A DNA stretch of 64,000 nucleotides from Atopobium sp. oral taxon 416 (GTDB lineage: Bacteria; Actinomycetota; Coriobacteriia; Coriobacteriales; Atopobiaceae): assembly GCF_018128285.1 (NCBI RefSeq), contig NZ_CP072380.1, positions 2,356,001-2,420,000 of the forward strand, in the 5' to 3' direction. Made by a program: the position numbers and the translations under genes. Below, in pieces: positions 1 to 64,000 of this stretch (positions within the stretch are counted from its first letter, which is position 1; each line of letters opens with the position of its first letter). The notes under the pieces are model-generated. The model worked only from the letters and a program-made list of their open reading frames with translations. It did not search any database and was not told where the DNA came from.

Positions 1-160
1 GATACCTGCTTTGCTTCCACCTCATCCTTTCCACCAACTAGCGAAGGAAGACACTCATCACTTAGGTGATGATCACAAACATCACTTAGCTCTCAACTAA
101 AAAATCGCTCTGCAGCACACCATCCAAATACTTCACATGCAAACCGACAAGGGGGGGTCC

Positions 161-1367
161 CTATAGTTCTGTCAAGTCGTAACAGGTGATTTTTCTACAT
201 TGTCCACTGGCGGCTCCACATATGGCACCCGGTCGCGCATCACTGCATAGATGACCCGGGACCTCTTGCGGACCACTGCCTTGAGCGCCTTGTTGTGCCT
301 CATGCCCCTTGCGGTGCCAAGCATCGTGGTGCTTCCCGAAGCGCTTCTTCGTCCCCACGAGCGAGTTGCAGCTGAATATGAGGAGGTTCTTCAGCTCCTT
401 GTTGCCTTTATGGGCATTCCTTCGCGCCTGATGGAGGATCTGCAGTCGTGGTCTGCGGGCCGCAGTATGCGGCAAGCTTGCTGTTCCTTAGGAAGAGCGA
501 GGTGGCGAGCGCCGAGGTGCTCTTGGGCCCTATGCCCAAGATGGTGAGCAGCCAGCGGTAGGTCTTATCGTCCTGGAGCAGGCGCCCCAGCTCCGCGGAG
601 AACTCCGCCCTCTCGGAGCTGGCTGCGAGGATCTCCCTGGCAAGGCTGCTTGCCAGCATGTCCTTTGCATCGGGATGGAAGGACGAGGAGGGGAAGAGCG
701 TGGGACAGCTTCCAGAATGCATCCCTTGCCTGTACAGGTACGCCGTGTCTCGCGCACAGCGTGCAGTAGTACCTCCTGCCTGTAGCGGCAAGGCCCTTTG
801 CCCCTCGTATTCGGCCATGGCCCCGAGCTGTCATGCGCTCGAGAGATCCCCTGCGGGCTCGGCGGCGGGGTCGGACTTAAGCAGCACCGCATGGAGCCTG
901 TTGCGGGCCGGCGCGCCTCGTGGCATATGAGAGCTGTAAGGACAGCAGCGAGACGCAGGTGCTGAGGTCGTCGGTCTCGGCTATCGGCCTGATGGCCGTC
1001 CTGATCCCGATCCCCGCCTGCGCGATGGCTTCGGTATCTGTTCGGTCACTCTTGGCCGTTCCGGGAAACATCTCCCGGGCGTACTTCATGGCCTTCCCCG
1101 GGAAGGTATCTAACATCGATCCTTTTCGCGCACCACCTGTACACGATAAGCGAGCCTATGTTGTTCTTCTGGTCCACAATTGACCAGGGCGCCCTCTCCC
1201 GCCTCGTCGAGTAGAGCCTCGATACTCTCCTGGCACCTGTCCTGCCTGTAGCTGATCGCGATGGTGCCACCCAGTTTCAGGTTCACTGCCCAGTGAGATG
1301 GCCTTCCCACATCTATGCCGAGATAGATGCGCTGTGGCCCGAACCAGTCTTTCTGCTTGCACTCCAT
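161..1367 (-). pseudogene. IS110-family transposase, broken
   Basis: The minus strand carries recognisable IS110 pieces in several frames. The N-terminus (1110-1367) has the RuvC-like YLGIDVG motif. A middle piece (877-1116) contains KSDRTDTEAIAQ. The Transposase_20 part (408-818) has LLTILGIGPKSTSALAT and AAYCG, and the C-terminal piece (161-475) has NKELKNLL. Together they follow the order of one IS110 transposase of about 400 residues, but at least three frameshifts separate them, so no active enzyme can be made. No clear element ends were found. It lies just left of the CRISPR locus and is probably an old insertion. Confidence 0.8.
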
Positions 1368-1374
1368 GATGGTA

Positions 1375-1740
1375 CCCTCCTCTTAGGTCGGCAGGCCAGC
1401 GTGTCTGAGGGACGACATCCACACTACCCTGCTTATCGTGAGGCACATCCCTATCAGCCGTTCCCGGACAGACCACCATCCCTTAGCAGCAACACTCCCC
1501 GGGCCTTCGCAAGAGGCAGGGACATACGGCTATCCGGGGAAGGTTAGCCAGCAGCCCCTTTCAGGGCCATCTACAAGGTTAGGGAATCCGCAGACACTTC
1601 ATTGTCGAAACCCCAAAGCTCGGAGAGGCCCCCAGGGGGCTGTCTCTCACTGTAATGGTACAGACAGAATCTTGGAAAATTCTGTCCGCACCCCCCATAA
1701 GGAAGCTCAACGATGCACGGATAACACAGCATAGGAGCAC
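1375..1740. other. Intergenic stretch left of the tracrRNA gene
   Basis: No convincing coding region was found on either strand. A short inverted repeat (GACAGAAT ... ATTCTGTC, near 1659-1686) is visible but has no T-run to make it a good terminator. The left part is probably IS110 flank. Confidence 0.5.
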
Positions 1741-1861
1741 AAAAAAGAGCCCCGAAGGGCTCTCGAGACTGCAAGTGCCACCTACGCGGTGCCCCGGAAG
1801 GAGCTTTTTTGGCTAAAGCCGTATTTTGACTCGCAGTTACGTTCTGACTGGTAATCAGGAC
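1741..1861 (-). ncRNA. tracrRNA of the type II-A CRISPR system
   Basis: Read on the minus strand, the 5' part (about 1861-1825) is nearly the reverse complement of the CRISPR repeat, including ATTACCAGTCAGAACGT and ACTGC. It is followed by CAAAATA, which pairs with the repeat's GTTTTG, then a short nexus hairpin (GGCTTTAGCC), a second hairpin, and a rho-independent terminator (GAGCCC-ttcg-GGGCTC then six T, 1762-1741). This is the usual order of a Cas9 tracrRNA: anti-repeat, bulge, nexus, terminal hairpin. A promoter sits right in front of it. The RNA is transcribed away from cas9 and would pair with the array transcript for RNase III cleavage and Cas9 loading. The 5' end is inferred from the promoter position. 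Confidence 0.9.
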
Positions 1862-1867
1862 GAATTG

Positions 1868-1896
1868 ATAGTAGCATACAACCCAATACAAGCCAA
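1868..1896 (-). promoter_or_regulatory. Promoter of tracrRNA
   Basis: On the minus strand there is TTGGCT (1896-1891), a 17-nt spacer, and TACTAT (1873-1868) preceded by TGC, which is an extended -10. The predicted start about seven bases downstream falls at the first base of the anti-repeat. Assigned by eye. Confidence 0.7.
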
Positions 1897-1939
1897 TGAG
1901 ATAAAATGAGAAATTTGGCAAATGGTCGGAGGAACGACT

Positions 1940-4900
1940 ATGAGATTACGCGATGCTGAGAACTACCTTATAGGCTTGGATATGGGCACCGGCTCAGTTG
2001 GCTGGGCAGTTACCGATACAGAAGGCAATCTGATGCACTTTAACGGGCAGCCGACCTGGGGAAGCCGTATCTTTCCCACGGCAAGCACCGCTGCCGAAGC
2101 CCGCTCACATCGAGGACAGCGCCGCCGTTATGAACGCCGTCGTCAGCGTATAGTTCTGTTGCAAGGTTTCTTTAAGGACGAAATGGATAAAGTCGATCCA
2201 GACTTTTTCCTTAGGCTCAACCAGTCAATGTTGTTGTTAGAAGACCGCGATGATCGCATCTCATCGGATGTGTATGCCCTCTTCAACGACCCTGGCTTCA
2301 CTGATAAAGAATACTACGATAGGTATCCGACCATATACCACTTGCGTAAACGCCTGATAGAAGACCCAAGCAAGGCTGATATCCGCCTTGTATATTTGGC
2401 GCTACATAACATCGTTAAGCACCGCGGCAATTTCTTACATCAGGACAACAAGAAGCTCTCCGCCAGCAACTCTGGTATGGTGGGCTCGGTCGAAGAGTTC
2501 TTGAACGCCTTTGTGGATTGGTGTGACAACAAGGATATCAGTACATCCCTGAGCGGGGACGCCGACGCTCTCGATGAGACCGCTCAAAAGATCACGGCAA
2601 TTCTGGAAGATCCTCATATCAGCAGAGGCGACAAATACAAACAATTCTCTGATCTGCTCAATACGGAAAAGGCATACAAAAAGAGCATCGCTGATCAACT
2701 CGGCAAGGCAGCCATCGGTTATAAGGTGGACTTCAAGAAGTTTTTTAGCATTGAAGGAGAAACTGACTATAGCTTTATGCTTTCTGAGGATGAGAAAGTC
2801 GAAGAGTTCATGCCGGCGTGCCCTGATGACGGACAGTATCTGTTTGAAATGCTTCAAAAGGTATACTCCGCATATATCCTGAGCGGCATTTTGGAAGGTG
2901 CCAAAGAAGGAGAAACCATCTCCTTTATCAAAGCGCGTGACTTTGATACCTACGGCAAGCAACTTAAGACCCTGAAGCGTCTGGTAGGAACGCATGTGCC
3001 TGATGCGTATGACAGCTTCTTCCGTGGCAAGACAATCTCAGACGATAAAGGAAATAGCAACCATTCGTACCAAAAGAGAGGTTCCGCAGGGTATACACTA
3101 TATGACCTAGACCATGGCTCAGGTTCGTATGACAGATTCAAAAAAGACGTCGTCGACCTCTTCGAGGGTGAAAACTCGAAGGCTGACCCTGCCGTTTTGT
3201 CTGACCCCGACTATCTGCAGATGAAAGAGGGCTTTGAGCACGAACGTTTTTTGCGTCGCCAAAAGACAAGCGATAATGGAGCAATCCCCTACCAGTTTCA
3301 TCTCGAAGAGTTACGCAAGATCTGCGAGAATCAAGGGAAATACTATCCGTTCTTGCTCACAGAGGAAGATAAACTGACTTCGTTGGTAGAGTTCCGTATC
3401 CCCTACTACGTGGGGCCACTCACCACCAAGAACGCCGCCAAAGATGCGCAGGGGAAGAACCGCTTTGCCTGGTCTGCCCGTCAAGAAGGAAAAGAAAATC
3501 AAAAGATATATCCCTGGAACTGGCAAGAGGTTATTGATAAATCCAAGAGTGCAGAGAGGTTCATCGGACGTATGACCGGTGAATGCTCGTATCTGTTGGG
3601 AGAGCCTGTCTTGCCACGCAATTCTCTTCTGTATGAGGAATTTTGTGTGCGCAACGAGCTGAACGGCATTACCTATAGCGTTGATGGGGACGATTGGCGC
3701 CATCTAACGGTACGAGACTCACAGAAGATTTTTAACGAGCTCTTCTGCCATAGGCGCTCAGTTTCCTACAAGGCAATATCTGATTGGTTCAAGCGGAACG
3801 GTCTGCCTCACGTACATGTGCGCGGTGGACAGGGCGAGACAGGCTTAGAGTCAAAGCTCTCCGCCTATAGATTCTTTACAGAGAAGGTCTTTGGCACCTC
3901 CGATCTCCGTCCTGAGAATTATCCCATGCTAGAGGAAGTAATCCTGTGGAGCACGATCTTTGAAGATCGCGATATTCTGCGTGATAAACTCAAAGAGAAG
4001 TATGGGCAGGAGAACAGAGGCCCCTTCAATGCCAAACAGATAAAGACGATCTGCAAACACCGCTTCAGCGGTTGGGGCCGGCTTTCAAGAAAGTTGTTGA
4101 CCGGGTTTAAAGCCGATACCGATCAGGGCAAAAAGTCCATTATGGATATTTTGCGCGATGGTAACCCCAACAGTGACGAGCGCTACCAGACCATGGTGTT
4201 CATGCAGATCCTCCACGATGATCGCTTGGGCTTCCAAAAGATGGTTGATAGCTACAACCTTGCAAAGATGCAGGGCATGCCCCACAACTCAATTGACAAC
4301 CTTCAGGGATCCCCTGCAAATAGACGCGCTATCAATCAAGCGCTACGCATTATCGATGAGATCGTACGAATCGCAAAACATGAGCCTACCTGCATTTACC
4401 TGGAGAATACTAGAGACGATGGGCCCAAAAAGCGTACCATCAACCGCTATAGACAGCTAAAAGCCGCGCTTGAGGATCTCAGGGAACAAGGCAAAGAACA
4501 GGGCGTAGATGAGACACTCAATAAGCTTAAGCGATATGAAAAAGTAAACATGGATGAACGACTCATGCTCTATTTCTTGCAGAATGGCAAGTCACTGTAT
4601 TCGGGAACAAAGCTTGAAATCAAACAGTTATCTGAATATCAAGTAGACCATATAATCCCTCAAACTGCTATAAAGGATGACAGCCTGGACAATAAGGCAC
4701 TAGTCCTCGCTTCAGAGAACCAAAGCAAATCCGATAGCATGTTGCTTGACAAGAGCATTCGGTGCCGCATGTGCTCAACGTGGACAGCGCTGCATGATGC
4801 CAAGTTACTAAGCGATAAGAAATACAACAACCTTATGCGCAGCAGGTTCTCCGACAATCAGCTGGGTGGCTTTGTCGCGCGCCAACTGGTCGAGACCAGC

Positions 4901-6139
4901 CAAATTGTCAAAATGACAAGCATGCTCTTGGAGGAACGCTATCCTGACACAAAGATATATGGCATAAAGGCGCGTATATCCCATGAGCTGCGAAAGATTT
5001 ATAACCTGCCCAAGCACCGCGAGGTTAACAACTACCACCATGCCCAGGATGCTCTCTTAGCGCTTACCGTAGGCCGTTTTATAAGCTCCCGGTATCCGGA
5101 TATCTTTGAACATCCAGTTTACTATGCTCATGTCGTGCGCTTGGCACTCAAGCAAGAAGCCCAATCAGTAAATAGCAAAAGAAATGTTCCTGGGTCCGTT
5201 AGCTTTATCGTAAGCAGCTTCCAAAAACCTAGTATTGACGACGAGACCGGCGAAGTCTTACGTGATGGTGGGGTATGGCAGCCAAACGCCGAGATGAAGA
5301 AGGTATCTTGGGCTTTTGACCTTAAGCAGTGTCACATTACCCATATGCCCGAGATCACCTCTGGTGCCTTCTGGGATGCGACAATATATTCACCAAAAAC
5401 AGCAAAGAAGAAGCCCACTCTGCCGATAAAACAAGGGTTGGACCCTACTAAGTACGGAGGCTTTTCTAGCGAGTATTATGCCTATTTCTTTACATTTAGC
5501 TGCGAAGACAACAAAGGACGATCAGTAATCCGCTTTGGGAATGTACCAGTGAGCATTGCGTCAGAGATAGACTCAGAAAATCATGATCTCTCATCGTTGA
5601 TTACCTATGCAAGAGGATTAGCAGCTAAGGAAAACCTAAAATTTTTGCATATCATCCGACCACGCATATATAAATATCAACTGATAGAAGTAGCAGGTAA
5701 CCGCTTTTATGTGACAGGGAAAAAGGAAGTTAGAAACGCTACCGAAGTAGCTCTTTCATTGAGAGACGCACGTCTCTACGATTCTATTCAACATGAGGAT
5801 AACGAAAACGACGATTCAGAAGCCTATAGGACGTTGCTTCATTCAATAGAAAATAGCCTTCTGCAACGCTCTCCGAGATTAGCTGGATTGCTCGACCTGG
5901 GTAAATGGGATGGCAAGTTCAACGAGCTAGGCCCTTCTGAAAAGTTAAGCATTCTTTCCGGGATCATGAGCGAAGCGTCCGCGCAATCTAATTCTACAGA
6001 TCTGAGGCCTGTGGGAAAGGGACCGTATACTGCTTGTATAAAATTCAATTTCTCGAAGGAAATGTCTGACTCCTCATTCCGCTTTGTAGACCAATCCGTA
6101 ACAGGCATGTTTGAAACGAAGGCAAAAATTGAGCTTTAG
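1940..6139 (+). CDS. cas9: CRISPR-associated endonuclease Cas9 (type II-A)
   Basis: RNA-guided DNA endonuclease of about 1399 residues, the usual size for II-A Cas9. RuvC-I is GLDMGTGSVGWAV with D14. The arginine-rich bridge helix (RRYERRRQR) follows near residue 55-65. RuvC-II is IYLENTRDD with E822. The HNH domain has YQVDHIIPQ with H904 and the N of ENQSKSD, and RuvC-III is HHAQDA with H1034 and D1037. All catalytic residues are therefore present. ATG at 1940 is preferred over ATG at 1922 because GGAGGA lies six bases in front of it. The last codons overlap the start of cas1. It heads the operon cas9-cas1-cas2-csn2, with tracrRNA divergent upstream. Codon use is more AT-rich than in the flanking transposases. 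The C-terminal PAM-interacting region cannot be translated into a PAM by eye. Confidence 0.97.
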   Translation: MRLRDAENYLIGLDMGTGSVGWAVTDTEGNLMHFNGQPTWGSRIFPTASTAAEARSHRGQRRRYERRRQRIVLLQGFFKDEMDKVDPDFFLRLNQSMLLLEDRDDRISSDVYALFNDPGFTDKEYYDRYPTIYHLRKRLIEDPSKADIRLVYLALHNIVKHRGNFLHQDNKKLSASNSGMVGSVEEFLNAFVDWCDNKDISTSLSGDADALDETAQKITAILEDPHISRGDKYKQFSDLLNTEKAYKKSIADQLGKAAIGYKVDFKKFFSIEGETDYSFMLSEDEKVEEFMPACPDDGQYLFEMLQKVYSAYILSGILEGAKEGETISFIKARDFDTYGKQLKTLKRLVGTHVPDAYDSFFRGKTISDDKGNSNHSYQKRGSAGYTLYDLDHGSGSYDRFKKDVVDLFEGENSKADPAVLSDPDYLQMKEGFEHERFLRRQKTSDNGAIPYQFHLEELRKICENQGKYYPFLLTEEDKLTSLVEFRIPYYVGPLTTKNAAKDAQGKNRFAWSARQEGKENQKIYPWNWQEVIDKSKSAERFIGRMTGECSYLLGEPVLPRNSLLYEEFCVRNELNGITYSVDGDDWRHLTVRDSQKIFNELFCHRRSVSYKAISDWFKRNGLPHVHVRGGQGETGLESKLSAYRFFTEKVFGTSDLRPENYPMLEEVILWSTIFEDRDILRDKLKEKYGQENRGPFNAKQIKTICKHRFSGWGRLSRKLLTGFKADTDQGKKSIMDILRDGNPNSDERYQTMVFMQILHDDRLGFQKMVDSYNLAKMQGMPHNSIDNLQGSPANRRAINQALRIIDEIVRIAKHEPTCIYLENTRDDGPKKRTINRYRQLKAALEDLREQGKEQGVDETLNKLKRYEKVNMDERLMLYFLQNGKSLYSGTKLEIKQLSEYQVDHIIPQTAIKDDSLDNKALVLASENQSKSDSMLLDKSIRCRMCSTWTALHDAKLLSDKKYNNLMRSRFSDNQLGGFVARQLVETSQIVKMTSMLLEERYPDTKIYGIKARISHELRKIYNLPKHREVNNYHHAQDALLALTVGRFISSRYPDIFEHPVYYAHVVRLALKQEAQSVNSKRNVPGSVSFIVSSFQKPSIDDETGEVLRDGGVWQPNAEMKKVSWAFDLKQCHITHMPEITSGAFWDATIYSPKTAKKKPTLPIKQGLDPTKYGGFSSEYYAYFFTFSCEDNKGRSVIRFGNVPVSIASEIDSENHDLSSLITYARGLAAKENLKFLHIIRPRIYKYQLIEVAGNRFYVTGKKEVRNATEVALSLRDARLYDSIQHEDNENDDSEAYRTLLHSIENSLLQRSPRLAGLLDLGKWDGKFNELGPSEKLSILSGIMSEASAQSNSTDLRPVGKGPYTACIKFNFSKEMSDSSFRFVDQSVTGMFETKAKIEL

Positions 6140-7007
6140 AACAGTCTTCATAGAGAGCCCCTGTAAGCTTTCCTATAAAAGTGGCTATATGGTTGTACGC
6201 AAAGAAAATGATACTGCCAAAATTCATCTGTCAGAGGTATCCACAGTCATTCTTCAGACCGAACAGGTCTATGCCAGCGCGTACCTCTTTTCAGAGCTTG
6301 CAAAACGCAAGATCGCACTCGTGGTATCTGACGAGCAGCACAACCCTATCGGAGAGTACCTGCCGCTCTATGGCGCATACAACGTCAATGCAAAGATCCA
6401 GCTCCAGTTGGCGTGGGGTGAGCCTATAAAGAAACGCGTTTGGCAACGTGTGGTAAAGGAAAAGATCACTCATCAGGCTTCTGTACTTGAGAAGTATGAG
6501 CATGACGAAAAAGCCCATATCCTAAAGGCCATGGCAGCTGAAGTACGATCTGGGGATACCACTAATCGCGAGGCCGCAGCTGCCCGCATATATTTTGCAA
6601 CTTTATTTGGCGATGACTTTTCTCGTGACGACGATTGTCTGATCAATGACGCCCTCAATTATGGATATGCCGTACTTCTATCAATGGTCAACCAAGAAAT
6701 CGTTTCCCGTGGATTCCTTACCCAATGCGGTATCTGCCATCGAGGAGAGACAAACCAGTTTAACTTTGCCTGTGACTTGATGGAACCATTTAGACCGCTG
6801 ATCGATGCCCTCGTTATAGAGAATCTCGCTGGAGACTTTGACAAGTATATACGGCGTACACTCGCGGATGTCGCCAACGTTATTGTCCAGTACCGTGACG
6901 GTAATTATAAGGTGGGATCCGTAGTCTCACTGTACGTTCAGGACTGTCTGAATGCGTTGAATAAGAAGATCCCTGTAGACAATATTGAGAAGTTTGAATT
7001 GCTGTGA
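6129..7007 (+). CDS. cas1: CRISPR-associated integrase Cas1 (type II-A)
   Basis: Spacer-acquisition integrase of about 292 residues. It carries Cas1 family hallmarks: KLSYKSGYMVV near the N-terminus, NREAAAARIYFATLFG, LNYGYAVLLSMVNQEI with the metal-binding Glu region, and NQFNFACDLMEPFRPLID, whose His/Asp-rich core matches other II-A Cas1 proteins. No ATG is available at the expected N-terminus. TTG at 6129 has GAAGG six bases upstream and overlaps the cas9 stop by 11 bases. A TTG at 6111 would add six residues and cannot be excluded. It would act with Cas2, Csn2 and Cas9-tracrRNA to integrate new 30-bp spacers. Confidence 0.95.
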   Translation: MSFRTVFIESPCKLSYKSGYMVVRKENDTAKIHLSEVSTVILQTEQVYASAYLFSELAKRKIALVVSDEQHNPIGEYLPLYGAYNVNAKIQLQLAWGEPIKKRVWQRVVKEKITHQASVLEKYEHDEKAHILKAMAAEVRSGDTTNREAAAARIYFATLFGDDFSRDDDCLINDALNYGYAVLLSMVNQEIVSRGFLTQCGICHRGETNQFNFACDLMEPFRPLIDALVIENLAGDFDKYIRRTLADVANVIVQYRDGNYKVGSVVSLYVQDCLNALNKKIPVDNIEKFELL

Positions 7008-7339
7008 ATAGGAAGACAAGGGTTCGGTATATGAGACTCGTGCTGTTCTTTGATTTGCCGGTTGAAACCCCAAGTGAGCAAAAGACTTACCGACAGTTTA
7101 GAAAGAAGCTCATCGAAGAGGGATACCTGATGCTTCAAAAATCAGTCTATTCCAAGCTGGTGATCAATGAGAACGCCGCCTCAGCCGCAATCGACCGACT
7201 CCGTAAGATACGGCCCGAAAAAGGGCTCGTACAGGTCCTTAAAGTTACGGAAAAACAATATGTCTCTATGATTTATGTCACGGGCGATGAAGTAGAACAT
7301 GATGAGATAGACACCACCGATGAGCTGTTGATCATATGA
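7004..7339 (+). CDS. cas2: CRISPR-associated protein Cas2
   Basis: Cas2 of 111 residues, a structural partner of Cas1 in the adaptation complex. The N-terminal strand RYMRLVLFFDLPVET contains the conserved Asp, and LMLQKSVYSKLV and VLKVTEKQYVSMIYV match II-A Cas2 proteins. The GTG start at 7004 overlaps the cas1 stop (TGA 7005-7007), which fits translational coupling. ATG at 7031 would remove nine residues that II-A homologues normally have. The stop overlaps the csn2 start. Confidence 0.94.
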   Translation: MNRKTRVRYMRLVLFFDLPVETPSEQKTYRQFRKKLIEEGYLMLQKSVYSKLVINENAASAAIDRLRKIRPEKGLVQVLKVTEKQYVSMIYVTGDEVEHDEIDTTDELLII

Positions 7340-8094
7340 ACATCGTCATCAACGGAATGGACCAGCCCGTAGAAATCAAAGCAGGAAAGCCAACAGCACT
7401 GCGTATCTATAACCAAGCGCTCTATGCCCGAATATGCCGCTCTTTCGAAAGTGGCTTAGGCACCGAAGCGCTTGAGCCATATTCTATTTGGGATGGAGAA
7501 ACGGAAGTGTCTCCACGCGACGGAACAATTGTTATTGGAGATCCTCTTGATTTGCCTTGGGATCACCGGCTTCTGGCTCAGCATCTGGCTGAACGATTTA
7601 TCGCATGTCTACAGGAAGACGAAGAGACAAGGCAAACAATTGATTCTCAAAGCCAGGAGATCATGAAAGCTATTGAGAGAATAGCTTTCAGTTTTAATAG
7701 CGAGTATTCATTTACCAAAGATTGGGACCTCACAAAATTTATAAAACTCTTTGGTCTGGAGCCTGAACAAGACCCCGGCGAACCTTACATTGATAGCTGT
7801 ATCCGCTTTACGGAATATATCGCTGATATGGGGTTTAAAGGGGTTATTATTTTCATGAATCTCGGACTTTTTTTGACAAAATCCGAGCTCAAAACGTTCC
7901 TTGACACCATAATTTTTCTTAATTTGAATGTGCTGCTACTTGAAGGAGCTAGTTATATTCCACCAAAGGGATTTGGTGGAAATATAGCCATTGACGAGGA
8001 CTTTGTTGAGGATATTAAGAATGAAACCAGTCAGAATGGCGTCCCTTTGCAGGAGGGAATTTGCACCAACGGTTTTGGTGCAGTGACGTTCTGA
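7336..8094 (+). CDS. csn2: CRISPR adaptation protein Csn2, reading into the first repeat
   Basis: Csn2 is the II-A-specific ring-forming DNA-end-binding protein needed for spacer acquisition. This copy has 252 residues, longer than the roughly 220 of the Streptococcus pyogenes protein. The core is recognisable: the fold of the N-terminal strand (MNIVINGMDQPVEIKAG), GVIIFMNLGLFLTKSELKTF and LNLNVLLLEGA. The last shared segment, IDEDFVEDI, corresponds to the normal C-terminus. About 20 further residues follow, and the stop codon (8092-8094) lies inside CRISPR repeat 1, so there is no separate intergenic leader. ATG at 7336 overlaps the cas2 stop. Confidence 0.9.
   Translation: MNIVINGMDQPVEIKAGKPTALRIYNQALYARICRSFESGLGTEALEPYSIWDGETEVSPRDGTIVIGDPLDLPWDHRLLAQHLAERFIACLQEDEETRQTIDSQSQEIMKAIERIAFSFNSEYSFTKDWDLTKFIKLFGLEPEQDPGEPYIDSCIRFTEYIADMGFKGVIIFMNLGLFLTKSELKTFLDTIIFLNLNVLLLEGASYIPPKGFGGNIAIDEDFVEDIKNETSQNGVPLQEGICTNGFGAVTF
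8062..8082 (+). promoter_or_regulatory. Leader-repeat junction with inverted repeat
   Basis: TGCACCAA (8062-8069) and TTGGTGCA (8075-8082) form a perfect 8-bp inverted repeat with a 5-base loop. One arm is in the leader end and the other in the first repeat, which begins at 8072. The leader itself must lie within the 3' codons of csn2. A role in positioning integration is inference only. Confidence 0.5.
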
Positions 8095-10935
8095 CTGGTA
8101 ATGACACAGTACTTGCCATCCGTAGAGCCGTTGTTGTGTTTTGGTGCAGTGACGTTCTGACTGGTAATGACACGAACAATTCGCTAAATTTGGGCGGGAC
8201 ATCGTTTTGGTGCAGTGACGTTCTGACTGGTAATGACACCGTAGCGCTGGCCACGATGCAAGCTTGTTAGTTTTGGTGCAGTGACGTTCTGACTGGTAAT
8301 GACACTCATAGATTAAGGAAAAAAATGGATGTTAGGTTTTGGTGCAGTGACGTTCTGACTGGTAATGACACATGAGCGGGATTGGTCCACCTGTTAGCGT
8401 GTTTTGGTGCAGTGACGTTCTGACTGGTAATGACACCACGCGATACTGGCACCAGCTCATCGCATTGTTTTGGTGCAGTGACGTTCTGACTGGTAATGAC
8501 ACCGCTCAACTTTTGGAAACCATCAAGTGAGAGTTTTGGTGCAGTGACGTTCTGACTGGTAATGACACTGTTCTGACTGCTTGACCTCAGAATCTTTTGT
8601 TTTGGTGCAGTGACGTTCTGACTGGTAATGACACAACCGACTCCGCCTGTGGCGGCAAATAACGGTTTTGGTGCAGTGACGTTCTGACTGGTAATGACAC
8701 ACTAAGTCCGCACTCAAGCAGACGAACGAGTTTTGGTGCAGTGACGTTCTGACTGGTAATGACACGTAAATGCATACCACAGAGTTTTGTCGTATGTTTT
8801 GGTGCAGTGACGTTCTGACTGGTAATGACACGGATATCGTAGATTTACCACAGAGAAAATAGTTTTGGTGCAGTGACGTTCTGACTGGTAATGACACCAA
8901 AACTCGAAGAAGTCCAAAAATATTGTGTTTTGGTGCAGTGACGTTCTGACTGGTAATGACACAATGGTGAGACATTTGATGACGCGCGCAGAGTTTTGGT
9001 GCAGTGACGTTCTGACTGGTAATGACACCAAAACTCGAAGAAGTCCAAAAATATTGTGTTTTGGTGCAGTGACGTTCTGACTGGTAATGACACAATGGTG
9101 AGACATTTGATGACGCGCGCAGAGTTTTGGTGCAGTGACGTTCTGACTGGTAATGACACTATTAAGGTTACCTGCCTCTATAAGTTCCTGTTTTGGTGCA
9201 GTGACGTTCTGACTGGTAATGACACTACCGCGACGCAACAGATGCTTGAGTCGGTGTTTTGGTGCAGTGACGTTCTGACTGGTAATGACACAAGCACCAT
9301 GTGTATAGGCCGTGCTGTCATGTTTTGGTGCAGTGACGTTCTGACTGGTAATGACACTCTCTTTCCTCTAAATATCTTTCACTACAGGTTTTGGTGCAGT
9401 GACGTTCTGACTGGTAATGACACCACTAAGTCCGCTCTCGATCAGACAAATAAGTTTTGGTGCAGTGACGTTCTGACTGGTAATGACACTTCCACCATCT
9501 GCAGCTAGCGTTTCGCCCTGTTTTGGTGCAGTGACGTTCTGACTGGTAATGACACCACGGCCTGGTCGTTACTAGCCTTGTAGCTGTTTTGGTGCAGTGA
9601 CGTTCTGACTGGTAATGACACGCCTGATAATAGTCTAGGAAGTGCTGGGCGGTTTTGGTGCAGTGACGTTCTGACTGGTAATGACACAGCACTTACGCCT
9701 GGCAGCTTAAGCGTGAGTTTTGGTGCAGTGACGTTCTGACTGGTAATGACACTGTATAGACTAGATCTAAGTACTGTCTAAGTTTTGGTGCAGTGACGTT
9801 CTGACTGGTAATGACACAGAATTTACCTCTTTGGCACCAATTGTTAGGTTTTGGTGCAGTGACGTTCTGACTGGTAATGACACGACTTAAACAAGCACGA
9901 CTTAACGCTATGAGTTTTGGTGCAGTGACGTTCTGACTGGTAATGACACCTATATTTTTTGTTTCTGCCGCAACTACCAGTTTTGGTGCAGTGACGTTCT
10001 GACTGGTAATGACACAACCATGTCGAATCATACTGCTCTAATTCGGTTTTGGTGCAGTGACGTTCTGACTGGTAATGACACAATGAGCGGAATTGGTCCA
10101 CCTGCTAGTGTGTTTTGGTGCAGTGACGTTCTGACTGGTAATGACACTAAACAAACCCGCGAGATGCAAGCATAAAAGTTTTGGTGCAGTGACGTTCTGA
10201 CTGGTAATGACACTAACCCGCTTGAGGACGAGGTCTCTTATGCGTTTTGGTGCAGTGACGTTCTGACTGGTAATGACACTGAAAATGGCAATGTGGCATC
10301 AAAGGATTAGTTTTGGTGCAGTGACGTTCTGACTGGTAATGACACACTTGCAGTCGGCGTCCCTGATGGTAAAGAGTTTTGGTGCAGTGACGTTCTGACT
10401 GGTAATGACACCTGTGAAAGGAAATGCAATATGGGGAGATGGTTTTGGTGCAGTGACGTTCTGACTGGTAATGACACAAAACTTGAGAACGAGGGCTATA
10501 ACATGGTGTTTTGGTGCAGTGACGTTCTGACTGGTAATGACACAAGTCGTTGACAAAAATGGGAATCCATTTGTTTTGGTGCAGTGACGTTCTGACTGGT
10601 AATGACACACGAATATTTTGCAAATGTTACAGGTTATGTTTTGGTGCAGTGACGTTCTGACTGGTAATGACACACGAATATTTTGCAAATGTTACAGGTT
10701 ATGTTTTGGTGCAGTGACGTTCTGACTGGTAATGACACACAAGTCGATTACTCCATCGGCAATCTGGTGTTTTGGTGCAGTGACGTTCTGACTGGTAATG
10801 ACACTCAGACAGGAGCCCCTTGGCCTTCAGGCTAGTTTTGGTGCAGTGACGTTCTGACTGGTAATGACACACGAATATTTTGCAAATGTTACAGGTTATG
10901 TTTTGGTGCAGTGACGTTCTGACTGGTAATGACAC
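8072..10935 (+). CRISPR. Type II-A CRISPR array, 44 repeats and 43 spacers
   Basis: A 36-base repeat (starts GTTTTGGTGCAGTGACG, ends CTGGTAATGACAC) occurs 44 times with no difference that I can see. There are 33 spacers of 30 bases and 10 of 29 bases. The repeat pairs with the tracrRNA, so the array is read on the plus strand from the csn2 side, and the leader-proximal end is at 8072. The spacer pair at 8898-8992 recurs at 9029-9123. The spacer at 10609-10637 recurs at 10674-10702 and 10871-10899. Two further pairs are diverged versions of each other: 8372-8400 with 10082-10111, and 8701-8729 with 9424-9453. The distal end shows no decayed repeat. An ISL3 end lies directly after it. Confidence 0.98.
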
Positions 10936-10944
10936 TATGCGGTG

Positions 10945-12565
10945 CGTCAAAAAAACTGGTTCAGTCCTAATTCCTGTGGGCACCCCCATCACGACACAGC
11001 TCCGGAAGGCTCCGAGTAGCGCCTGCTGGTATCGAATATCTTGAGGAAGAAGTACTCGTCGTTAGGGTATCCCTAGCCTGCCCTCCTGAGCGTCTTGATC
11101 ATCTGGTTCGTGCCTTCTTGCCTGAGGTGATCCGGTGCCTGGCGTGCGCCACGATGCCGTCCATGTGCGACTCCACGAGCCTGGCGAACCTTAGCGAAGT
11201 GCCTGTCTTTCGTTCCCCGGCAGACCTCCACTATCTGCTCCGTCGCATCGCGCATGCGCTTCTGCTGCCTGTAAGCCGTAGGCCCTGGAGAGCATCTCAC
11301 CCGCGATGTCGCAGGCAGCCAGCAGCTCGTTTTGGGCTATGAGGTCCTTGTACCTCTGGCGGCTTCCGCCCTTCTGGGTAGCCTCCTGCTTTCCGAAGAG
11401 GGCGCTTCCCCTTAAGACGACCTTGCCGGCACGTACATCCCGCTCCTTCCTCTTGCTGGTGTCCGCACAGGACATGAGGATGTATGTGGAATGCTTGAGG
11501 GCACGCGCCGCATCGGCATCGCCTTCGTCCTTAAGCCTTGCCTGCTTATCCTTTATGACCTTACAGATCACCTTCTCGTTGAAGTTCTTCACGAGGTGGA
11601 AGTGGTCGTAGACGACATCCAGGCGCGGGTGCCTTTTCAGGAATGCCCGCTCGAAGTCGGCGTTCATGTCGCAGGCGATGGCCTCCACCTTCGACATCCA
11701 TTCCTCCCCGACGAAGTCGCACAAGTCGTATACGACTTGCTTCTTCTTGAAGTATGCAAGCCACAGGACATGGCCCATCTTAAGGTCTATGATCACGGTG
11801 GCCCAGCGGCGGCAATTGTACAGCTTGAACTCGTCTGCGCCCAGGTAGCACGCCGGCTTGCGGAGCTTCCTCTCTTTGTCCCCATCCTCTTCCATGTAGA
11901 GCCCAGAGAGCCTCGCCTTGTCGATCTTTTTCACGACATTCCTGTTGAGCCCTGCCGTGAGCGATACCGCCTTGAGGGTCTGGCCCAAGGCGAGCAGGTC
12001 ATACACGAATGTCAGGAGCGGCAGCGTGATGCGCTGGCCTGGCGCCCTGAACGGCACCTCTTCCGTGAGGGTGCCCCTGCACTCCCTGCATGCCCATCTT
12101 GGGCGGGATACCTCGATCCTTGCCCTCTCCATCCCGAGGGGCAGGTGCCGAAGCGCAATGGAGGCCTTCCCGTTTTTCTCCATCGTCCTTCCGCAGCAGG
12201 GGCAGCATGGAGCTTCCTTGGCAATCATCCTGCTTGGGACAGTGAGGATCTGCACTGCCCTTTGGCATCTCCTAGTGGATGTCCCGAACTCCTCTGTGCG
12301 TGCGCTCTCTTTCGGCGTGCCTGTCTGCATGAAGCCGTCCAGATGCGAGGAGATCTGGATGAAGCCGGGAGCGGCAGCCTCATCGGCATGGGAAACGGCG
12401 GGCAGCTGGGCTGCCGCGGATGCTACACTTGTCATCGCGCTCCATCCTTCTTCGGAGTCTACACGTCGCGATGCAAGATTCTAGAGGATGGCCGCTTTTC
12501 TGTCTCTGAGGGCGCTACGCCGCTGGCATCCGCCCACAGCTTTTAGGATTGAACCAGAAAAAGAG
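10945..12565 (-). mobile_element. ISL3-family insertion sequence (decayed)
   Basis: The transposase pseudogene is bracketed by imperfect inverted repeats. Reading inward, the left end has CTGGTTCAGTCCTAA then CTGTGGGC (about 10950-10985), and the right end has CTGGTTCAATCCTAA then CTGTGGGC (about 12565-12532 on the complement). The element abuts the last CRISPR repeat. Exact tips were not fixed. Confidence 0.7.
10989..12435 (-). pseudogene. ISL3-family transposase, frameshifted
   Basis: ISL3 DDE transposase. The N-terminal zinc-finger part has CCPCCGRTM and WACRECRGTL. The catalytic domain runs through YLGADEFKLYNCRRWATVIID, VEAIACDMNADFERAF and VVYDHFHLVKNFNEKV. The frame is lost near 11200-11240. 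The expected C-terminus (EGTNQMIKTLRRAG then GYPNDEYFFLKIFDTSRR) continues in another frame and is also cut by a TAG before GYPNDEY, so the gene is inactive. The reconstructed stop is at 10989-10991. Confidence 0.85.
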
Positions 12566-12630
12566 TTACATGTGATATTGAATCACTTGTAGCTTTCTTG
12601 TTCTACTTCGCTCCTTATTTCAGATCGTCT
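12525..12630. repeat. 106-bp direct repeat, left copy
   Basis: This is identical to 14626-14731 except for one base (C/T at the sixth position). It includes the inner part of the ISL3 right end, the flank beyond it, and the last codons plus stop of the JetD-like gene. The two copies bracket the IS1634-type element and look like a long target-site duplication. Confidence 0.85.
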
Positions 12631-12785
12631 CCACAGTTTTGCAGTTTGAATAGCTAACGATTCCGTCGCGTGCCCAGGTAACTGGGCAATTTTTTATATC
12701 AAACTTCAAGTATTTTACTTGTTATGTACGGTAATTTACCCTACAATAAGGAAGCAATGTTGCCGCAGGCGGGAGGCGCTTTCAC

Positions 12786-14526
12786 ATGTTCCTCAAGAAG
12801 ACGAAGAGGCCCAACGGCCGGATCACGCTGTCGGCCGTGCAGGGCTATCGCGACCCGAAGACCGGCAGGCCCAAGCAAAGGAGCGTCGAGACGTTCGGCT
12901 ACGTCGACGAGCTCGAGAAGGAATTCAAGGACCCGCTCGCCCACTTCGCCGAGGTCGTGAAGGCCATGGACGAGGAGCGCCTCGCCGCCGAGGGGCCCCA
13001 GGCCATCACGATCCACCCGCTCCAGAAGGTGGACAAGCGCGCGGCCAACCGCAAGTGCGTCGGGGACGCGGTGCCTATGGCCTACTACGACGCCTTGGGC
13101 ATAGAGGGCTCGATCCGCTCCAACATGCGCGGGCGCAAGGTGGCCTTCGACGTCAACTCCCTCCTGCGCCTTCTGGTCTCCGAGAGGCTGCTCTCGCCAG
13201 GGTCCAAGCATGCCGCCTGGCAACGCGCCGACAGGCACCTCCTCAAGGCCGACCTCGGCGAGGCGGACGTGTACCGGGGGCTGGGCGAGCTCTCCCGCAT
13301 GAAGGGGGCGATCGTCTCCAAGATGAACGCCTCCATCGCCGCCGCGGGGATAAGGGACCTCTCCAACAGCTACTACGACTGCACGAACTACTTCTTCGAG
13401 AGCGACGGGGACGACTTGCGCCGCCGCGGCGCGGGCAAGGAGCACAGGCCGCTGCCGATCGTGCAGATGGGACTCATGCAGGACGGCAACGGGGTGCCGG
13501 TGGACTTCAACCTCTTCTTGGGGAACACCCACGACGACGCCACGCTGATCGACGCCCTCCCGGAGGCGAAGCGCGCCGCGGGCATGGGGCGCGTGGTCAC
13601 GGTCGCCGACAAGGACATGAACTGCGCGCGCAACATAATAGCCACCGTGGCCCGAGGGGACGGGTTCGTGTTCTCGCAGTCGATACGCGGCGCCAAGTCG
13701 CGCCGCGAGCTCAGGGAGTGGGTCCTTTCCGACGGGGGCTACGACGTGCGGGGGGACGGCGAGTTCAAGATGAAGTCGCGCCAGGACGTGAAACTCGTCA
13801 AGGTCCCAAGGGAGGACTCGCACGACGGCAAGGCCCACGAGGTCGAGGTCCCGGTCCTCGTGGTGGCGTTTTGGTCGCGCAAGTACGCCGAGCGCGCCCG
13901 CCATGAGAGGGAAAAAGTGCTCCAGAAATCCGAGCAGCTTGTCAAATCCCCCGGCAAATACACCAAGGCCACCCACCTCGACGCCGCCAAGTACGTGCGC
14001 AACGTCGAGTTCGACGCCGACACGGGAGAGGTGATCGACAATCCCAAGAAGCCCGAGCTTGACCTGAAGGCGATAGACGAGGACGCGGCATGCGACGGCT
14101 ACTACTGCATCGTCACCTCCGAGACCTCCTGGGAGCCCGCTCACGTCATCGACACCTACCGGGAGCTTTGGAGGATCGAGGAGTCGTTCAAGGTCACGAA
14201 GTCGCACCTGAGGGCGCGTCTTGTGTTCGTGTGGACGAGGGAGCACATCCACCCACTTCCTCACCTGCTACATAGCGCTTACCATCGAGCGCGTCATCGA
14301 GCACGCGCTCGGGCACAGGCACTCGGCGGGGGAAATCCTGGGCGCCCTCCGCGCGCAGGAATGCGTGCACGCGGAGGGCGAGTGGTGGCTCCTGAGCCAC
14401 CGCACGGACCTCACCGACGAGCTCTTCTCCCTGATAGGGGAAGAGGCCCCGCGCAAGTGGATGACCATGTCCTCGCTCAAGGCCTTGTTCAGAAAGGGCA
14501 AGGAAGTTCGCTGGAAGCCCGCGTAA
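12786..14526 (+). pseudogene. IS1634-family (IS4 superfamily) transposase, one frameshift
   Basis: DDE transposase of nearly full length. The N-terminus is MFLKKTKRPNGRITLS. The body has NSYYDCTNYFF, VQMGLMQDGNGVPVDFNLF, the DKDMNCARN strand, and the C-terminal catalytic YRELWRIEESFKVTKS (the E of the YREK-like signature). Near 14250 the frame changes. The true C-terminus (HFLTCYIALTIERVIEHALG to FRKGKEVRWKPA, stop at 14524-14526) is in the +1 frame. A short deletion or a sequencing error would explain it. Base composition is clearly more GC-rich than that of the cas genes and jetD around it. Confidence 0.85.
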
Positions 14527-14549
14527 CACTACAGAAAATATACAAGGAA

Positions 14550-14598
14550 AAAAAGGCTGTTTTACCAGTTCAGAATAGGTAAAACAGCCTTTTTAACT
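14550..14598 (+). terminator. Hairpin at the end of the IS1634 transposase
   Basis: AAAAGGCTGTTTTACC and GGTAAAACAGCCTTTTT form a long perfect stem ending in five T. It is A/T-flanked on both sides and so could terminate in both directions, insulating the element from jetD. Confidence 0.8.
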
Positions 14599-14625
14599 GC
14601 AAAAGTCAGGTTCTCTGTCTTTCTG

Positions 14626-14731
14626 GGCATCTGCCCACAGCTTTTAGGATTGAACCAGAAAAAGAGTTACATGTGATATTGAATCACTTGTAGCTTTCTT
14701 GTTCTACTTCGCTCCTTATTTCAGATCGTCT
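14626..14731. repeat. 106-bp direct repeat, right copy
   Basis: Partner of 12525-12630. Here the repeat runs into the intact 3' end of the JetD-like gene, so this copy supplies the gene's natural stop codon. Confidence 0.85.
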
Positions 14732-16341
14732 TTTGTGATTATCTCTTGTGGAATCAAAGCGCAATCTTCGAGGACCTCACGTACATAGTTGCTTTCCTTC
14801 TTGTTAAGTGCTGAGCACAACAAGGTGGGGTCAACCTCTTCAATGTTAATCTGTTTAGTCCGCTCGTTATCTTCCGGCTTAGGGAAACGCTCTATAGCCT
14901 TATCTACCATCAGTGTATAGGCCGACGCAAAGGGCTTCACCTTATACGAGTCGCCCAAGACGTCCTGGAGACGGGCCATAAGGTTGACGCCTGCTCGGTC
15001 AATATCGCCCCAATAAAGTAGATCAATCTTTTCGGCTCCAAGCGTATCAAGCAGCAACTGTAGTCGGTTGTGTTCCAATACCGGTGAGCCACCACCCAGA
15101 ACAACTGCATGGATGTGTTCGCCCAAGATGGTCGTCTTACCTTCCTCGTACATCAGATCGCGCACGTCGAGGTAAGGATCCAGGTTTTCGGTCACGAGCA
15201 CTCGCATGTGCTTGCGACGTCTCGGTGCATGATAGATTAGATCGGTCTTCGGAAGTGGCCTATGTTGGATTAGGTCTTCCATCCCTAATGCTCGAAGAAG
15301 GCGGAATCCGTCAGAATTGTATTCAAAGAATTTCTCGTCCCCATCAAGCTTATATGCTAACTGTCTGCGGCTGAGATGGCTTGGAATCTCCCCTGCTTTA
15401 AGAGTGGCATCAATCGCCATAATTTCCTTTTCAAATAAGGTGTAAGCCTTTGGATGGGCTAAGAGCCACCCATTCATCCAGAAGCGTTTATCGAGCTGGA
15501 TAATCTTTTCGCGAATCTCATCTTCTGTCTCCCCACCACGACGAACGCGAGGAATTTTTCGCAAATCACGCGGTTCAGGCAGCGGCGGTAAATCCTGTTT
15601 TATTTCCGGTGATTTCTTCTCAGATACTTTAGGCGCCTTCTGAGCGTTTCTTGTCGTGATAATTCGTTGAGTAGCCCATTTGTGCTGCTGCGTATGAGAA
15701 GATTTAGTCTTAGTTTCATGCTCTTTTACAGATGCCTCTGATTTCTGGTGCTCAATCACGTGATGCACGCGTTTGGGGCCTTCATGCACCAGTGGAGTCT
15801 TCACCTTCTCTGCAGAAACTGCGAGAGTATTGTCTTTCATCTTTCCTTGCGCATTTTGAGGAGCATCAGACTTTTTATCTTTTTCCGATGCATCTGCAGC
15901 ATTCTGTGTCGACTTCGAAGGATCTGCCTTGTCAGTTTTCTCAGTCTCAGGATGGGCTTCAATCTTCTTTTGAGGCTTCGCATCCTGAGAGATAGCTTTC
16001 TGTGGAATCTTTGGTTTGTCAGTCGTCTTCGACTTGCTATCCTTTGATTTCTTAGGATCTTTCTGAACATCCTCTGACATATCTTTCAGAGCATAAGAAC
16101 TGTTTGATGTCTTTTTTAATGCGATGTTGATCACACATGATTTGAGCTCAGGTACATTGGCTTCATACTTATCAAGGATTTCTTCAAGCTCTTTCTTAGA
16201 GATCGTCTGTCCAGCGAGTCGAACTAGAGCGCTTGCAAGACCTGGTGCCGCACTGCGCTTCGCGGGTGGAAAATGCGATGTCAAGGCATCGCGTAGCCAA
16301 ACGATGTGTTGTCGTTCCGCCTCGTTGAGCTTGTGTGCCAT
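14716..16341 (-). CDS. JetD-like DUF2220/Toprim protein with long linker (orphan)
   Basis: The C-terminal part (about residues 270-540) matches the DUF2220 family that includes JetD, the nuclease subunit of Wadjet plasmid-defence systems. LVTENLDPY holds the Toprim Glu (about E388), AVVLGGGSPV follows, YWGDIDRAGVNLMARL holds the DxD pair (about D449, D451), and IPQEI lies near the C-terminus. An N-terminal domain of about 90 residues is not the usual JetD arm that I recognise. It is joined by a Lys/Ser/Glu-rich, probably disordered linker of about 160 residues. ATG at 16341 has AAAGGA nine bases upstream; TTG at 16350 is less likely. No JetA, JetB or JetC gene is in the window, since both sides are insertion-sequence debris. 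The family assignment is firm, but any defence role alone is inference. Confidence 0.8.
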   Translation of the reverse strand: MAHKLNEAERQHIVWLRDALTSHFPPAKRSAAPGLASALVRLAGQTISKKELEEILDKYEANVPELKSCVINIALKKTSNSSYALKDMSEDVQKDPKKSKDSKSKTTDKPKIPQKAISQDAKPQKKIEAHPETEKTDKADPSKSTQNAADASEKDKKSDAPQNAQGKMKDNTLAVSAEKVKTPLVHEGPKRVHHVIEHQKSEASVKEHETKTKSSHTQQHKWATQRIITTRNAQKAPKVSEKKSPEIKQDLPPLPEPRDLRKIPRVRRGGETEDEIREKIIQLDKRFWMNGWLLAHPKAYTLFEKEIMAIDATLKAGEIPSHLSRRQLAYKLDGDEKFFEYNSDGFRLLRALGMEDLIQHRPLPKTDLIYHAPRRRKHMRVLVTENLDPYLDVRDLMYEEGKTTILGEHIHAVVLGGGSPVLEHNRLQLLLDTLGAEKIDLLYWGDIDRAGVNLMARLQDVLGDSYKVKPFASAYTLMVDKAIERFPKPEDNERTKQINIEEVDPTLLCSALNKKESNYVREVLEDCALIPQEIITKDDLK

Positions 16342-16399
16342 AGTATCCAATCCTTTCTGTTGCCTATACCAAAATAGGCTTTTACTGTTTCACCTGCAT

Positions 16400-16860
16400 A
16401 AGTGCCTAAAGGTTCATTTGCGTTTCAGATAGTTTGTTATCTGTGTTTTCCGTCTCAGTGAAGTGGTCGAACCTGTGAGACAGGGAAAGCCTGATCCCTT
16501 CTGTGAATCCCTTCCTGTCCGAACAGCACCATTGTAGGGCTATGCAGCCTCGCAGACGATACTCCTGTACCATTTGTACCGGCGTGCCGCAGCTAAACCC
16601 ATGGTGGATCCGCTCTTCGTTGTACCACGTAACAAGCTTCTCGATGGTTACCCTTAAGCTCTGCAGGTGTGCTGTACTCCTCCTGCCACAGGCATTTACC
16701 CTTGAGCGTCTTGAGCTATCTTTTCATGAGGGCGTTGTCCCTCCATTTGACCCTTTCTGTTCAGGCTCTGCTCTACAAGCGCTTCCCTTCCCAAAGTTCA
16801 TGGTGGAAGAGCAACCCGTGCTTTGTGTGATGCCCTTCTAATTGTCAAGTCGGAATTTCG
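16400..16860 (-). mobile_element. IS3-family orfB remnant (3' part)
   Basis: Minus-strand pieces in changing frames read VKWRDNALMKR, LKTLKGKCLWQEEYSTPAEL and ERIHHGF, typical of the DDE C-terminal end of an IS3 transposase. It is only a fragment, with stops and frameshifts, so it is inactive. Confidence 0.6.
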
Positions 16861-16905
16861 CCTTGAGGGTGGTAACGTAAATCCGTACCATTTCCATCGA
16901 TAATC

Positions 16906-17870
16906 CTAAGCTGCCAGAGCCAAGCCCAAAGCCTTCCTGAACTCCATTGGGCTCACGCCTTTAAGCGAGCACTTGTGCCTTGTCGTGTTGTACCTGACGA
17001 TATAGCAGATCGATGCACTCCTTTCAAACTCGTCTAAGGTAGTGCCGTCCCACTTGCGCTTGCAAAACATCTCTGTCTTGAACACTTCGAAGAAGGCCTT
17101 AACCCTTCTGGTTGTGGCAAGGGCAGCCCTTAGGTGGCATCGATGTGGTGATACCCGCCTCGGAAAAGATCTATATCCACTCTGCTCAGCAGCAGTGGTG
17201 CCTCCTGTCGCTGCTGGGTTGCGAGATGCTTTTCGCTTACCTTTGCTTATCGCGGCGATAGCAGCGCGCAGCACTAAGTTTGCTATCTGAGGCTAGGAGG
17301 CATTAAGACAGTTTAAAGATAAAGCTTAAAGTAGGGCTTGTCGGTGGGTATCTCAAACTGCAAGACGCTAGTGAGCCACACGGAAGTTGGACAGGCCCGC
17401 CCTGAAGTCTTGCTTCACAAAACTGTCAGGGTTGTCTGATATCTTGCCTGCACAGGAGGTGCAAGACTTGTTCTTCCTCGGCTTCTTACAGCTTAAGGCC
17501 ACCTTGCCCTCCTCTTTTAAGGATGTGAGATATCCTGTGCTTGCCGACCACCATGTTGATCTTTAAGGTCGGCTACTATCTTATCGCGTATGTAGAGCCT
17601 GCTGTAGGGTCTTCTATTCGCATCGAATATACCTGCGACCAGCTTCCTGACATCTTTGTCCCTGTCGGCTACCAAGGTGCCAATCTGGCAAAAGTAGCTA
17701 GACTTCTTCAGACAGGCGGTGCGCCACAGGCTGGCAAAGGAGCCTCCTTCCTTTTCTGAGCGTGCCGATCCGCCAGGAGCTCGTCCAGCGCATCGAGCGA
17801 GGTGAGATAGGCGCGCTCTTCTTTCGTGAACTTCCCATCGATCATATACGAAACCCCGTTCTATCCATGA
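16906..17870 (-). mobile_element. IS3-family orfB remnant
   Basis: Read from 17870 leftward there is an IS3 orfB N-terminal part (DANRRPYSRLYIRDKIVADL, ISHILKEEGKV) followed by a C-terminal part (KAFFEVFKTEMFCKRKWDGTTLDEF, then RHKCSLKGVSPMEFRKALGLA). Several frameshifts and stops interrupt it. A related but distinct copy lies at 22481-23310. Confidence 0.65.
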
Positions 17871-17879
17871 CTCGCCGCC

Positions 17880-18673
17880 GAGCGGAATCGAACTATTTCA
17901 CAATTCCGTTTTCGGTGTGTGGAATACGGGGTCCAGATCAGCAGGTGCAGGTAGCCTTCTCCACTCACGGCTTCAGGAAGGGCTCGCGCCAGATCACCGA
18001 CAGCCTTGTTCCGAGCAGAAGGCCAGGATGAGGTGCAAGAAGGTGCAGAGCATCATGGGCAAGTTCAGCATCGTGTGGGGCAGGAAGTGCAGGAGGCCCT
18101 ACCACCCGATCGGGCAGGACAGCAAGCCCCGGGTGGCGCCCAGTGCTGTGGACAGAAACTTCAGGAGCGAAGATCCCTTGAAGGTCGTCTCCACCGACAA
18201 ACACCTACCTCCTATACAGGGACGAGAGCTCCCTTTACATGTCCGACATCCTTAACTGTAAGAGCGATCGTGCTTCTTGCCTACAAGTGCTTAACCTCGA
18301 TGGAGGAGAAGCTGGTGTTCGATACATACCGATCAATTCAAAAGGTTCGAGCTTCCCGACGACATCTGGGCATACTCAAACCAGGGCATCCACTATACCG
18401 CAAGGGCCTACAGCGACAAGCTCAGGCAGCTTGGGGCCCGCCAGTCGATATCGAGGCGGACATGTTGCTGGGACAGTGCCTGCATCGAGAGCTTCTGGGA
18501 GCAGATGGGAGAAACAGCCCATCTCCTGACAGAGAAGATCATGGAAAGGGTCGACGAATACGTCAGCTACCACAACAATCTCGGGAGACAGGGACGCCTG
18601 GGCTGGCTGACCCCTTTAGAGTATGCAGGCAGACTTGCCGACTATCTGTGCGGAGTTCAGGGTCCACCTCACT
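17880..18673 (+). mobile_element. IS3-family orfB remnant
   Basis: Plus-strand fragments in different frames include IWAYSNQGIHYTARAYSDKL, DSACIESFWEQMGETAHLL and GWLTPLEYAGRLADYLCG, the second half of an IS3 transposase with its SDQG-like and final Glu motifs. The last 28 bases (18646-18673) recur exactly at 38882-38909, marking this as the element end. Confidence 0.65.
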
Positions 18674-18744
18674 GATACATAACAGAGTCATTGGAGTGAT
18701 GGGCGTTATATGGATATGACACCACTCCAAGAAGTGTAAGAAAC

Positions 18745-19326
18745 GCTCAATAATGCCTAACGGATAATGGATGGGCTATCTGAAAGTGCGCAAGACTATC
18801 AACAGCACTGGACCTCTCTCGATGCGCATGCCCTGAAGCGTACTGGTCTTGCCTACTGACAGGGCCTCGATTACGTGACCTACCCCGACTGGGAATACTT
18901 CGTGGACGCAAACCCTGTCATCCAGGCTGACCTTGCCGCCAATACGGAAGAGTGCACAGGGACTTCATCCGACCTGCATGTACATCTGCTCACGAAGGCA
19001 AGACAAAGAAGCATCGGCGAGGACGTCTACCATGGCGGCGACTATTTCATCTTCGGGAAAGAGAGCGCAGGCCTCTCGCGCGAACTCATCTCGACACATC
19101 CTTCCCTCGCCAAGCACATCCCCATGAAGACCGATGCAGCGCTTTCGAATGCCGACACGTGGGCACAAGAGCTTCAACGCACTCCATTCCGAGCTCGAGT
19201 GCGACGCATACGGCAACTTCGTCGATCCAAGGGCATCTGTCGTGACATCGCTGAACCTCTCGAACGCCTGCGCTATCGTACTCTTCAAAGCGCTGAGGGG
19301 CAGCGCGGCTATCCCGACCTCAGCTG
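18745..19326 (+). pseudogene. trmL: tRNA (cytidine/uridine-2'-O)-methyltransferase TrmL, broken
   Basis: SPOUT-family wobble-base methyltransferase pieces are in the right order: LDAHALKRTGLAY, a TGA where homologues have Trp, GLDYVTYPDWEYF, then DVYHGGDYFIFGKESAGLSREL (the SAM-binding loop), and in another frame SVVTSLNLSNACAIVLFKALRG (the knot C-terminus). At least two frameshifts and one nonsense codon are present, so it is non-functional. It lies convergent with mgtA. Confidence 0.7.
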
Positions 19327-19364
19327 ACTGTGCGCCCCGGACAGCATTGGAGCGCACATCTTTT

Positions 19365-22097
19365 TCAGAGGAGCCTTCCGAAACGGGCGATATAGCGCCT
19401 GCGCTGAGCCAACACGCAGACGGCATAGCCTGCGACTATCCAGGGCAGGAGCGCCAGGAAGCTTCCCGGCAGTACGGCAAAGCCAAGCGCCTCGCCGACT
19501 ACCCCTTCGGGAATCAGGAGAGCAAGGACCGCTGCGATGAGGCCCAGGACCGTGAGGCGGACATCTGCCCTCGACTCGATGAGCGGCTTTTTCTCCGTCC
19601 TCACGAGATGGACGAAGAGCACCTGTGTGAGCATGGACTCGGCAAACCACGCCGCCTGGAATGTCCCAGCAAAGAGTGCCTGGGCCGAGGCATTGCCAGA
19701 AAGCGCCTCCCAGCTCCCTCCTGCCGTGGCCGGGCAGATCCAGAAGTAGAGCGCCGCAAACGTCAGGATATCGAAGGCAGAGCTCACCGGGCCGAAGAGA
19801 CGCATGAAGCCCGAGATCGAGCCTGGTTGCCACGCGATCGGACGCATGAGAGCATCGTCGTCCACCCGGTCCCACGGCACGGCTGTGCAGGCACAGTCAT
19901 AGATGAAGTTCAGGAGCAGCAGCTGCACGGCTGTCATGGGCAGAAATGGCAGGCAGATGCTCGCCACGAGCACGGAGAAGATGTTGCCGAAGTTCGAGCT
20001 TGCTGTCATCTTCACGTACTTGTTCATGTTGACAGAAGTCCGCCGTCCGCTCACAATGCCCCCCTCGAGGACACCAAGGTCCTTCTTCGTGAGGATGATG
20101 TCCGCCGCTTCCTTCGACACATCGGCAGCCGTATCGACCGAGATGCCGCAGTCGCTGGCCCGCATGGCACCAGCATCGTTCACGCCGTCGCCCATGAAGC
20201 CGACGATATGGCCCCGGCGGCGGAGTGCCGAGACGACGCGCACCTTCTGATCGGGCGTGAGCTTCGCAAAGATCGTCGTACGTTCTGCCCTCTCTTCGAG
20301 CTCTTTGTCTGTCATCCCCGAGATCTCTGCCCCCTCAAGCACATGCTCGGCAGGGATACCGATCGTCTCGGCGACGGTCACGGCAACACCCGCCGCATCC
20401 CCCGTGAGCACCTTTGTCACTACGCCATGCTCGAAGAGCGCCTTCACAGCAGAGGCCGCACTCTTCTTGGGAGGATCCAGGAAGGCAAGATAGCCGACCA
20501 GCCTCATGCCAGCCTCGTCTTCCGGCGCAAATGCCCCCACATGTCCCGTGCAGTCCTTCACGGCGACAGCGAGCACGCGCATACCGCGCCGTTCGAGGTC
20601 GCTCACCTCACTTGCGATAAGGTCCCTGACATTATCCGTGAGGGGCCGCACCTCCCCTTCGAGCTCAGCCGCAGAGCAAGTTGCAAGCACCTCTTCGACA
20701 GCCCCTTTCGAGACCATGAGGAGTGTACCATCGCTCTTGCCGACAACGACGCTCACGCGCCTGCGCACGAAGTCGAAGGGGATCTCGTCTACATGCCGCC
20801 ACTCGTTCGCGAGCCCGTCTGCATCAAAGGTACGCGGGGATCTCTTCGTCTCCTGAACGGCACGCTCGATGATGGCAGAGTCTATAAGGTTTCTGACGCC
20901 GGTCCCAAAGAAGCTGTTGAGGTAGGCATAGCCCAAAACTTTCGCATCCTCCTCGCCGGAAAGATCGAGATGGCGCTCGAGAATCACATGGTCCTCCGTG
21001 AGCGTTCCGGTCTTGTCCGTGCAGAGCACATCGAGAGCGCCCAAAGTCTGCACCGCATCGAGATGCTTCACGATCACTTCGTGCTCCGCAAGGTCGCGTG
21101 CCCCCTTCGCAAGGCAGGTCGTGACGATCATTGGCAGCATCTCGGGCGTTAGTCCCACTGCTACCGAAAGCGCAAACAGGAGCGCCTGGAGCCAGTTGCC
21201 CTTCGTGATGCCGGAGATTACGAAGACGAGAGGTGCCATCACGGCCATGAAGCGCAGAAGCAGGCTACTCGTCTGTGCGATGCCCTCGTCGTAGGCCGTC
21301 TTCCTACGTTCCCCATCGAGGTTTTCTGCCATGGAACCGATCAGCGTATGAGAGCCCGTCGCAAAGACGATGGCACGCCCTGTGCCGGAGACAACAGAGG
21401 AGCCCATAAAGACGATATCGGAAAGGTCAGTCACGGGAATATCGTCTGCCGCCTTGATGGGGCCAGCCATGCGCTCGACCGGCAGGCTCTCGCCCGTAAG
21501 CGAGGACATGCCGACAAAAAGATCTCTGGCAGAGATGAGGCAGGCATCTGCCGGTACGATATCTCCTGCCGTGAGGTGCACGATGTCTCCTGCGACGATC
21601 TCGGAAAGCGGGACCGAGACGGCACCCTCGTCTGCACGCTCGACTGTCGCCATCGTTTCTATGGAACTGGCAAGCGCCTCTGCCGCATCGCCGCTCTTGC
21701 CTTCCTGCACGAAACGCAGGATGCCGGAGACGAGTATCATAGCGATGATGATGAGAAGTGAGTACGGATTTCTATCTTCGGGCGCCGCAAACAGCACATC
21801 ACTCATGAGGGTCACGACCGCAAGGATCGCAAGCACACCTGTGAACGGATCTGCGAATGACTTGATGAAACGCAGCCATGCCGGATCGCGGTGGCTCTTC
21901 CTGAGCTCGTTTGCGCCGTAGGCAGCACGGGCAAGCTCGACCTCCTCAGGCGTCAGGCCACCCGGATGCGTATTGAATTCCTTAAGAAGCTCCTCGGTAC
22001 CAACAGACGCTATCGTTCTCGCGAAGCGCCCGTCATACCCCGACGCTCTCTTTGCCTGCTTCTGGAAGGGATGGAAGATCTTCTGTGCACAGAGCAT
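19365..22097 (-). CDS. mgtA: Magnesium-transporting P-type ATPase (MgtA/MgtB type)
   Basis: An intact 910-residue P-type ATPase of the Mg2+ importer class, acting in the cytoplasmic membrane. The actuator domain has TGES (201-204). The M4 region LTPEMLPMIVTTCLAKGA is characteristic of MgtA/B. The phosphorylation site is DKTGTLT with D361. The nucleotide-binding part has DPPKK and TGDAAGVA, and the hinge is GDGVNDAGAMR. About ten membrane segments are expected, with the last six in residues 690-900. It is oriented toward the broken trmL. No operon partner is visible. A 380-bp stretch without genes precedes it. Confidence 0.93.
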   Translation of the reverse strand: MLCAQKIFHPFQKQAKRASGYDGRFARTIASVGTEELLKEFNTHPGGLTPEEVELARAAYGANELRKSHRDPAWLRFIKSFADPFTGVLAILAVVTLMSDVLFAAPEDRNPYSLLIIIAMILVSGILRFVQEGKSGDAAEALASSIETMATVERADEGAVSVPLSEIVAGDIVHLTAGDIVPADACLISARDLFVGMSSLTGESLPVERMAGPIKAADDIPVTDLSDIVFMGSSVVSGTGRAIVFATGSHTLIGSMAENLDGERRKTAYDEGIAQTSSLLLRFMAVMAPLVFVISGITKGNWLQALLFALSVAVGLTPEMLPMIVTTCLAKGARDLAEHEVIVKHLDAVQTLGALDVLCTDKTGTLTEDHVILERHLDLSGEEDAKVLGYAYLNSFFGTGVRNLIDSAIIERAVQETKRSPRTFDADGLANEWRHVDEIPFDFVRRRVSVVVGKSDGTLLMVSKGAVEEVLATCSAAELEGEVRPLTDNVRDLIASEVSDLERRGMRVLAVAVKDCTGHVGAFAPEDEAGMRLVGYLAFLDPPKKSAASAVKALFEHGVVTKVLTGDAAGVAVTVAETIGIPAEHVLEGAEISGMTDKELEERAERTTIFAKLTPDQKVRVVSALRRRGHIVGFMGDGVNDAGAMRASDCGISVDTAADVSKEAADIILTKKDLGVLEGGIVSGRRTSVNMNKYVKMTASSNFGNIFSVLVASICLPFLPMTAVQLLLLNFIYDCACTAVPWDRVDDDALMRPIAWQPGSISGFMRLFGPVSSAFDILTFAALYFWICPATAGGSWEALSGNASAQALFAGTFQAAWFAESMLTQVLFVHLVRTEKKPLIESRADVRLTVLGLIAAVLALLIPEGVVGEALGFAVLPGSFLALLPWIVAGYAVCVLAQRRRYIARFGRLL

Positions 22098-22480
22098 GAA
22101 TCCAGCCCCAATCCCGGGGACCCGCCGGAGGGGGCATGCCCCTCATGAGCCTCTCTCAGGCAAGATGCCTCAAAAAGGAGATGCCTCGCTCCCCGATACG
22201 CGAGCATCTGGCATGTATATCATTTCGTTTTCCGAAACATGTCGAAGAGCCATCGCTCATAAGGAAGCACCTCCCAAGGGTCAGGGCACACGGCCGGCCT
22301 GGAATGCACGCATCGGCTCACAGGACAGAAGGCATCTGTCCGATCCAAATGCATCCTCCTTATACCCTGAATCCAAATGCTAATTTCAAACTCGCCATGC
22401 AGATATCGTGCTTCATCCTGGCTCCCTACTATCTAAGTCTTTAAGTCGGGGGTGGCAACGGGAATCCGTACCTGTCTTCC
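22098..22480. other. Gene-free region upstream of mgtA
   Basis: No coding region was recognised. A GC-rich palindrome (GGGGCATGCCCC, about 22132-22143) and further short repeats lie just upstream of the mgtA start. The position suits a Mg2+-responsive leader, but I could not match the M-box consensus, so no riboswitch is called. Confidence 0.4.
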
Positions 22481-23310
22481 CTAAGCCGCAAGCCCCAGGC
22501 TGCGCCTGTATTGTAGCGAGCTCATGCTCCCAAGCGACCTCTTCTGGCGCTTCTCGTTGTGCCAGACGATATGTCCGTCCATCTTTACCTCCAGCTCATT
22601 CAGCGTGGTATTCGTACAGTCCCTTCCATAGAATATCTCGTTCTTCATGGTCCCGAAGATGCCCTCCATGCGTAAGCTGTCCGGGCTGTAGCCCTTACGC
22701 GACTAGGAGCGTGTCATGCCCGCCTGTCTGCAGATGGCTCGCCACTTCTAGCCAGCGCTAGTGGCAGCTACAGTCCGAGTGGATCACCAGATGCCCGCGC
22801 TCTTGCTTGGTGGTGGTAAGCGCTGCTCTGGGCATGGAGTTGGCTATCTCGGCGCTCGGAGACCTTTAAGGGCCTCCAGCTCACGATCGCGCTGTCGAAG
22901 CAGTCGAGGATAGGGCTCAGGCAGAGCTTGCCGGCAGGTATCTCAAACTGCGTGACGCCCGAGAGCCACAAGGAAGTTGGGAAGGCCTGCCGTAAAGTCG
23001 CACCCCACGAGATTTCCGGGATGCGCCGATATCTCACCCTCCTACGAGCTGTAGCCGCACTTCTTCTTGGGCATCCTGCGGGGCACCAGGCCTTCCTCGC
23101 GCATGGTGCGCGCTACCGTGCGCTCCCTGATACGAGCTCGTCCTTCATGCGTCTTTTGCCATACACGCTATCATTGGTATCGAACACGGCACAGATGCTC
23201 TCACGCAGCTTGGCATCCGGATCTCCCATTGCAATGGCGCCGGCTTGGTAGTGGTAGCTCAGCCTTAGGCAGAAAGAGTACGAACAGAAGCTCAAAAGAG
23301 CTTCCACTTC
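22481..23310 (-). mobile_element. IS3-family (IS150-like) orfB remnant
   Basis: The N-terminal part is RLSYHYQAGAIAMGDPDAKL and CAVFDTNDSVYGKRRMKDEL. The C-terminal part is MEGIFGTMKNEIFYGRD, TTLNELEVKMDGHIVWHNEK and MSSLQYRRSLGLAA. Frameshifts lie between them. It belongs with the orfA remnant at 24479-24760, and another element is nested between the two. Confidence 0.7.
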
Positions 23311-23499
23311 GGACGCAGGCTATCGCTTAGCAGCGTCTTCTTCCTGTTCGTCAGCTCGTTCTTTCGAGACGGCGCCCTTCCCTTTTCCCAAAAGCTCGCC
23401 TGTGCCCTGCATGGTATCTGAGCCTGAGCTCCGGCGACTGTATCGGATTGGCTACACTTAGCTGGACGCTTTCATGAGGGACATAAGATACGAGAGAAA

Positions 23500-24480
23500 G
23501 GCATCCCCGATCCCCGCAATGGCAAACCCCCAAGCATCCAAGAAAGCTCAGCGAGAAGTTCAAGCGCCAGATGGTTAAGCTCTACGACAACGGCAAGTCG
23601 ACGTCTTAAGATACTTGAGAGGTACGGGTTGCGTCGCTCGACTCTGCACCTCCGGGTGAAGGCGATCCATAAGAGCGGCTCTACCAGAGCCGCCGCAAGC
23701 AGGACCCCTGAAGAGCAAGGGCTCATCGAGCTTGCAAGGGGAAACAGACAGCGCTGATATACGCACTAAGGTAGCCGTGATAGAGGAAAGCTCCGATCAC
23801 TACCTGATATCTGTGCAATGTTAAGATCCTAGGCGTGAAGAAGCTGCCCCACTGCTCGATTGCACTGCCGTAAGAAGGCCGCCCTCGAGTAGGATCTCTT
23901 GAACGGAAACGTAGTCGCTGCACAGACACGACAGCCACAGGCGCTGTGGCGCCAGGAAGGGCAAGCTCGCCTTCTGAGGGCGCAGACGCGATAACGTAGA
24001 GGGTACACGCCTATACGCCCCAACAAATCCAAGCTGACCTGCATCCTTAAGCGCGCCTTCGACGTTCACGTACCGCACACCCACCTTACAGGCGAGCTGA
24101 CTTACGTGTACGTGCTTTGCATCTGGCACCTGAGTCTGTCTGCACCTTGAGCTGGACATCTGCCATATCGGCGATCACATGCCCGGCGCAAGGAAGCTTA
24201 TGAAGTCAGCCTTTGTAAGCGTGACGTTTTTGCTCTTCGGCAAAGACAAGCTCCACATCAAGTGCGGCTTTAAGTTTGACAGTGCGGCGATAGGCGAGCT
24301 CTTCGAGATCATGCAATCGAGGTACAAGAAGGGCTCTCCCGTGACAGCGCTATCGTCGAGTCCACCAACACGATACAAAAAGCCGAGTTTGTCTACCACA
24401 AGAGCTTCGAGAGCCTCTATGAGCTGCAAGCTGAGCGCTTAGGTGTGGTGGTACAGCTACGAGCGGATGCACTTACAGCT
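23500..24480 (+). mobile_element. IS3-family remnant nested in another IS3
   Basis: Plus-strand pieces include an orfA-like start (MANPQASKKLSEKFKRQMVK, KLYDNGKS), then HTHLTGELTYVYVL and ARKLMKSAFVSVTFLLF from the DDE domain, then VYHKSFESLYEL. Orientation is opposite to the flanking IS3 pieces, which suggests insertion into that element. It is multiply frameshifted. Confidence 0.55.
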
Positions 24481-24760
24481 AAGTTAGATGAGCCCGGTCA
24501 AGTTCAGGGAAGAGTCCCTCACGATTCCGTTCAAATAGATGTTGCCAATCCACTCGCCTGAGCTCCAGCAACCACATCTCGGCCTTTCGGACCTTAAGCT
24601 CCCCGATCGTGGCGCCCTCCATAGCGGCGCTCCTTCCACACTCCAGCTCCTGCTTCCATCTGTACAGCGAGGCACAACTCAATCCGACCGCTTCGGCTGC
24701 CTTCTTCCCGTACCTGACATAGAGCTCTTCAGCTCTCGTCCTCTCCCCGAGGGTATACAT
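24479..24760 (-). mobile_element. IS3-family orfA remnant
   Basis: Helix-turn-helix protein start (MYTLGERTRAEELYVRYGKK, then AAEAVGLSCASLYRWKQEL), typical of IS3 orfA. It is the 5' partner of the orfB remnant at 22481-23310. Confidence 0.65.
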
Positions 24761-24815
24761 CTGTCCTTCAGACCAGTTGCTTGGTACGGATTTCCGTTAT
24801 CACCCCCGTCTCTTA

Positions 24816-24848
24816 TTGACAAAAATTTTCTTCTTTCTCATGTATAAA
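24816..24848 (+). promoter_or_regulatory. Possible promoter of hsp20
   Basis: TTGACA (24816-24821) and TATAAA (24843-24848) lie in an AT-rich stretch about 80 bp before the gene. The 21-base spacing is longer than ideal. No CIRCE or HAIR operator was recognised. Confidence 0.35.
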
Positions 24849-24927
24849 ACTATTTGCGCCGGTTACATATATAAGAAATCGGAGGAGGTTCAGAGGGGCC
24901 TCCGGAACACTTGAAGGAGTGGTAACG

Positions 24928-25359
24928 ATGGCAGGAATGGTTCCTTATAGTGACTATGAGAAGGTTCTCCGCAGGGCATGGCCGTTCGGCGCGATCGATG
25001 ACTTCTTCGCACCTGTTCTCTCCGTGGATGCGTCTGACGCATTCCCGATGGACGTCGAAGATGCAGGCGATCACTACGCGGTAACGGCACATCTCCCGGG
25101 CGTCAAGAAAGACGAGGTCGATGTCGAGCTCAATGAGGGTAGGCTCTCCATCTCCGTGGATCACAAGGAGTCCGACGAGAACAGGGGTAAGAACTACTTG
25201 CAGAAGGAAACCTCGGAGTGGCAGGCAAGCCGCGGTGTGTATCTGAAGGATGCTACCAACGAGGGTATCACTGCGAAGCTCGTGGACGGCGTGCTCACCG
25301 TCACGGTCCCTAAGATTGCCGAGCAGAAGAACAACGCGACCAAGGTCGAGATCCAGTAA
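24928..25359 (+). CDS. hsp20: Small heat shock protein, Hsp20/alpha-crystallin family
   Basis: ATP-independent holdase chaperone of 143 residues. The alpha-crystallin domain spans about residues 35-135, with YAVTAHLPGVKKDEVDVEL, GRLSISVDH, GVYLKDATNEGITAKLVDGV and the closing LTVTVPK. ATG at 24928 is preferred because AGGAG lies eight bases upstream; a GTG at 24919 sits inside that site. It stands alone between insertion-sequence remnants with its own terminator, and it is intact. Confidence 0.92.
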   Translation: MAGMVPYSDYEKVLRRAWPFGAIDDFFAPVLSVDASDAFPMDVEDAGDHYAVTAHLPGVKKDEVDVELNEGRLSISVDHKESDENRGKNYLQKETSEWQASRGVYLKDATNEGITAKLVDGVLTVTVPKIAEQKNNATKVEIQ

Positions 25360-25380
25360 TCTCGCGCATGATGATGCAAA

Positions 25381-25416
25381 GAGGGACAGCGTTCGTGCAC
25401 GTTGTCCCTCTTTTTG
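25381..25416 (+). terminator. Terminator of hsp20
   Basis: GAGGGACA and TGTCCCTC form the stem, followed by a run of T. It lies 22 bases after the stop codon. Confidence 0.85.
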
Positions 25417-25435
25417 TACTCTTCGACGTTTCTAG

Positions 25436-26600
25436 TGGGTAGTGCAGGCCAGCTGTCTCTGGGCCGAGAATTTGAGTTTCCCAGTCTGAGCAAGATCATC
25501 GTCTTGAAGTAGGCGATGCTCCTGAAGCCCCTAGGAGCACTTTCTGCTGACTGGACGAGGGAGTTAAGCCCTTCGAGAAGCGACTCGGTCGAGCCCCTCT
25601 TCCACTAGTTCAAGATCTCTTCCCACTCCTTCCTAAGGGTATCTGCTACCCTCTTCATCTTAGCCATGGCAAGTGCATCATCTACAAGCAGAGGCGGTCT
25701 GGGGCTGCAGCAGCCGATTCCCTGTCGGTGCACGAGTACACGTCGCACATCGCCTCTGCCATCTGGCAGGCACGCGCCTCCCTGAGATGTGTCTTCGCAG
25801 GATCGAGCTCCTCTCTTTGCAAGCCGGTACTCTGTGAGGCTCTCCCTCATATATTCTTTCTGCCACTTCTCGCACAGTGGCCGCGCTCTTTTCCTGTAGA
25901 CGCGAATATGGGATAAAGTGCGTGCATGAGGCATCGCTGCGGTGACTCCCAGGAAGTTATGTCTTTGCCATGTCGCGTATGACCTCTAAGCCCTTCGTCT
26001 GGTCCCTGTGTGCTCCTTAAGCGCATCTCAAAGCCTTCACACCGCTCCCTTGTCCTTTGCCTTTCGTGATGGCGCGCTGGCGGTTGAGGTCAGCCATGAT
26101 GCTGATACAGCTTTGGTCGCACCTTTTGGCGGTGTCGCCTGTACCCACACGCACGACTCTGGAATAGTCTGCTGCATCCCTCGCCTTCGATGTCGCCTTC
26201 CCAAGCAGTCTCCATATGCACGCGGGCTGTCTCGTGCAGAGGCTTATGGCCGCAACGCCCATACCGAAGAGGGCCATCCCTTATCAGCTGGGCCTCAAAG
26301 AGCGCCGTGATGCGTCTTCGGCCGGACCTTTCAGGGTATCCTTGCAGCATGCACGCTGTCCTTGGGGCCCTCAATACTGCGCCGTGCACGATGGTCTCGT
26401 ATTGCCAGATGTTGAGATGCCACAAGGTCCTCTCGTGTCTGCCACAGGTGCTACAGCGCCTGTGGAAGGCAGGGCTCACCACTTGCCTGGCCCTGACGCG
26501 TGCCACCCTCACAGGGAGCACGTCCTGCGCTCATCTGCGCTTTTCGAACCAGACGTCTGTGACCTCCATTCGCCCCTAAGCCCACTGGGATCTCTTAAAG
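25436..26600 (-). mobile_element. ISL3-family transposase remnant
   Basis: Minus-strand fragments in several frames read RHERTLWHLNIWQYETIVHG and RRITALFEAQLIRDG near 26300-26430, then KRVADTLRKEWEEILN, EGLNSLVQSAESAPRGFRS and AYFKTMILLRLGN near 25500-25650. These are the N-terminal and C-terminal signatures of ISL3 transposases. It has many stops and is inactive. It is a different lineage from the copy at 10.9-12.6 kb. Confidence 0.65.
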
Positions 26601-26621
26601 AGCCTTGCCAGCATACCTGCT

Positions 26622-26734
26622 CTAAGCATCCATATCGCGCCTTAGAGCCGAAGCCTCCCGTCGCCAAAAGCTTGGCTGTCCGGGCATCCCGCGCTCAAGG
26701 GATGCAGAAGTGCTGCCCACCATAAGTAGAGAAG
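26622..26734. repeat. Dispersed repeat, about 113 bp, copy A
   Basis: This stretch, with AAGCATCCAT, CGCCTTAG, GCCGAAGCCT, CTGTCCGGGCA and CCACCATAAGTAG in order, matches 46685-46800 at roughly 80 percent by eye. It is in the same orientation, and in both places it directly follows the 3' end of a minus-strand surface-protein gene. Confidence 0.7.
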
Positions 26735-27500
26735 AGCCTGTAAAAGTAGTACCAAGCGCCATCGATATATCTCCAGTCTGTTGCTATGGTATCCGAGCCT
26801 CCCAGGTAATACCAAATGGCATCCGTCTGCTGCCAGTCCGTCAGCATGGTGCCGCCATCCGCAAAGAGATACCAAGAGCCACCGATGAAGCGCCAGCCCG
26901 TTGTCATAGCGCCAGAACCATTTAGCCAATACTAGGTGCCGCCTTCCTGGAGTTACCCCCTCTGCATGACGCCAGGACCAGAAAGATAATACCAGGTTCC
27001 ATCGACCTTGACCCAGCCAGTTTACATAGCTCCCGATTAGAAAAGATAAGGCCAAGCGCCACCATAAATCCAGCCGGTCTGTATGCGACCTTCGTTGTCA
27101 AAGAAATACCAGGAGTCTGAAATCTCCTGCCAGCCCGTAAGGGAATATCCTTCATTATCGAATAGATACGCATCATCGCCGATCTGCACAAGCTCATTCT
27201 TCAGCGGCTTGCTATCTGCCAAGACATAGGCACGCTTAGCTCCAGAACCGTTCCAGTGACCTTGGGGAATGTCTGCGGATGTGAGAGTCATTTGCAGTAT
27301 TCGTCTCATCGGCTACCGCCGCTGCAGCACCGGATGCCGTAGCGGCCTTCTCTGCCGAAGAGACATCTGAGGGCACAGACGCACTTGCAGAAGGCATTTC
27401 TTCTTGGATCCCCTGCGTTACCTCTACTGCAGGGATAGCGTCTGTCCTTTCATTCTCTGCAGCCATACAGGTACGGGCAAGACAAGACTGACAACAAGCA
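26697..27500 (-). pseudogene. Choline/cell-wall-binding repeat protein, broken
   Basis: Tandem aromatic repeats of the cell-wall-binding type (YSLTGWQEISDSWYFFDNEG, MTTGWRFIGGSWYLFADGG, IATDWRYIDGAWYYF) follow a Ser/Ala-rich segment and a possible signal peptide overlapping the flippase end. There are at least four in-frame stops in the repeats (two TAA near 27005-27040, then TAA and TAG near 26930-26960) and a frameshift near 27290. It would have bound phosphocholine on surface polymers. It is one of three such proteins here, all interrupted. Confidence 0.7.
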
Positions 27501-27506
27501 ATGCCG

Positions 27507-28745
27507 TTATTTCTGTTTCTTGAAACTATAAAAGAACGATACAAGAAACATGATGCAGAGGAGCGCCATCGAGAGATCGTATGTCATGACAGCACCCATG
27601 AGCTGGTATGAGGGGATGAGCCATCCCGATACGGCATGGGCAAAGACATCAGCTCCAAGATAACAGATGACAACGAGTATCTGTGCACGCATCGTAACCA
27701 ACGAATAGTAGAGAATGACGCTCAATGCATTGAACGCACCACCGAGGATGATGACGAGGAGCGCCGAGAGATATGCATCGAGATTCACACCATAGAGCAA
27801 GGACAGTATCGGAATGTCTATCAGATAAGCTGTCAGCTCTCCCGCGATAGACACGCCGGCAATAATTGCGACACACTTCAGAAGAAGACGAATAAACTCA
27901 TTCAACTTGCGAAGCTCGAGCATCTCAGCAAGCGATGTCAGGAGCGGCTTGAAGACAAATCCGACCAGGAGGTTTATGACAAGTGCCGGCATATAGATGA
28001 TGGCATAGACGGTCTGGTCGGTATTGCTGAGCATCTCCGCTATTCCATAGCGGGGCACATTGATGAGGTCGCTCTGTAGGAAGGATCCGAGGAAGAGCGG
28101 AAGGCACGCTGCGAAGAGGAGTCCCAGCGGCTTGAGGGCGAAAGATGGCCGGATACTACCAAAACTCCGTGCCGCTGGGATATTGAGCCAGACAAGAGCG
28201 ATAAGTGAGAAAAGAGCAGTGATAGTGCAGGTAGCCAGAAGATTTCTCGTGACGATAAGTACCACCGTGAATGTCACAGTCGAAGTTAGAGAACGAAGAA
28301 ACAGGGCTCTTCCTGCAATATCGAGTCTCCCCTTCTGCTGAAACATGCCGTGGAATACATCCTCCGCCGCATCAAAGAACCTAAGACCTGCAATGGAGAA
28401 TGCCAGACCAGCTTCGTAAGAGATGCCGTAGGTCCAGAGTGCATAGCAGCAGATTGCAAGAAGCATGGCTAGACATGTGATGTAGCGTGAGCCAAGGTAA
28501 GTTCCGAACCTGAACCGTCCCTTGATATCGGTCGCCTGATAGGGCCTCATCTCGAAGGCGCCAAGAATCTGATACTGCTGCCCTACCGCAAAAGCCAGAG
28601 AGAAGATGCCGCCAAGCTCGGCGCCAAGCGTGCGCGTCACAACTATGAGAAGCAAGACGCTCGAGAGGGAAGTCATGAGGCTTCCCAGTGTATTCCAGAA
28701 ATAGTTCTTCTTGAGCTGCTGTGCTTCCGCGCTATTCACCTGCAC
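27507..28745 (-). CDS. Polysaccharide/teichoic-acid flippase, MOP superfamily (Wzx-like)
   Basis: Membrane protein of 412 residues made almost wholly of hydrophobic helices, about 11-12. The N-terminus (NYFWNTLGSLMTSLSSVLLL, then VVTRTLGAELGGIFSLAFAV) is typical of Wzx/RfbX-type flippases. It probably moves lipid-linked surface-polymer units across the membrane. Its closeness to licD and the choline genes suggests the cargo is the phosphocholine-bearing polymer, which is inference. The gene is intact. The stop TAA is followed at once by the broken choline-binding gene on the same strand. An IS1202-type element lies 130 bp upstream of its start. Confidence 0.85.
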   Translation of the reverse strand: MQVNSAEAQQLKKNYFWNTLGSLMTSLSSVLLLIVVTRTLGAELGGIFSLAFAVGQQYQILGAFEMRPYQATDIKGRFRFGTYLGSRYITCLAMLLAICCYALWTYGISYEAGLAFSIAGLRFFDAAEDVFHGMFQQKGRLDIAGRALFLRSLTSTVTFTVVLIVTRNLLATCTITALFSLIALVWLNIPAARSFGSIRPSFALKPLGLLFAACLPLFLGSFLQSDLINVPRYGIAEMLSNTDQTVYAIIYMPALVINLLVGFVFKPLLTSLAEMLELRKLNEFIRLLLKCVAIIAGVSIAGELTAYLIDIPILSLLYGVNLDAYLSALLVIILGGAFNALSVILYYSLVTMRAQILVVICYLGADVFAHAVSGWLIPSYQLMGAVMTYDLSMALLCIMFLVSFFYSFKKQK

Positions 28746-28875
28746 ACCTCTCTCGGACTATTCGGCGCATATCTCTACACCATATAGAGGATGACCTCTT
28801 CGGCTTGTGAAACTATAGCAGCTGAAGGCATTCTACAATCGACATTCATACGACCGGAATCTCTAGAATTTTGGT

Positions 28876-28891
28876 CTCATCGAGAAAAGGT
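28876..28891. repeat. Target-site duplication, left copy
   Basis: CTCATCGAGAAAAGGT (16 bp) immediately before the left inverted repeat of the IS1202-type element. The identical copy is at 31641-31656. Confidence 0.85.
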
Positions 28892-28992
28892 TGTCGTCGT
28901 CGGGCGAAAATGTCACCCCCTCGTTGCGCGAAAATGTCACCACCTTCGCCTTGGAATAAGCTCGGTCCATCACGGAACGGAAGGAGCCGGCG

Positions 28993-30149
28993 ATGGACAG
29001 GGCGACGAAAGAGAAGGCGCTTTGGCTGCTCGGGCAGAAGGCCGATGGCGCAGGGATCACATATTCGGAGATAGCGCTCGAGACGGGATACAGCAAGCAA
29101 CAGCTCATCCGGCTCTCGCACAGCCTGGAGGAGTCCGGCGAGGCTGCGGCCCTCGCGCACGGCAATTCCGTATCGAGGCCCCACAATGCGGCGAGGCCGG
29201 AGGAGATCGCCTATCTCCGGAAGCTCAAGGAGCCATATCCGAATGTGACGATCGCCCATTTTAAGGACATCTACATCGAGGATGTCCTGGAGAACCCCGA
29301 GAAGGCAAACGACGTGGAGCGCTACGGGCTCTGCATGCGGGGGCCCACATGGTTCAGGGAGCTCTTCGCGAAGGAGGGCTGGAGGTCCCCTGCCTTCACA
29401 GGGAAGAGGGGAGATGCGGACGGCAGGCAGCATCCCATGAGGGAGCCCCTGCCCCGGATGGGCATGATGGCTCAGGTGGACGCCACACCCTACGACTGGC
29501 TCAGCACCGGCGAGAGCTGGTGCCGAGCATCTCGGAGTGGACGATGCGACGACGTCCGTCCTCGGCGGATGGTTCATGGAGACCGAATGCATGCGAGGAT
29601 GATGATCGAGACCGTGAGCAGGCACGGCATCCTAAGATCTATGTATTCGGACAAGGACTCCGTCTTCAGGGCGCTGAAGGACGGATCCCCGACCCAGTTC
29701 GCCTTCATGATGCGCGACCTGGGCATCCGCATGATCTTCGCGAGATCGCCCCAGGCCAAGGAGAGGGTGGAGAGATACAATTCGACAGCCCAGATGCGCC
29801 TGCCCACCGACGCCGTGAGGTTCGGGATAGACAGCTACGACAAGCTCAATTCTCGTATCCTCCGCGCGACCCCGTGAGCGACTTCATCCCGCTGCCCGAA
29901 GGGACCGACCTGAGCCGCATCTTCCGTACGAGGGAGACGAGGGTGTCCCATGGATGCACGGTCTCGTACGGAGGCGCCCGGTACATGATGGCAGATGCCG
30001 ACGGAGTGGTGCTCGAGGTGCCGGACGGCACTGTGTTGGATGTCCATGTGGATGCGGTGACGGAAGAGATGTATGTCGAGCGCTCTGGCAGGAGATGGGG
30101 ATGCAGGCCCATCTCCCCGAGAGAGCCCGCAGACATATCTGAGCTGTAA
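28993..30149 (+). pseudogene. IS1202/ISNCY-family transposase, frameshifted
   Basis: The N-terminal helix-turn-helix region is GITYSEIALETGYSKQQLIR. The DDE core has MAQVDATPYDWLSTGESWC, MYSDKDSVFRALKDGSPTQF and MIFARSPQAKERVERYNST. The C-terminal domain has VSDFIPLPEGTDLSRIF and RRWGCRPISPREPADISEL. The frame is disturbed at about 29523-29590 (LGVDDATTSVLGGWFMETECM lies in another frame), and a short deletion near 29850 shifts the C-terminus. It is therefore inactive although otherwise well preserved. Confidence 0.85.
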
Positions 30150-30269
30150 TCTTTTGGTGGACAGGGGGATTCAGGGACTGGCAACAGATATGCTCTGTCC
30201 AGATACCCACCTACCAACACCAGCAGATTGAAGAGATGAGATGTCGCTAAGCGCAAGCGAGATAGAGAA

Positions 30270-31500
30270 GGCAAAGTCCCGCACGAAGCCGGAAACACCC
30301 AAACACTACACTGAAGAAGTATTGCCTTGAGGCTGTCGAGTACTACAGGAAGGCACGTGAGGCCAACCCGAAGAAGAGCATCAGAGGATGCGCCGCGAAG
30401 CTTGAGGCCAGTGACAAGACCTTAAACGACTGGATCATCAAGCACTCAAAGACCAAAAGGGTGACCCAGGTAAGGACCGACGAGCACAAGCAGCTCGACA
30501 GGGCCAACAGGCGCATGCATGAGCTCGAGAGCGAGAATAAGTTCCTAAAAAGAGGCAGCCTTCTTTGCCGGAAGCCTCTGTTGAAGGACAGGTTTTAGCT
30601 CATGCTGGCAAAGAGGGCAACCTACAGCGTCTCGATGATGGAGCGCGTACTTGAGGTGAGCAGGGCTCACTTCTACAGATGGCTCAAGGCCAAAGGCGGT
30701 GAGGACCCGTGGGGTCCTATCAAGGAAGCCATCCTCTAGATATGGGAGGAAAGCGACAGGCGCTTTAGCTTTTGCAAGGTCTGATCCAAGCTCACAGGAG
30801 ATCCAAAGTTACGCATAATTTACAGGCACGACCCGCTACCGCGTGCGCAGGTGCATGGCTGAACTGGGCTAGGCGGCATCTGATCCAATGCCTCCAAGAG
30901 AACGACGCTGCCCGCACCTGATACCCCCGAGCGCCCCGCCCTCACCCGGTGCGGCTTTTCGTGTCTTGTCCCGACAGCCAAGCTCGTGGGCGATATAACC
31001 TATCGCAGGACCACGGCAGGCTTTATATATCTCGCCGTCGCACACGATCTGTGCACACACATGGTGGTGGGCTGAAGCATACAGGACAACATGAGGGCAG
31101 GGCTTGTCGTCTTTGCCCTGAAGATGGCATATTCGCGCGGATACGTGGCCGGAGGGGCCATATTCTAAGCAGCCCAGGCAGCCAGTACATAAGCTCAAAG
31201 CTGGCCGCCTGCTCAGCCGTACACGACGTGAGGCTCTCCGTGGGGAGAACCGGAAGCTGCCACGACAATGCGCTCGCCGAATCGCTTTTCGCCACGCTCA
31301 AGAACGAGTGGTACTACCACAAGCGCCTCTTAGACGCATCCACGACCAAGCACAAGGCACACGAGTTTATCGAGTCATACTACAACCGCTTCCGCCCGCA
31401 TAAGTCCATAGGAGATCGCGTGCCGGCAGAGGTGATGCAGGAGTTCTTCGAGCGCCTCGAGAGGCCTTGCGTACGATCCAAAGGCGATGCAGACCGCATA
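30270..31500 (+). mobile_element. IS3-family remnant inside the IS1202-type element
   Basis: The orfA part is EAVEYYRKAREANPKKSIRG, LEASDKTLNDWIIKHSKTKR and RANRRMHELESENKFLKR. The orfB part is RATYSVSMMERVLEVSRAHF, then SSPGSQYISSKLAA, GSCHDNALAESLFATLKNEW and HEFIESYYNRFRPHKSIGDR. It contains stops and frameshifts. Confidence 0.75.
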
Positions 31501-31640
31501 GAATCTGAGATTCCTCTGTCCATTATATTGACAGGGCTCAATCGTCGGCACCGGACCGCAGGGGGCTGCAGCATCTCCTGTCGCAGATGTCAGGAGAGAA
31601 TGCAGCTAGGAGAGGGTGACATTTTCGCCCGACGACGACA

Positions 31641-31656
31641 CTCATCGAGAAAAGGT
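31641..31656. repeat. Target-site duplication, right copy
   Basis: CTCATCGAGAAAAGGT directly after the right inverted repeat, identical to 28876-28891. Confidence 0.85.
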
Positions 31657-31936
31657 TTCAATCCCATCTTCAGAATTACAAGAGCATGTACAATAAGCAT
31701 AAAGTTTTTTTGAAAGATCTAACAGTCTAGATAACAGGTGATAGTGTACCTGCGTTGGGCTGTGAAAACTTGTATCGACCATCATCATATGGCGAACCAC
31801 TCTTGCAGTTTCAGGCCACCGACCACGGGCTTGGTTGACCTGGAAGAGGTAGACCTACCAGTTGAGGTAGCTTTTGCATGTTGGCTATGGATATGCCTGT
31901 GAAGCACCAGATTCACCCGTTATCTAGGCTGTTAGA

Positions 31937-32851
31937 TTGAAAGATTTAGCAGCCAGCCACACCAGACCCAACCCGTCAGAAAGCGTGAATACGGCCGTGA
32001 AGTTCGTAGATTATTCCGATCCAGAAGAGCTCAAGCATGTGCAGAGCCTTCTCCTCAAGCTCATCAAGGAGCTCAGGCGGGTATGCGATGAGCTTGGCAT
32101 ACAGTTTTTCGCATATGGCGGAACGGCAATAGGTGCCATCCGCCATTATGGATTCATTCCTTGGGACGACGATGCCGATGTAGGGCTCTTGCGTAGTGAC
32201 TACGAACTCCTGCTCAGAGAGGGCCCGAAGCTTCTCGGTGACGAATTTGAGCTTGTAAACTACAAGACGAACCCGGACTATCCGGCCAACATCTCCATTT
32301 TGGCCCTCAAGGATACACTTATGATTCCAGATACCTTCAAGCACTGCCGTTATCATTATCCCATTCGCATCGATATCTTTGCATTCGACAATCGCGTGAT
32401 GGACGATGCTCTTTTCCGCAAGCAGTGCCGGAGCTCCTGGGTTTGGGGTAGGCTCACCTTCCTTCGCGGCACTGCTCGCCCATACATCAGCTTCAATGGT
32501 CCGAAAGAGAAAGTGGTGCTCGCCTTGTGTGGTCTGGCACATGGATTGCTTGTCCTTTTCCATGTACCACAGAAGTGGATCTGTCAGAAATGGGAAGAGA
32601 ATGCGACAAAGTACGATGACCAGCCATCAGATATCTTCATAGATTTCACTGATCGCTTCCCAGAGAAATGGGAGATGAGCAGAGATGAACTGCTGCCACT
32701 TCATGAAGTTTCATTCGAAGATACGACCATATTCGTACCCGGCAAATATGATGCCGTTTTGACCCGAGGCTATGGCAACTACATGGAGCTGCCGCCCAAA
32801 GAGGAGCGGAAAAACCATCACCCTGCTGTTCTTGATTTCGGACGTTACTGA
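31937..32851 (+). CDS. licD: LicD-family phosphotransferase
   Basis: LicD enzymes transfer phosphocholine from CDP-choline to sugars of teichoic acids or other surface glycans. The conserved nucleotidyltransferase-fold core is present: FFAYGGTAIGAIRHYGFIPW then DDDADVGL, with GGT at 61-63 and the metal-binding Asp cluster at 77-81. IRIDIFAFDN follows, and the C-terminal VLTRGYGNYMELPPKEER matches the family end. Length is 304 residues with the TTG start at 31937. A GTG near 31986 is also possible, since the ribosome site is weak in both cases. It probably worked with the licB and licAC genes at 34.2-37.0 kb, from which a broken surface-protein gene now separates it. Confidence 0.9.
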   Translation: MKDLAASHTRPNPSESVNTAVKFVDYSDPEELKHVQSLLLKLIKELRRVCDELGIQFFAYGGTAIGAIRHYGFIPWDDDADVGLLRSDYELLLREGPKLLGDEFELVNYKTNPDYPANISILALKDTLMIPDTFKHCRYHYPIRIDIFAFDNRVMDDALFRKQCRSSWVWGRLTFLRGTARPYISFNGPKEKVVLALCGLAHGLLVLFHVPQKWICQKWEENATKYDDQPSDIFIDFTDRFPEKWEMSRDELLPLHEVSFEDTTIFVPGKYDAVLTRGYGNYMELPPKEERKNHHPAVLDFGRY

Positions 32852-33037
32852 AGAACATATTCTCCGATTTCAAGGCAAGCTAACACATAATCTCAGATGA
32901 GGAGGAGCTTCTTATGGGAGCCCCTCTCCGTCTTACGCCAACGCTGCATAGCTCACAGAAGATCGACTACAGGAAGCGGCATAGACATCCTGAATCTACT
33001 GGCCATATTTTATATAGGCATCCTGCAGCTTTCCGGC

Positions 33038-34038
33038 TCACGCTCCATACGTACTGTGAGAGTCTCCCACCACGAAATGATGTTTTGCCATTTCGCCTAT
33101 GCCATCGTTGTAAATCTTCGCCAACTTGCCAACCTCTCCATTGCAGAGTTTTGCCCTGCCCTCGATCGTAGAATAAACCGAATACTCGGCATTGTATTCA
33201 GCAATGAGCCCCGGCGTGGCTGTAGCAATACCAGCGGAATAATCCGCAAGAATCGATTCATGGCTGCTGTCACTACCAGCTGGAATCCACCTGCCATCGC
33301 TGCCTACATAGTATCCGTCCGACATCCAGGCATTCGTCAACATCGCTGAGGCTGCATCGAGATAGTAGTCTTCGCACCAGCAGTTTGCATACATCGCCCC
33401 GCCACCATCGAAGTAGTACTAGGATCCACCGATATACTGCCATCTTGTCACCATAGCTCCAGGACCGGCGAGGTAGTACCAGGTGCCTTTGAGATTGAGT
33501 CAGCCGGTCTGCATGGCACCAAAAGAGGAGAAGAAGTGCCAAGATCCACCCAACAGCTGCCGTCCGGTCTGCACATCGCTCCAGAACCAGCGAGGTAGTA
33601 CCACGTCCCATCATCATTTAGCCAGCCGGTCTGCATCCATCCCTCGGTATCGAAGCGATACCAGAGGCCAGCAATTTTCTGCCAGCAGCTTGTGGGATAT
33701 GAGCCGTCCGCATTGCGGTACCACCATCCGCCATTCGAAGCGACCCATCCAACGCTCTGCTGCTGGCCGCTGTTGCCGACAGACCTCTCGCACCTCGCTT
33801 CGCAGATATTGCAGACATCCCTGCTTCCATGATTTCCAAATGCAATGCTCGTGACAACGTGGCCGCTCAATGTCGGACAGTCTCTGTAGATGTGATAGGC
33901 ATACCCGTAGCGGGTGACATATACCGCAGCACTGGCATCGAGCGTGAATGCCCGTGCTTGCGCCGGCATCATGCTGAATGCGAGCGTGACAGCAGCGATT
34001 GCTGCGAACATCATCGACAATGATGTGTTCTTCTACAT
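33038..34038 (-). pseudogene. Secreted choline-binding-repeat protein, broken
   Basis: A signal peptide (SMMFAAIAAVTLAFSMMPAQA) is followed by a domain with paired cysteines (RDCPTLSG, RDVCNICEARCE), cell-wall-binding repeats (WMQTGWLNDDGTWYYLAGSG and others), and a C-terminal part with GLIAEYNAEYSVYSTIEGRA. Interruptions are a TAG as the second codon after ATG 34038, a frameshift near 33560, a TGA in place of Trp near 33498, and a TAG in place of Trp near 33420. The C-terminal domain was not recognised. A surface localisation through phosphocholine is expected for the intact form. Confidence 0.7.
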
Positions 34039-34129
34039 AGCATCTTCCTTTGCACGCAGCTGAACATATGTTTGAAACGCCTCAATCCTATGTTCGTTCT
34101 TGCTCCTACATATTGATTCTACAGGCGCT

Positions 34130-34171
34130 AAGAAAACAGGGCAGGCATCCCCTCTGGATGGATGCCTGCCC
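34130..34171 (-). terminator. Terminator downstream of licB
   Basis: On the minus strand GGGCAGGCATCC and GGATGCCTGCCC form a 12-bp stem, followed by TGTTTTCTT. Confidence 0.8.
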
Positions 34172-34209
34172 TGCAGCATAGATAGACAGATATCTTCGAT
34201 GCCAATGCA

Positions 34210-35133
34210 TCAACGCGAGGGGGAAAGGATTGCTTTCCAGTCAGGCGTGGCGGAAAGAACCGTACCGCAGATGATCACGATGCAGCAGACAATCTCGAGA
34301 GGCCCCGGAATGGCTCCTGTCAAAGCTCCGAATACCACGGCCCAAGCCGAATATGAGATGTTCAGCGCCATGGCCTTTGCAGGACCGATAGCGTCGATCC
34401 CCTTGTAATAGAAGAGATAGGAGGTAGTGCCAGCGAGCGCAGAGACAATCAACACCAGGTTGGAGGCTGTGGGAAGCGCCCGGAATACCAGGCCATAGCT
34501 ACCCGCAAGAGGCACGATGGCAATTGCATACATCAGAGCAGACGAGGTTTCACGTATCTGGAGCGCTGTCTCGTTATCGACAGAGTCATCCTTCATGCCC
34601 CATGCCAGTATGACTGCTTCTGAGCCCCAGCCGATGACACAGACAAGGGCTCCCAGGATGCCAAGAAGCGGGTCCCCTGGGACATCGGCAGAAGCAGAGC
34701 TCCAGCCCATCACCATGATGCCCAGAAGCGCAACGAACAGGGTAGCAATCTGCTTGGGCGTCATACGCTCCTTCAGAAAGATATAGGAGAGAAATGCTCC
34801 GAAAGCCGGATAGAAGGCAGATATCGCTGCGGTATAGCCCGCACCGATATTACCGATGGCCAGAAGATAGCCGCTCATGCCAAGGAGTCCGCCCATAAGT
34901 GCACCGAGGACGACAACTTTGCCGCTTCTGGTCTTGAGTGCTGCTGCCGTGTCCCTCAACCTGCCGCGGACACCCATGAAGATGAAAAGCAGAATCGCGC
35001 AGGTCGCGTCATGCATGAAGGCACTCGCAACCGTTGCCTCTACTGCGCCGACAAAGGGCACCATGCCCAGAGCAATACCGAGGATGACCGTATCGATGCC
35101 CCAGAGAATGCCACTCATAAGTCCATACTTCAT
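34210..35133 (-). CDS. licB: Choline permease LicB-like (DMT/EamA superfamily)
   Basis: Membrane transporter of 307 residues with about ten hydrophobic segments and two EamA repeats (for example YTAAISAFYPAFGAFLSYIF and LKERMTPKQIATLFVALLG). The start at 35133 (MKYGLMSGILWGIDTVILG) is chosen because GGAGGAA lies six bases upstream and the ATG begins two bases after the licAC stop. In lic systems LicB imports choline, and the tight coupling to the choline kinase/cytidylyltransferase gene supports that here. Substrate specificity is inferred from context. Confidence 0.85.
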   Translation of the reverse strand: MKYGLMSGILWGIDTVILGIALGMVPFVGAVEATVASAFMHDATCAILLFIFMGVRGRLRDTAAALKTRSGKVVVLGALMGGLLGMSGYLLAIGNIGAGYTAAISAFYPAFGAFLSYIFLKERMTPKQIATLFVALLGIMVMGWSSASADVPGDPLLGILGALVCVIGWGSEAVILAWGMKDDSVDNETALQIRETSSALMYAIAIVPLAGSYGLVFRALPTASNLVLIVSALAGTTSYLFYYKGIDAIGPAKAMALNISYSAWAVVFGALTGAIPGPLEIVCCIVIICGTVLSATPDWKAILSPSR

Positions 35134-35135
35134 GG

Positions 35136-36929
35136 CTATTCCTCCGATCTGCTTTCTTCCTTCACGCCATACCAGGAAAGGACCTCGTCGATATAGTCGG
35201 CAGCATAGCTGTAATAGATGTAGAACCACTCGCCCACATTCTCACCGTCGGCTTCCTTCACGAGCGACCAGACATACCAGCACCAGCCAGCAAGGACCAT
35301 CTGTCCCCAGAAATGGCGGCGCTCTTCCAGCGCCGGCTTGTGGCCGAGGTAGTAGGAAAGCGCTAGGTCTACCCTCTTGCGGTCGAGCTGGCAGCAGACG
35401 CAGAACGTGCCGAAGTCATTTGCCACATCTGACATGCCTGCATACTCCCAATCAATCAGGCTGTAGTGCCCTTCCTGGTCGATCAGGAAGTTGAGGGAGA
35501 AGAAATCGTTATGGTTCACGCACTTCGGATAGCCATCCTTCTCCAGAAGATCGTGGAGCCTTTCAGCCTTGCGCCCAAGCTCATCATAGCCAGGAACATC
35601 TATTGGCCCACGCTCTTTGAGCTGCGACTCATAGCGCTTGCCTTCTTCGAAGAAGTCGAACTTCCTGTCCAGATGCGCTCCGCTCTCGTGGAGCTTGCGG
35701 CACATCTCCATGGCCGTCTTCAGCTGCTCGTCGTCCATAGGGTCGAGACTCTTCGCATTCGGGATGAAGCGGGAGATCTTCCAGCCGACATCGGGATCCT
35801 CGTAGATGAAAGTCTCGTCGAGGCCCAGCTTCTGCGCAAGCCTGAGCCCTGCTTCCTCGGAATGCCTGTCCACCAGCTTCTCAGTGCCGACACCGGGATG
35901 GCGATAGACGTATTCGCCTTCATCGGTGCTGAAGTGGCAAGAAAGGTTCGTGAGGCCCTGCTTCAGAGGATAGAAATCGCGAATCTCGTTCTTGCTGCAA
36001 TGTAGGACCGACACGATGTTGTCCAGGATGTTCGAGTCCACGTTCTCCATGAAGGCAGGATCGAAATCCCTGAGCTCGTCTATCGAATCGAATTCGTTGA
36101 TGACGCCGGCAGGATACTTCCTGATGCGCATGTCGAGCTCTTTGACATGATCGAGGTAGATACTCTCCCAGAGCTTTCCGGCAGTCTCCGGCTTGCTGTA
36201 TTCCGCCTCGAGGATGGAGACAAATCTCTTCGAGAACTCCCGGTCGAAGTAGACTTGGCCGAGCATGATCCAGGAATCATGTCCGCCGACCGTAACACCT
36301 GTGATCCTGCCGCTTGCAGCGGTCTCGATACACCATTCGTCGGTCTCACCCGCCGCATAGATGACGGAATATTCAGCCTTGTAGACATGGTCCCGAAAGA
36401 CATTCTCAGTGAAGTAGTCATCAGAGGAACAGATATAGGTATTGCCAAGGATAGTGCGCACACGCCAGAGCGTAGCGTTGTTGTTGCGCGTGGCATATTC
36501 GGGGTTCACGACAATGCGTACGCCGAACTTCTCCTTGAGATAGAAGAAATATTCCTTCTTGTAGCCAACCACTACCGTGATATCGTCGATGCCTGCTTCC
36601 TTGAGCTGGCGTATCTGGCGCTCTATGAGGATCTCTCCCCTGACCTTCAGAAGGCCCTTTGGCTTTTCGTAGGAGATGGGCGCAAAGCGCGAAGAAAGTC
36701 CCGCTGCCATGATGACAGCATTGTCCACGCGGTATGGATCGAGCGCAATAAGGCCTCTCGAAGAGATGCTCCCCTCTTCCACGAGCTGCTTCTCGGAGAG
36801 CTCGTTGAGTGTCTTGTTGACAGTGCCCAAAGACAGTCCGGTCTTTTCTGCTATCCGCCTCTGGCTCGGCCTGGATGCATCCCTGCTCAACTCATAGAGT
36901 ACTTCGAATTCCTTTTGCTTTAGCGCCAT
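35136..36929 (-). CDS. Fused HTH - CTP:phosphocholine cytidylyltransferase - choline kinase (LicC-LicA)
   Basis: A bifunctional enzyme of about 597 residues makes CDP-choline. In order it has an N-terminal winged helix (RRIAEKTGLSLGTVNKTLNEL), then a nucleotidyltransferase domain (VIMAAGLSSRFAPISYEKPK, GLLKVRGEILIERQIRQL), then a choline-kinase/APH domain (GLTNLSCHFSTDEGEYVYRH, the catalytic VNHNDFFSLNFLID and the Mg-binding LIDWEYAGMSDVANDFGTF). ATG at 36929 has AGAGGGG five bases upstream. An ATG at 36971 would add 14 residues. Its stop is two bases from licB. The DNA-binding domain suggests that the enzyme, or a sensor part of it, also regulates its own operon, which is inference. Confidence 0.9.
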   Translation of the reverse strand: MALKQKEFEVLYELSRDASRPSQRRIAEKTGLSLGTVNKTLNELSEKQLVEEGSISSRGLIALDPYRVDNAVIMAAGLSSRFAPISYEKPKGLLKVRGEILIERQIRQLKEAGIDDITVVVGYKKEYFFYLKEKFGVRIVVNPEYATRNNNATLWRVRTILGNTYICSSDDYFTENVFRDHVYKAEYSVIYAAGETDEWCIETAASGRITGVTVGGHDSWIMLGQVYFDREFSKRFVSILEAEYSKPETAGKLWESIYLDHVKELDMRIRKYPAGVINEFDSIDELRDFDPAFMENVDSNILDNIVSVLHCSKNEIRDFYPLKQGLTNLSCHFSTDEGEYVYRHPGVGTEKLVDRHSEEAGLRLAQKLGLDETFIYEDPDVGWKISRFIPNAKSLDPMDDEQLKTAMEMCRKLHESGAHLDRKFDFFEEGKRYESQLKERGPIDVPGYDELGRKAERLHDLLEKDGYPKCVNHNDFFSLNFLIDQEGHYSLIDWEYAGMSDVANDFGTFCVCCQLDRKRVDLALSYYLGHKPALEERRHFWGQMVLAGWCWYVWSLVKEADGENVGEWFYIYYSYAADYIDEVLSWYGVKEESRSEE

Positions 36930-36976
36930 GGCAGCCCCTCTGTCTGCGTTCGTTTTTAACTGTTTCATCATACTAT

Positions 36977-36986
36977 TGAACGTTCA
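36977..36986. promoter_or_regulatory. Palindrome upstream of licAC
   Basis: TGAACGTTCA, a perfect 10-bp palindrome in an AT-rich stretch about 50 bp before the licAC start. It is a candidate operator for the winged-helix domain of that protein, by position only. Confidence 0.4.
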
Positions 36987-37083
36987 TTTTTTCTTGCTAT
37001 TTTGAAAATTTGTACAATAAGGGTTGCAGAGCACACCTGCCCAGCAATCCCGGCTCCGTACAATGTTTCTCTTCCCTATGTCT

Positions 37084-37580
37084 CTACCAGATAAGCGATC
37101 CGTTCGAGGAGAAGTAATGGGTCGTACCGTCTATGGTCTGGTACCCCGTGACCATCGCAGCGCCTGCGCTCAGATAGTAGGCCGTGTCATTCATTTCTAT
37201 CCAGCCGGTGCCATACGCCCTGACGGCGTGAACCAGTACCAGGCGCCATTAATATAACCCCAGCCTGTTGCCATTGCTCCCGAACCGTAGAAGTAATACC
37301 GAATATCGCCGATCTCCTGCCAGCCGACCTTCATGATGCCATTGGTTCCGGAGTAACATCTGATTCCACCCACATCGGACCAGCCGGTTGCCATGTGCCC
37401 ATCGTCTGCAAAGTAATAGTGCGATCCATCGAGCACCTGCCAGCCTGTCTCGAGCTCGCCGTCCGACGAGAAGTAATACTTCTGTCCATCTGCACAGCTC
37501 AGCCAGCCGGTATGCTTCACATCCTTTGCATCATAATAGTGAAGCACCCCATCTTCGAGCTTCCAGCCGGTATCCGTGTT
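37084..37580 (-). pseudogene. Choline-binding repeat domain cut off from the GH25 lysozyme
   Basis: This continues the lysozyme frame after its TAG (37581-37583): DTGWKLEDGVLHYYDAKDVK, MATGWSDVGGIRCYSGTNG, MKVGWQEIGDIRYYFYGSG and so on, about seven repeats. A frameshift near 37200 separates the last repeat (GWIEMNDTAYYLSAGAAM then SNGSLIW and a stop at 37084-37086). Unless read-through occurs it is not translated with the enzyme. Confidence 0.75.
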
Positions 37581-38771
37581 CTACTGCGCCGCATACTTCA
37601 TCCATGCTTCTTTTGTGCCGTAGAACTTATCGACATCCAGCGCTCCATCCCAGCCGGAAAGATAGGTCGTATTCGAGTACTGGAAGAGGGCAGGACCGCT
37701 CTTCCAGGAACCATAATCGCTGCTACTCACCCATGGATCTTCCTGATATCCGTCGTGGCGGGACATATCGGCATACTGCGCAACCCAGAGCCCATAGTCG
37801 GATGCGATGTTCGAGAAGTCATGCGTCAGCACAGAATTCTTGCTCATGTAGATGATCGGACGCACACCCGTCATCTCATAGACTGCATCGAGCCACTGCT
37901 TGCACCAACCTGTGCCTTCTGCCTCGATGTCGCTGGAGGACGTATTCTCCCAGTCCAGGAAGAGCACAGCCTTGCCGAGATAGTCCTTGATGTACTTGAC
38001 GAAATACTCCGCCTGTTCGAGAGCCGTGCTTCCAGTACGTGCAAAGTGATAGATGCCGAGAAGCTTCCCGGAGGAGAGCACAGCATCTGCCTGTGTCTTG
38101 AACTGGGGCGAGAGATACGTCGTACCTTCCGTGGCCTTCACGATAACGAAATCGGCAGAGATATTCGCGACATCGATGCCGCGCTGGTAATTAGAGATGT
38201 CTATGCCGTCGAGGACGGTCTTCTCTTCCGTTTCAGTCGAGGCAAGGAGTGCTGCATGGCGAACGGCCGTGGCTGAGTTGGAAGATGCAGCAATTTCAGA
38301 AGAACTCTGCGCAGAAACATCCATCGCTTCCTCTTCAGTAGCAGCAGAGTGAGAAGATTCAGCGATCCTGTCCTTCTTCTCCATCTCTTCTGCTGCCTGC
38401 TGGTCTGAGCCGAACGTGGCCGTGGAAGCAGCAGAAGACTTGGATGTGGAGATTGCAGAAGCGGGAGCTTTGTCGCCGCCCATCTCATTCTCGGAAGAGG
38501 CTGTTGAATCCTTGGTCGTTTCAGCTGTGGTAGAGGCAGTGCTCTTCGTCTCTTCCTGCACCGTCCCGCTGGCAGAGGTGGATTCTACGCCGACACTATC
38601 GGATTCTGCCGATGCCGCTTCTGTGGTGGTCTGACTGCTAGAGACGGCAGGTTCGGCAGCCAGAGCCGGGCACACAAAGGCAAGGGTCGAGGCCACGACA
38701 GCAGCAACGCTTATGCGGAGCATGAGCTCACGTTTGGGCGAGTAGGTCATATGCTCGGGAATGTAGTGCAT
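37581..38771 (-). CDS. GH25 muramidase (lysozyme), truncated before its choline-binding domain
   Basis: Secreted cell-wall hydrolase. The signal peptide is near MLRISVAAVVASTLAFVC with PALAAEP. A Ser/Thr/Glu-rich low-complexity linker follows to about residue 180, then the GH25 domain. That domain has the catalytic-type DGIDISNYQRGID, FVIVKATEGTTYLSPQF, GIYHFAR, VLFLDWENTSS and GLWVAQYADMS, ending LDVDKFYGTKEAWMKYAAQ. The motif residues D and E of DISNYQ and DWEN are intact. A TAG then ends the frame where homologues would continue (probably a Trp codon) into choline-binding repeats. TTG at 38783 is an alternative start. The protein may still be secreted as a free hydrolase. Confidence 0.85.
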   Translation of the reverse strand: MHYIPEHMTYSPKRELMLRISVAAVVASTLAFVCPALAAEPAVSSSQTTTEAASAESDSVGVESTSASGTVQEETKSTASTTAETTKDSTASSENEMGGDKAPASAISTSKSSAASTATFGSDQQAAEEMEKKDRIAESSHSAATEEEAMDVSAQSSSEIAASSNSATAVRHAALLASTETEEKTVLDGIDISNYQRGIDVANISADFVIVKATEGTTYLSPQFKTQADAVLSSGKLLGIYHFARTGSTALEQAEYFVKYIKDYLGKAVLFLDWENTSSSDIEAEGTGWCKQWLDAVYEMTGVRPIIYMSKNSVLTHDFSNIASDYGLWVAQYADMSRHDGYQEDPWVSSSDYGSWKSGPALFQYSNTTYLSGWDGALDVDKFYGTKEAWMKYAAQ

Positions 38772-38881
38772 CACAATGTCCAATCAGATATTGACAATCA
38801 TAGGCAATGCCTCCATGCTAGCAGGCAGATATGCCCATTCAGTCCCATACCATGGGATATACAGCAAGGCTCACTGCCTAG

Positions 38882-38909
38882 CTGTGCGGAGTTCAGGGTC
38901 CACCTCACT
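38882..38909. repeat. IS3 end fragment
   Basis: Twenty-eight bases (CTGTGCGGAGTTCAG to CCACCTCACT) identical to the end of the IS3 remnant at 18646-18673. Nothing else of the element was recognised here. It marks the point where the M20 peptidase gene is cut. Confidence 0.7.
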
Positions 38910-39303
38910 CTTCTGCCGGCTGGAAGACAAGGCAGACGGGACACTCGATAGCAGCATTCTGCTCGATCAGGCGGGCAGCGGCGGCAAGCGCTGCCGTATG
39001 CCCGTCATGACTGCATTTGTGCGCGACACCAGGCACCACGGAGCCATAGGGAAGCTCAATCGTCTCGTCTATCGGCAAGGCATCCATATCGGCATGGAAT
39101 GCGATAGGCGCTGCAACTTCCGCCCCTTCAGGACAGAAGCGCGCCGAGAGCCAGCTGCCGTAGTCAGCGAGTGCTGCAGAGGTATGGAAAGAGAGGGAGG
39201 ACCTGATCCGCTCCTTCGTCGTCATCTCTCTGCCCGAGAGCTCGGTATGGGCATGAAGCACGTGGCAGAGAGAGACGATCTCGTCCCAGAATGCGCTGTC
39301 CAT
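38905..39303 (-). pseudogene. M20-family amidohydrolase, N-terminal fragment
   Basis: The first 132 residues of an M20/N-acyl-amino-acid amidohydrolase (usual length about 390) are present: FHADMDALPIDE (first metal ligand and catalytic Asp), HKCSHDGHTAALAAAARL (metal ligands) and VCLVFQPAEE (the EE catalytic/metal pair). The start at 39303 has GGGAAGGGG upstream. The sequence ends at the EE motif where an IS3 end fragment abuts, so the dimerisation domain and the rest are lost. Confidence 0.8.
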
Positions 39304-39557
39304 GGCTGCCCCTTCCCTCCTGCTGTCTCTGAATCTGGAGCGCTCCAGGCATGCCGAACCATGTTGTCGCTATCCCGAAATGGAGGGCTCTGTCCTATGG
39401 TGGGGTGACCGAAGATCTGGAGGAGGAAGGGGCAGCCATGGCAGAGATCAGGTGCGCCACGGCAGGAGAAGGCCGCTTTGCGCTCGAGGCATTCGCTGCC
39501 CCCATACCCCGCGGCATCGCAGCCGTAACCTGGGTCAATATTTCGGGTGGCAGATTG
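39304..39557. other. Short region without a recognised gene
   Basis: A plus-strand reading frame of about 70 codons (39351-39566) shows no motif I recognise and may be chance. Nothing else was seen. Confidence 0.3.
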
Positions 39558-40509
39558 TCAAGCTGAGTGCACCATCTCCCTAAAGACCTCGTTGGCTGTC
39601 CTGTAGCCTGATACCTTCCTTGGCCTGTCGCAGATCAGCTCTACCGCATGCTGCACCTCCTCGTCCGTGACCTTGCCGAAGTCTGTCCCCTTCGGCAAGA
39701 ACTCGCAGATGAGACCGTCAGTGTTCTTAACCGTCGGTTTCTGCCATAGGTGGTGCAGCTCGCAGAAGTAGAACTGCACGCCTCAAAGGGCCTTTGTGAG
39801 CTTAGCCATGCCTTGCGAACTGCTTGCCCCGCTCGGGGGTGATTGTCTTAAGGGAGCGGTCCAGAAAAAGCTCAAGCTTCAAGACATCGGCGCTGTCGTG
39901 GTGGCATCTTCTCGCAACGAGGAGCCTGGACGCTCTGTTGGCAAGCACAAACAGGCATACAGGCCCTACTTCTATAAGCGTGTCGTCTGCCCAGTCACCG
40001 AGGAGCGAGCCTACATCTGCCTGCTTGGGCCTATCCTTTACGCTGTGTGAGATCTCGACCTTGCCTTGGGTCTTAGGCCTCTTGCTGCAGACCCTCTTTT
40101 CCTTCCTGCGCAGATGGTGGCACACCTGGCAACTCGAGAGTGGCGGTATGGGCCTGACTGCAGAATAGTCGAGAAGCTCAACGACGCACCTGCCGCCACC
40201 CTCGAGCCTGAGATGTCGCCTATCTGCTTGGGGGGCCAGCTCTCGTCTTACGATGAGCGAGCGCAGGGTCTGAGTGCCTCCTTTTCGGCCTTTCCCTGCC
40301 GTGGGCGGGCAGCTGCCCTCCTTTTGGGCCACGCAGCCGCTAAAGCGTTTGTGCCGCTCGTTTTTCGCGATCTTGTGGCAGACGCTGGATCTGTCCCTGC
40401 CGATCTTGCGCGCGATGAATCCGATGAAGCTTCCCTTCTGCCACACAGCTCGGCTATGCAGTTCCTCTCCTGTGGGCTTGAGATGCTTGTAGTGGTGTAT
40501 TCCTTCTAG
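39558..40509 (-). pseudogene. IS30-family transposase, broken
   Basis: The N-terminal helix-turn-helix is FIARKIGRDRSSVCHKIAKN. The DDE part has VEISHSVKDRPKQADVGSLL, GDWADDTLIE and LDRSLKTITPERGKQFARHG. The C-terminal part has ENTDGLICEF-like VKNTDGLICEFLPKGTDFGK and RPRKVSGYRTANEVF. Frameshifts lie near 40440 and 39780. It is inactive. Confidence 0.8.
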
Positions 40510-40673
40510 CTTTCGACGTTGATCGAGACAACCAATATCGTAGCCTTCCGAAGTGCGCCACGTCTCTGTGGAGCGGGGCTATCCTGTTGCACTCAGAATG
40601 CTAATCCGCCGACACAAACTTCTTAACCTACGTTATCATGAATGACAGAGATAGAAGAATGGAGGTATGTGCA

Positions 40674-41636
40674 ATGGACACAGACAGCAAGGATCTGCTC
40701 GATATGCTCACGCTCACCTATCTGGCTCTGACATCGAAGACAGAGGGCAAAGGTAGCAAGGCAAAGCAGGTTACGACAGATAGGCTTGCCGACGAGGCAC
40801 TCGCCGATCTTGCCCACAACGGCTATATCCATGTGTCCAAGGGTCCTGGCGAGCGCATGGAGCTCACGCCGGCAGGAGCAACCACAGGAGCGTTCATGAA
40901 GGAGCTCTTCAGCGCTTTCCAGCAGGACATCTATGCGACAGTAGCTGCAGACTCGGAAAAGCAGCAGAAACCCCAGAACTCTGCCTTCAAGTTCCACATC
41001 GAGCTCGACCTCGGGCATGACCTGACGTGCTGGCGCGACATCGCCGTGCCGCAACACATCACGTTCGGCCAGTTCCATGAAATCATACAGTCTGCTTTCC
41101 TCTGGGAGGACTCCCATCTCTTCGAATTTCGGCTCACGACCCACGGCAAGAAGATCGTGATCGAGGAAGATGCCGACGAGCCAGGAGAGGCCTTCACGAC
41201 CTTAAAGAACGATACGGTCGATGCAGAAGCTATAATGATAGACGAAATATTCCCACGGACGAAGAATGCTGTCTACGAATACGACTTCGGCGACTCCTGG
41301 ATGCACTCTATCCATCTGGAAGAGACGATCCGTTCCTATCCCGGCACGCTTCCCCGCTGCACGGCAGGGGAAGGAGCAGCTCCTCCCGAGGATGTCGGCG
41401 GCGTCTTCGGCTTCAGGGAATTCCTGTCAGCGCTCTCCGATGCCACGAACCCCGACCACGATGATGCCGTGGAATGGGCCGACACCGAAAACTATGGTCC
41501 CTTCGACCTCGACGAAGTCAACGACCGCATGCAGCGCTGGTTCAACACCGGAGGAAGAGACGACGCAGATGGAGAGGATAGCTTGGAAGCAGACAATACA
41601 GGAGAAACCGATGTCCTGACCTTCCCACAGAAGTAG
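40674..41636 (+). CDS. pRiA4b ORF-3-like domain protein
   Basis: 320 residues. After an N-terminal region of about 110 residues comes the pRiA4b_ORF3 domain: FHIELDLGHDLTCWRDIAVP, TFGQFHEIIQSAFLWEDSHL, FEFRLT and VYEYDFGDSWMHSIHLEE, with the C-terminal CTAGEGAAPPEDVGGVFGFREFL. Such proteins occur on plasmids and near mobile elements, and their molecular role is unknown. ATG at 40674 has GGAGG eight bases upstream and is preferred to ATG at 40638. The gene is intact and followed by a strong terminator. Confidence 0.85.
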   Translation: MDTDSKDLLDMLTLTYLALTSKTEGKGSKAKQVTTDRLADEALADLAHNGYIHVSKGPGERMELTPAGATTGAFMKELFSAFQQDIYATVAADSEKQQKPQNSAFKFHIELDLGHDLTCWRDIAVPQHITFGQFHEIIQSAFLWEDSHLFEFRLTTHGKKIVIEEDADEPGEAFTTLKNDTVDAEAIMIDEIFPRTKNAVYEYDFGDSWMHSIHLEETIRSYPGTLPRCTAGEGAAPPEDVGGVFGFREFLSALSDATNPDHDDAVEWADTENYGPFDLDEVNDRMQRWFNTGGRDDADGEDSLEADNTGETDVLTFPQK

Positions 41637-41673
41637 AGACCCGTTTCCTCTCTGCAGATATGCATGCATATGG

Positions 41674-41713
41674 GCGGTCTGCATCGACCATAATCGATGC
41701 AGACCGCTCTTTC
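41674..41713 (+). terminator. Terminator after the pRiA4b-like gene
   Basis: GCGGTCTGCATCGA and TCGATGCAGACCGC form a 14-bp perfect stem with a 6-base loop, then TCTTTC. Confidence 0.85.
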
Positions 41714-41779
41714 AATCGACTATGGTCGATTGCCTGTCAGCAGCCTCTCAATGCCAGGCGACCGAAGAAGGCTCTCTGA

Positions 41780-42229
41780 TTAGACTCTCTTTCTGAAGAG
41801 CCTCTCAAGCCCTTCCTTATTGAGCATGAGATGCACGACAGCACAGATGGGAAAAAGGACTTCCAAGCACATATGCACGATGCCTGCTACCGTGCCTGTC
41901 ACCTCATCGAAACTCATGCCTTGCGCCATGCGCATCTTCATGAGGAAGGCGCCGCTCACAAGTGCTGTGATCAGAAAGACTGCCATCGCAAACCCCGTGC
42001 AACAGTCGAGCCTCGTATACAAATCCACGCATCTGTTTGCAAGGTTTTGTGTCATGCCGGCAATCTTCTTATGAGCTCGCATCGCATGCACCATGACCGC
42101 AACAATCAGCAGCATGCCCAGGAGTGCATGTACATAAGGGTCTGCGTGTCCCATCAGGTAGGTGCAGAGAAGGAACATGGCATAGATGATATCGGTTGTA
42201 AGTCGTACCTTAGGCGTGAGCTTCTTCAT
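41780..42229 (-). CDS. Four-helix membrane protein (DUF4405-like)
   Basis: 149 residues with four hydrophobic segments (about 12-30, 33-50, 78-100, 115-135) and conserved-looking histidines (HALLGMLLIVAVMVHAMRAH, VHMCLEVLFPICAVVHLML). The pattern resembles small heme-binding/DUF4405 membrane proteins. Substrate and partner are unknown. It is intact, with MKKLTPKVRL at the start. Confidence 0.6.
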   Translation of the reverse strand: MKKLTPKVRLTTDIIYAMFLLCTYLMGHADPYVHALLGMLLIVAVMVHAMRAHKKIAGMTQNLANRCVDLYTRLDCCTGFAMAVFLITALVSGAFLMKMRMAQGMSFDEVTGTVAGIVHMCLEVLFPICAVVHLMLNKEGLERLFRKRV

Positions 42230-42310
42230 GGCTTCCTTCTTCCTCTCTATTAGACAGAAGAATGTTAGCCTATTGATACTTCTTGCAATAGGTCATATTC
42301 GGCCGCTTGT

Positions 42311-43015
42311 AGACTCAACCAGTCCGATTGGATAGAGCGGCGATTCTTCGAACTTCAGGACAAGGACAGCCAGTACCGTACGTTCAATGCCCGTGTCGTC
42401 GCGATGGCAAACCCTGCAACGATGCTCGGCGTCCGCGTGTCACACCTCCGCCGTCTTGTGAAGGAGATCTTGCGCTCGGGCGGCAAAGGCGATTTCCTTT
42501 CGGAGCTTCCCCACTGCTATTAAGAGGAATACCTCCTCCATACCTTCGTACTGAACGAGGAGAAAGATCCCAATCGCACGATAGACAAGCTCGAACGTCT
42601 CCTTCCCTTCGTCGACAGCTGGGCCGTCTCAGACTCCCCTGCGCCGAAGTCGTTCAGAAAGCTTTCCCCTGAGCGCCTCAAGGAGCTGAGCAGGAAGTAC
42701 ATGGCATCATGGCATGAATACACGAAACGCTTCGGCATCTTCCTTCTCATGCACTATCCCCTGCCTGACCATTTCAGGCCCGGGCATCTCGTGTGGACAA
42801 AGGATGCAGACGACGGACGCTACTATGTCGAGATGATGGTCGGCTGGTATGTGGCAGAGGCTCTTGTCACGCAGGAGCAGACTGCCCTGCCCTTCACCGA
42901 AAAGAAAGAGCTTCCCCAGAAGACGAAGCGCATAGCAATACAGAAGGCACTCGACAGCAGGCGGATCTCTGCCGCCATGAAGAAGCATCTGCGACACATC
43001 CGCACCGAGCTCTGA
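42311..43015 (+). pseudogene. AlkD-like DNA alkylation repair protein with one nonsense codon
   Basis: A HEAT-like-repeat glycosylase family protein. One frame carries ERRFFELQDKDSQYRTFNAR, MLGVRVSHLRRLVKEIL, then a TAA at 42521-42523. The same frame continues with EEYLLHTFVLNEEKDPNRTI, FVDSWAVSDSPAPKSF and the family signature YYVEMMVGWYVAEALV, ending at the TGA after HLRHIRTEL. Apart from the single stop the gene looks intact, so it is either a very recent pseudogene or a base error. The start was not fixed. Confidence 0.7.
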
Positions 43016-43031
43016 TTTTCGACAAGAAAAT

Positions 43032-43064
43032 GCTCCGGTGTGCAAGGAAACAAAAGCACCGGAG
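43032..43064 (+). terminator. Hairpin after the AlkD-like gene
   Basis: CTCCGGTG and CACCGGAG with a 16-base loop, 16 bases after the stop. It has no T-run, so termination is uncertain. Confidence 0.4.
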
Positions 43065-43267
43065 TATATAGGATTCCCAAGATGTGATGTGGATCTAAGA
43101 GTCCTTTGGGGGACTTGTTGGGGGAGCATCTCACGCCGACATCAGTTATACCCAATACCACATTATCCCTGTTCAAAGGCTACATCAGGCAGTGTCTTCT
43201 CCACAGCTCGAACACGTTACTTCCGTCACACATGTGCGCGGGGTGTGGAGATATTCAGTCCCTTAAC

Positions 43268-43785
43268 CAGGACCGCTCTCAAAATGTGCGCGTGAAGGCC
43301 AGTCGTTCGTCTCCCGAATGCGCAAGATGGATGATGCCACAATAGACAAAGCCGCAGCTCTTGATGAGACGTCACATCGGCATATTGTCCCTGTGGGTGT
43401 CGACCCGAATGGCTACATCCTCGCTCTGTGCCCTCTCGAGTGCCCAGCGCATCATGGCAGAGCTGAGGCCTCTTCCCTGCTCGGCTGTCGTGAAGCGGTG
43501 CACGACGTCGTATCTTCCATCGTCGTGCCATACGCCCTCGCGGATCTTTGCATAGTCAGGCTCGGAGCCAGCGAGGAAGGCGAAGGCACCCTGCGACACA
43601 TCTAGCTCATCAGTCCAGACCATAAGGTGCTGTCCTGCGATATCGCGCGCTATCTACTCTTCAGGCGGAAAGCCCGGCTCCCACTGATACGGGTTTCCTG
43701 CCTTCACCATGAACTGCTGCGCCACACGGTAGATCTCCATCGCACGCGGCAGATCTGCCATCGTGGCTGGACGCACAGAACCCAT
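43268..43785 (-). pseudogene. GNAT-family N-acetyltransferase with two nonsense codons
   Basis: In a single frame it reads MADLPRAMEIYRVAQQFMVK, YQWEPGFPPEE, TAG, IARDIAGQHLMVWTDELDVS, VVHRFTTAEQGRGLSSAMMR (the acetyl-CoA loop, QGRGLSS), IRVDTHRDNMPM, TGA, then RLIKSCGFVYCGIIHLAH to the end. This is a full GNAT fold of about 170 residues with two stops and no frameshift. Confidence 0.75.
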
Positions 43786-43818
43786 AGGTCATCCCCTGAA
43801 ACAAAAGCTTTCTCGTCT

Positions 43819-44214
43819 TTAGCGCGCCATAGCGTCCGCGAAGGCCTTGACTTCCTTCAGGCGTTCAGACGTCGGCTTGTTCTTCGCATAGAACGTCTTC
43901 TCTGCAACCACGACGCCGCGTGCCTCGAGCTCCTTCTTCATAAGGTCGAAGGAGTGCTTCGAGAGCCAGGTCGTGGAGAAGAGAACTGCACGTCCCACCG
44001 TATCGCCGTCAAGCGTTTGGATGAAGGAGACAAGCTTCTTGTCAAGGCCATAGACGTAGAGGGCACCTCCTATGAAGAGGACATCGGTGCGTCCTGTGAG
44101 CTTCGCATCAGGGCTGTCAACAGACACTGCCGGCACACCGAGCTCGTCTGCGATGGCTTCTGCGAGAAGACGGGTATTGCCGGAACGGGAATAGTAGCGG
44201 ACTGCGCACTTCAT
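43819..44214 (-). CDS. Flavodoxin-domain protein
   Basis: 131 residues. The FMN phosphate-binding loop near the N-terminus is YYSRSGNTRLLAEAIADELG, followed by DVLFIGGALYVYGLDKKL and RAVLFSTTWLSKHSFDLMKK, as in short flavodoxin-like proteins. It is probably an electron carrier or FMN-dependent oxidoreductase, with partner unknown. The start is supported by GAGGATCTC just upstream. It is intact. Confidence 0.85.
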   Translation of the reverse strand: MKCAVRYYSRSGNTRLLAEAIADELGVPAVSVDSPDAKLTGRTDVLFIGGALYVYGLDKKLVSFIQTLDGDTVGRAVLFSTTWLSKHSFDLMKKELEARGVVVAEKTFYAKNKPTSERLKEVKAFADAMAR

Positions 44215-44289
44215 GAGATCCTCCTTGCACTGTGACTGCTATATGTTGTGTACATATATTAACTCTCTGTTAGACCACGATTGATCTGA

Positions 44290-45360
44290 GAAGGGCCCAA
44301 TGTTGTCCGGGCCTTTGCCTACAATGCATGTCGCCAAACAAAGACATCGAGAAACGGAAGGGCCGGACTCAATGATACTGCAGCGGATCGAGAAGATAGG
44401 CATCGCTAAGAAGATAGCAGGATCCGCGCTTGCAGGTGAGCCCAAAAGATATCCGAGGTATAGATCTGCAGACCTCTTCTGTAAGGGGCACTCTGCACAA
44501 GGCCATTACAGATGGAAGTGTTGCTCCTGCGACAGGACCTTCTCGGCGAAGATGGGATCGGTCACAGCGATATCGAAGCTTTTCACCACCGCAGGGGCAA
44601 AGTATGCAAAAGACACGCTTGCAGGCATGTCGCTTAAACCAGCTTACGAAGAGCTGCCATGCGAGCCTTAAGGACCTTATGGGTTCCATGCGCATGAGGC
44701 TCTTTGAGGTAGTGGGATCTGCCCTGAAGTCTCCCAGGCACAGTCTGCTGTCAGGCAGACGGGCTTGCCCTCGACGAGTTGCTTGCGGGCAGCAGGGCAA
44801 GGTTGGCTGTACAGATGCGCGATGGCACACAGACCACGGTTATACTGTGCACTCAAGCGATATATCAAGTCTCAAGGTCTGCGCAGAGTGCAAAGCGAGC
44901 CGGGGGAGCGAATATGCAACACTTCGCGGGAGGCCTACCGAGTCGAAGCTAAAGGTTGCCCTTTCAGGCATCGCCGACAGCTCTTGGGTCGTAGCCGACA
45001 ACCATGCAGGGTATGCGCGCATCCTTTCCTTACTCGGCGTTGTTGAGTACACACCAAGCGTGGTAAAGAAGTCCAAGGACAGCGAGAAGCGGCCTTGTCA
45101 ATGCGATGCAGTAAAGGCTCAGGGAAGTTCTTGCTTTTCTTCTACAGGGTGGCGACAAAGTGGCTCGGCCACTGTCGCTCGTGCTTCCTGTGGACAAAGC
45201 AGGCGAGGCATTCGAAGCAGGACAGCAAGGCGATGCTCTCAGGACAGCTGGCAGAAGGCAGCTATGTGCACACGAGGCGCACTTGTCGACATGCCTCAGC
45301 CTCTCAGGGACTGCTGGAAGGCAAGGACCGAGGCCAATGGTGGTCTATATTAACCCGGCC
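44290..45360 (+). pseudogene. IS1595-like transposase, broken
   Basis: The zinc-ribbon part is KGHSAQGHYRWKCCSCDRTF, SAKMGSVTAISKLF, AKYAKDTLAGMSL and, in other frames, NQLTKSCHASLK and MRMRLFEVV. Later pieces are ESKLKVALSGIADSSWVVAD and HAGYARILSLL. The pattern suits an ISXO2/IS1595-type transposase, with several frameshifts. The family is less certain than for the other elements. Confidence 0.55.
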
Positions 45361-45488
45361 AACTGCCAGGGCGAATCCGGACATGAGCCACACGTCCATG
45401 GACGAAGCATGAAAATGCTCCTCTGTGTATACCAATTCCTGATTCCGGGAACAAGAAGACCAATAACAGCGAACGAAAGGTGGATTTC

Positions 45489-45815
45489 ATGTCTTCGAAT
45501 CTCGAGCTTTACATCAAGAATGGCTGCCCCTGGTGCCACAAGGTTCTCTCCTTCATGGAGGCAAACGACATCGAGCTGCCGCTCCACAACATCGACGAGT
45601 CCGAAGCTGACCGCGAGCACCTGATCGAGGTCGGCGGCAAGCGCCAGGTGCCCTGCCTCTTCATCGACGGCAAGGCCCTCTACGAGTCTTCTGACATCAT
45701 CGACTACCTCAAGGAGCACGTCGTGGAAGGCGAGGTTGCAGAGCCAACCCCTGCCGCAGATCCTGCTCCTGCAGCCGGCGCGCACTGCACGCTCGATGGC
45801 CACTGCAGTTTCTAA
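45489..45815 (+). CDS. Glutaredoxin-like thioredoxin-fold protein
   Basis: 108 residues. LELYIKNGCPWCHKVLSFME carries the CPWC redox site, QVPCLFIDGKALYESSDIID has the cis-proline and glutathione-type loop, and the C-terminal tail is Pro/Ala-rich ending HCTLDGHCSF with two extra cysteines. It is probably a disulfide reductase. ATG at 45489 with AAAGGTGG five bases before it is preferred over GTG at 45480. The Cys-containing tail is unusual for a plain glutaredoxin. Confidence 0.88.
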   Translation: MSSNLELYIKNGCPWCHKVLSFMEANDIELPLHNIDESEADREHLIEVGGKRQVPCLFIDGKALYESSDIIDYLKEHVVEGEVAEPTPAADPAPAAGAHCTLDGHCSF

Positions 45816-45841
45816 TCGATTGCTGAAGCCCTTCCTCATAT

Positions 45842-45880
45842 CGTCCGGAACTCTTCGCGAGGTCCGGACGGTATTCTTTT
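45842..45880 (+). terminator. Terminator of the glutaredoxin gene
   Basis: CGTCCGGA and TCCGGACG form the stem, followed by GTATTCTTTT. Confidence 0.75.
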
Positions 45881-46022
45881 CCATTCGTTCTGCCGGAAGA
45901 CGGAAGACGAGCAGCAGCATCTGCTTTCACCCCTCCCGAGGAATGCAGAACTGACCTGTGACAGTACATCCTGCCTCATGCCTGACCGAGAAAGGGTACA
46001 GTCCGAGTCCCGAGAGGTAGAA

Positions 46023-46118
46023 CTAGGGAAACGATGATTAATTCCCAATGATGTGCCAGAAAGGACCATCCACGTGGCCTTTCGCGGCCGGCATAGGCAT
46101 TAATCATCGTTTCCCTGG
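46023..46118 (+). mobile_element. 96-bp palindromic element, copy 1 (MITE-like)
   Basis: It starts CTAGGGAAACGATGATTAAT and ends ATTAATCATCGTTTCCCTGG, so the first and last roughly 20 bases are inverted repeats. A second copy of exactly the same length lies at 63411-63506 in opposite orientation, with about ten substitutions. It contains no coding capacity. It sits between the glutaredoxin gene and the pilus adhesin. Confidence 0.85.
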
Positions 46119-46684
46119 GAGGAGGTGCTGCCGCATCTTCTGATGTGATCCGCAGGAGTCTAACCAGAAATCGGAGACGCAGCGCAACCACAAGCAGCTG
46201 AAGGAAGATATTCCCCAAGGGGCATGTGGACAGGGACGTGGCACTCGCCTGCAGCCGTGTCAACTCGTACCCACTCGCCTCGATAGGTAGCTGCCCGTTC
46301 GGCGAGCTGGGATTGCCCCTACCGGAAGGACACTCACGAGACTCGGAATCGTGCGCATTCCCGCATACAGCGTGGTGCTCAAGCCCACACTCGTTCCGCA
46401 TGCATATCTGAGGTAGCATAGGCCGCATGCACTGCCTGCGGCATGCAGCCGCCGGCAGCAGCAGATCCGTCCGGCCCCCTCCGTTGCGCACAGTTGTGCA
46501 GTTGTGCAATCCTGGAGAGGGGGCCGATTCCCACCATGGTCGGAAAGCGCATGATCCGACGTCCTGGATGCTCCGGAGGGCCGAATTGCATGCCTTGTCG
46601 CAACGTTTCCGGCGCACTTTGCAGAACTTGGTGCAACCATCGCGCTTCGGCTTAAAGTGTTGCACTTACAAATTCAATCCACCC
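46119..46684. other. Region without a recognised gene
   Basis: Frames exist on both strands but show no known motif and have a biased composition. I see no gene. It may be residue of a mobile element. Confidence 0.4.
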
Positions 46685-46800
46685 TTAAGCATCCATCCTG
46701 CGCCTTAGGGCCGAAGCCTTCCGTCGGTAAAATCCTGCTGTCCGGGCACCACGTGCTCAAGAGGATGCAAGAGCGTTATCCACCATAAGTAGCGAGAGCC
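46685..46800. repeat. Dispersed repeat, copy B
   Basis: Partner of 26622-26734. Shared blocks in order are AAGCATCCAT, GCGCCTTAG, GCCGAAGCCT, CTGTCCGGGCA, GCTCAAG and CCACCATAAGTAG. It lies directly beyond the 3' end of the adhesin gene. Confidence 0.7.
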
Positions 46801-46814
46801 CGGAAAGGGTGAGC

Positions 46815-49800
46815 TTACTCCATTCTCCTCATGTACCTCAGTAGCATTAGGACTGTAGCGGCACCCATCGCGATGGCGGCACCCGCAAGCACATACCCAT
46901 GCGTTCCGATACCGCCCGTATCAGGCAGGACATACGATTTCGGCATCGAGTTCGTCACTGTGATGGAGCCAGACTGAATGCCAGCATTATTGAAGTAGGA
47001 GACAGCGTACTTGAAGCTTGTACCCGCTTCGTAGTAGGTGCCATCCACCGTGTAACCCAGCTCCTCCACGGTGTAGTAATACTCATGGCCGTTCCCGTCG
47101 TCCTGAGCCAGGTTGTCCCAGTTGTGGATCCAGCTGTCCGCCGCAGACACAGTAACGGAGTCTCCCACCACTGTCTTGGAGGAGCCATCCAAAATCTGCT
47201 TCGGATCCTGCCAGGACTTGGACGAGAGTGAGAACGCGTTATAATTATCAGACTTGACATCGACCGTCACGTCTGAAGTTAGACCATTGAGTGTAACCGG
47301 CACTGGAGTATTGAATGCGTCAATCGTGCCCGTATACTTCGCGACACCGTCAACGTAGACTGTATAGGTCTGCCCGTTATAGCCAGCTATTTGGAACGTA
47401 TAGTCAGTACCCTTTTTGACGTACTTCACACCATCAGAGGTTCCATCCAGCTTCGTCTTCTCCTGGCCAGTATTCCCTTCGCTTGTGACAGTGACCTTAA
47501 CGGCATCGCCCTTATCCATCGTCTTCGTCGAGCGATAGAGCTGCAGCCGCACGCTCGCACCAGAAGGAGCAGTCGCAGTAGTTCCATTATCGTTCGCCCA
47601 GTTCTTTTTCACTGTAACGCGGGTGTACTTGTCCGTAATATACATGTTGCCGCCGGCATGCGAGAAGAACTCAATGACGGAACGCTGGATTGCGTTGCCG
47701 GAATCGTCCTTTGCATTCGCAGCCTTGGACTCGCCATAGGCGGTATCCGCAGAGACACCGGATGCCCTCCAGATGAAATAGCGCACCGCGTCGCAGGCAT
47801 AGCCATCAGGAGCCTCCGTCTCCTTCAGGCGATACAGCGTATTGGCCTTGAGGCTGTCAGCGTTCTCTTCGAGGTCGTAGGTGATGGCACCGTTAGCATC
47901 GGTAGTCAGCGGCATCTGGGTGTTGATCTTGTTCCAAGAGCCGCTAGCGGTATCCCAGTAGTCCAGCTCGAAGGTGGCACCCTTAAGTGTATGGTGGAAG
48001 TCATCCTCGTCCGTCTTGTAGACGACAAGACGCGCCTTCTCGGCCGTGGCGGAAGAATCGACTTCCTTGAGCGTCACGGTATGGTCTGCGCTGAACTTGC
48101 CGGAGAGCGATGCATTGTTGGAGATCGTCTTGCCGTCTACAAAGCTGTCGTTGAGCTGGTAGACATATACCAGTACGCAGGCTGTCTTGTCAGGCAGCTC
48201 GACCGTGATCTTGTGCGTGGTCTCATCGTACTTCACGCGATAGTCGGCAATCTCCTTGCCCTCGTCGTAGTGATGGTCCTTCGTGATGTCATACGCATAG
48301 ACCTTGATGGAGTTGGGGTCGAGCTTCGGTTGCAACGATTCCGTCGTGCCGGTGTCGAGATTCAACGTATCGGTGAGCTCCAGCTCGTCCGAATTGGGGT
48401 CGAGGTCCTCTGCGCCCGTGTTAACTTCCACGTAGTAGCGTACCTCGCCGGAAGGCGTGACGGTAGGCTTGCCATCTGTGCCAATCTTCACCGGATTGCC
48501 ATCCTTGTCCAGCTGCTCGCCGGACTTGGCAACCTTCATCGCATTGCGCTTGATGGTCGTGTTGGATGTGGCGGAGTGGCTGTCCCACTTCGCCGTATTG
48601 CTATAGGTCTTCGACCTGTCCTTCGTCCAGGAAGGATCGTCCTTCACGGAAAGCTGGTAGTAGATGGCGATCTTGGAATACTGATGATTGCCATCATCGT
48701 AGTACTTGTAGTTTGGGGTAGTGACAGTCATGACCGTCTTACCATCCACCGTCGAAGTCGTGGCCTGCGGCTTCTGGTCGCCGTTGAAGTCGGTCCCGTT
48801 GTAGTTGGTCGTCTGCTGGTTGTTCTCGTCAGCAAAGAAGTTGGCGCGCACCGAGCCATCCACGAGCGTCGCCCCATCAGGCAGCGTATCGGTGACGATG
48901 ATAGTCTTGCCGGAATCCGCTTCCGTCGTGCTCAGCAGCAGACGGTAGGTCAGCACGCCGTTGGTCTTGTCATAGTTCAGTGTGGTATCGCCGCTCTTGT
49001 AGGTATCCGTACCATACTCGCTGCCCGTCTTCACCTGCTTGTCGAGCTTCTTCTGATTGCCGAAGTCGAAGGTGGTCGTAGCTTTCTTGTCGCCCACGGC
49101 AGCAGTATTCGAGATCTTCCAAGATGAACCCTCAGCTGCGCTTGCGTGGTCTACATGGGTCGTGTAGCTTTCGAGCTCCATGGTCTGGGCTTTGACCTGT
49201 ACTTTGTCCTTCAGCGTGACAGTGACCTTGAAGCCCTTCACATGCGTCGTGGTGTCACTGGCTGAGACCTCATTACCATTGGCATCGTAGTAGGTGACCT
49301 TGATGTCTACGTCCTGCGTTAGGCCATCCTGGCTATCATAGTAGCTGTCATAGAAGGAACCAGCCTGGTTGTAGCCAGCATAGTAGTACCTGTTGTAGCC
49401 ATCGACCTTGATGTAGAGGTGGCCCGAATTCGTCTTCTTGCCATCGACTACGGTGCTCGCAAACTCCTTCTCGAGCTCGGACGCGATAGCGTAATGGCTG
49501 TCCGCGCCCATATCATTGCCGTTCTCGTCTCTCGCATTCTCGATGGTGTCGGTAAAGGTGAAGGATGTGATGTTACCTTCCGGCAGTGTGACCGAAGAGT
49601 TCCAGTGCTCCGTAGCCTTGGTATCGTTGTCGAGTTGCTCGGTCGTATGTTTCTTCGATACATCCCAAGAGCGGTGCTTCACATCCGTGGTACCGGTTCC
49701 TGAGGTGGTCTCGCCAAAACCGTTCGTAGAAGTAGCGCTGTTGGTCACCTGTCCGTCACCATCAGGGGCATCCGTATAGACGTAGATGTAGAACTTCCCC

Positions 49801-51791
49801 TTCTTTTGGGTGTCGCTCAGCTGGGAGGCGATGCTCGAGAAACTGAAATCGACCGAGGTATCACCGGCATTGCCGAAATACTGGCTGAAGGAGCCATCTG
49901 CACTCTTCACGCAGTATTTCTGCGTCAGCTTGCGTCCACCGGTCAGGATGTCGACGACCCTCCAATTGGAGATATCCTCACCATTCGGGTTCACTGTGAT
50001 TGTCCAGACAATCTGGCCGGTGTTCACATCGTAGGTACCGGTTTTCTGGATATCCTTGTCCCAGCCGACGATCTTCGAACTCCACTGGATATTGCCCTCA
50101 TAGCCGGCGCTCGCGTTGTTCGGGACCTTTACCGTGTCGGTGTTCGTGGCATTGACATTGGCGGTATAGTCGACCACATACTTTTCACCTGCAGAGAGCG
50201 CAGGAAGGTTCTCAATCTTGAAGTTGGGACCGCCATTGCTGTCGGTGCTCGTATTGTCGAGCGTCAACTTGTAGTCGGAGGAGTTCAGCGCCGTCGAAGT
50301 ACCATTGGCATCGATCTTCTTCACCGCGATGGACGATACATCGTAGGTGGGGTTGGCATTCTTAGTGTTGTACTTGTCCAGCTTGTCAGTGATGGTGACG
50401 GCACCGTCAGTACCCTTAGTCGTGGAAGCTATCACCTCGTAGTTGATAGTCCTCCTGTCCGGGCTCAGCGTAGCAGTTTTGGCAACAGCGATATCATGCT
50501 CGTCTGTCGACGGAGTCTCCTCATGCTTCTTGATCGTGATGCTGGAAGAGCTGCCGCCAAAGTTGATGGTCTTGTCGCTCGACGTGCTGCTGTTTGAGAC
50601 GGTGCCCGTGAATTTGAGCGTGCCCACAACTGCTCCGCCGTCTGCTGAGAAATCATCGTTGAAGGTCAGCGTCGCCTTGCCGGAAGCGTCGATCGTATAG
50701 GTACCGACCGTCGTCTTGCCGCCGCTCTCGATGTTGCCGCTTGTGGCCTTGGCAGGCTTGATGCCATCAGGCAATGTATATGTAACAACTCTGGAGTTCG
50801 AGGTGAGAGTGTTCTTCGGAAGCTTGTATGCGATGGAGACCTTTACGGTATCGCCGTCGTTGAACTCTGTTGCATCCTGGTAGTTCCCGTTCACGAGCTT
50901 CTGCACCTCTGTGCTCGTGATGTAGTTCGTCAGGTCAATCGTGCTGTTGTCGTTTGCTGCAAGAAGCACTGGTGCTGCCTTGGCTGCGCTCTTTGCGCCT
51001 TCGGCAGAGACATCAGAGGCTGCAACATCCTCGCTGGACGTCTCTTCGTCAGAGGTATCGACGGACGCTGCCTCTGCTGCAGTAGGCGTACCGGAAGAAG
51101 AGCTCTCTGCTGCAGCGTTTTCTGTCAATGCTGTCTCCACCTTCTTCGTGACTTCGAGCTTCACAAGATCGGAAAGCGCAAGCTTGGCCGTACCATCTGC
51201 GTCACACGCAAGATCTTCGAATGTGAGGTCGATGTCAGCATATCCGCCGAGCGCCTCCCCTGCCGTCTTGCCGTCTGCAGAGCCAGCATTCTTCGTGCAT
51301 ACACTCTCGTCGAATGTGAAAGCGACAACGTTGTCCTTGATCGTATAGGTGCCGATAGACGTTGTATCCGTGCGAGCAGGGTCCTTCACAGTTGCATCCG
51401 TGTACACATTCCCTTTGACAGGCTCCGTGCTCGTGAGCTTGATACTGTCAGGAAGCCTATACTCGAGGACGCTTCCTGCCTTGAGCGCTCCGGCATCGAG
51501 CTTGAAAGCAAGACGCAGGCGGAGCTTTGAGGTGGCGTCTAGAGGCTTCTGTGCATCGACCTTCTGCCAGTCGGTCTCCGTACCGGATGCGGACTCCCAG
51601 AAGAGGGCGGAATCCTGTGTCAGGGCGTCCTGCATCGTCGTACCGCCCGTGAGTGCCACCGCCGTACCGACGAGAAGGACTGCGACAGCAGCGGCAAAGA
51701 CGATGCCCAAGGCCCCTGCTGCCCCGTGCCAGCTGTGCTTGTGGCGGTTGTCCTCCAGCATCTTCTGTGCCTTGTCGAATATCCTGCTCAT
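46815..51791 (-). CDS. Large LPXTG-anchored pilus adhesin
   Basis: A 1658-residue surface protein. The N-terminus has a short basic stretch and a hydrophobic signal segment (AAGALGIVFAAAVAVLLVGT, about 24-48). A long extracellular part follows, rich in Thr/Asp/Ser with repeated beta-rich modules (such as DTLPDG, LTYRLLLSTTEADSG), a Ser/Ala/Glu linker near 230-275, a SpaA-type domain (ARLVVYKTDEDDFHHTLKGA and the E-box-like LKETEAPDGYA) and a Cna-B-type domain (VTVKKNWAND). The sorting signal is LPDTG at 1622-1626, then a membrane helix and RYMRRME. GGAG lies five bases before ATG 51791. It is the last gene of the pilus operon and the likely tip protein. Confidence 0.9.
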   Translation of the reverse strand: MSRIFDKAQKMLEDNRHKHSWHGAAGALGIVFAAAVAVLLVGTAVALTGGTTMQDALTQDSALFWESASGTETDWQKVDAQKPLDATSKLRLRLAFKLDAGALKAGSVLEYRLPDSIKLTSTEPVKGNVYTDATVKDPARTDTTSIGTYTIKDNVVAFTFDESVCTKNAGSADGKTAGEALGGYADIDLTFEDLACDADGTAKLALSDLVKLEVTKKVETALTENAAAESSSSGTPTAAEAASVDTSDEETSSEDVAASDVSAEGAKSAAKAAPVLLAANDNSTIDLTNYITSTEVQKLVNGNYQDATEFNDGDTVKVSIAYKLPKNTLTSNSRVVTYTLPDGIKPAKATSGNIESGGKTTVGTYTIDASGKATLTFNDDFSADGGAVVGTLKFTGTVSNSSTSSDKTINFGGSSSSITIKKHEETPSTDEHDIAVAKTATLSPDRRTINYEVIASTTKGTDGAVTITDKLDKYNTKNANPTYDVSSIAVKKIDANGTSTALNSSDYKLTLDNTSTDSNGGPNFKIENLPALSAGEKYVVDYTANVNATNTDTVKVPNNASAGYEGNIQWSSKIVGWDKDIQKTGTYDVNTGQIVWTITVNPNGEDISNWRVVDILTGGRKLTQKYCVKSADGSFSQYFGNAGDTSVDFSFSSIASQLSDTQKKGKFYIYVYTDAPDGDGQVTNSATSTNGFGETTSGTGTTDVKHRSWDVSKKHTTEQLDNDTKATEHWNSSVTLPEGNITSFTFTDTIENARDENGNDMGADSHYAIASELEKEFASTVVDGKKTNSGHLYIKVDGYNRYYYAGYNQAGSFYDSYYDSQDGLTQDVDIKVTYYDANGNEVSASDTTTHVKGFKVTVTLKDKVQVKAQTMELESYTTHVDHASAAEGSSWKISNTAAVGDKKATTTFDFGNQKKLDKQVKTGSEYGTDTYKSGDTTLNYDKTNGVLTYRLLLSTTEADSGKTIIVTDTLPDGATLVDGSVRANFFADENNQQTTNYNGTDFNGDQKPQATTSTVDGKTVMTVTTPNYKYYDDGNHQYSKIAIYYQLSVKDDPSWTKDRSKTYSNTAKWDSHSATSNTTIKRNAMKVAKSGEQLDKDGNPVKIGTDGKPTVTPSGEVRYYVEVNTGAEDLDPNSDELELTDTLNLDTGTTESLQPKLDPNSIKVYAYDITKDHHYDEGKEIADYRVKYDETTHKITVELPDKTACVLVYVYQLNDSFVDGKTISNNASLSGKFSADHTVTLKEVDSSATAEKARLVVYKTDEDDFHHTLKGATFELDYWDTASGSWNKINTQMPLTTDANGAITYDLEENADSLKANTLYRLKETEAPDGYACDAVRYFIWRASGVSADTAYGESKAANAKDDSGNAIQRSVIEFFSHAGGNMYITDKYTRVTVKKNWANDNGTTATAPSGASVRLQLYRSTKTMDKGDAVKVTVTSEGNTGQEKTKLDGTSDGVKYVKKGTDYTFQIAGYNGQTYTVYVDGVAKYTGTIDAFNTPVPVTLNGLTSDVTVDVKSDNYNAFSLSSKSWQDPKQILDGSSKTVVGDSVTVSAADSWIHNWDNLAQDDGNGHEYYYTVEELGYTVDGTYYEAGTSFKYAVSYFNNAGIQSGSITVTNSMPKSYVLPDTGGIGTHGYVLAGAAIAMGAATVLMLLRYMRRME

Positions 51792-51884
51792 GATCGCTCC
51801 AACTCTGCGTGCATGTTCATGTGTCCGCTTTGCTGCTCAGACATCCTGCCTGGTGTCACGTTCTTATTCTCCGTTTCCTCTCGT

Positions 51885-52925
51885 TCAAGGGCGTCCGTGC
51901 TTCCTGCTTACTGCGACGCCTGCTGCAATAAGAGCGCAGCCACCAACAAGAAGTAAAAGCATCAGCACCAGGCTGTTCGTATCGCTCATGTCGGCGACAC
52001 CCTCTTTGGGCGTCTCCTTAGGCGACTTCTCTGTGTTCGTAATCTCGAAACCGGTTGTCTTTGAGGCGTCATTCGAATCCTGAATCCTGCTCACGGAACT
52101 CACGTAGCCTTCCGGCACATCGACCTCACGCACAGACCAGTCGCCCGCGCCTTCCCAGGAAAAGCTCCAGCTGTTCGAGGCGTCGAGTGTAACTTCCTTG
52201 TAGAGCTCTGTGCCATCCATAATCTGGATGCGCACGGACTCGGGCCTTTTCGTCCTCGTATCCTTCCAGAGCTTCGTGACGCGGAAGCGATTGGAGGGTC
52301 TCTCCTCCTTCGCCATCTTTGCTGCAACGCTCACATCTGTCTGCCAGCTACCAACAGCCTGGCCAGCCTCTCTGCTCTGTACTGTCTGCGGCACGCTCAC
52401 GAGAATCGGGCTTGCCGTGTACGTTATCCCCTCAACCGTTATCTGGTCAGCCACGACAAGGTAAAGTCCGCGTGCAAGGCCGGAGAAGCTCGCCTGGGTG
52501 CCGGATGCAGTGACGTCCTTCCCAGAGAAGCCGGAAGGGTCCTGCACCACACAGCCGGAGAGCGTCTCTGCTGCCGTGCGGAGCGTATCTGCGCTCGTCG
52601 AGGAATCGAACGTCTCAGGGCTCATGGCCGGGTCATCCGCGCTGTAGCCAAGGCTTTCGAGCGCCTTGTCGCAGGCAGGCACATTTGAAAGCGTGCCATC
52701 TTCTGCCATCTCGGCCACACGATAGGCATGGAACTGCTGCCCCGCAACAGCACCCATGACGGTAAGCGTGCCAGTCGTAGGCGGCACAGCTGCCAGAGCC
52801 ACGCCCGGCACGAGCGCAAGCGCTGCAGCCACAGCTACCACCACTGTAATCAGTAACTGCCTGAGCGTGACATAGCGTCCCAACACTTCCAGACCTTCAT
52901 TTCTCTTCAGAACTTCGCGCTTCAT
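51885..52925 (-). CDS. Minor pilin with a Cna-B domain and no LPXTG motif
   Basis: 346 residues. The signal peptide is LRQLLITVVVAVAAALALVP with ALAA. The N-terminal pilin-like part is TGTLTVMGAVAGQQFHAYRV and GLARGLYLVVADQI. A Cna-B domain follows (FRVTKLWKDTRTKRPESVRI, DWSVREVDVPEGYVSSV). The C-terminus has the expected hydrophobic helix and basic tail (LVLMLLLLVGGCALIAAGVA, then SRKHGRP), but the preceding sequence is VADMSDTNS rather than LPXTG. It overlaps the sortase stop by four bases (ATGA). It is probably the basal or linking pilin, and its anchoring mode is unclear. Confidence 0.85.
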   Translation of the reverse strand: MKREVLKRNEGLEVLGRYVTLRQLLITVVVAVAAALALVPGVALAAVPPTTGTLTVMGAVAGQQFHAYRVAEMAEDGTLSNVPACDKALESLGYSADDPAMSPETFDSSTSADTLRTAAETLSGCVVQDPSGFSGKDVTASGTQASFSGLARGLYLVVADQITVEGITYTASPILVSVPQTVQSREAGQAVGSWQTDVSVAAKMAKEERPSNRFRVTKLWKDTRTKRPESVRIQIMDGTELYKEVTLDASNSWSFSWEGAGDWSVREVDVPEGYVSSVSRIQDSNDASKTTGFEITNTEKSPKETPKEGVADMSDTNSLVLMLLLLVGGCALIAAGVAVSRKHGRP

Positions 52926-53902
52926 CTGTCCTTGCCCTTCTGCGCTGCCGGAGCAGATATCTTCAAGCCCTGCCGTCTCTGTCTGATGCCGTGAACAAGG
53001 AGAGCCACGAGCGCTGCGACTGCCGTGACGACTGCAGCTGCAAGCACAGGGTTCACCTGTGTGGCATCTCCGTCGATCGCTACCCTACCCGGAACGGATA
53101 CGCGGTGTCCCCTGACAAGGAGTCTGTGCGTATTCACGCCGTATGGCGTACAGGTCACGAGCGTGCAGAGGTCGAGCCCGTCGTCGATTGCCAGGTCATC
53201 CAGCTCATCAGGCAGAACGATCCTGATCTGGTCCACCTGATAGGAAAGCGACTTTCCACAGACATTGAGAGTGAAGAGGTCTCCCTCGGTCAGCTGGTCA
53301 ATGTCCGTGAACAGGCGTGCGGACGGAAGTCCGCGGTGGCCGGAAATGACACAATGGGTCCCCTCTCCTCCGACCGGGAGGGAGGAGCCAGGAATATGTC
53401 CCACGCCTATCTGGAGCGTGGCATCATCCGTGCCGTGATAGATCGGAAGCTCCACGTTGATCTTTGGAATAGAGACATATCCCATGATGCCGGTGCCGGT
53501 GACATCGAGGAGACTGTCATACTCTGCCCTCTCTTCGTCTGTCATCTCGAACCTGCTGGCATCATGCGGAAGCCGGGCGTTGTATGCGACAGCCGCATCC
53601 CACATCCTCTGCATCTTCTGGGCCGATGTGTCGGCGACTGCCTTCTGGTACGTGGCAACCGCTTCTGACTGGTGCATGCCGTTCCACCAGTCAGAGACCG
53701 TCGGATAGAGTATCATCGCGATACCGGCCACAAGGACACAGCCAAGCAGGATCTCTGCCATGTGCCTTCCATGATGGGGATGACGGCGCGAGGCATGGGG
53801 AGCAGCTTCTGCTACTTCATCAGATCCACTTTCCTCTGCGGCATCTTCTGCCGCATCCGTCTTCTTCTCTGCTATGTCCCGTGCCACCTCCTCGATACAC
53901 AC
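52922..53902 (-). CDS. srtC: Class C sortase (pilus polymerase)
   Basis: Membrane transpeptidase of 326 residues that links pilins. It has an acidic N-terminal tail, a first membrane helix (about 48-68), and the catalytic domain with SIPKINVELPIYHGT, HCVISGHRG (H189) and TLVTCTPYGVNTHR (C251, R260). A C-terminal second membrane helix (about 285-305), typical of class C, follows. The lid region before residue 140 contains DSLLDV. It lies between the major and minor pilin genes and overlaps the latter. It is intact. Confidence 0.95.
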   Translation of the reverse strand: MCIEEVARDIAEKKTDAAEDAAEESGSDEVAEAAPHASRRHPHHGRHMAEILLGCVLVAGIAMILYPTVSDWWNGMHQSEAVATYQKAVADTSAQKMQRMWDAAVAYNARLPHDASRFEMTDEERAEYDSLLDVTGTGIMGYVSIPKINVELPIYHGTDDATLQIGVGHIPGSSLPVGGEGTHCVISGHRGLPSARLFTDIDQLTEGDLFTLNVCGKSLSYQVDQIRIVLPDELDDLAIDDGLDLCTLVTCTPYGVNTHRLLVRGHRVSVPGRVAIDGDATQVNPVLAAAVVTAVAALVALLVHGIRQRRQGLKISAPAAQKGKDR

Positions 53903-53961
53903 CAGCGTTTAAGGGATAGCAGGCACGTGCTACCTGCCACCCCGTAAAGACTTGCTAGGCC

Positions 53962-55491
53962 TTAGGCCTCTTTGTCCTTCTTGTGGAGCTGGTAGATGCC
54001 GAAGGCCGCTGCTGCAGCAAGAACTGCGCCGCCGATATAGAGCACAGTCGTGCCCATGCCGCCTGTGGACGGGAGAATGGAGCCCCTCTTGTTCACGACA
54101 TCGGTTGAGAGGGAGCCAGCATTGGTGTCTGCAGTCCACGTAGCCGTGCCTGTCTTCGTGTCGCCGGAAAGCGAGAGGAGCTTTGGGTCATCTGCGGTCG
54201 TGTCATGCTGTGCGGAAATCGTGAACTCGATATCGCTGATAGTGTTGTATCCGGTGGGAGTCTTGGTCTCGGAGAGCTTGTAATCGCCGTCGTCGAGGCC
54301 CTTGAACTCGAAGGACGTCTCGTTGCCTGCGGTGTACTGCTTGACCTGGTTCCATTTCCCACTTGCATCCTTCTTGTACAGGGTGAAGCCTGCACCAGCA
54401 AGGGACTTCTTGTTCTGGTCAACCTTGTTCACGGTTACCTTGTAGGTGAAGACGATGTTTTTGTCCTCAGGGGTCTTACCAGTCTTGCCGTCTCCGCCCC
54501 TGTTCGGGTTATTGGAGTAGGTGAGATCGACTTTGTTGGGATTGCCGGCTGCACCGATCTTGGCATCGGAATTCAGTTTGGCGGTGTAGGTTACGACTAT
54601 CTTGGACTCGCTGGTGATGCCGTCGATGGCCTTCAGACCCTCTTTGTCATTCTCGGTCCAAGTGAGGACCCGGCCGCCGGTGTAGTTGGTATCAGTACCA
54701 GAGTAGTCTACAATTGCCTCGGTGAAGTGAGAGGTGATGTCGATACCCTTGGTGTCCACGGCATCCTTGTACAGCGTGATCTTGGCGTTCTTGGCGGTAT
54801 ACGTCAGGCCCTTGGATATGGTATCCGTGAAGACATACTTGTAGGTCGAATAGTCAGCATAGTTGCTGGGCAGCGTGCCGCTGATCTGGTAGGACACGTC
54901 GTCGTTAACATCAGCGTCAGCAGAGTCCTGCCAGTCAGAGGTCACCCCCGTGGAGTCGTTCGTGTCCTTGACCTTCTTGGTCACAGTCGGGACACCAGAC
55001 TTGATGGCCGACGTGGCGTCGCCCACGACCTGGACAATGAACTTCGTGTAGGCGTCGGAGGTGTCAGTCTGGGTGCCGTCCTTGTCCTTCACGAGGTAGT
55101 AACCTGCATCGAGGCCATCGATGACCGTGGAGCCCTCAGCGGACGTGACGGTCTTAGCCGGCGTCGTGAGCGTAAGCTTCTCTTCAAGCTGTTCAATGGT
55201 CATCGTCCTGTTCGCAAGCTTCTCAGCAACCTCGGAGGCTGTCTCGGTACCAGTATATGTGACACCGGGGCCCCACTGCACGTTGGAGAGCGTCTTGGTG
55301 CCATCAGTTCCTGTCGAGAGGTCACCTGTGAAGATCTGGTATGCCTCATAGGTGTGGCCCGTAGTGGTACCCTTGAGCGTCAGCGTGTAGGTGTCTGCAG
55401 CCAGCGCGTTTGCCGGCAGCAGCACGAGCGCCATGGCCACTGCCAAAATGGCAGATAGGGCGCACTTGAGCAGATCCTTAGTCTTTCTCAT
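53962..55491 (-). CDS. Major pilin backbone, LPXTG-anchored (SpaA-like)
   Basis: 509 residues. The signal peptide is CALSAILAVAMALVLLPANA with LAAD. The N-terminal domain ends near the pilin-motif-like PTVTKKVKD (about 190). Middle isopeptide-type domains include VFTDTISKGLTYTAKNAKI, and the C-terminal Cna-B/SpaA domain has KSLAGAGFTLYKK and the E-box YKLSETKTPTGYNTI. The sorting signal is LPSTG at 473-477, followed by a membrane helix and HKKDKEA. It is the first structural gene of the operon after lepB and is followed closely by the sortase. It is likely the polymerised shaft subunit. Confidence 0.93.
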   Translation of the reverse strand: MRKTKDLLKCALSAILAVAMALVLLPANALAADTYTLTLKGTTTGHTYEAYQIFTGDLSTGTDGTKTLSNVQWGPGVTYTGTETASEVAEKLANRTMTIEQLEEKLTLTTPAKTVTSAEGSTVIDGLDAGYYLVKDKDGTQTDTSDAYTKFIVQVVGDATSAIKSGVPTVTKKVKDTNDSTGVTSDWQDSADADVNDDVSYQISGTLPSNYADYSTYKYVFTDTISKGLTYTAKNAKITLYKDAVDTKGIDITSHFTEAIVDYSGTDTNYTGGRVLTWTENDKEGLKAIDGITSESKIVVTYTAKLNSDAKIGAAGNPNKVDLTYSNNPNRGGDGKTGKTPEDKNIVFTYKVTVNKVDQNKKSLAGAGFTLYKKDASGKWNQVKQYTAGNETSFEFKGLDDGDYKLSETKTPTGYNTISDIEFTISAQHDTTADDPKLLSLSGDTKTGTATWTADTNAGSLSTDVVNKRGSILPSTGGMGTTVLYIGGAVLAAAAAFGIYQLHKKDKEA

Positions 55492-55683
55492 TGAAGCCTT
55501 CCTTCTTCGTGTTTGCCTTGCTGCTATGCAGAGTCCCTCGCAAGGGGCTTCATGCCATGATTGAATCTCCGACCTGACATTACGGGCCTGGATCCTACCT
55601 CTGTTTTCTGTGGAAATTGGATATATCCTCTCCTGCCTATCCGACGGGCCGATCTCAGGGGAACGACGTGCTGCGAAAGGCAG

Positions 55684-56295
55684 CTATTGGAGAAAGCCGA
55701 AAGTTGGGAGCGGCCAGATGCGCAGAACGAGCTTACCTACGATCTGCTCTGTGGGTATGCAGCCGACCTGCTGCAGGCGCGAATCGACGGAGACGAGTCT
55801 TCTGTCGCCCATAACGAAGTACTTGCTCTCGGGCACCTGATACGGAAGGCTGATGTCGCACTGCCCCAGGCCCTTCGCTCCATCCGAAAGATAGGGCTCC
55901 TGGAGTTCCTGACCATTCACGTAGACCGTCCCGTTGTCATCGATATCGACCCAGTCGCCAGGACCTGCGATGATGCGCTTCGTCAGGATCTTGTTGTTGA
56001 AGGAGAACGCCACGAGATCGCCTGTGCTGTAGGAGCCAGAGCGCGTGGCAAGCACGATGTCCCCCTCTTCGAGCGTCGGCGCCATCGATTCGCCGTAGAT
56101 CCGAAAGAGCGGGAACACGAAAAGGGACAGCAGCACTGCCGCTGCGAAAGCAGTGGCAAGCACGATCGTGAGCGTGCGATTGCGGTCATGGTGATGAAGC
56201 TGGGACTCGGTGCGCGCAAGCTCTGCTTCGACCTCTCTAAGGGTCGGAAGCTCAGTCTTTGCAGCCCTCTCGCTCTCGGATGGCATCTCGCTCAT
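55684..56295 (-). CDS. lepB: Signal peptidase I of the pilus operon
   Basis: 203 residues. It has a cytoplasmic N-terminus, one membrane helix (TIVLATAFAAAVLLSLFVFP, about 43-63), and the S26 catalytic dyad Ser70 (YGESMAPTLEEGDIV) and Lys106 (ILTKRIIAGPGD). The C-terminal box is VMGDRRLVSVDSR, where MGDNR is usual. Its ATG overlaps the stop of the upstream coiled-coil gene (ATGA). A dedicated signal peptidase is common in sortase-pilus loci and is likely needed for pilin processing. Confidence 0.93.
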   Translation of the reverse strand: MSEMPSESERAAKTELPTLREVEAELARTESQLHHHDRNRTLTIVLATAFAAAVLLSLFVFPLFRIYGESMAPTLEEGDIVLATRSGSYSTGDLVAFSFNNKILTKRIIAGPGDWVDIDDNGTVYVNGQELQEPYLSDGAKGLGQCDISLPYQVPESKYFVMGDRRLVSVDSRLQQVGCIPTEQIVGKLVLRIWPLPTFGFLQ

Positions 56296-56812
56296 GCGGT
56301 GTTCGCCTCCTTCTTGGAGGCGGCACAGTCCTTTACGGTAGAAGAAGCATCCGTCTCGGACGTCTTTGAGGCTTCGTCGACAGCGCCTTCCTCTTTGTCT
56401 TCTGACAATTCGGATTCCGTCTTACCATCAGGGACTTCTGGTTCGTGCTCCTCTTCATGGCTGGAAACGTTACCAGCCCGTTGCATGGAAACATTCCATC
56501 CATAGAGATCGATAGCGTGCTGAGCGGCAGTAAAGACGCCGGCAAGGCGAAGCGATGCCTCGGCGAGCGATTCTGAATCATCGATTGCGATGCGCTTGTC
56601 TGCGAGCTGATCCTTTGCCTCTGTAAGCTCCTGCTTCAGGCGCTCGTTCTCTGCAACGGCGTCCTCCAGGAGCTCCAGGAGCTGGAGCCTTGTCAGCTTT
56701 GAAAGATCATACTCAGCCGAGATGCCAGAGACCGCGCTTGGAGAACCCCCCCCCGAACGGGTTTTGCAGGGTTCACGAGCTTTGTCGTCCTGTCAGTAAA
56801 CAATCTGCTCAT
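56292..56812 (-). pseudogene. Coiled-coil protein heading the pilus operon, out of frame at a G9 tract (phase-off?)
   Basis: From ATG 56812 the frame reads MSRLFTDRTTKLVNPAKPVR and then meets nine consecutive G (56746-56754 on the plus strand as C). With nine G the frame runs to an early stop. With ten G it would continue in GSPSAVSGISAEYDLSKLTR, LQLLELLEDAVAENERLKQE, a coiled coil, SESLAEASLRLAGVFTAAQH, then an acidic tail to the stop overlapping lepB. This second half is open without interruption to 56292. Similar small proteins, often mislabelled as DNA repair proteins, precede signal peptidase genes in pilus loci. Slipped-strand switching is the most likely explanation, and a homopolymer sequencing error is the alternative. 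Confidence 0.75.
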
Positions 56813-56985
56813 CAGAACGCTCAGGCCTTCCACGACTGATTAGCTAATATTTATATACACCATAGTAAAGTATATCAGGTCTATCTACCATGACGGCAAT
56901 TATTTAAATCATTTCTTAGATTTCAGGCCCGTGTTTAGCTCTTAGCACCATAATTCTTCAGGACCCGGACATGGTCCGGAACCCG

Positions 56986-57012
56986 AAAAGCCAGCCTTGA
57001 GCTGGCTTTTTT
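56986..57012 (+). terminator. Strong terminator upstream of the pilus operon
   Basis: AAAAGCCAGC, loop CTTGA, GCTGGCTTTTTT. A second tight hairpin (CCGGAC-atg-GTCCGG, 56965-56979) lies just before it. No gene that it would serve on the plus strand was recognised. Confidence 0.7.
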
Positions 57013-57096
57013 CATGTCCAAAGCTTGATCGGCTGGGAATTTCCTGGCGTCATCTATATACGGTGCTATGGTGCTTTCGTCTGACAGGGAGTGGCA

Positions 57097-58113
57097 GATG
57101 GCCTACTTCCTCAAGAGGACGCGCAACAAAGAAAGGGCTCTATCTCCAGATATACGAGAGCCACTGAGACCCCAAGCGAAGCCATACCGCGAACAGGTCG
57201 GTGAAGACGCTTTCCGCCAAGGAGCGCACATGGGCGCTCTCGGGAGATGGCTGGACGGACGTCCCCGACGGGAGGGACGGAACATCGTTTCGCTACAAGG
57301 TGGCCGACGGCGACTTTAGGTACACGTTCGTGGACGAAGGCGCAAGGTCGAGCTCCTAGAGAGACGCGTCGTCACGTACAGCCCCTCTCTTGCCAGGAAA
57401 CAGACCTGCGAGATAAGCCAGCAGGTGGAGAAGGCAAGGGCGCTTAAGGCGGCAGCCGCGAAGAGGTCCGAGTACGGCGACAGCGCCAAGTATGTCACCT
57501 TCTCCCCCGTCGACGGCGAGGGCGAGGTCAGGGAGGACATGAAGGTCGCGACCACCTTAAACCACGAGGCGATAAGGAAGGCGAAGACCTTGCCGGCTAC
57601 AACATGATCGTGACCTCGAAGACCACGATGGAACCCCTGGCCATATATGGCACCTACCACAGGCTCTGGAGGATCGAGGAGAGCTTCAGGGTGATGAAGT
57701 CCAAGCTCGATGCGAGGCCCGTCTATCTTCAGAGGCAAAGCACAATCACGGGCTACTTTCTCGTGTGCTACATCGCCGTGCTGCTCATGAGGCTCCTGCA
57801 GGTGAAGGTGCTGGGAGATAGCTTCTCCTCCAAGGACATTATGGGGCTCTGTCGCGGCCTCGATGTGTGCCGCACCTCGGAGAGGAGGTATGCCAACATA
57901 TCCAGGAGAAGCCCCATCATCGAGGAGCTGGCGTCAAGGACAGGGCCTCCGCTGCTTCACTTCAACCTCACCGAGGGCGACGTGAAGGCGATCTCCTCCT
58001 GCACGCTCGCCCATGCTACGCGGCGAAGGGAAAGGCCCCTCTGCCGGCAGGAAGCGCGGCTGAAGGGCCCCATAGCACCATATCGGGGATCGAAAAACCA
58101 AAGTCTGATATGA
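57097..58113 (+). pseudogene. IS1634-family transposase, internally deleted
   Basis: The start is MAYFLKRTRN, then LQIYESHWDPKRSH in another frame. The later part is ARALKAAAAKRSEYGDSAKY, YNMIVTSKTTMEPLAIYGTY, the catalytic YHRLWRIEESFRVMKSKLDA, ITGYFLVCYIAVLLMRLLQV and ISRRSPIIEELASRTGPPLL. The middle catalytic region is missing. It is a different subgroup from the copy at 12.6 kb. It is inactive. Confidence 0.8.
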
Positions 58114-58290
58114 TATTTATAATCATTAGCACAGAAGCAACTTCTTTAAGCAGGGCGACGTCGGCGAGACTGCAGGCAACGCAACCGACGAGCGGTGGAG
58201 CGACTACCAGACACAGCCAGCCGGCAAGCAACCTACTCGCCGCCATGCACCTGCGGGCAAGCGACAAGCAGCCCCTCGTTGCTCGACGCC

Positions 58291-61200
58291 TCACACGTAG
58301 TACACGAACGAGCTGATCTTGTCGTCGATGCTGGCGTCCAGCGCGCCGTCGAAGGTCACGTGCATAACAGGGTTCTCGAGCCCCGCAGCCGCTTCCTCCA
58401 ACTGCAGGATGATGTCCGTGTTCTCGTACATCGACGCCAGGGCGAGCACGCCTTGGGCGACCTCAGAAGCGAGCTTTGTCTTCGCCGCGCGATAGCGTGC
58501 GTTTGCCGCTCGCAGGCTTCCGACCATGGCATCGGCTGCCGGCACAAGCGAGCTCGCATCGGGCTGGTACGCAGACGCCCTGCCCAGCGCCTCGCACACG
58601 GCAGCCATCCGCCGTGCCACGCCCCGCAGCAGTTCACTGTCTTCCGCCTGCTTCGGCGCATTGCGGTTGCGTTCCCGAAGCGCATCGCTCCACAAAAACC
58701 AGAAGTACTCGGCTGCCGGCATACGCAGCACGCATGTCCCCGACGCCTCTAAGCGGACAAGCGCACCCGCGTTCAGGTTGTCATCCCACACGAGCGGCCA
58801 TTCCCCCACGGCCAGAACGCGCTTGCGCGCATCGTTCACAGCCGCGTCGCCGACCCGCTGTGCCTCGCGTACGACTGCATCGAACGCACACCCGGCCTCA
58901 AGCAGCCGCCCGAGCACCGCCTCGCGCTCACCCGCGTCCGCAGCCTGCGCCACATCGGCCGCAAGCAGCGCGTCGAACAGCGAGTCCGGATCCGGTACCC
59001 GGTCGATCAGTGTCTCCAGTCGCGGCGCCACGATCGGCGCCTCGCTTCCGCGCGCATCCAAAATGCTTCTTATCACGCGGTCGTACTGTCCATCGGCATC
59101 AGCACCCTGACTCGACGGCAGTAACAGCTGCAGCGCCGTCCGCTGCGCATCGTCCACCGCGTCGAGCGCCATGCCCAGCTCGGCGGAGAATGTCAGGTAC
59201 TCCTTCGTAGTCGAGTATTTCTTGCCGCGCGCGATCGTCTGCTGTGTCGCAGGGTAGCGGCGCACGTCGAAGCCGCGCCGCTCAAGCACGGAAGCCACCG
59301 TGCGCGACACCGTGCCGAATCCCGGCATGGCGACCGGTACGCCCGGATCAAGCATACGCTCGTTCTGGTCGACGGCCTTCACAGCGAGCGGCAGTGCGGA
59401 CTCGTCTTTGGCCTGGTAGTGGTCAAGGCTGTTCAGAAACGCCTCGATGCGCGTGATGACGCCCACCTTCGAATAGTGCTCGTCCACCTCGATCTGCAGG
59501 TAGGGCTTGCCACCCATCTCCTCGGCCACCAGGTGCGAGAGCATCGTGTCCGGCCCGCATCCGTGGTTGGTGAGGTACACGGCGAACAGGCGCGGGTCGC
59601 GGCGGATCAGCTTGATCGCAGACAGGATATGCTGCCCAAACGGCCAGTACATATTCGGGTAGTCATCCTTCAGGTCCAGGTCGTGCGCGTGCAGGTGCGA
59701 TATGGTGATCACCTTCTGCCCACGCTCGATCAGCGCGTCGGGGATGCCCGAGTTCAGCACCGCGTCGGAGATGCCGTAGTTGCGCGTGATCATCACCAGC
59801 ACGCGCTCGCCGGGCGCAAGCGATGTGAGCAGCTGCTCGCCGGCCTCCTCGGTCTTGCGCGTGAATTCCTTGACGGCGAAGCTGCCGGCCAACATCGCGC
59901 GCGCCACCTCGCGCGGCTCGCGCCCCAGCTCGGCACCCAGGTTCAGCATCTCCTTCGCTATGGCCTGCTGCCCGAAATCCAGGTCGAGCAGCGGCGAAAG
60001 CAGCTTGATACCGCGCCTCTCCAGCCCGAGCTCGCTGGCAACGAGCCGCGGTGCCGTGTGCATGTAGGGACAGCCGTAGTTGTGCGCGACGCTCGACTTC
60101 ACGTGCTTGATCGTATGGATCGACGGCATGAAGATGTAGTCGACACCGCGCTCAGCCAGCTGCAGCATGTGCCCGTGAATCAGCTTAACCGGGAAGCACG
60201 TCTCGCCCTGCGCGGTGCACTGGGAGAGTCCCACGATCTCCTCGTCGGACATGTCGGAGATGACTACGTTGAACCCGAGCTGCGTGAAGAACGCGTTAAC
60301 CAACGGGAAGAGCTTGAAGATCATGAGGCACCGCGGCACGCCTACAGTCTTTTTCGCGGGGTCGATCTTGCCGGTGTAGTCTTCAAGCATCAGCTCCTCT
60401 CCCTGATGGAAGAAGGCGCGGTTGCGCTCGATTTCGGCGGCGTCGACTCGCTTCTTCTTGGCACACCCGCCCGAAAGGTCGAACCCGCGGAACGCCGTCT
60501 GATCGACGCCGGCCTCCCAGGCGAGCAGTGCCGCACCAACGGCGCCCGACACCGCGAACCACGGTGACACCGTGACGCGGTCGCCGTAGATCTGCTTGAA
60601 CGCAGCCACGATGCCCGCGTTGTAGTTCACGCCGCCCTGCAGCACGATGTGGTCCCCCACCCGCTTTGTGCCCACGACGCGATGCAGGTAGTTGCGCACG
60701 ATCGATTGGCAGAGCCCAGCAGCCACATCGCACTTCGCGGCGCCGGCCGCAAGGGCGGAGTTGATGGACGTCTCCACGAACACTGTGCAGCGTTCCCCCA
60801 GGTCGACAGGCTGTTCGGACGAAAGCGCCAGCTCGCCGTAGTCGTCGATGGCTATCCCGAGACGCGCGGCCTGCTCCTCCACGAACGACCCGGTGCCTGC
60901 CGCGCAGATCTTGTTCATCTGGAAGTCGACCACCTGGCCGTTCTTGAGGCTGATGTACTTGGAGTCCTGCCCACCGATTTCGAACACGGTGTCCACGCGC
61001 AGGTCGGCCTTCGTGGCAGCGTGGCCCTGCGCGGTGATCTCGTCGCGCACGATGTCAGCCCCCACATACTCTCCGATCAGCGACCGGCCCGAGCCGGTGG
61101 TCGCCACCGCGTCCACGCGGACCTTACTGCCGAGGCGCTCCCCCAAAGATGCCAGGCCCTGCTCCACGGCCGCCTTCGCGTCGCCGCGCGTGCGTAGGTA

Positions 61201-62247
61201 CTGCGCGTCCAGAAGGCGGCCCCGGGCATCCACCAGCACGAGGCTCGTGCTGGTGGAGCCAACGTCGATTCCCAGCGCGCATGGGGTGACGCCCGTCTCA
61301 TCCACCAGCCACGGCTCGGGCAGGACCGTGTACCCCAACCCCGGATCGTAGTCCAGGGAGGGCAGCGCCTCAAGGCGCGGCAGCAGCTCGACAGGCGGGT
61401 GGTTCTCGAGCACCTGGGTCAGCCGCTCAAGCGTGACTGGCTCCTCGCACGACGCCGCATGCAGCGCCGCACCCGCCGCCTGAAAGTACAAGTTCGCTCT
61501 CTCGAGCAGGAGCTCGCCTTCTCCCAGCCCGAACACCTCGCGCACGGCGCGCACCACGCCCTCGTTCAAAAGCACGCCGCCCGCAAGCGCTACCGGTGCC
61601 TGCACAGGCAGGTTGCGCACGATGAGCGCCTTGTAGCTCCTCACCATCGCGTAGCACAGACCCAGCAGGATGTCCTCGGTCGGCACGCCCTCCTGCTGCC
61701 GGTGGATGATGTCGGTCTTGGCGAACACGGCGCAGCGCCCCGAAAGTCGCGGAATGCTCTTGGCCGCACCCACCATGCCCGAGTAGTCCTCGATCTTCAT
61801 CCCCAGGCGGTGCATCTGATCTTCGAAGAACGCACCCGTGCCCGCTGCGCAGCCGTCATTCGCGGAGAACCGCGGCGTGCGACCCGGCCCGACGCCTGTC
61901 ACGTACAGGGCCCGCTGACCGCCCACCTCGATGATCGAATGGGCTTCGGGCGCGAGCAGCTCGGCACCCAGTGTAACGGCCGGGACGTCCTCGAGCGCAG
62001 CCTCCGGACACCCCAGGGCCTGGCGCCCTTGTCCGGTGACACCCCAGCCCGCGCATTCGTCGGGCCGCAGCGTCTGAGCGGCATCATCCAGCACGTCGCG
62101 CAGGCAGGCCACGGGGTCGCCCTCGTGGGAGCGCATATCACTGAACAGCAGGGGGCACACCGATCGCTCGATGGAGTCACACGAGACGGCCGCAACCTTG
62201 ACCGAGGACACACCTATGTCGATTCCGAACGTGTACACGGCGTTCAC
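58291..62247 (-). CDS. Acyl-CoA dehydratase activase, two ASKHA domains plus DUF2229 (2-hydroxyglutaryl-CoA dehydratase activator type)
   Basis: An intact 1318-residue protein. The first ASKHA ATPase domain has FGIDIGVSSVKVAAV, NDGCAAGTGAFFEDQ and GRCAVFAKTDIIHRQQEG. The second has LGIDVGSTSTSLVLVD, NKICAAGTGSFVEEQ and GERCTVFVETSIN. The cysteines in CAAGTG and RC(A/T)VF are the 4Fe-4S cluster ligands of this family. Then come a DUF2229-type part (VGVPRCLMIFKLFPLVNAFF, SQCTAQGETCFPVKL) and a C-terminal region (LTNHGCGPDTMLSHLVAEEM, KPYLQIEVDEHYSKVG). Known members inject an electron into 2-hydroxyacyl-CoA dehydratases, but no dehydratase is in the window. The GTG start directly follows the stop of the small gene upstream. 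Composition is visibly GC-richer than the rest. Confidence 0.9.
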   Translation of the reverse strand: MNAVYTFGIDIGVSSVKVAAVSCDSIERSVCPLLFSDMRSHEGDPVACLRDVLDDAAQTLRPDECAGWGVTGQGRQALGCPEAALEDVPAVTLGAELLAPEAHSIIEVGGQRALYVTGVGPGRTPRFSANDGCAAGTGAFFEDQMHRLGMKIEDYSGMVGAAKSIPRLSGRCAVFAKTDIIHRQQEGVPTEDILLGLCYAMVRSYKALIVRNLPVQAPVALAGGVLLNEGVVRAVREVFGLGEGELLLERANLYFQAAGAALHAASCEEPVTLERLTQVLENHPPVELLPRLEALPSLDYDPGLGYTVLPEPWLVDETGVTPCALGIDVGSTSTSLVLVDARGRLLDAQYLRTRGDAKAAVEQGLASLGERLGSKVRVDAVATTGSGRSLIGEYVGADIVRDEITAQGHAATKADLRVDTVFEIGGQDSKYISLKNGQVVDFQMNKICAAGTGSFVEEQAARLGIAIDDYGELALSSEQPVDLGERCTVFVETSINSALAAGAAKCDVAAGLCQSIVRNYLHRVVGTKRVGDHIVLQGGVNYNAGIVAAFKQIYGDRVTVSPWFAVSGAVGAALLAWEAGVDQTAFRGFDLSGGCAKKKRVDAAEIERNRAFFHQGEELMLEDYTGKIDPAKKTVGVPRCLMIFKLFPLVNAFFTQLGFNVVISDMSDEEIVGLSQCTAQGETCFPVKLIHGHMLQLAERGVDYIFMPSIHTIKHVKSSVAHNYGCPYMHTAPRLVASELGLERRGIKLLSPLLDLDFGQQAIAKEMLNLGAELGREPREVARAMLAGSFAVKEFTRKTEEAGEQLLTSLAPGERVLVMITRNYGISDAVLNSGIPDALIERGQKVITISHLHAHDLDLKDDYPNMYWPFGQHILSAIKLIRRDPRLFAVYLTNHGCGPDTMLSHLVAEEMGGKPYLQIEVDEHYSKVGVITRIEAFLNSLDHYQAKDESALPLAVKAVDQNERMLDPGVPVAMPGFGTVSRTVASVLERRGFDVRRYPATQQTIARGKKYSTTKEYLTFSAELGMALDAVDDAQRTALQLLLPSSQGADADGQYDRVIRSILDARGSEAPIVAPRLETLIDRVPDPDSLFDALLAADVAQAADAGEREAVLGRLLEAGCAFDAVVREAQRVGDAAVNDARKRVLAVGEWPLVWDDNLNAGALVRLEASGTCVLRMPAAEYFWFLWSDALRERNRNAPKQAEDSELLRGVARRMAAVCEALGRASAYQPDASSLVPAADAMVGSLRAANARYRAAKTKLASEVAQGVLALASMYENTDIILQLEEAAAGLENPVMHVTFDGALDASIDDKISSFVYYV

Positions 62248-62502
62248 CTACAGACCGCAGCCCGTGCAAGTCGGCTCGCTGCCCTCGGGCAGCACACCGC
62301 CGTTTGCGCGGTACGCGTCGTATTCGGCCAGAAATGCATCTTTGTCGAGATGCTGCAGCTGCACGACGTCAGTGAACGTGACCAGCTCGGCGATGGGGTT
62401 CTCTATCGAGAACGGAAATCCCTTGTCGGCAAGGAACTGCCCGAACATCGGATCTTCGATCACCACGTCGCGCATGCACTTGGTCATATCGATTTCAGCC
62501 AT
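62248..62502 (-). CDS. Small protein, DUF1858-like, upstream of the activase
   Basis: 84 residues: MAEIDMTKCMRDVVIEDPMF, GQFLADKGFPFSIENPIAEL, a helical middle, and the tail GSEPTCTGCGL with a CxxC. The first part resembles DUF1858 domains that accompany redox enzymes. Its stop touches the GTG of the activase, so the two are translated together. Function is unknown, though a role with the activase is likely. Confidence 0.6.
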   Translation of the reverse strand: MAEIDMTKCMRDVVIEDPMFGQFLADKGFPFSIENPIAELVTFTDVVQLQHLDKDAFLAEYDAYRANGGVLPEGSEPTCTGCGL

Positions 62503-62730
62503 GGTTGTCCTTTCGTTGCGCGCCTGGTCGGGCGCATTTGTTAGCCTTAACTAATTTGTTGGCACCATTGTCCGACAGCGAGGTGCGCTGTGCTGTTGCT
62601 ACAGTCACACTTCGGGAGAATTTCCCAAGACGTTGCTCTCCCGTTGAAGTTGGGTCGCCGGGATGCAACGTCGGGGACGGCATAGGCGGCTTGATCCGGA
62701 GAGCGCGAGCCACCACCTACATGCTGCGCC

Positions 62731-63318
62731 CTATCCCATCAACTCAGCCATCAGCACTCTCTGCACGCCCAGAAGCTCTGCATCTTCCTCCCCATGGGTG
62801 GAAACAAGAAGCGTGCCCCATCGATGTAGCGCAGTATGAACTCGATCGTCGTGCGCCGTGTGGCGGTGTCCAGCCCGGTGAACGGCTCGTCCATCACCAC
62901 CATCTTGCTGGGGAACGCCATCGCACGCACGAGCGACACACGCCGGCGCTGGCCACCGGAAAGCTGTATGACCGACTTGTCTAGGCAGCGTTCGGGCAGG
63001 ATCTCACTCAGCATGTCGCGCAGACGGCGACGACTGGCACGCCCGGGTATGACCAGTGCCAGGTTCTCCACCGGCGTGAGCACGTTGCAGAGACGGTCTT
63101 CCTGGAACACGACGGACACGTCCCCCCGCGACAAGCCCGCGAACACTGCCACCGTCGGCGCGCTCCAGCCCCAGCAGCACGCGCAACAGGGTGGTCTTGC
63201 CGGAGCCCAAAGGCCCCATGAGACAGTAGACGCGCCCCTTCTCGAATGTGAAGTTCACGTCGTGCAGAACGCGCTGTTGCCCGAATGATTTCTCGATATG
63301 GAGCAGCTCCACGCTCAT
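62731..63318 (-). pseudogene. ABC transporter ATP-binding protein, frameshifted
   Basis: The start is MSVELLHIEKSFGQQRVLHD, and Walker A is MGPLGSGKTTLLRVLLG. The frame changes near 63150, and the rest lies in another frame: VVFQEDRLCNVL (Q-loop), QLSGGQRRRVSLVRAMAF (signature) and KMVVMDEPFTGLD (Walker B). A second shift near 62810 precedes the expected C-terminus (THGEEDAELLGVQRV). It belongs to the nitrate/sulfonate/taurine-type importers by its short form. Its ATG overlaps the original stop of the permease gene. Confidence 0.8.
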
Positions 63319-64000
63319 CGTGCGCCTCTCTCATCGTCCTCGACGCCTAAAAGCCCGCCGAGCGGACGGCCCGCCAGCTTCAGCAGATGCATGAACAGCT
63401 TCTCGAAAGCCTAGGGAAACGATGATTAATGCCCATGCCGGCTGTGAAAGGCCACGTGGCTGATCCTCTTTGGCACATTATTGGGAATTAATCATCGCTT
63501 CCCTAGCTCATGATCATGACGACCACGGTCCAGGCGAACAGGTCAGGCGTGTTCAGATACGTGCGCGCCTGCGCCATCTCCTTGCCGATGGACGGCTTCG
63601 GCGTAGCCAAGGCCTCAGCCATGATGCCGCTCTTCCAGCTCATGCCCAGCGCCAGCTTGCTGCTGCTGGATAAAAATGGCATGAGCGCTGGGCGGTACAC
63701 GTACAGAAACGTGCGCCACCGCGACAGTTTGTACACGCGCGCCATCTCCAGCATCTGCGGGTCCACGTTCTCAAGACCCGTGAGCATGTTCGTGTAGATG
63801 AGCGGCAATACGATCAGAAACGAGAGGTACACAGTCAGCGCCTGGTTACCCACCCAAATCAGCAGCATGATGATGCTGACCACGGGAATGGTGCGCAGAA
63901 GCGAGACGATCGGTTCCACGAGATCGTGCACGATGCGCACCCGGTACGCCACGAGCGAGAGCAGGATCCCCACGACAAATGACAGCAAAAATCCCGCCGC
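63315..64000 (-). pseudogene. ABC transporter permease, split by a 96-bp element (5' end beyond the window)
   Basis: A membrane protein of the SsuC/TauC type: SFVVGILLSLVAYRVRIVHD, VSIIMLLIWVGNQALTVYLS, the EAA-loop-like VDPQMLEMARVYKLSRWRTF, LGMSWKSGIMAEALATPKPS and FAWTVVVMIMS. It then hits a TAG supplied by the inserted element (63504-63506). Beyond the element the original C-terminus is legible (FEKLFMHLLKLAGRPLGGLL, then GVEDDERGAR and a stop overlapping the ATPase start). The truncated form lacks only its last 30 or so residues. The gene starts outside the window. Confidence 0.85.
63411..63506 (-). mobile_element. 96-bp palindromic element, copy 2 (MITE-like), inside a permease gene
   Basis: Same length as and about 90 percent identical to 46023-46118 in reverse orientation. 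Its ends are CTAGGGAAACGATGATTAAT and ATTAATCATCGCTTCCCTAG. It interrupts the permease frame. No certain target duplication is visible. Confidence 0.88.

What the first reader, a model, noticed from the sequence alone, without database searches (positions are those of the whole stretch)
56740..56812. G9 tract puts the first gene of the pilus operon out of frame: probable phase-variable switch
Nine consecutive G (read on the minus strand) lie about 20 codons into the leading gene. With one more G the whole coding region to 56292 is open, with a coiled coil, a conserved-looking ESLAEASL segment and a stop overlapping lepB. Long G runs at exactly the frame break are the standard signature of slipped-strand phase variation. 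Because the gene is coupled to lepB and the pilin genes, switching could change pilus expression through coupling or polarity, or only this protein.
Basis: partly seen in the sequence, partly recalled or inferred. Interest (0 to 1): 0.8.

Follow-up and report, generated by a model that had tools for sequence, protein, structure and literature searches.

The report
Poly-G switch in pilus operon leader
A run of nine Gs splits the first gene of a gut-type bacterium's pilus operon into two reading frames; some related bacteria carry such runs at other spots in the same operon, so it is probably a random on/off switch of a known type acting on an unusual gene.

Summary
Nine Gs (window 56746-56754, minus strand) lie 19 codons after the ATG at 56812. 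That frame stops at 56693. The next frame runs open to a TGA overlapping lepB's ATG and has no ATG/GTG/TTG before its conserved domain. Downstream lie lepB, a major pilin, a class C sortase and two more surface-protein genes.

The gene is real: the part after the tract matches 21 of 140 family genomes (Atopobiaceae, by named relatives) and precedes lepB in 25 of 30 named loci.

New evidence favours a switch. Of 9 family genomes with domain, LepB and pilin in the locus, 5 carry a G run of 8 or more at the operon head: here, twice in this gene's tail (G9 and G10 in two genomes of one genus), once in a leader, once in the pilin signal peptide; 0 of 10 with domain and LepB only (shorter scan). Two full operons in other families have none. 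The own genome also has runs of 16, 21 and 28 Gs at surface-related loci.

Variation within the species could not be tested; assembly error is not excluded. G-tract switching of sortase pili is known in Bifidobacterium; here the switched gene differs.

The parts
56746..56754 (-). G9 tract at the frame break
   Evidence: sequence; only G9 in the window; one of 7 runs of G>=9 in the genome
56693..56812 (-). upstream reading frame: ATG MSRLFTDRTTKLVNPAKPVRGG.., runs through the tract and stops at a TGA; weak AAGG 13 nt before ATG
56292..56750 (-). downstream reading frame (152 codons counted from within the tract), no ATG/GTG/TTG of its own before the conserved domain; stop overlaps the lepB start
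56481..56711 (-). conserved helical domain (long helix, then SLAEASL.. helices), no Pfam or NCBIfam match
   Evidence: 0 families in Pfam and NCBIfam at E 0.01; 21 of 140 family genomes match the part after the tract; alignment of 33; model mean pLDDT 85, pTM 0.48
55684..56295 (-). lepB, signal peptidase I, with strong AAGGAGG site
   Evidence: PF10502 4.9e-35, TIGR02227 1.3e-36
53962..55491 (-). major pilin, SpaH/EbpB type, LPXTG
   Evidence: NF033902, TIGR04226
52922..53902 (-). class C (pilin) sortase
   Evidence: NF033745 4.3e-83
51885..52925 (-). minor pilin with Cna_B domain
   Evidence: PF05738
46815..51791 (-). 1658-aa surface protein, last gene considered part of the cluster
   Evidence: PF05738; weak TIGR04226 below its cut-off
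56986..57010 (-). terminator-like hairpin (AAAAGCCAGC-TCAA-GGCTGGCTTTT) upstream of the operon
   Evidence: read from the sequence; not listed by the consensus scan
56997..58113 (+). broken transposase remnant upstream of the operon, in several frames
   Evidence: DDE_Tnp_1 hit below its cut-off; frames

Best explanation
The G9 tract is a slipped-strand (replication slippage) on/off switch in the first gene of a sortase-pilus operon of an Atopobiaceae bacterium. In the sequenced state the ribosome reads into the wrong frame and stops about 50 nt after the tract, so the conserved helical protein is not made; with tract lengths of another class modulo three the two halves are one protein. The protein probably works with the LepB encoded next to it in pilin export. 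Losing it would remove that partner and could also lower lepB-pilin expression through an untranslated stretch of about 400 nt. Shown: tract, frame break, conserved domain, operon order, G runs in the same operon of some relatives. Inferred: length variation in this species, the protein's role, any effect on pili.
For: Frame break exactly at the tract and no usual start after it. The part after the tract is open for 152 codons and its domain is conserved. The domain lies before lepB on the same strand within 1 kb in 25 of 30 named loci, and 7 of 30 show domain-LepB-PilA-SrtC-PilB in that order. G runs of 8 or more at the operon head in 5 of 9 family genomes with domain, LepB and PilA in the fetched locus, 0 of 10 with domain and LepB only (their scan ended at LepB; up to LepB the figures are 4 of 9 and 0 of 10), 0 of 2 with truncated loci; no C run of 8 or more in those stretches. 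Positions: N-terminal part of the domain gene (own), tail of the domain gene (G115 G9, G117 G10), leader (G008 G10), pilin signal peptide out of frame with its ATG (G046 G8). G115 and G117 differ by one G at the aligned tract and have only 2 runs of 9 or more G each in about 2.5 Mb, one of them here. Expected about 0.02 versus 3 lineages. Own genome: G16 108 nt before an FctA-type LPXTG pilin gene, G21 in a near-copy of that upstream DNA before a 100-aa ORF and then a VWA/DUF7601 protein, G28 in a glycosyltransferase pair. Precedent in Bifidobacterium, where listed pilus tracts are 8-13 long.
Against: No second strain, reads or population data of this species were available. Other G/C runs in genes of this assembly also sit at frame breaks (an iorB-like gene, two transposases, an HsdR-like gene), so decay or assembly error can also put breaks at runs. 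The tract is absent from the two other genomes of the genus. Two named loci of other families with the full gene order (L050, L051) and 13 further genomes of the order have no such run. Three of the own genome's seven runs of 9 or more G are not at surface loci. The G115/G117 tails also differ by two other single-base run changes and a 30-base gap. No effect on pilins is shown, and lepB has its own strong ribosome-binding site.
Confidence: 0.7

Rival explanations
1. Assembly or sequencing error: the true tract has another length and the gene is simply intact in all cells.
For: Homopolymer counts are the usual weak point; Penno et al. found a different majority length from the annotated one at one locus. 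In this assembly an iorB-like gene is broken at a G8 and again elsewhere, and other breaks lie at G7/C7 runs.
Against: 7 of 54 classified runs lie inside one uninterrupted coding frame, including a C8 in a serC-like gene and a C9 in a kinase gene. Of 24 frame-change candidates in 220 kb only the one at this tract has any run of 5 or more within 25 nt (that scan missed the iorB break, and most of its stretches had been picked around G runs). Runs of 16-28 G were retained, so the method did not simply collapse long runs. Relatives, assembled separately, carry runs in the same operon. A wrong count would not by itself exclude a switch.
Confidence: 0.14
2. A real but fixed frameshift: the gene is a young pseudogene.
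For: Transposase debris lies directly upstream; broken genes exist elsewhere in the genome.
Against: The 152 codons after the tract have no stop and keep the conserved residues; the five downstream genes listed in 'parts' are single open frames.
Confidence: 0.08
3. Recoding: the ribosome or RNA polymerase slips on the G run, so some full-length protein is made from this sequence without any DNA change.
For: The two frames differ by one step and the run offers slippery codons (sequence).
Against: Relatives have no run at this position; the runs sit at different places in different lineages and differ in length between two genomes of one genus, which fits DNA slippage better.
Confidence: 0.06
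4. Leader-peptide attenuation as in Streptococcus gallolyticus Pil1: the short frame is a regulatory peptide whose length sets transcription of the operon.
For: Same logic of a repeat inside a short 5' frame of a pilus operon; relative G008 has a G10 inside a small leader frame upstream of the domain gene.
Against: No convincing terminator follows the short frame here: one weak site, 0.8 expected by chance; the downstream frame is a conserved protein, not a leader.
Confidence: 0.02

Closest known systems
G-tract replication-slippage switch of sortase-dependent pili in Bifidobacterium breve UCC2003 and other bifidobacteria (Penno et al. 2022, PMC9187656; outline with abstract and sections 12, 15, 18, 21, 23 read)
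   Same: G run in the first gene of a sortase pilus cluster, two frames joined only at some lengths, Actinomycetota; tract lengths 8-13 in their Table 1.
   Different: There the switched gene is the pilin itself (Sec signal split from the LPXTG frame), and slippage and pili were measured. Here the switched gene is a small helical protein upstream of lepB; nothing was measured. A pilin signal-peptide case like theirs is seen in relative G046 (L052).
Phase-variable leader peptide of Pil1 in Streptococcus gallolyticus (PMC3894217; passages read)
   Same: Repeat in a 5' frame ahead of a sortase pilus operon changes where translation stops.
   Different: GCAGA repeats, short leader, terminator-based attenuation; no such terminator found here.
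Capsule-cluster inversions of Eggerthella lenta, another Coriobacteriia member (PMC13174815; listing with start of abstract only)
   Same: Reversible surface variation in the same class.
   Different: DNA inversion, not tract slippage; capsule, not pili.
Poly-G contingency genes of Neisseria, Campylobacter and others (recalled; Neisseria also in the listing)
   Same: Out-of-frame G run near the 5' end of a surface-related gene.
   Different: Other phyla and other target genes.

Membership tests
Homopolymer phase-variable gene | Run of about 8 or more identical bases in or just before a gene | tested here: met
   G9
Homopolymer phase-variable gene | Length change would change reading frame of an otherwise intact gene | tested here: met
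   two frames meeting at the tract, downstream frame open and conserved
Homopolymer phase-variable gene | Length varies within a population or between strains of the species | not testable with these tools
   one genome per species held; only a difference between two genomes of one genus (G9/G10, at another place in the gene) was seen
Homopolymer phase-variable gene | Length correlates with expression or phenotype | not testable with these tools
   needs cultures
Bifidobacterium-type pilus G-tract switch | Tract in the first gene of a sortase pilus cluster | tested here: met
   cluster genes, order
Bifidobacterium-type pilus G-tract switch | First gene is a pilin whose signal peptide and LPXTG frame are separated by the tract | tested here: not met
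   first gene is the helical-domain gene; pilin 53962-55491 is one open frame. Works like it, but is not a member in this respect
Sortase (class C) pilus operon | Pilin sortase, LPXTG pilins, signal peptidase in one run of genes | tested here: met
   same order in 7 of 30 named loci
S. gallolyticus-type leader attenuation | Intrinsic terminator just after the short leader frame | tested here: not met
   one weak site at 56362-56348, 0.8 expected

The most novel reading that the evidence does not exclude
Pilus operons of Atopobiaceae are a hotspot where G-run switches have arisen several times at different points (leader, helical-protein gene head or tail, pilin signal peptide), and in this species the switched part is not the pilin but a conserved partner of the dedicated signal peptidase, so pilin export rather than pilin synthesis is what flips.
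Probability: 0.35. Interest if true: 0.75.

Novelty: new variant of a known kind. Interest (0 to 1): 0.58.

Why it matters
If true, slipped-strand switching of sortase pili extends from bifidobacteria to Coriobacteriia (relatives of Olsenella), and it acts on a widespread protein with no Pfam or NCBIfam match that travels with LepB. That gives a natural way to learn what the protein does: compare cells with and without it in one culture. The recurrence at different sites would also suggest that selection favours variable pilus expression itself rather than one ancestral switch.

Tried and rejected
Single-protein scan of genome contigs: no relatives; followed by the allowed second scan with an alignment. 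Viral contigs: no relatives. Fold search of the model in PDB: 2 matches up to E 10, none significant; sequence profile against PDB: best E 0.18 (DivIVA and YabA among the 12), not used. A codon-usage test of long runs classed 54 runs as 7 in frame, 4 break, 15 edge, 28 non-coding; it missed both the finding itself and the iorB-like break (both classed edge), so I give it little weight. Of its 4 breaks, one (L039) is a gene boundary, and two are transposases and one an HsdR-like gene by my reading, not by family search. Terminator or promoter scan: nothing above chance. A tRNA-Ser holding a G8 was tried as an accuracy control and was inconclusive. Runs of G>=13 in the family (27 of 140 genomes) include contig-end and low-quality G stretches, so I used only individual clear cases. 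Around the runs of 9 or more G in G008, G045, G046, G115 and G117 I fetched 20 stretches and judged by eye that 3 concern surface-related genes (L105, L116, L107); the rest show no clear link, which argues that many G runs are neutral.

The statistic is post hoc: the six genomes were chosen after runs of 8 or more had been seen in the operon of four of them, it leaves out two family genomes with the full operon (G050, G052) and G076, and it treats runs as evenly spread.

Full report
The finding. On the minus strand nine Gs (56754..56746) lie 58 nt after an ATG at 56812. The ATG frame reads MSRLFTDRTTKLVNPAKPVRGGVLQ... and stops at a TGA ending at 56693. The neighbouring frame is open from before the tract to 56292, where its TGA overlaps the ATG of lepB at 56295. 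That second frame has no ATG, GTG or TTG between its last upstream stop and the conserved domain; the four start codons found between 56833 and the tract are all in the first frame. So in this assembly no usual start leads into the conserved domain.

What the gene is. The part after the tract has no Pfam or NCBIfam match. It has relatives in 21 of 140 genomes of the same family, the genome itself included; the domain alignment finds 29 of 272 genomes of the order at least 90% complete; and there are 30 named loci, among them Olsenella, Tractidigestivibacter, Erysipelotrichaceae, Clostridia and one Streptococcus. The shared part is 74-77 residues, modelled as a long helix followed by two shorter ones (mean pLDDT 85, pTM 0.48), with conserved residues around SLAEASL. 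In 25 of the 30 named loci a LepB relative follows within 1 kb on the same strand (two of the other five are cut by a contig end), and in 7 of 30 the whole order domain-LepB-PilA-SrtC-PilB is kept. In the window the same order holds: signal peptidase I, an SpaH/EbpB-type pilin, a class C sortase, a Cna_B pilin, a large surface protein.

Is the frame break meaningful? A G9 in a 64-kb window is not rare by itself (23 of 100 shuffles). The genome's G-run spectrum is 33 runs of 7, 17 of 8, three of 9, one of 10, then 16, 21 and 28. The three longest have surface-related neighbours: G16 108 nt before the ATG of an FctA-domain LPXTG protein; G21 in a 97%-identical copy of that upstream DNA, followed by a 100-aa ORF and then a VWA/DUF7601 protein; G28 inside a run of two glycosyltransferases. 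The glycosyltransferase tract also exists in another genus of the family (L100 of G120, flanks 91-94% identical). The other three runs of 9 or 10 are not at surface loci: one in frame in a kinase gene, one in a hairpin after a gene, one just before a 637-aa ORF.

The main new evidence. I scanned the head of the operon in all 21 matching family genomes, from 450 nt before the domain match to the pilin start, or only to the LepB start where no pilin was found in the fetched locus. Nine have the domain, LepB and PilA; five of these have a G run of 8 or more (own G9, G008 G10, G115 G9, G117 G10, G046 G8) and a sixth (G052) has a G7. Of ten with domain and LepB but no pilin in the locus, none has a run of even 7, nor do two with truncated loci. 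Since the second group was scanned over a shorter stretch, the like-for-like figures up to LepB are 4 of 9 and 0 of 10 for runs of 8 or more. C runs of 8 or more: none; one C7. Two named loci of other families with the full gene order (L050, L051) have no run of 7, and thirteen further genomes of the order have none anywhere in the fetched stretch. So the feature is confined to part of the family. The positions differ: here in the N-terminal part of the domain gene; in two genomes of one genus (G115, T. scatoligenes; G117, an Olsenella MAG) just after the domain, with nine and ten Gs at the aligned place and different frames after it; in G008 inside a small leader frame upstream; in G046 in the signal peptide of the major pilin, whose ATG is out of frame with the hydrophobic core. 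The G115/G117 tails also differ by two other single-base run changes and a 30-base gap, so the tail is variable in more than one way. Runs of 9 or more G in whole genomes: G115 two, G117 two, G008 five, G046 seven, G045 nine, G002 none. With even spacing 0.02 such runs would be expected in these operon heads; three lineages have one (P about 2e-6). That figure is post hoc and rough, but the excess is large.

How it probably works. Replication slippage changes the number of Gs; lengths of one class modulo three join the two halves, the others stop translation shortly after the tract. In the sequenced state the helical protein is absent. What the protein does is inferred: its usual place before LepB, and a charged, coiled-coil-like segment before the first membrane helix of LepB (my reading of the translation), suggest that it assists the pilus-dedicated signal peptidase. 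A second route, loss of coupling and polarity on lepB and the pilins across about 400 untranslated nt, is possible; a polarity effect was described at the B. breve loci. But lepB here has its own AAGGAGG site 10 nt before its ATG, so I rate it less likely.

Results against. No other strain or read set of this species could be examined. The tract is absent from the two other genomes of the genus, so the switch, if real, is young or was lost there. Some more distant relatives begin the protein almost at the conserved domain (e.g. L010), so the N-terminal part may matter little in general; this copy has no usual start there. In the same assembly other genes are broken at runs: an iorB-like gene at a G8 and again elsewhere, two transposases and an HsdR-like gene at G7/C7. 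Against these, runs in serC-like and kinase genes keep one frame, and of 24 frame-change candidates in 220 kb only this one has a run of 5 or more nearby (which missed the iorB case and used stretches mostly picked around G runs). I therefore keep assembly error at about 0.14.

Known or new. Penno et al. 2022 (PMC9187656; outline with abstract and sections 12, 15, 18, 21, 23 read) showed G-tract slippage in the first pilin gene of sortase pilus clusters of B. breve and listed tracts of 8-13 in several bifidobacteria. S. gallolyticus Pil1 (PMC3894217, passages) uses repeats in a leader peptide. In the capped listings (71 rows in all, of larger hit sets) I saw no paper on G-tract switching of pili in Coriobacteriia, nor on this helical protein; beyond the two papers above I saw titles and the starts of abstracts only. 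Hence: a new variant of a known kind.

Noticed in passing
L024:5003-5018 and L026:5012-5032 (genome 692352 and 995211): G16 and G21 in near-identical upstream DNA (97% over 382 nt) at two places, one before an FctA-type LPXTG pilin gene, the other before a short ORF and then a VWA protein: look like two promoter-region contingency loci made by duplication.
   Followed up: partly
L023:4996-5023 (genome 375595); L100 of G120: G28 between two glycosyltransferase genes, here joined into one 820-aa frame; at the same place in another genus a longer, interrupted G stretch.
   Followed up: partly
L048:4670-4830: G10 inside a small frame with an AAGGAG site that, by tract length, ends early or overlaps the start of the domain gene: a possible leader switch (my reading).
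   Followed up: no
L052:6162-6169: G8 in the signal peptide of the major pilin of Olsenella phocaeensis, ATG out of frame with the hydrophobic core, like the B. breve pilin switch.
   Followed up: no
L041:2900-3600 oriented (genome about 2421716, 1.7 kb beyond the window end): Large surface-protein gene with frame breaks; at a G8 near its end the anchor region reads into the next gene.
   Followed up: no
L156:1498-1504: HsdR-like restriction gene whose frame changes at a C7 run; label is my reading.
   Followed up: no
L029:2976-2983 oriented: iorB-like gene broken at a G8 and once more upstream; label is my reading.
   Followed up: no
window 8071-10936: Array of 36-base repeats (GTTTTGGTGCAGTGACGTTCTGACTGGTAATGACAC-like) at about 66-base spacing, CRISPR-like.
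   Followed up: no
genome-wide: The four G>=9 runs at 0.37-1.0 Mb read G on the plus strand, the three at 2.4-2.8 Mb on the minus strand, as if all lie on one replication strand.
   Followed up: no
L031:3028-3114: tRNA-Ser called by ARAGORN with a G8/C8 near its 3' end but no Rfam match at the gathering score; perhaps damaged or miscounted.
   Followed up: partly
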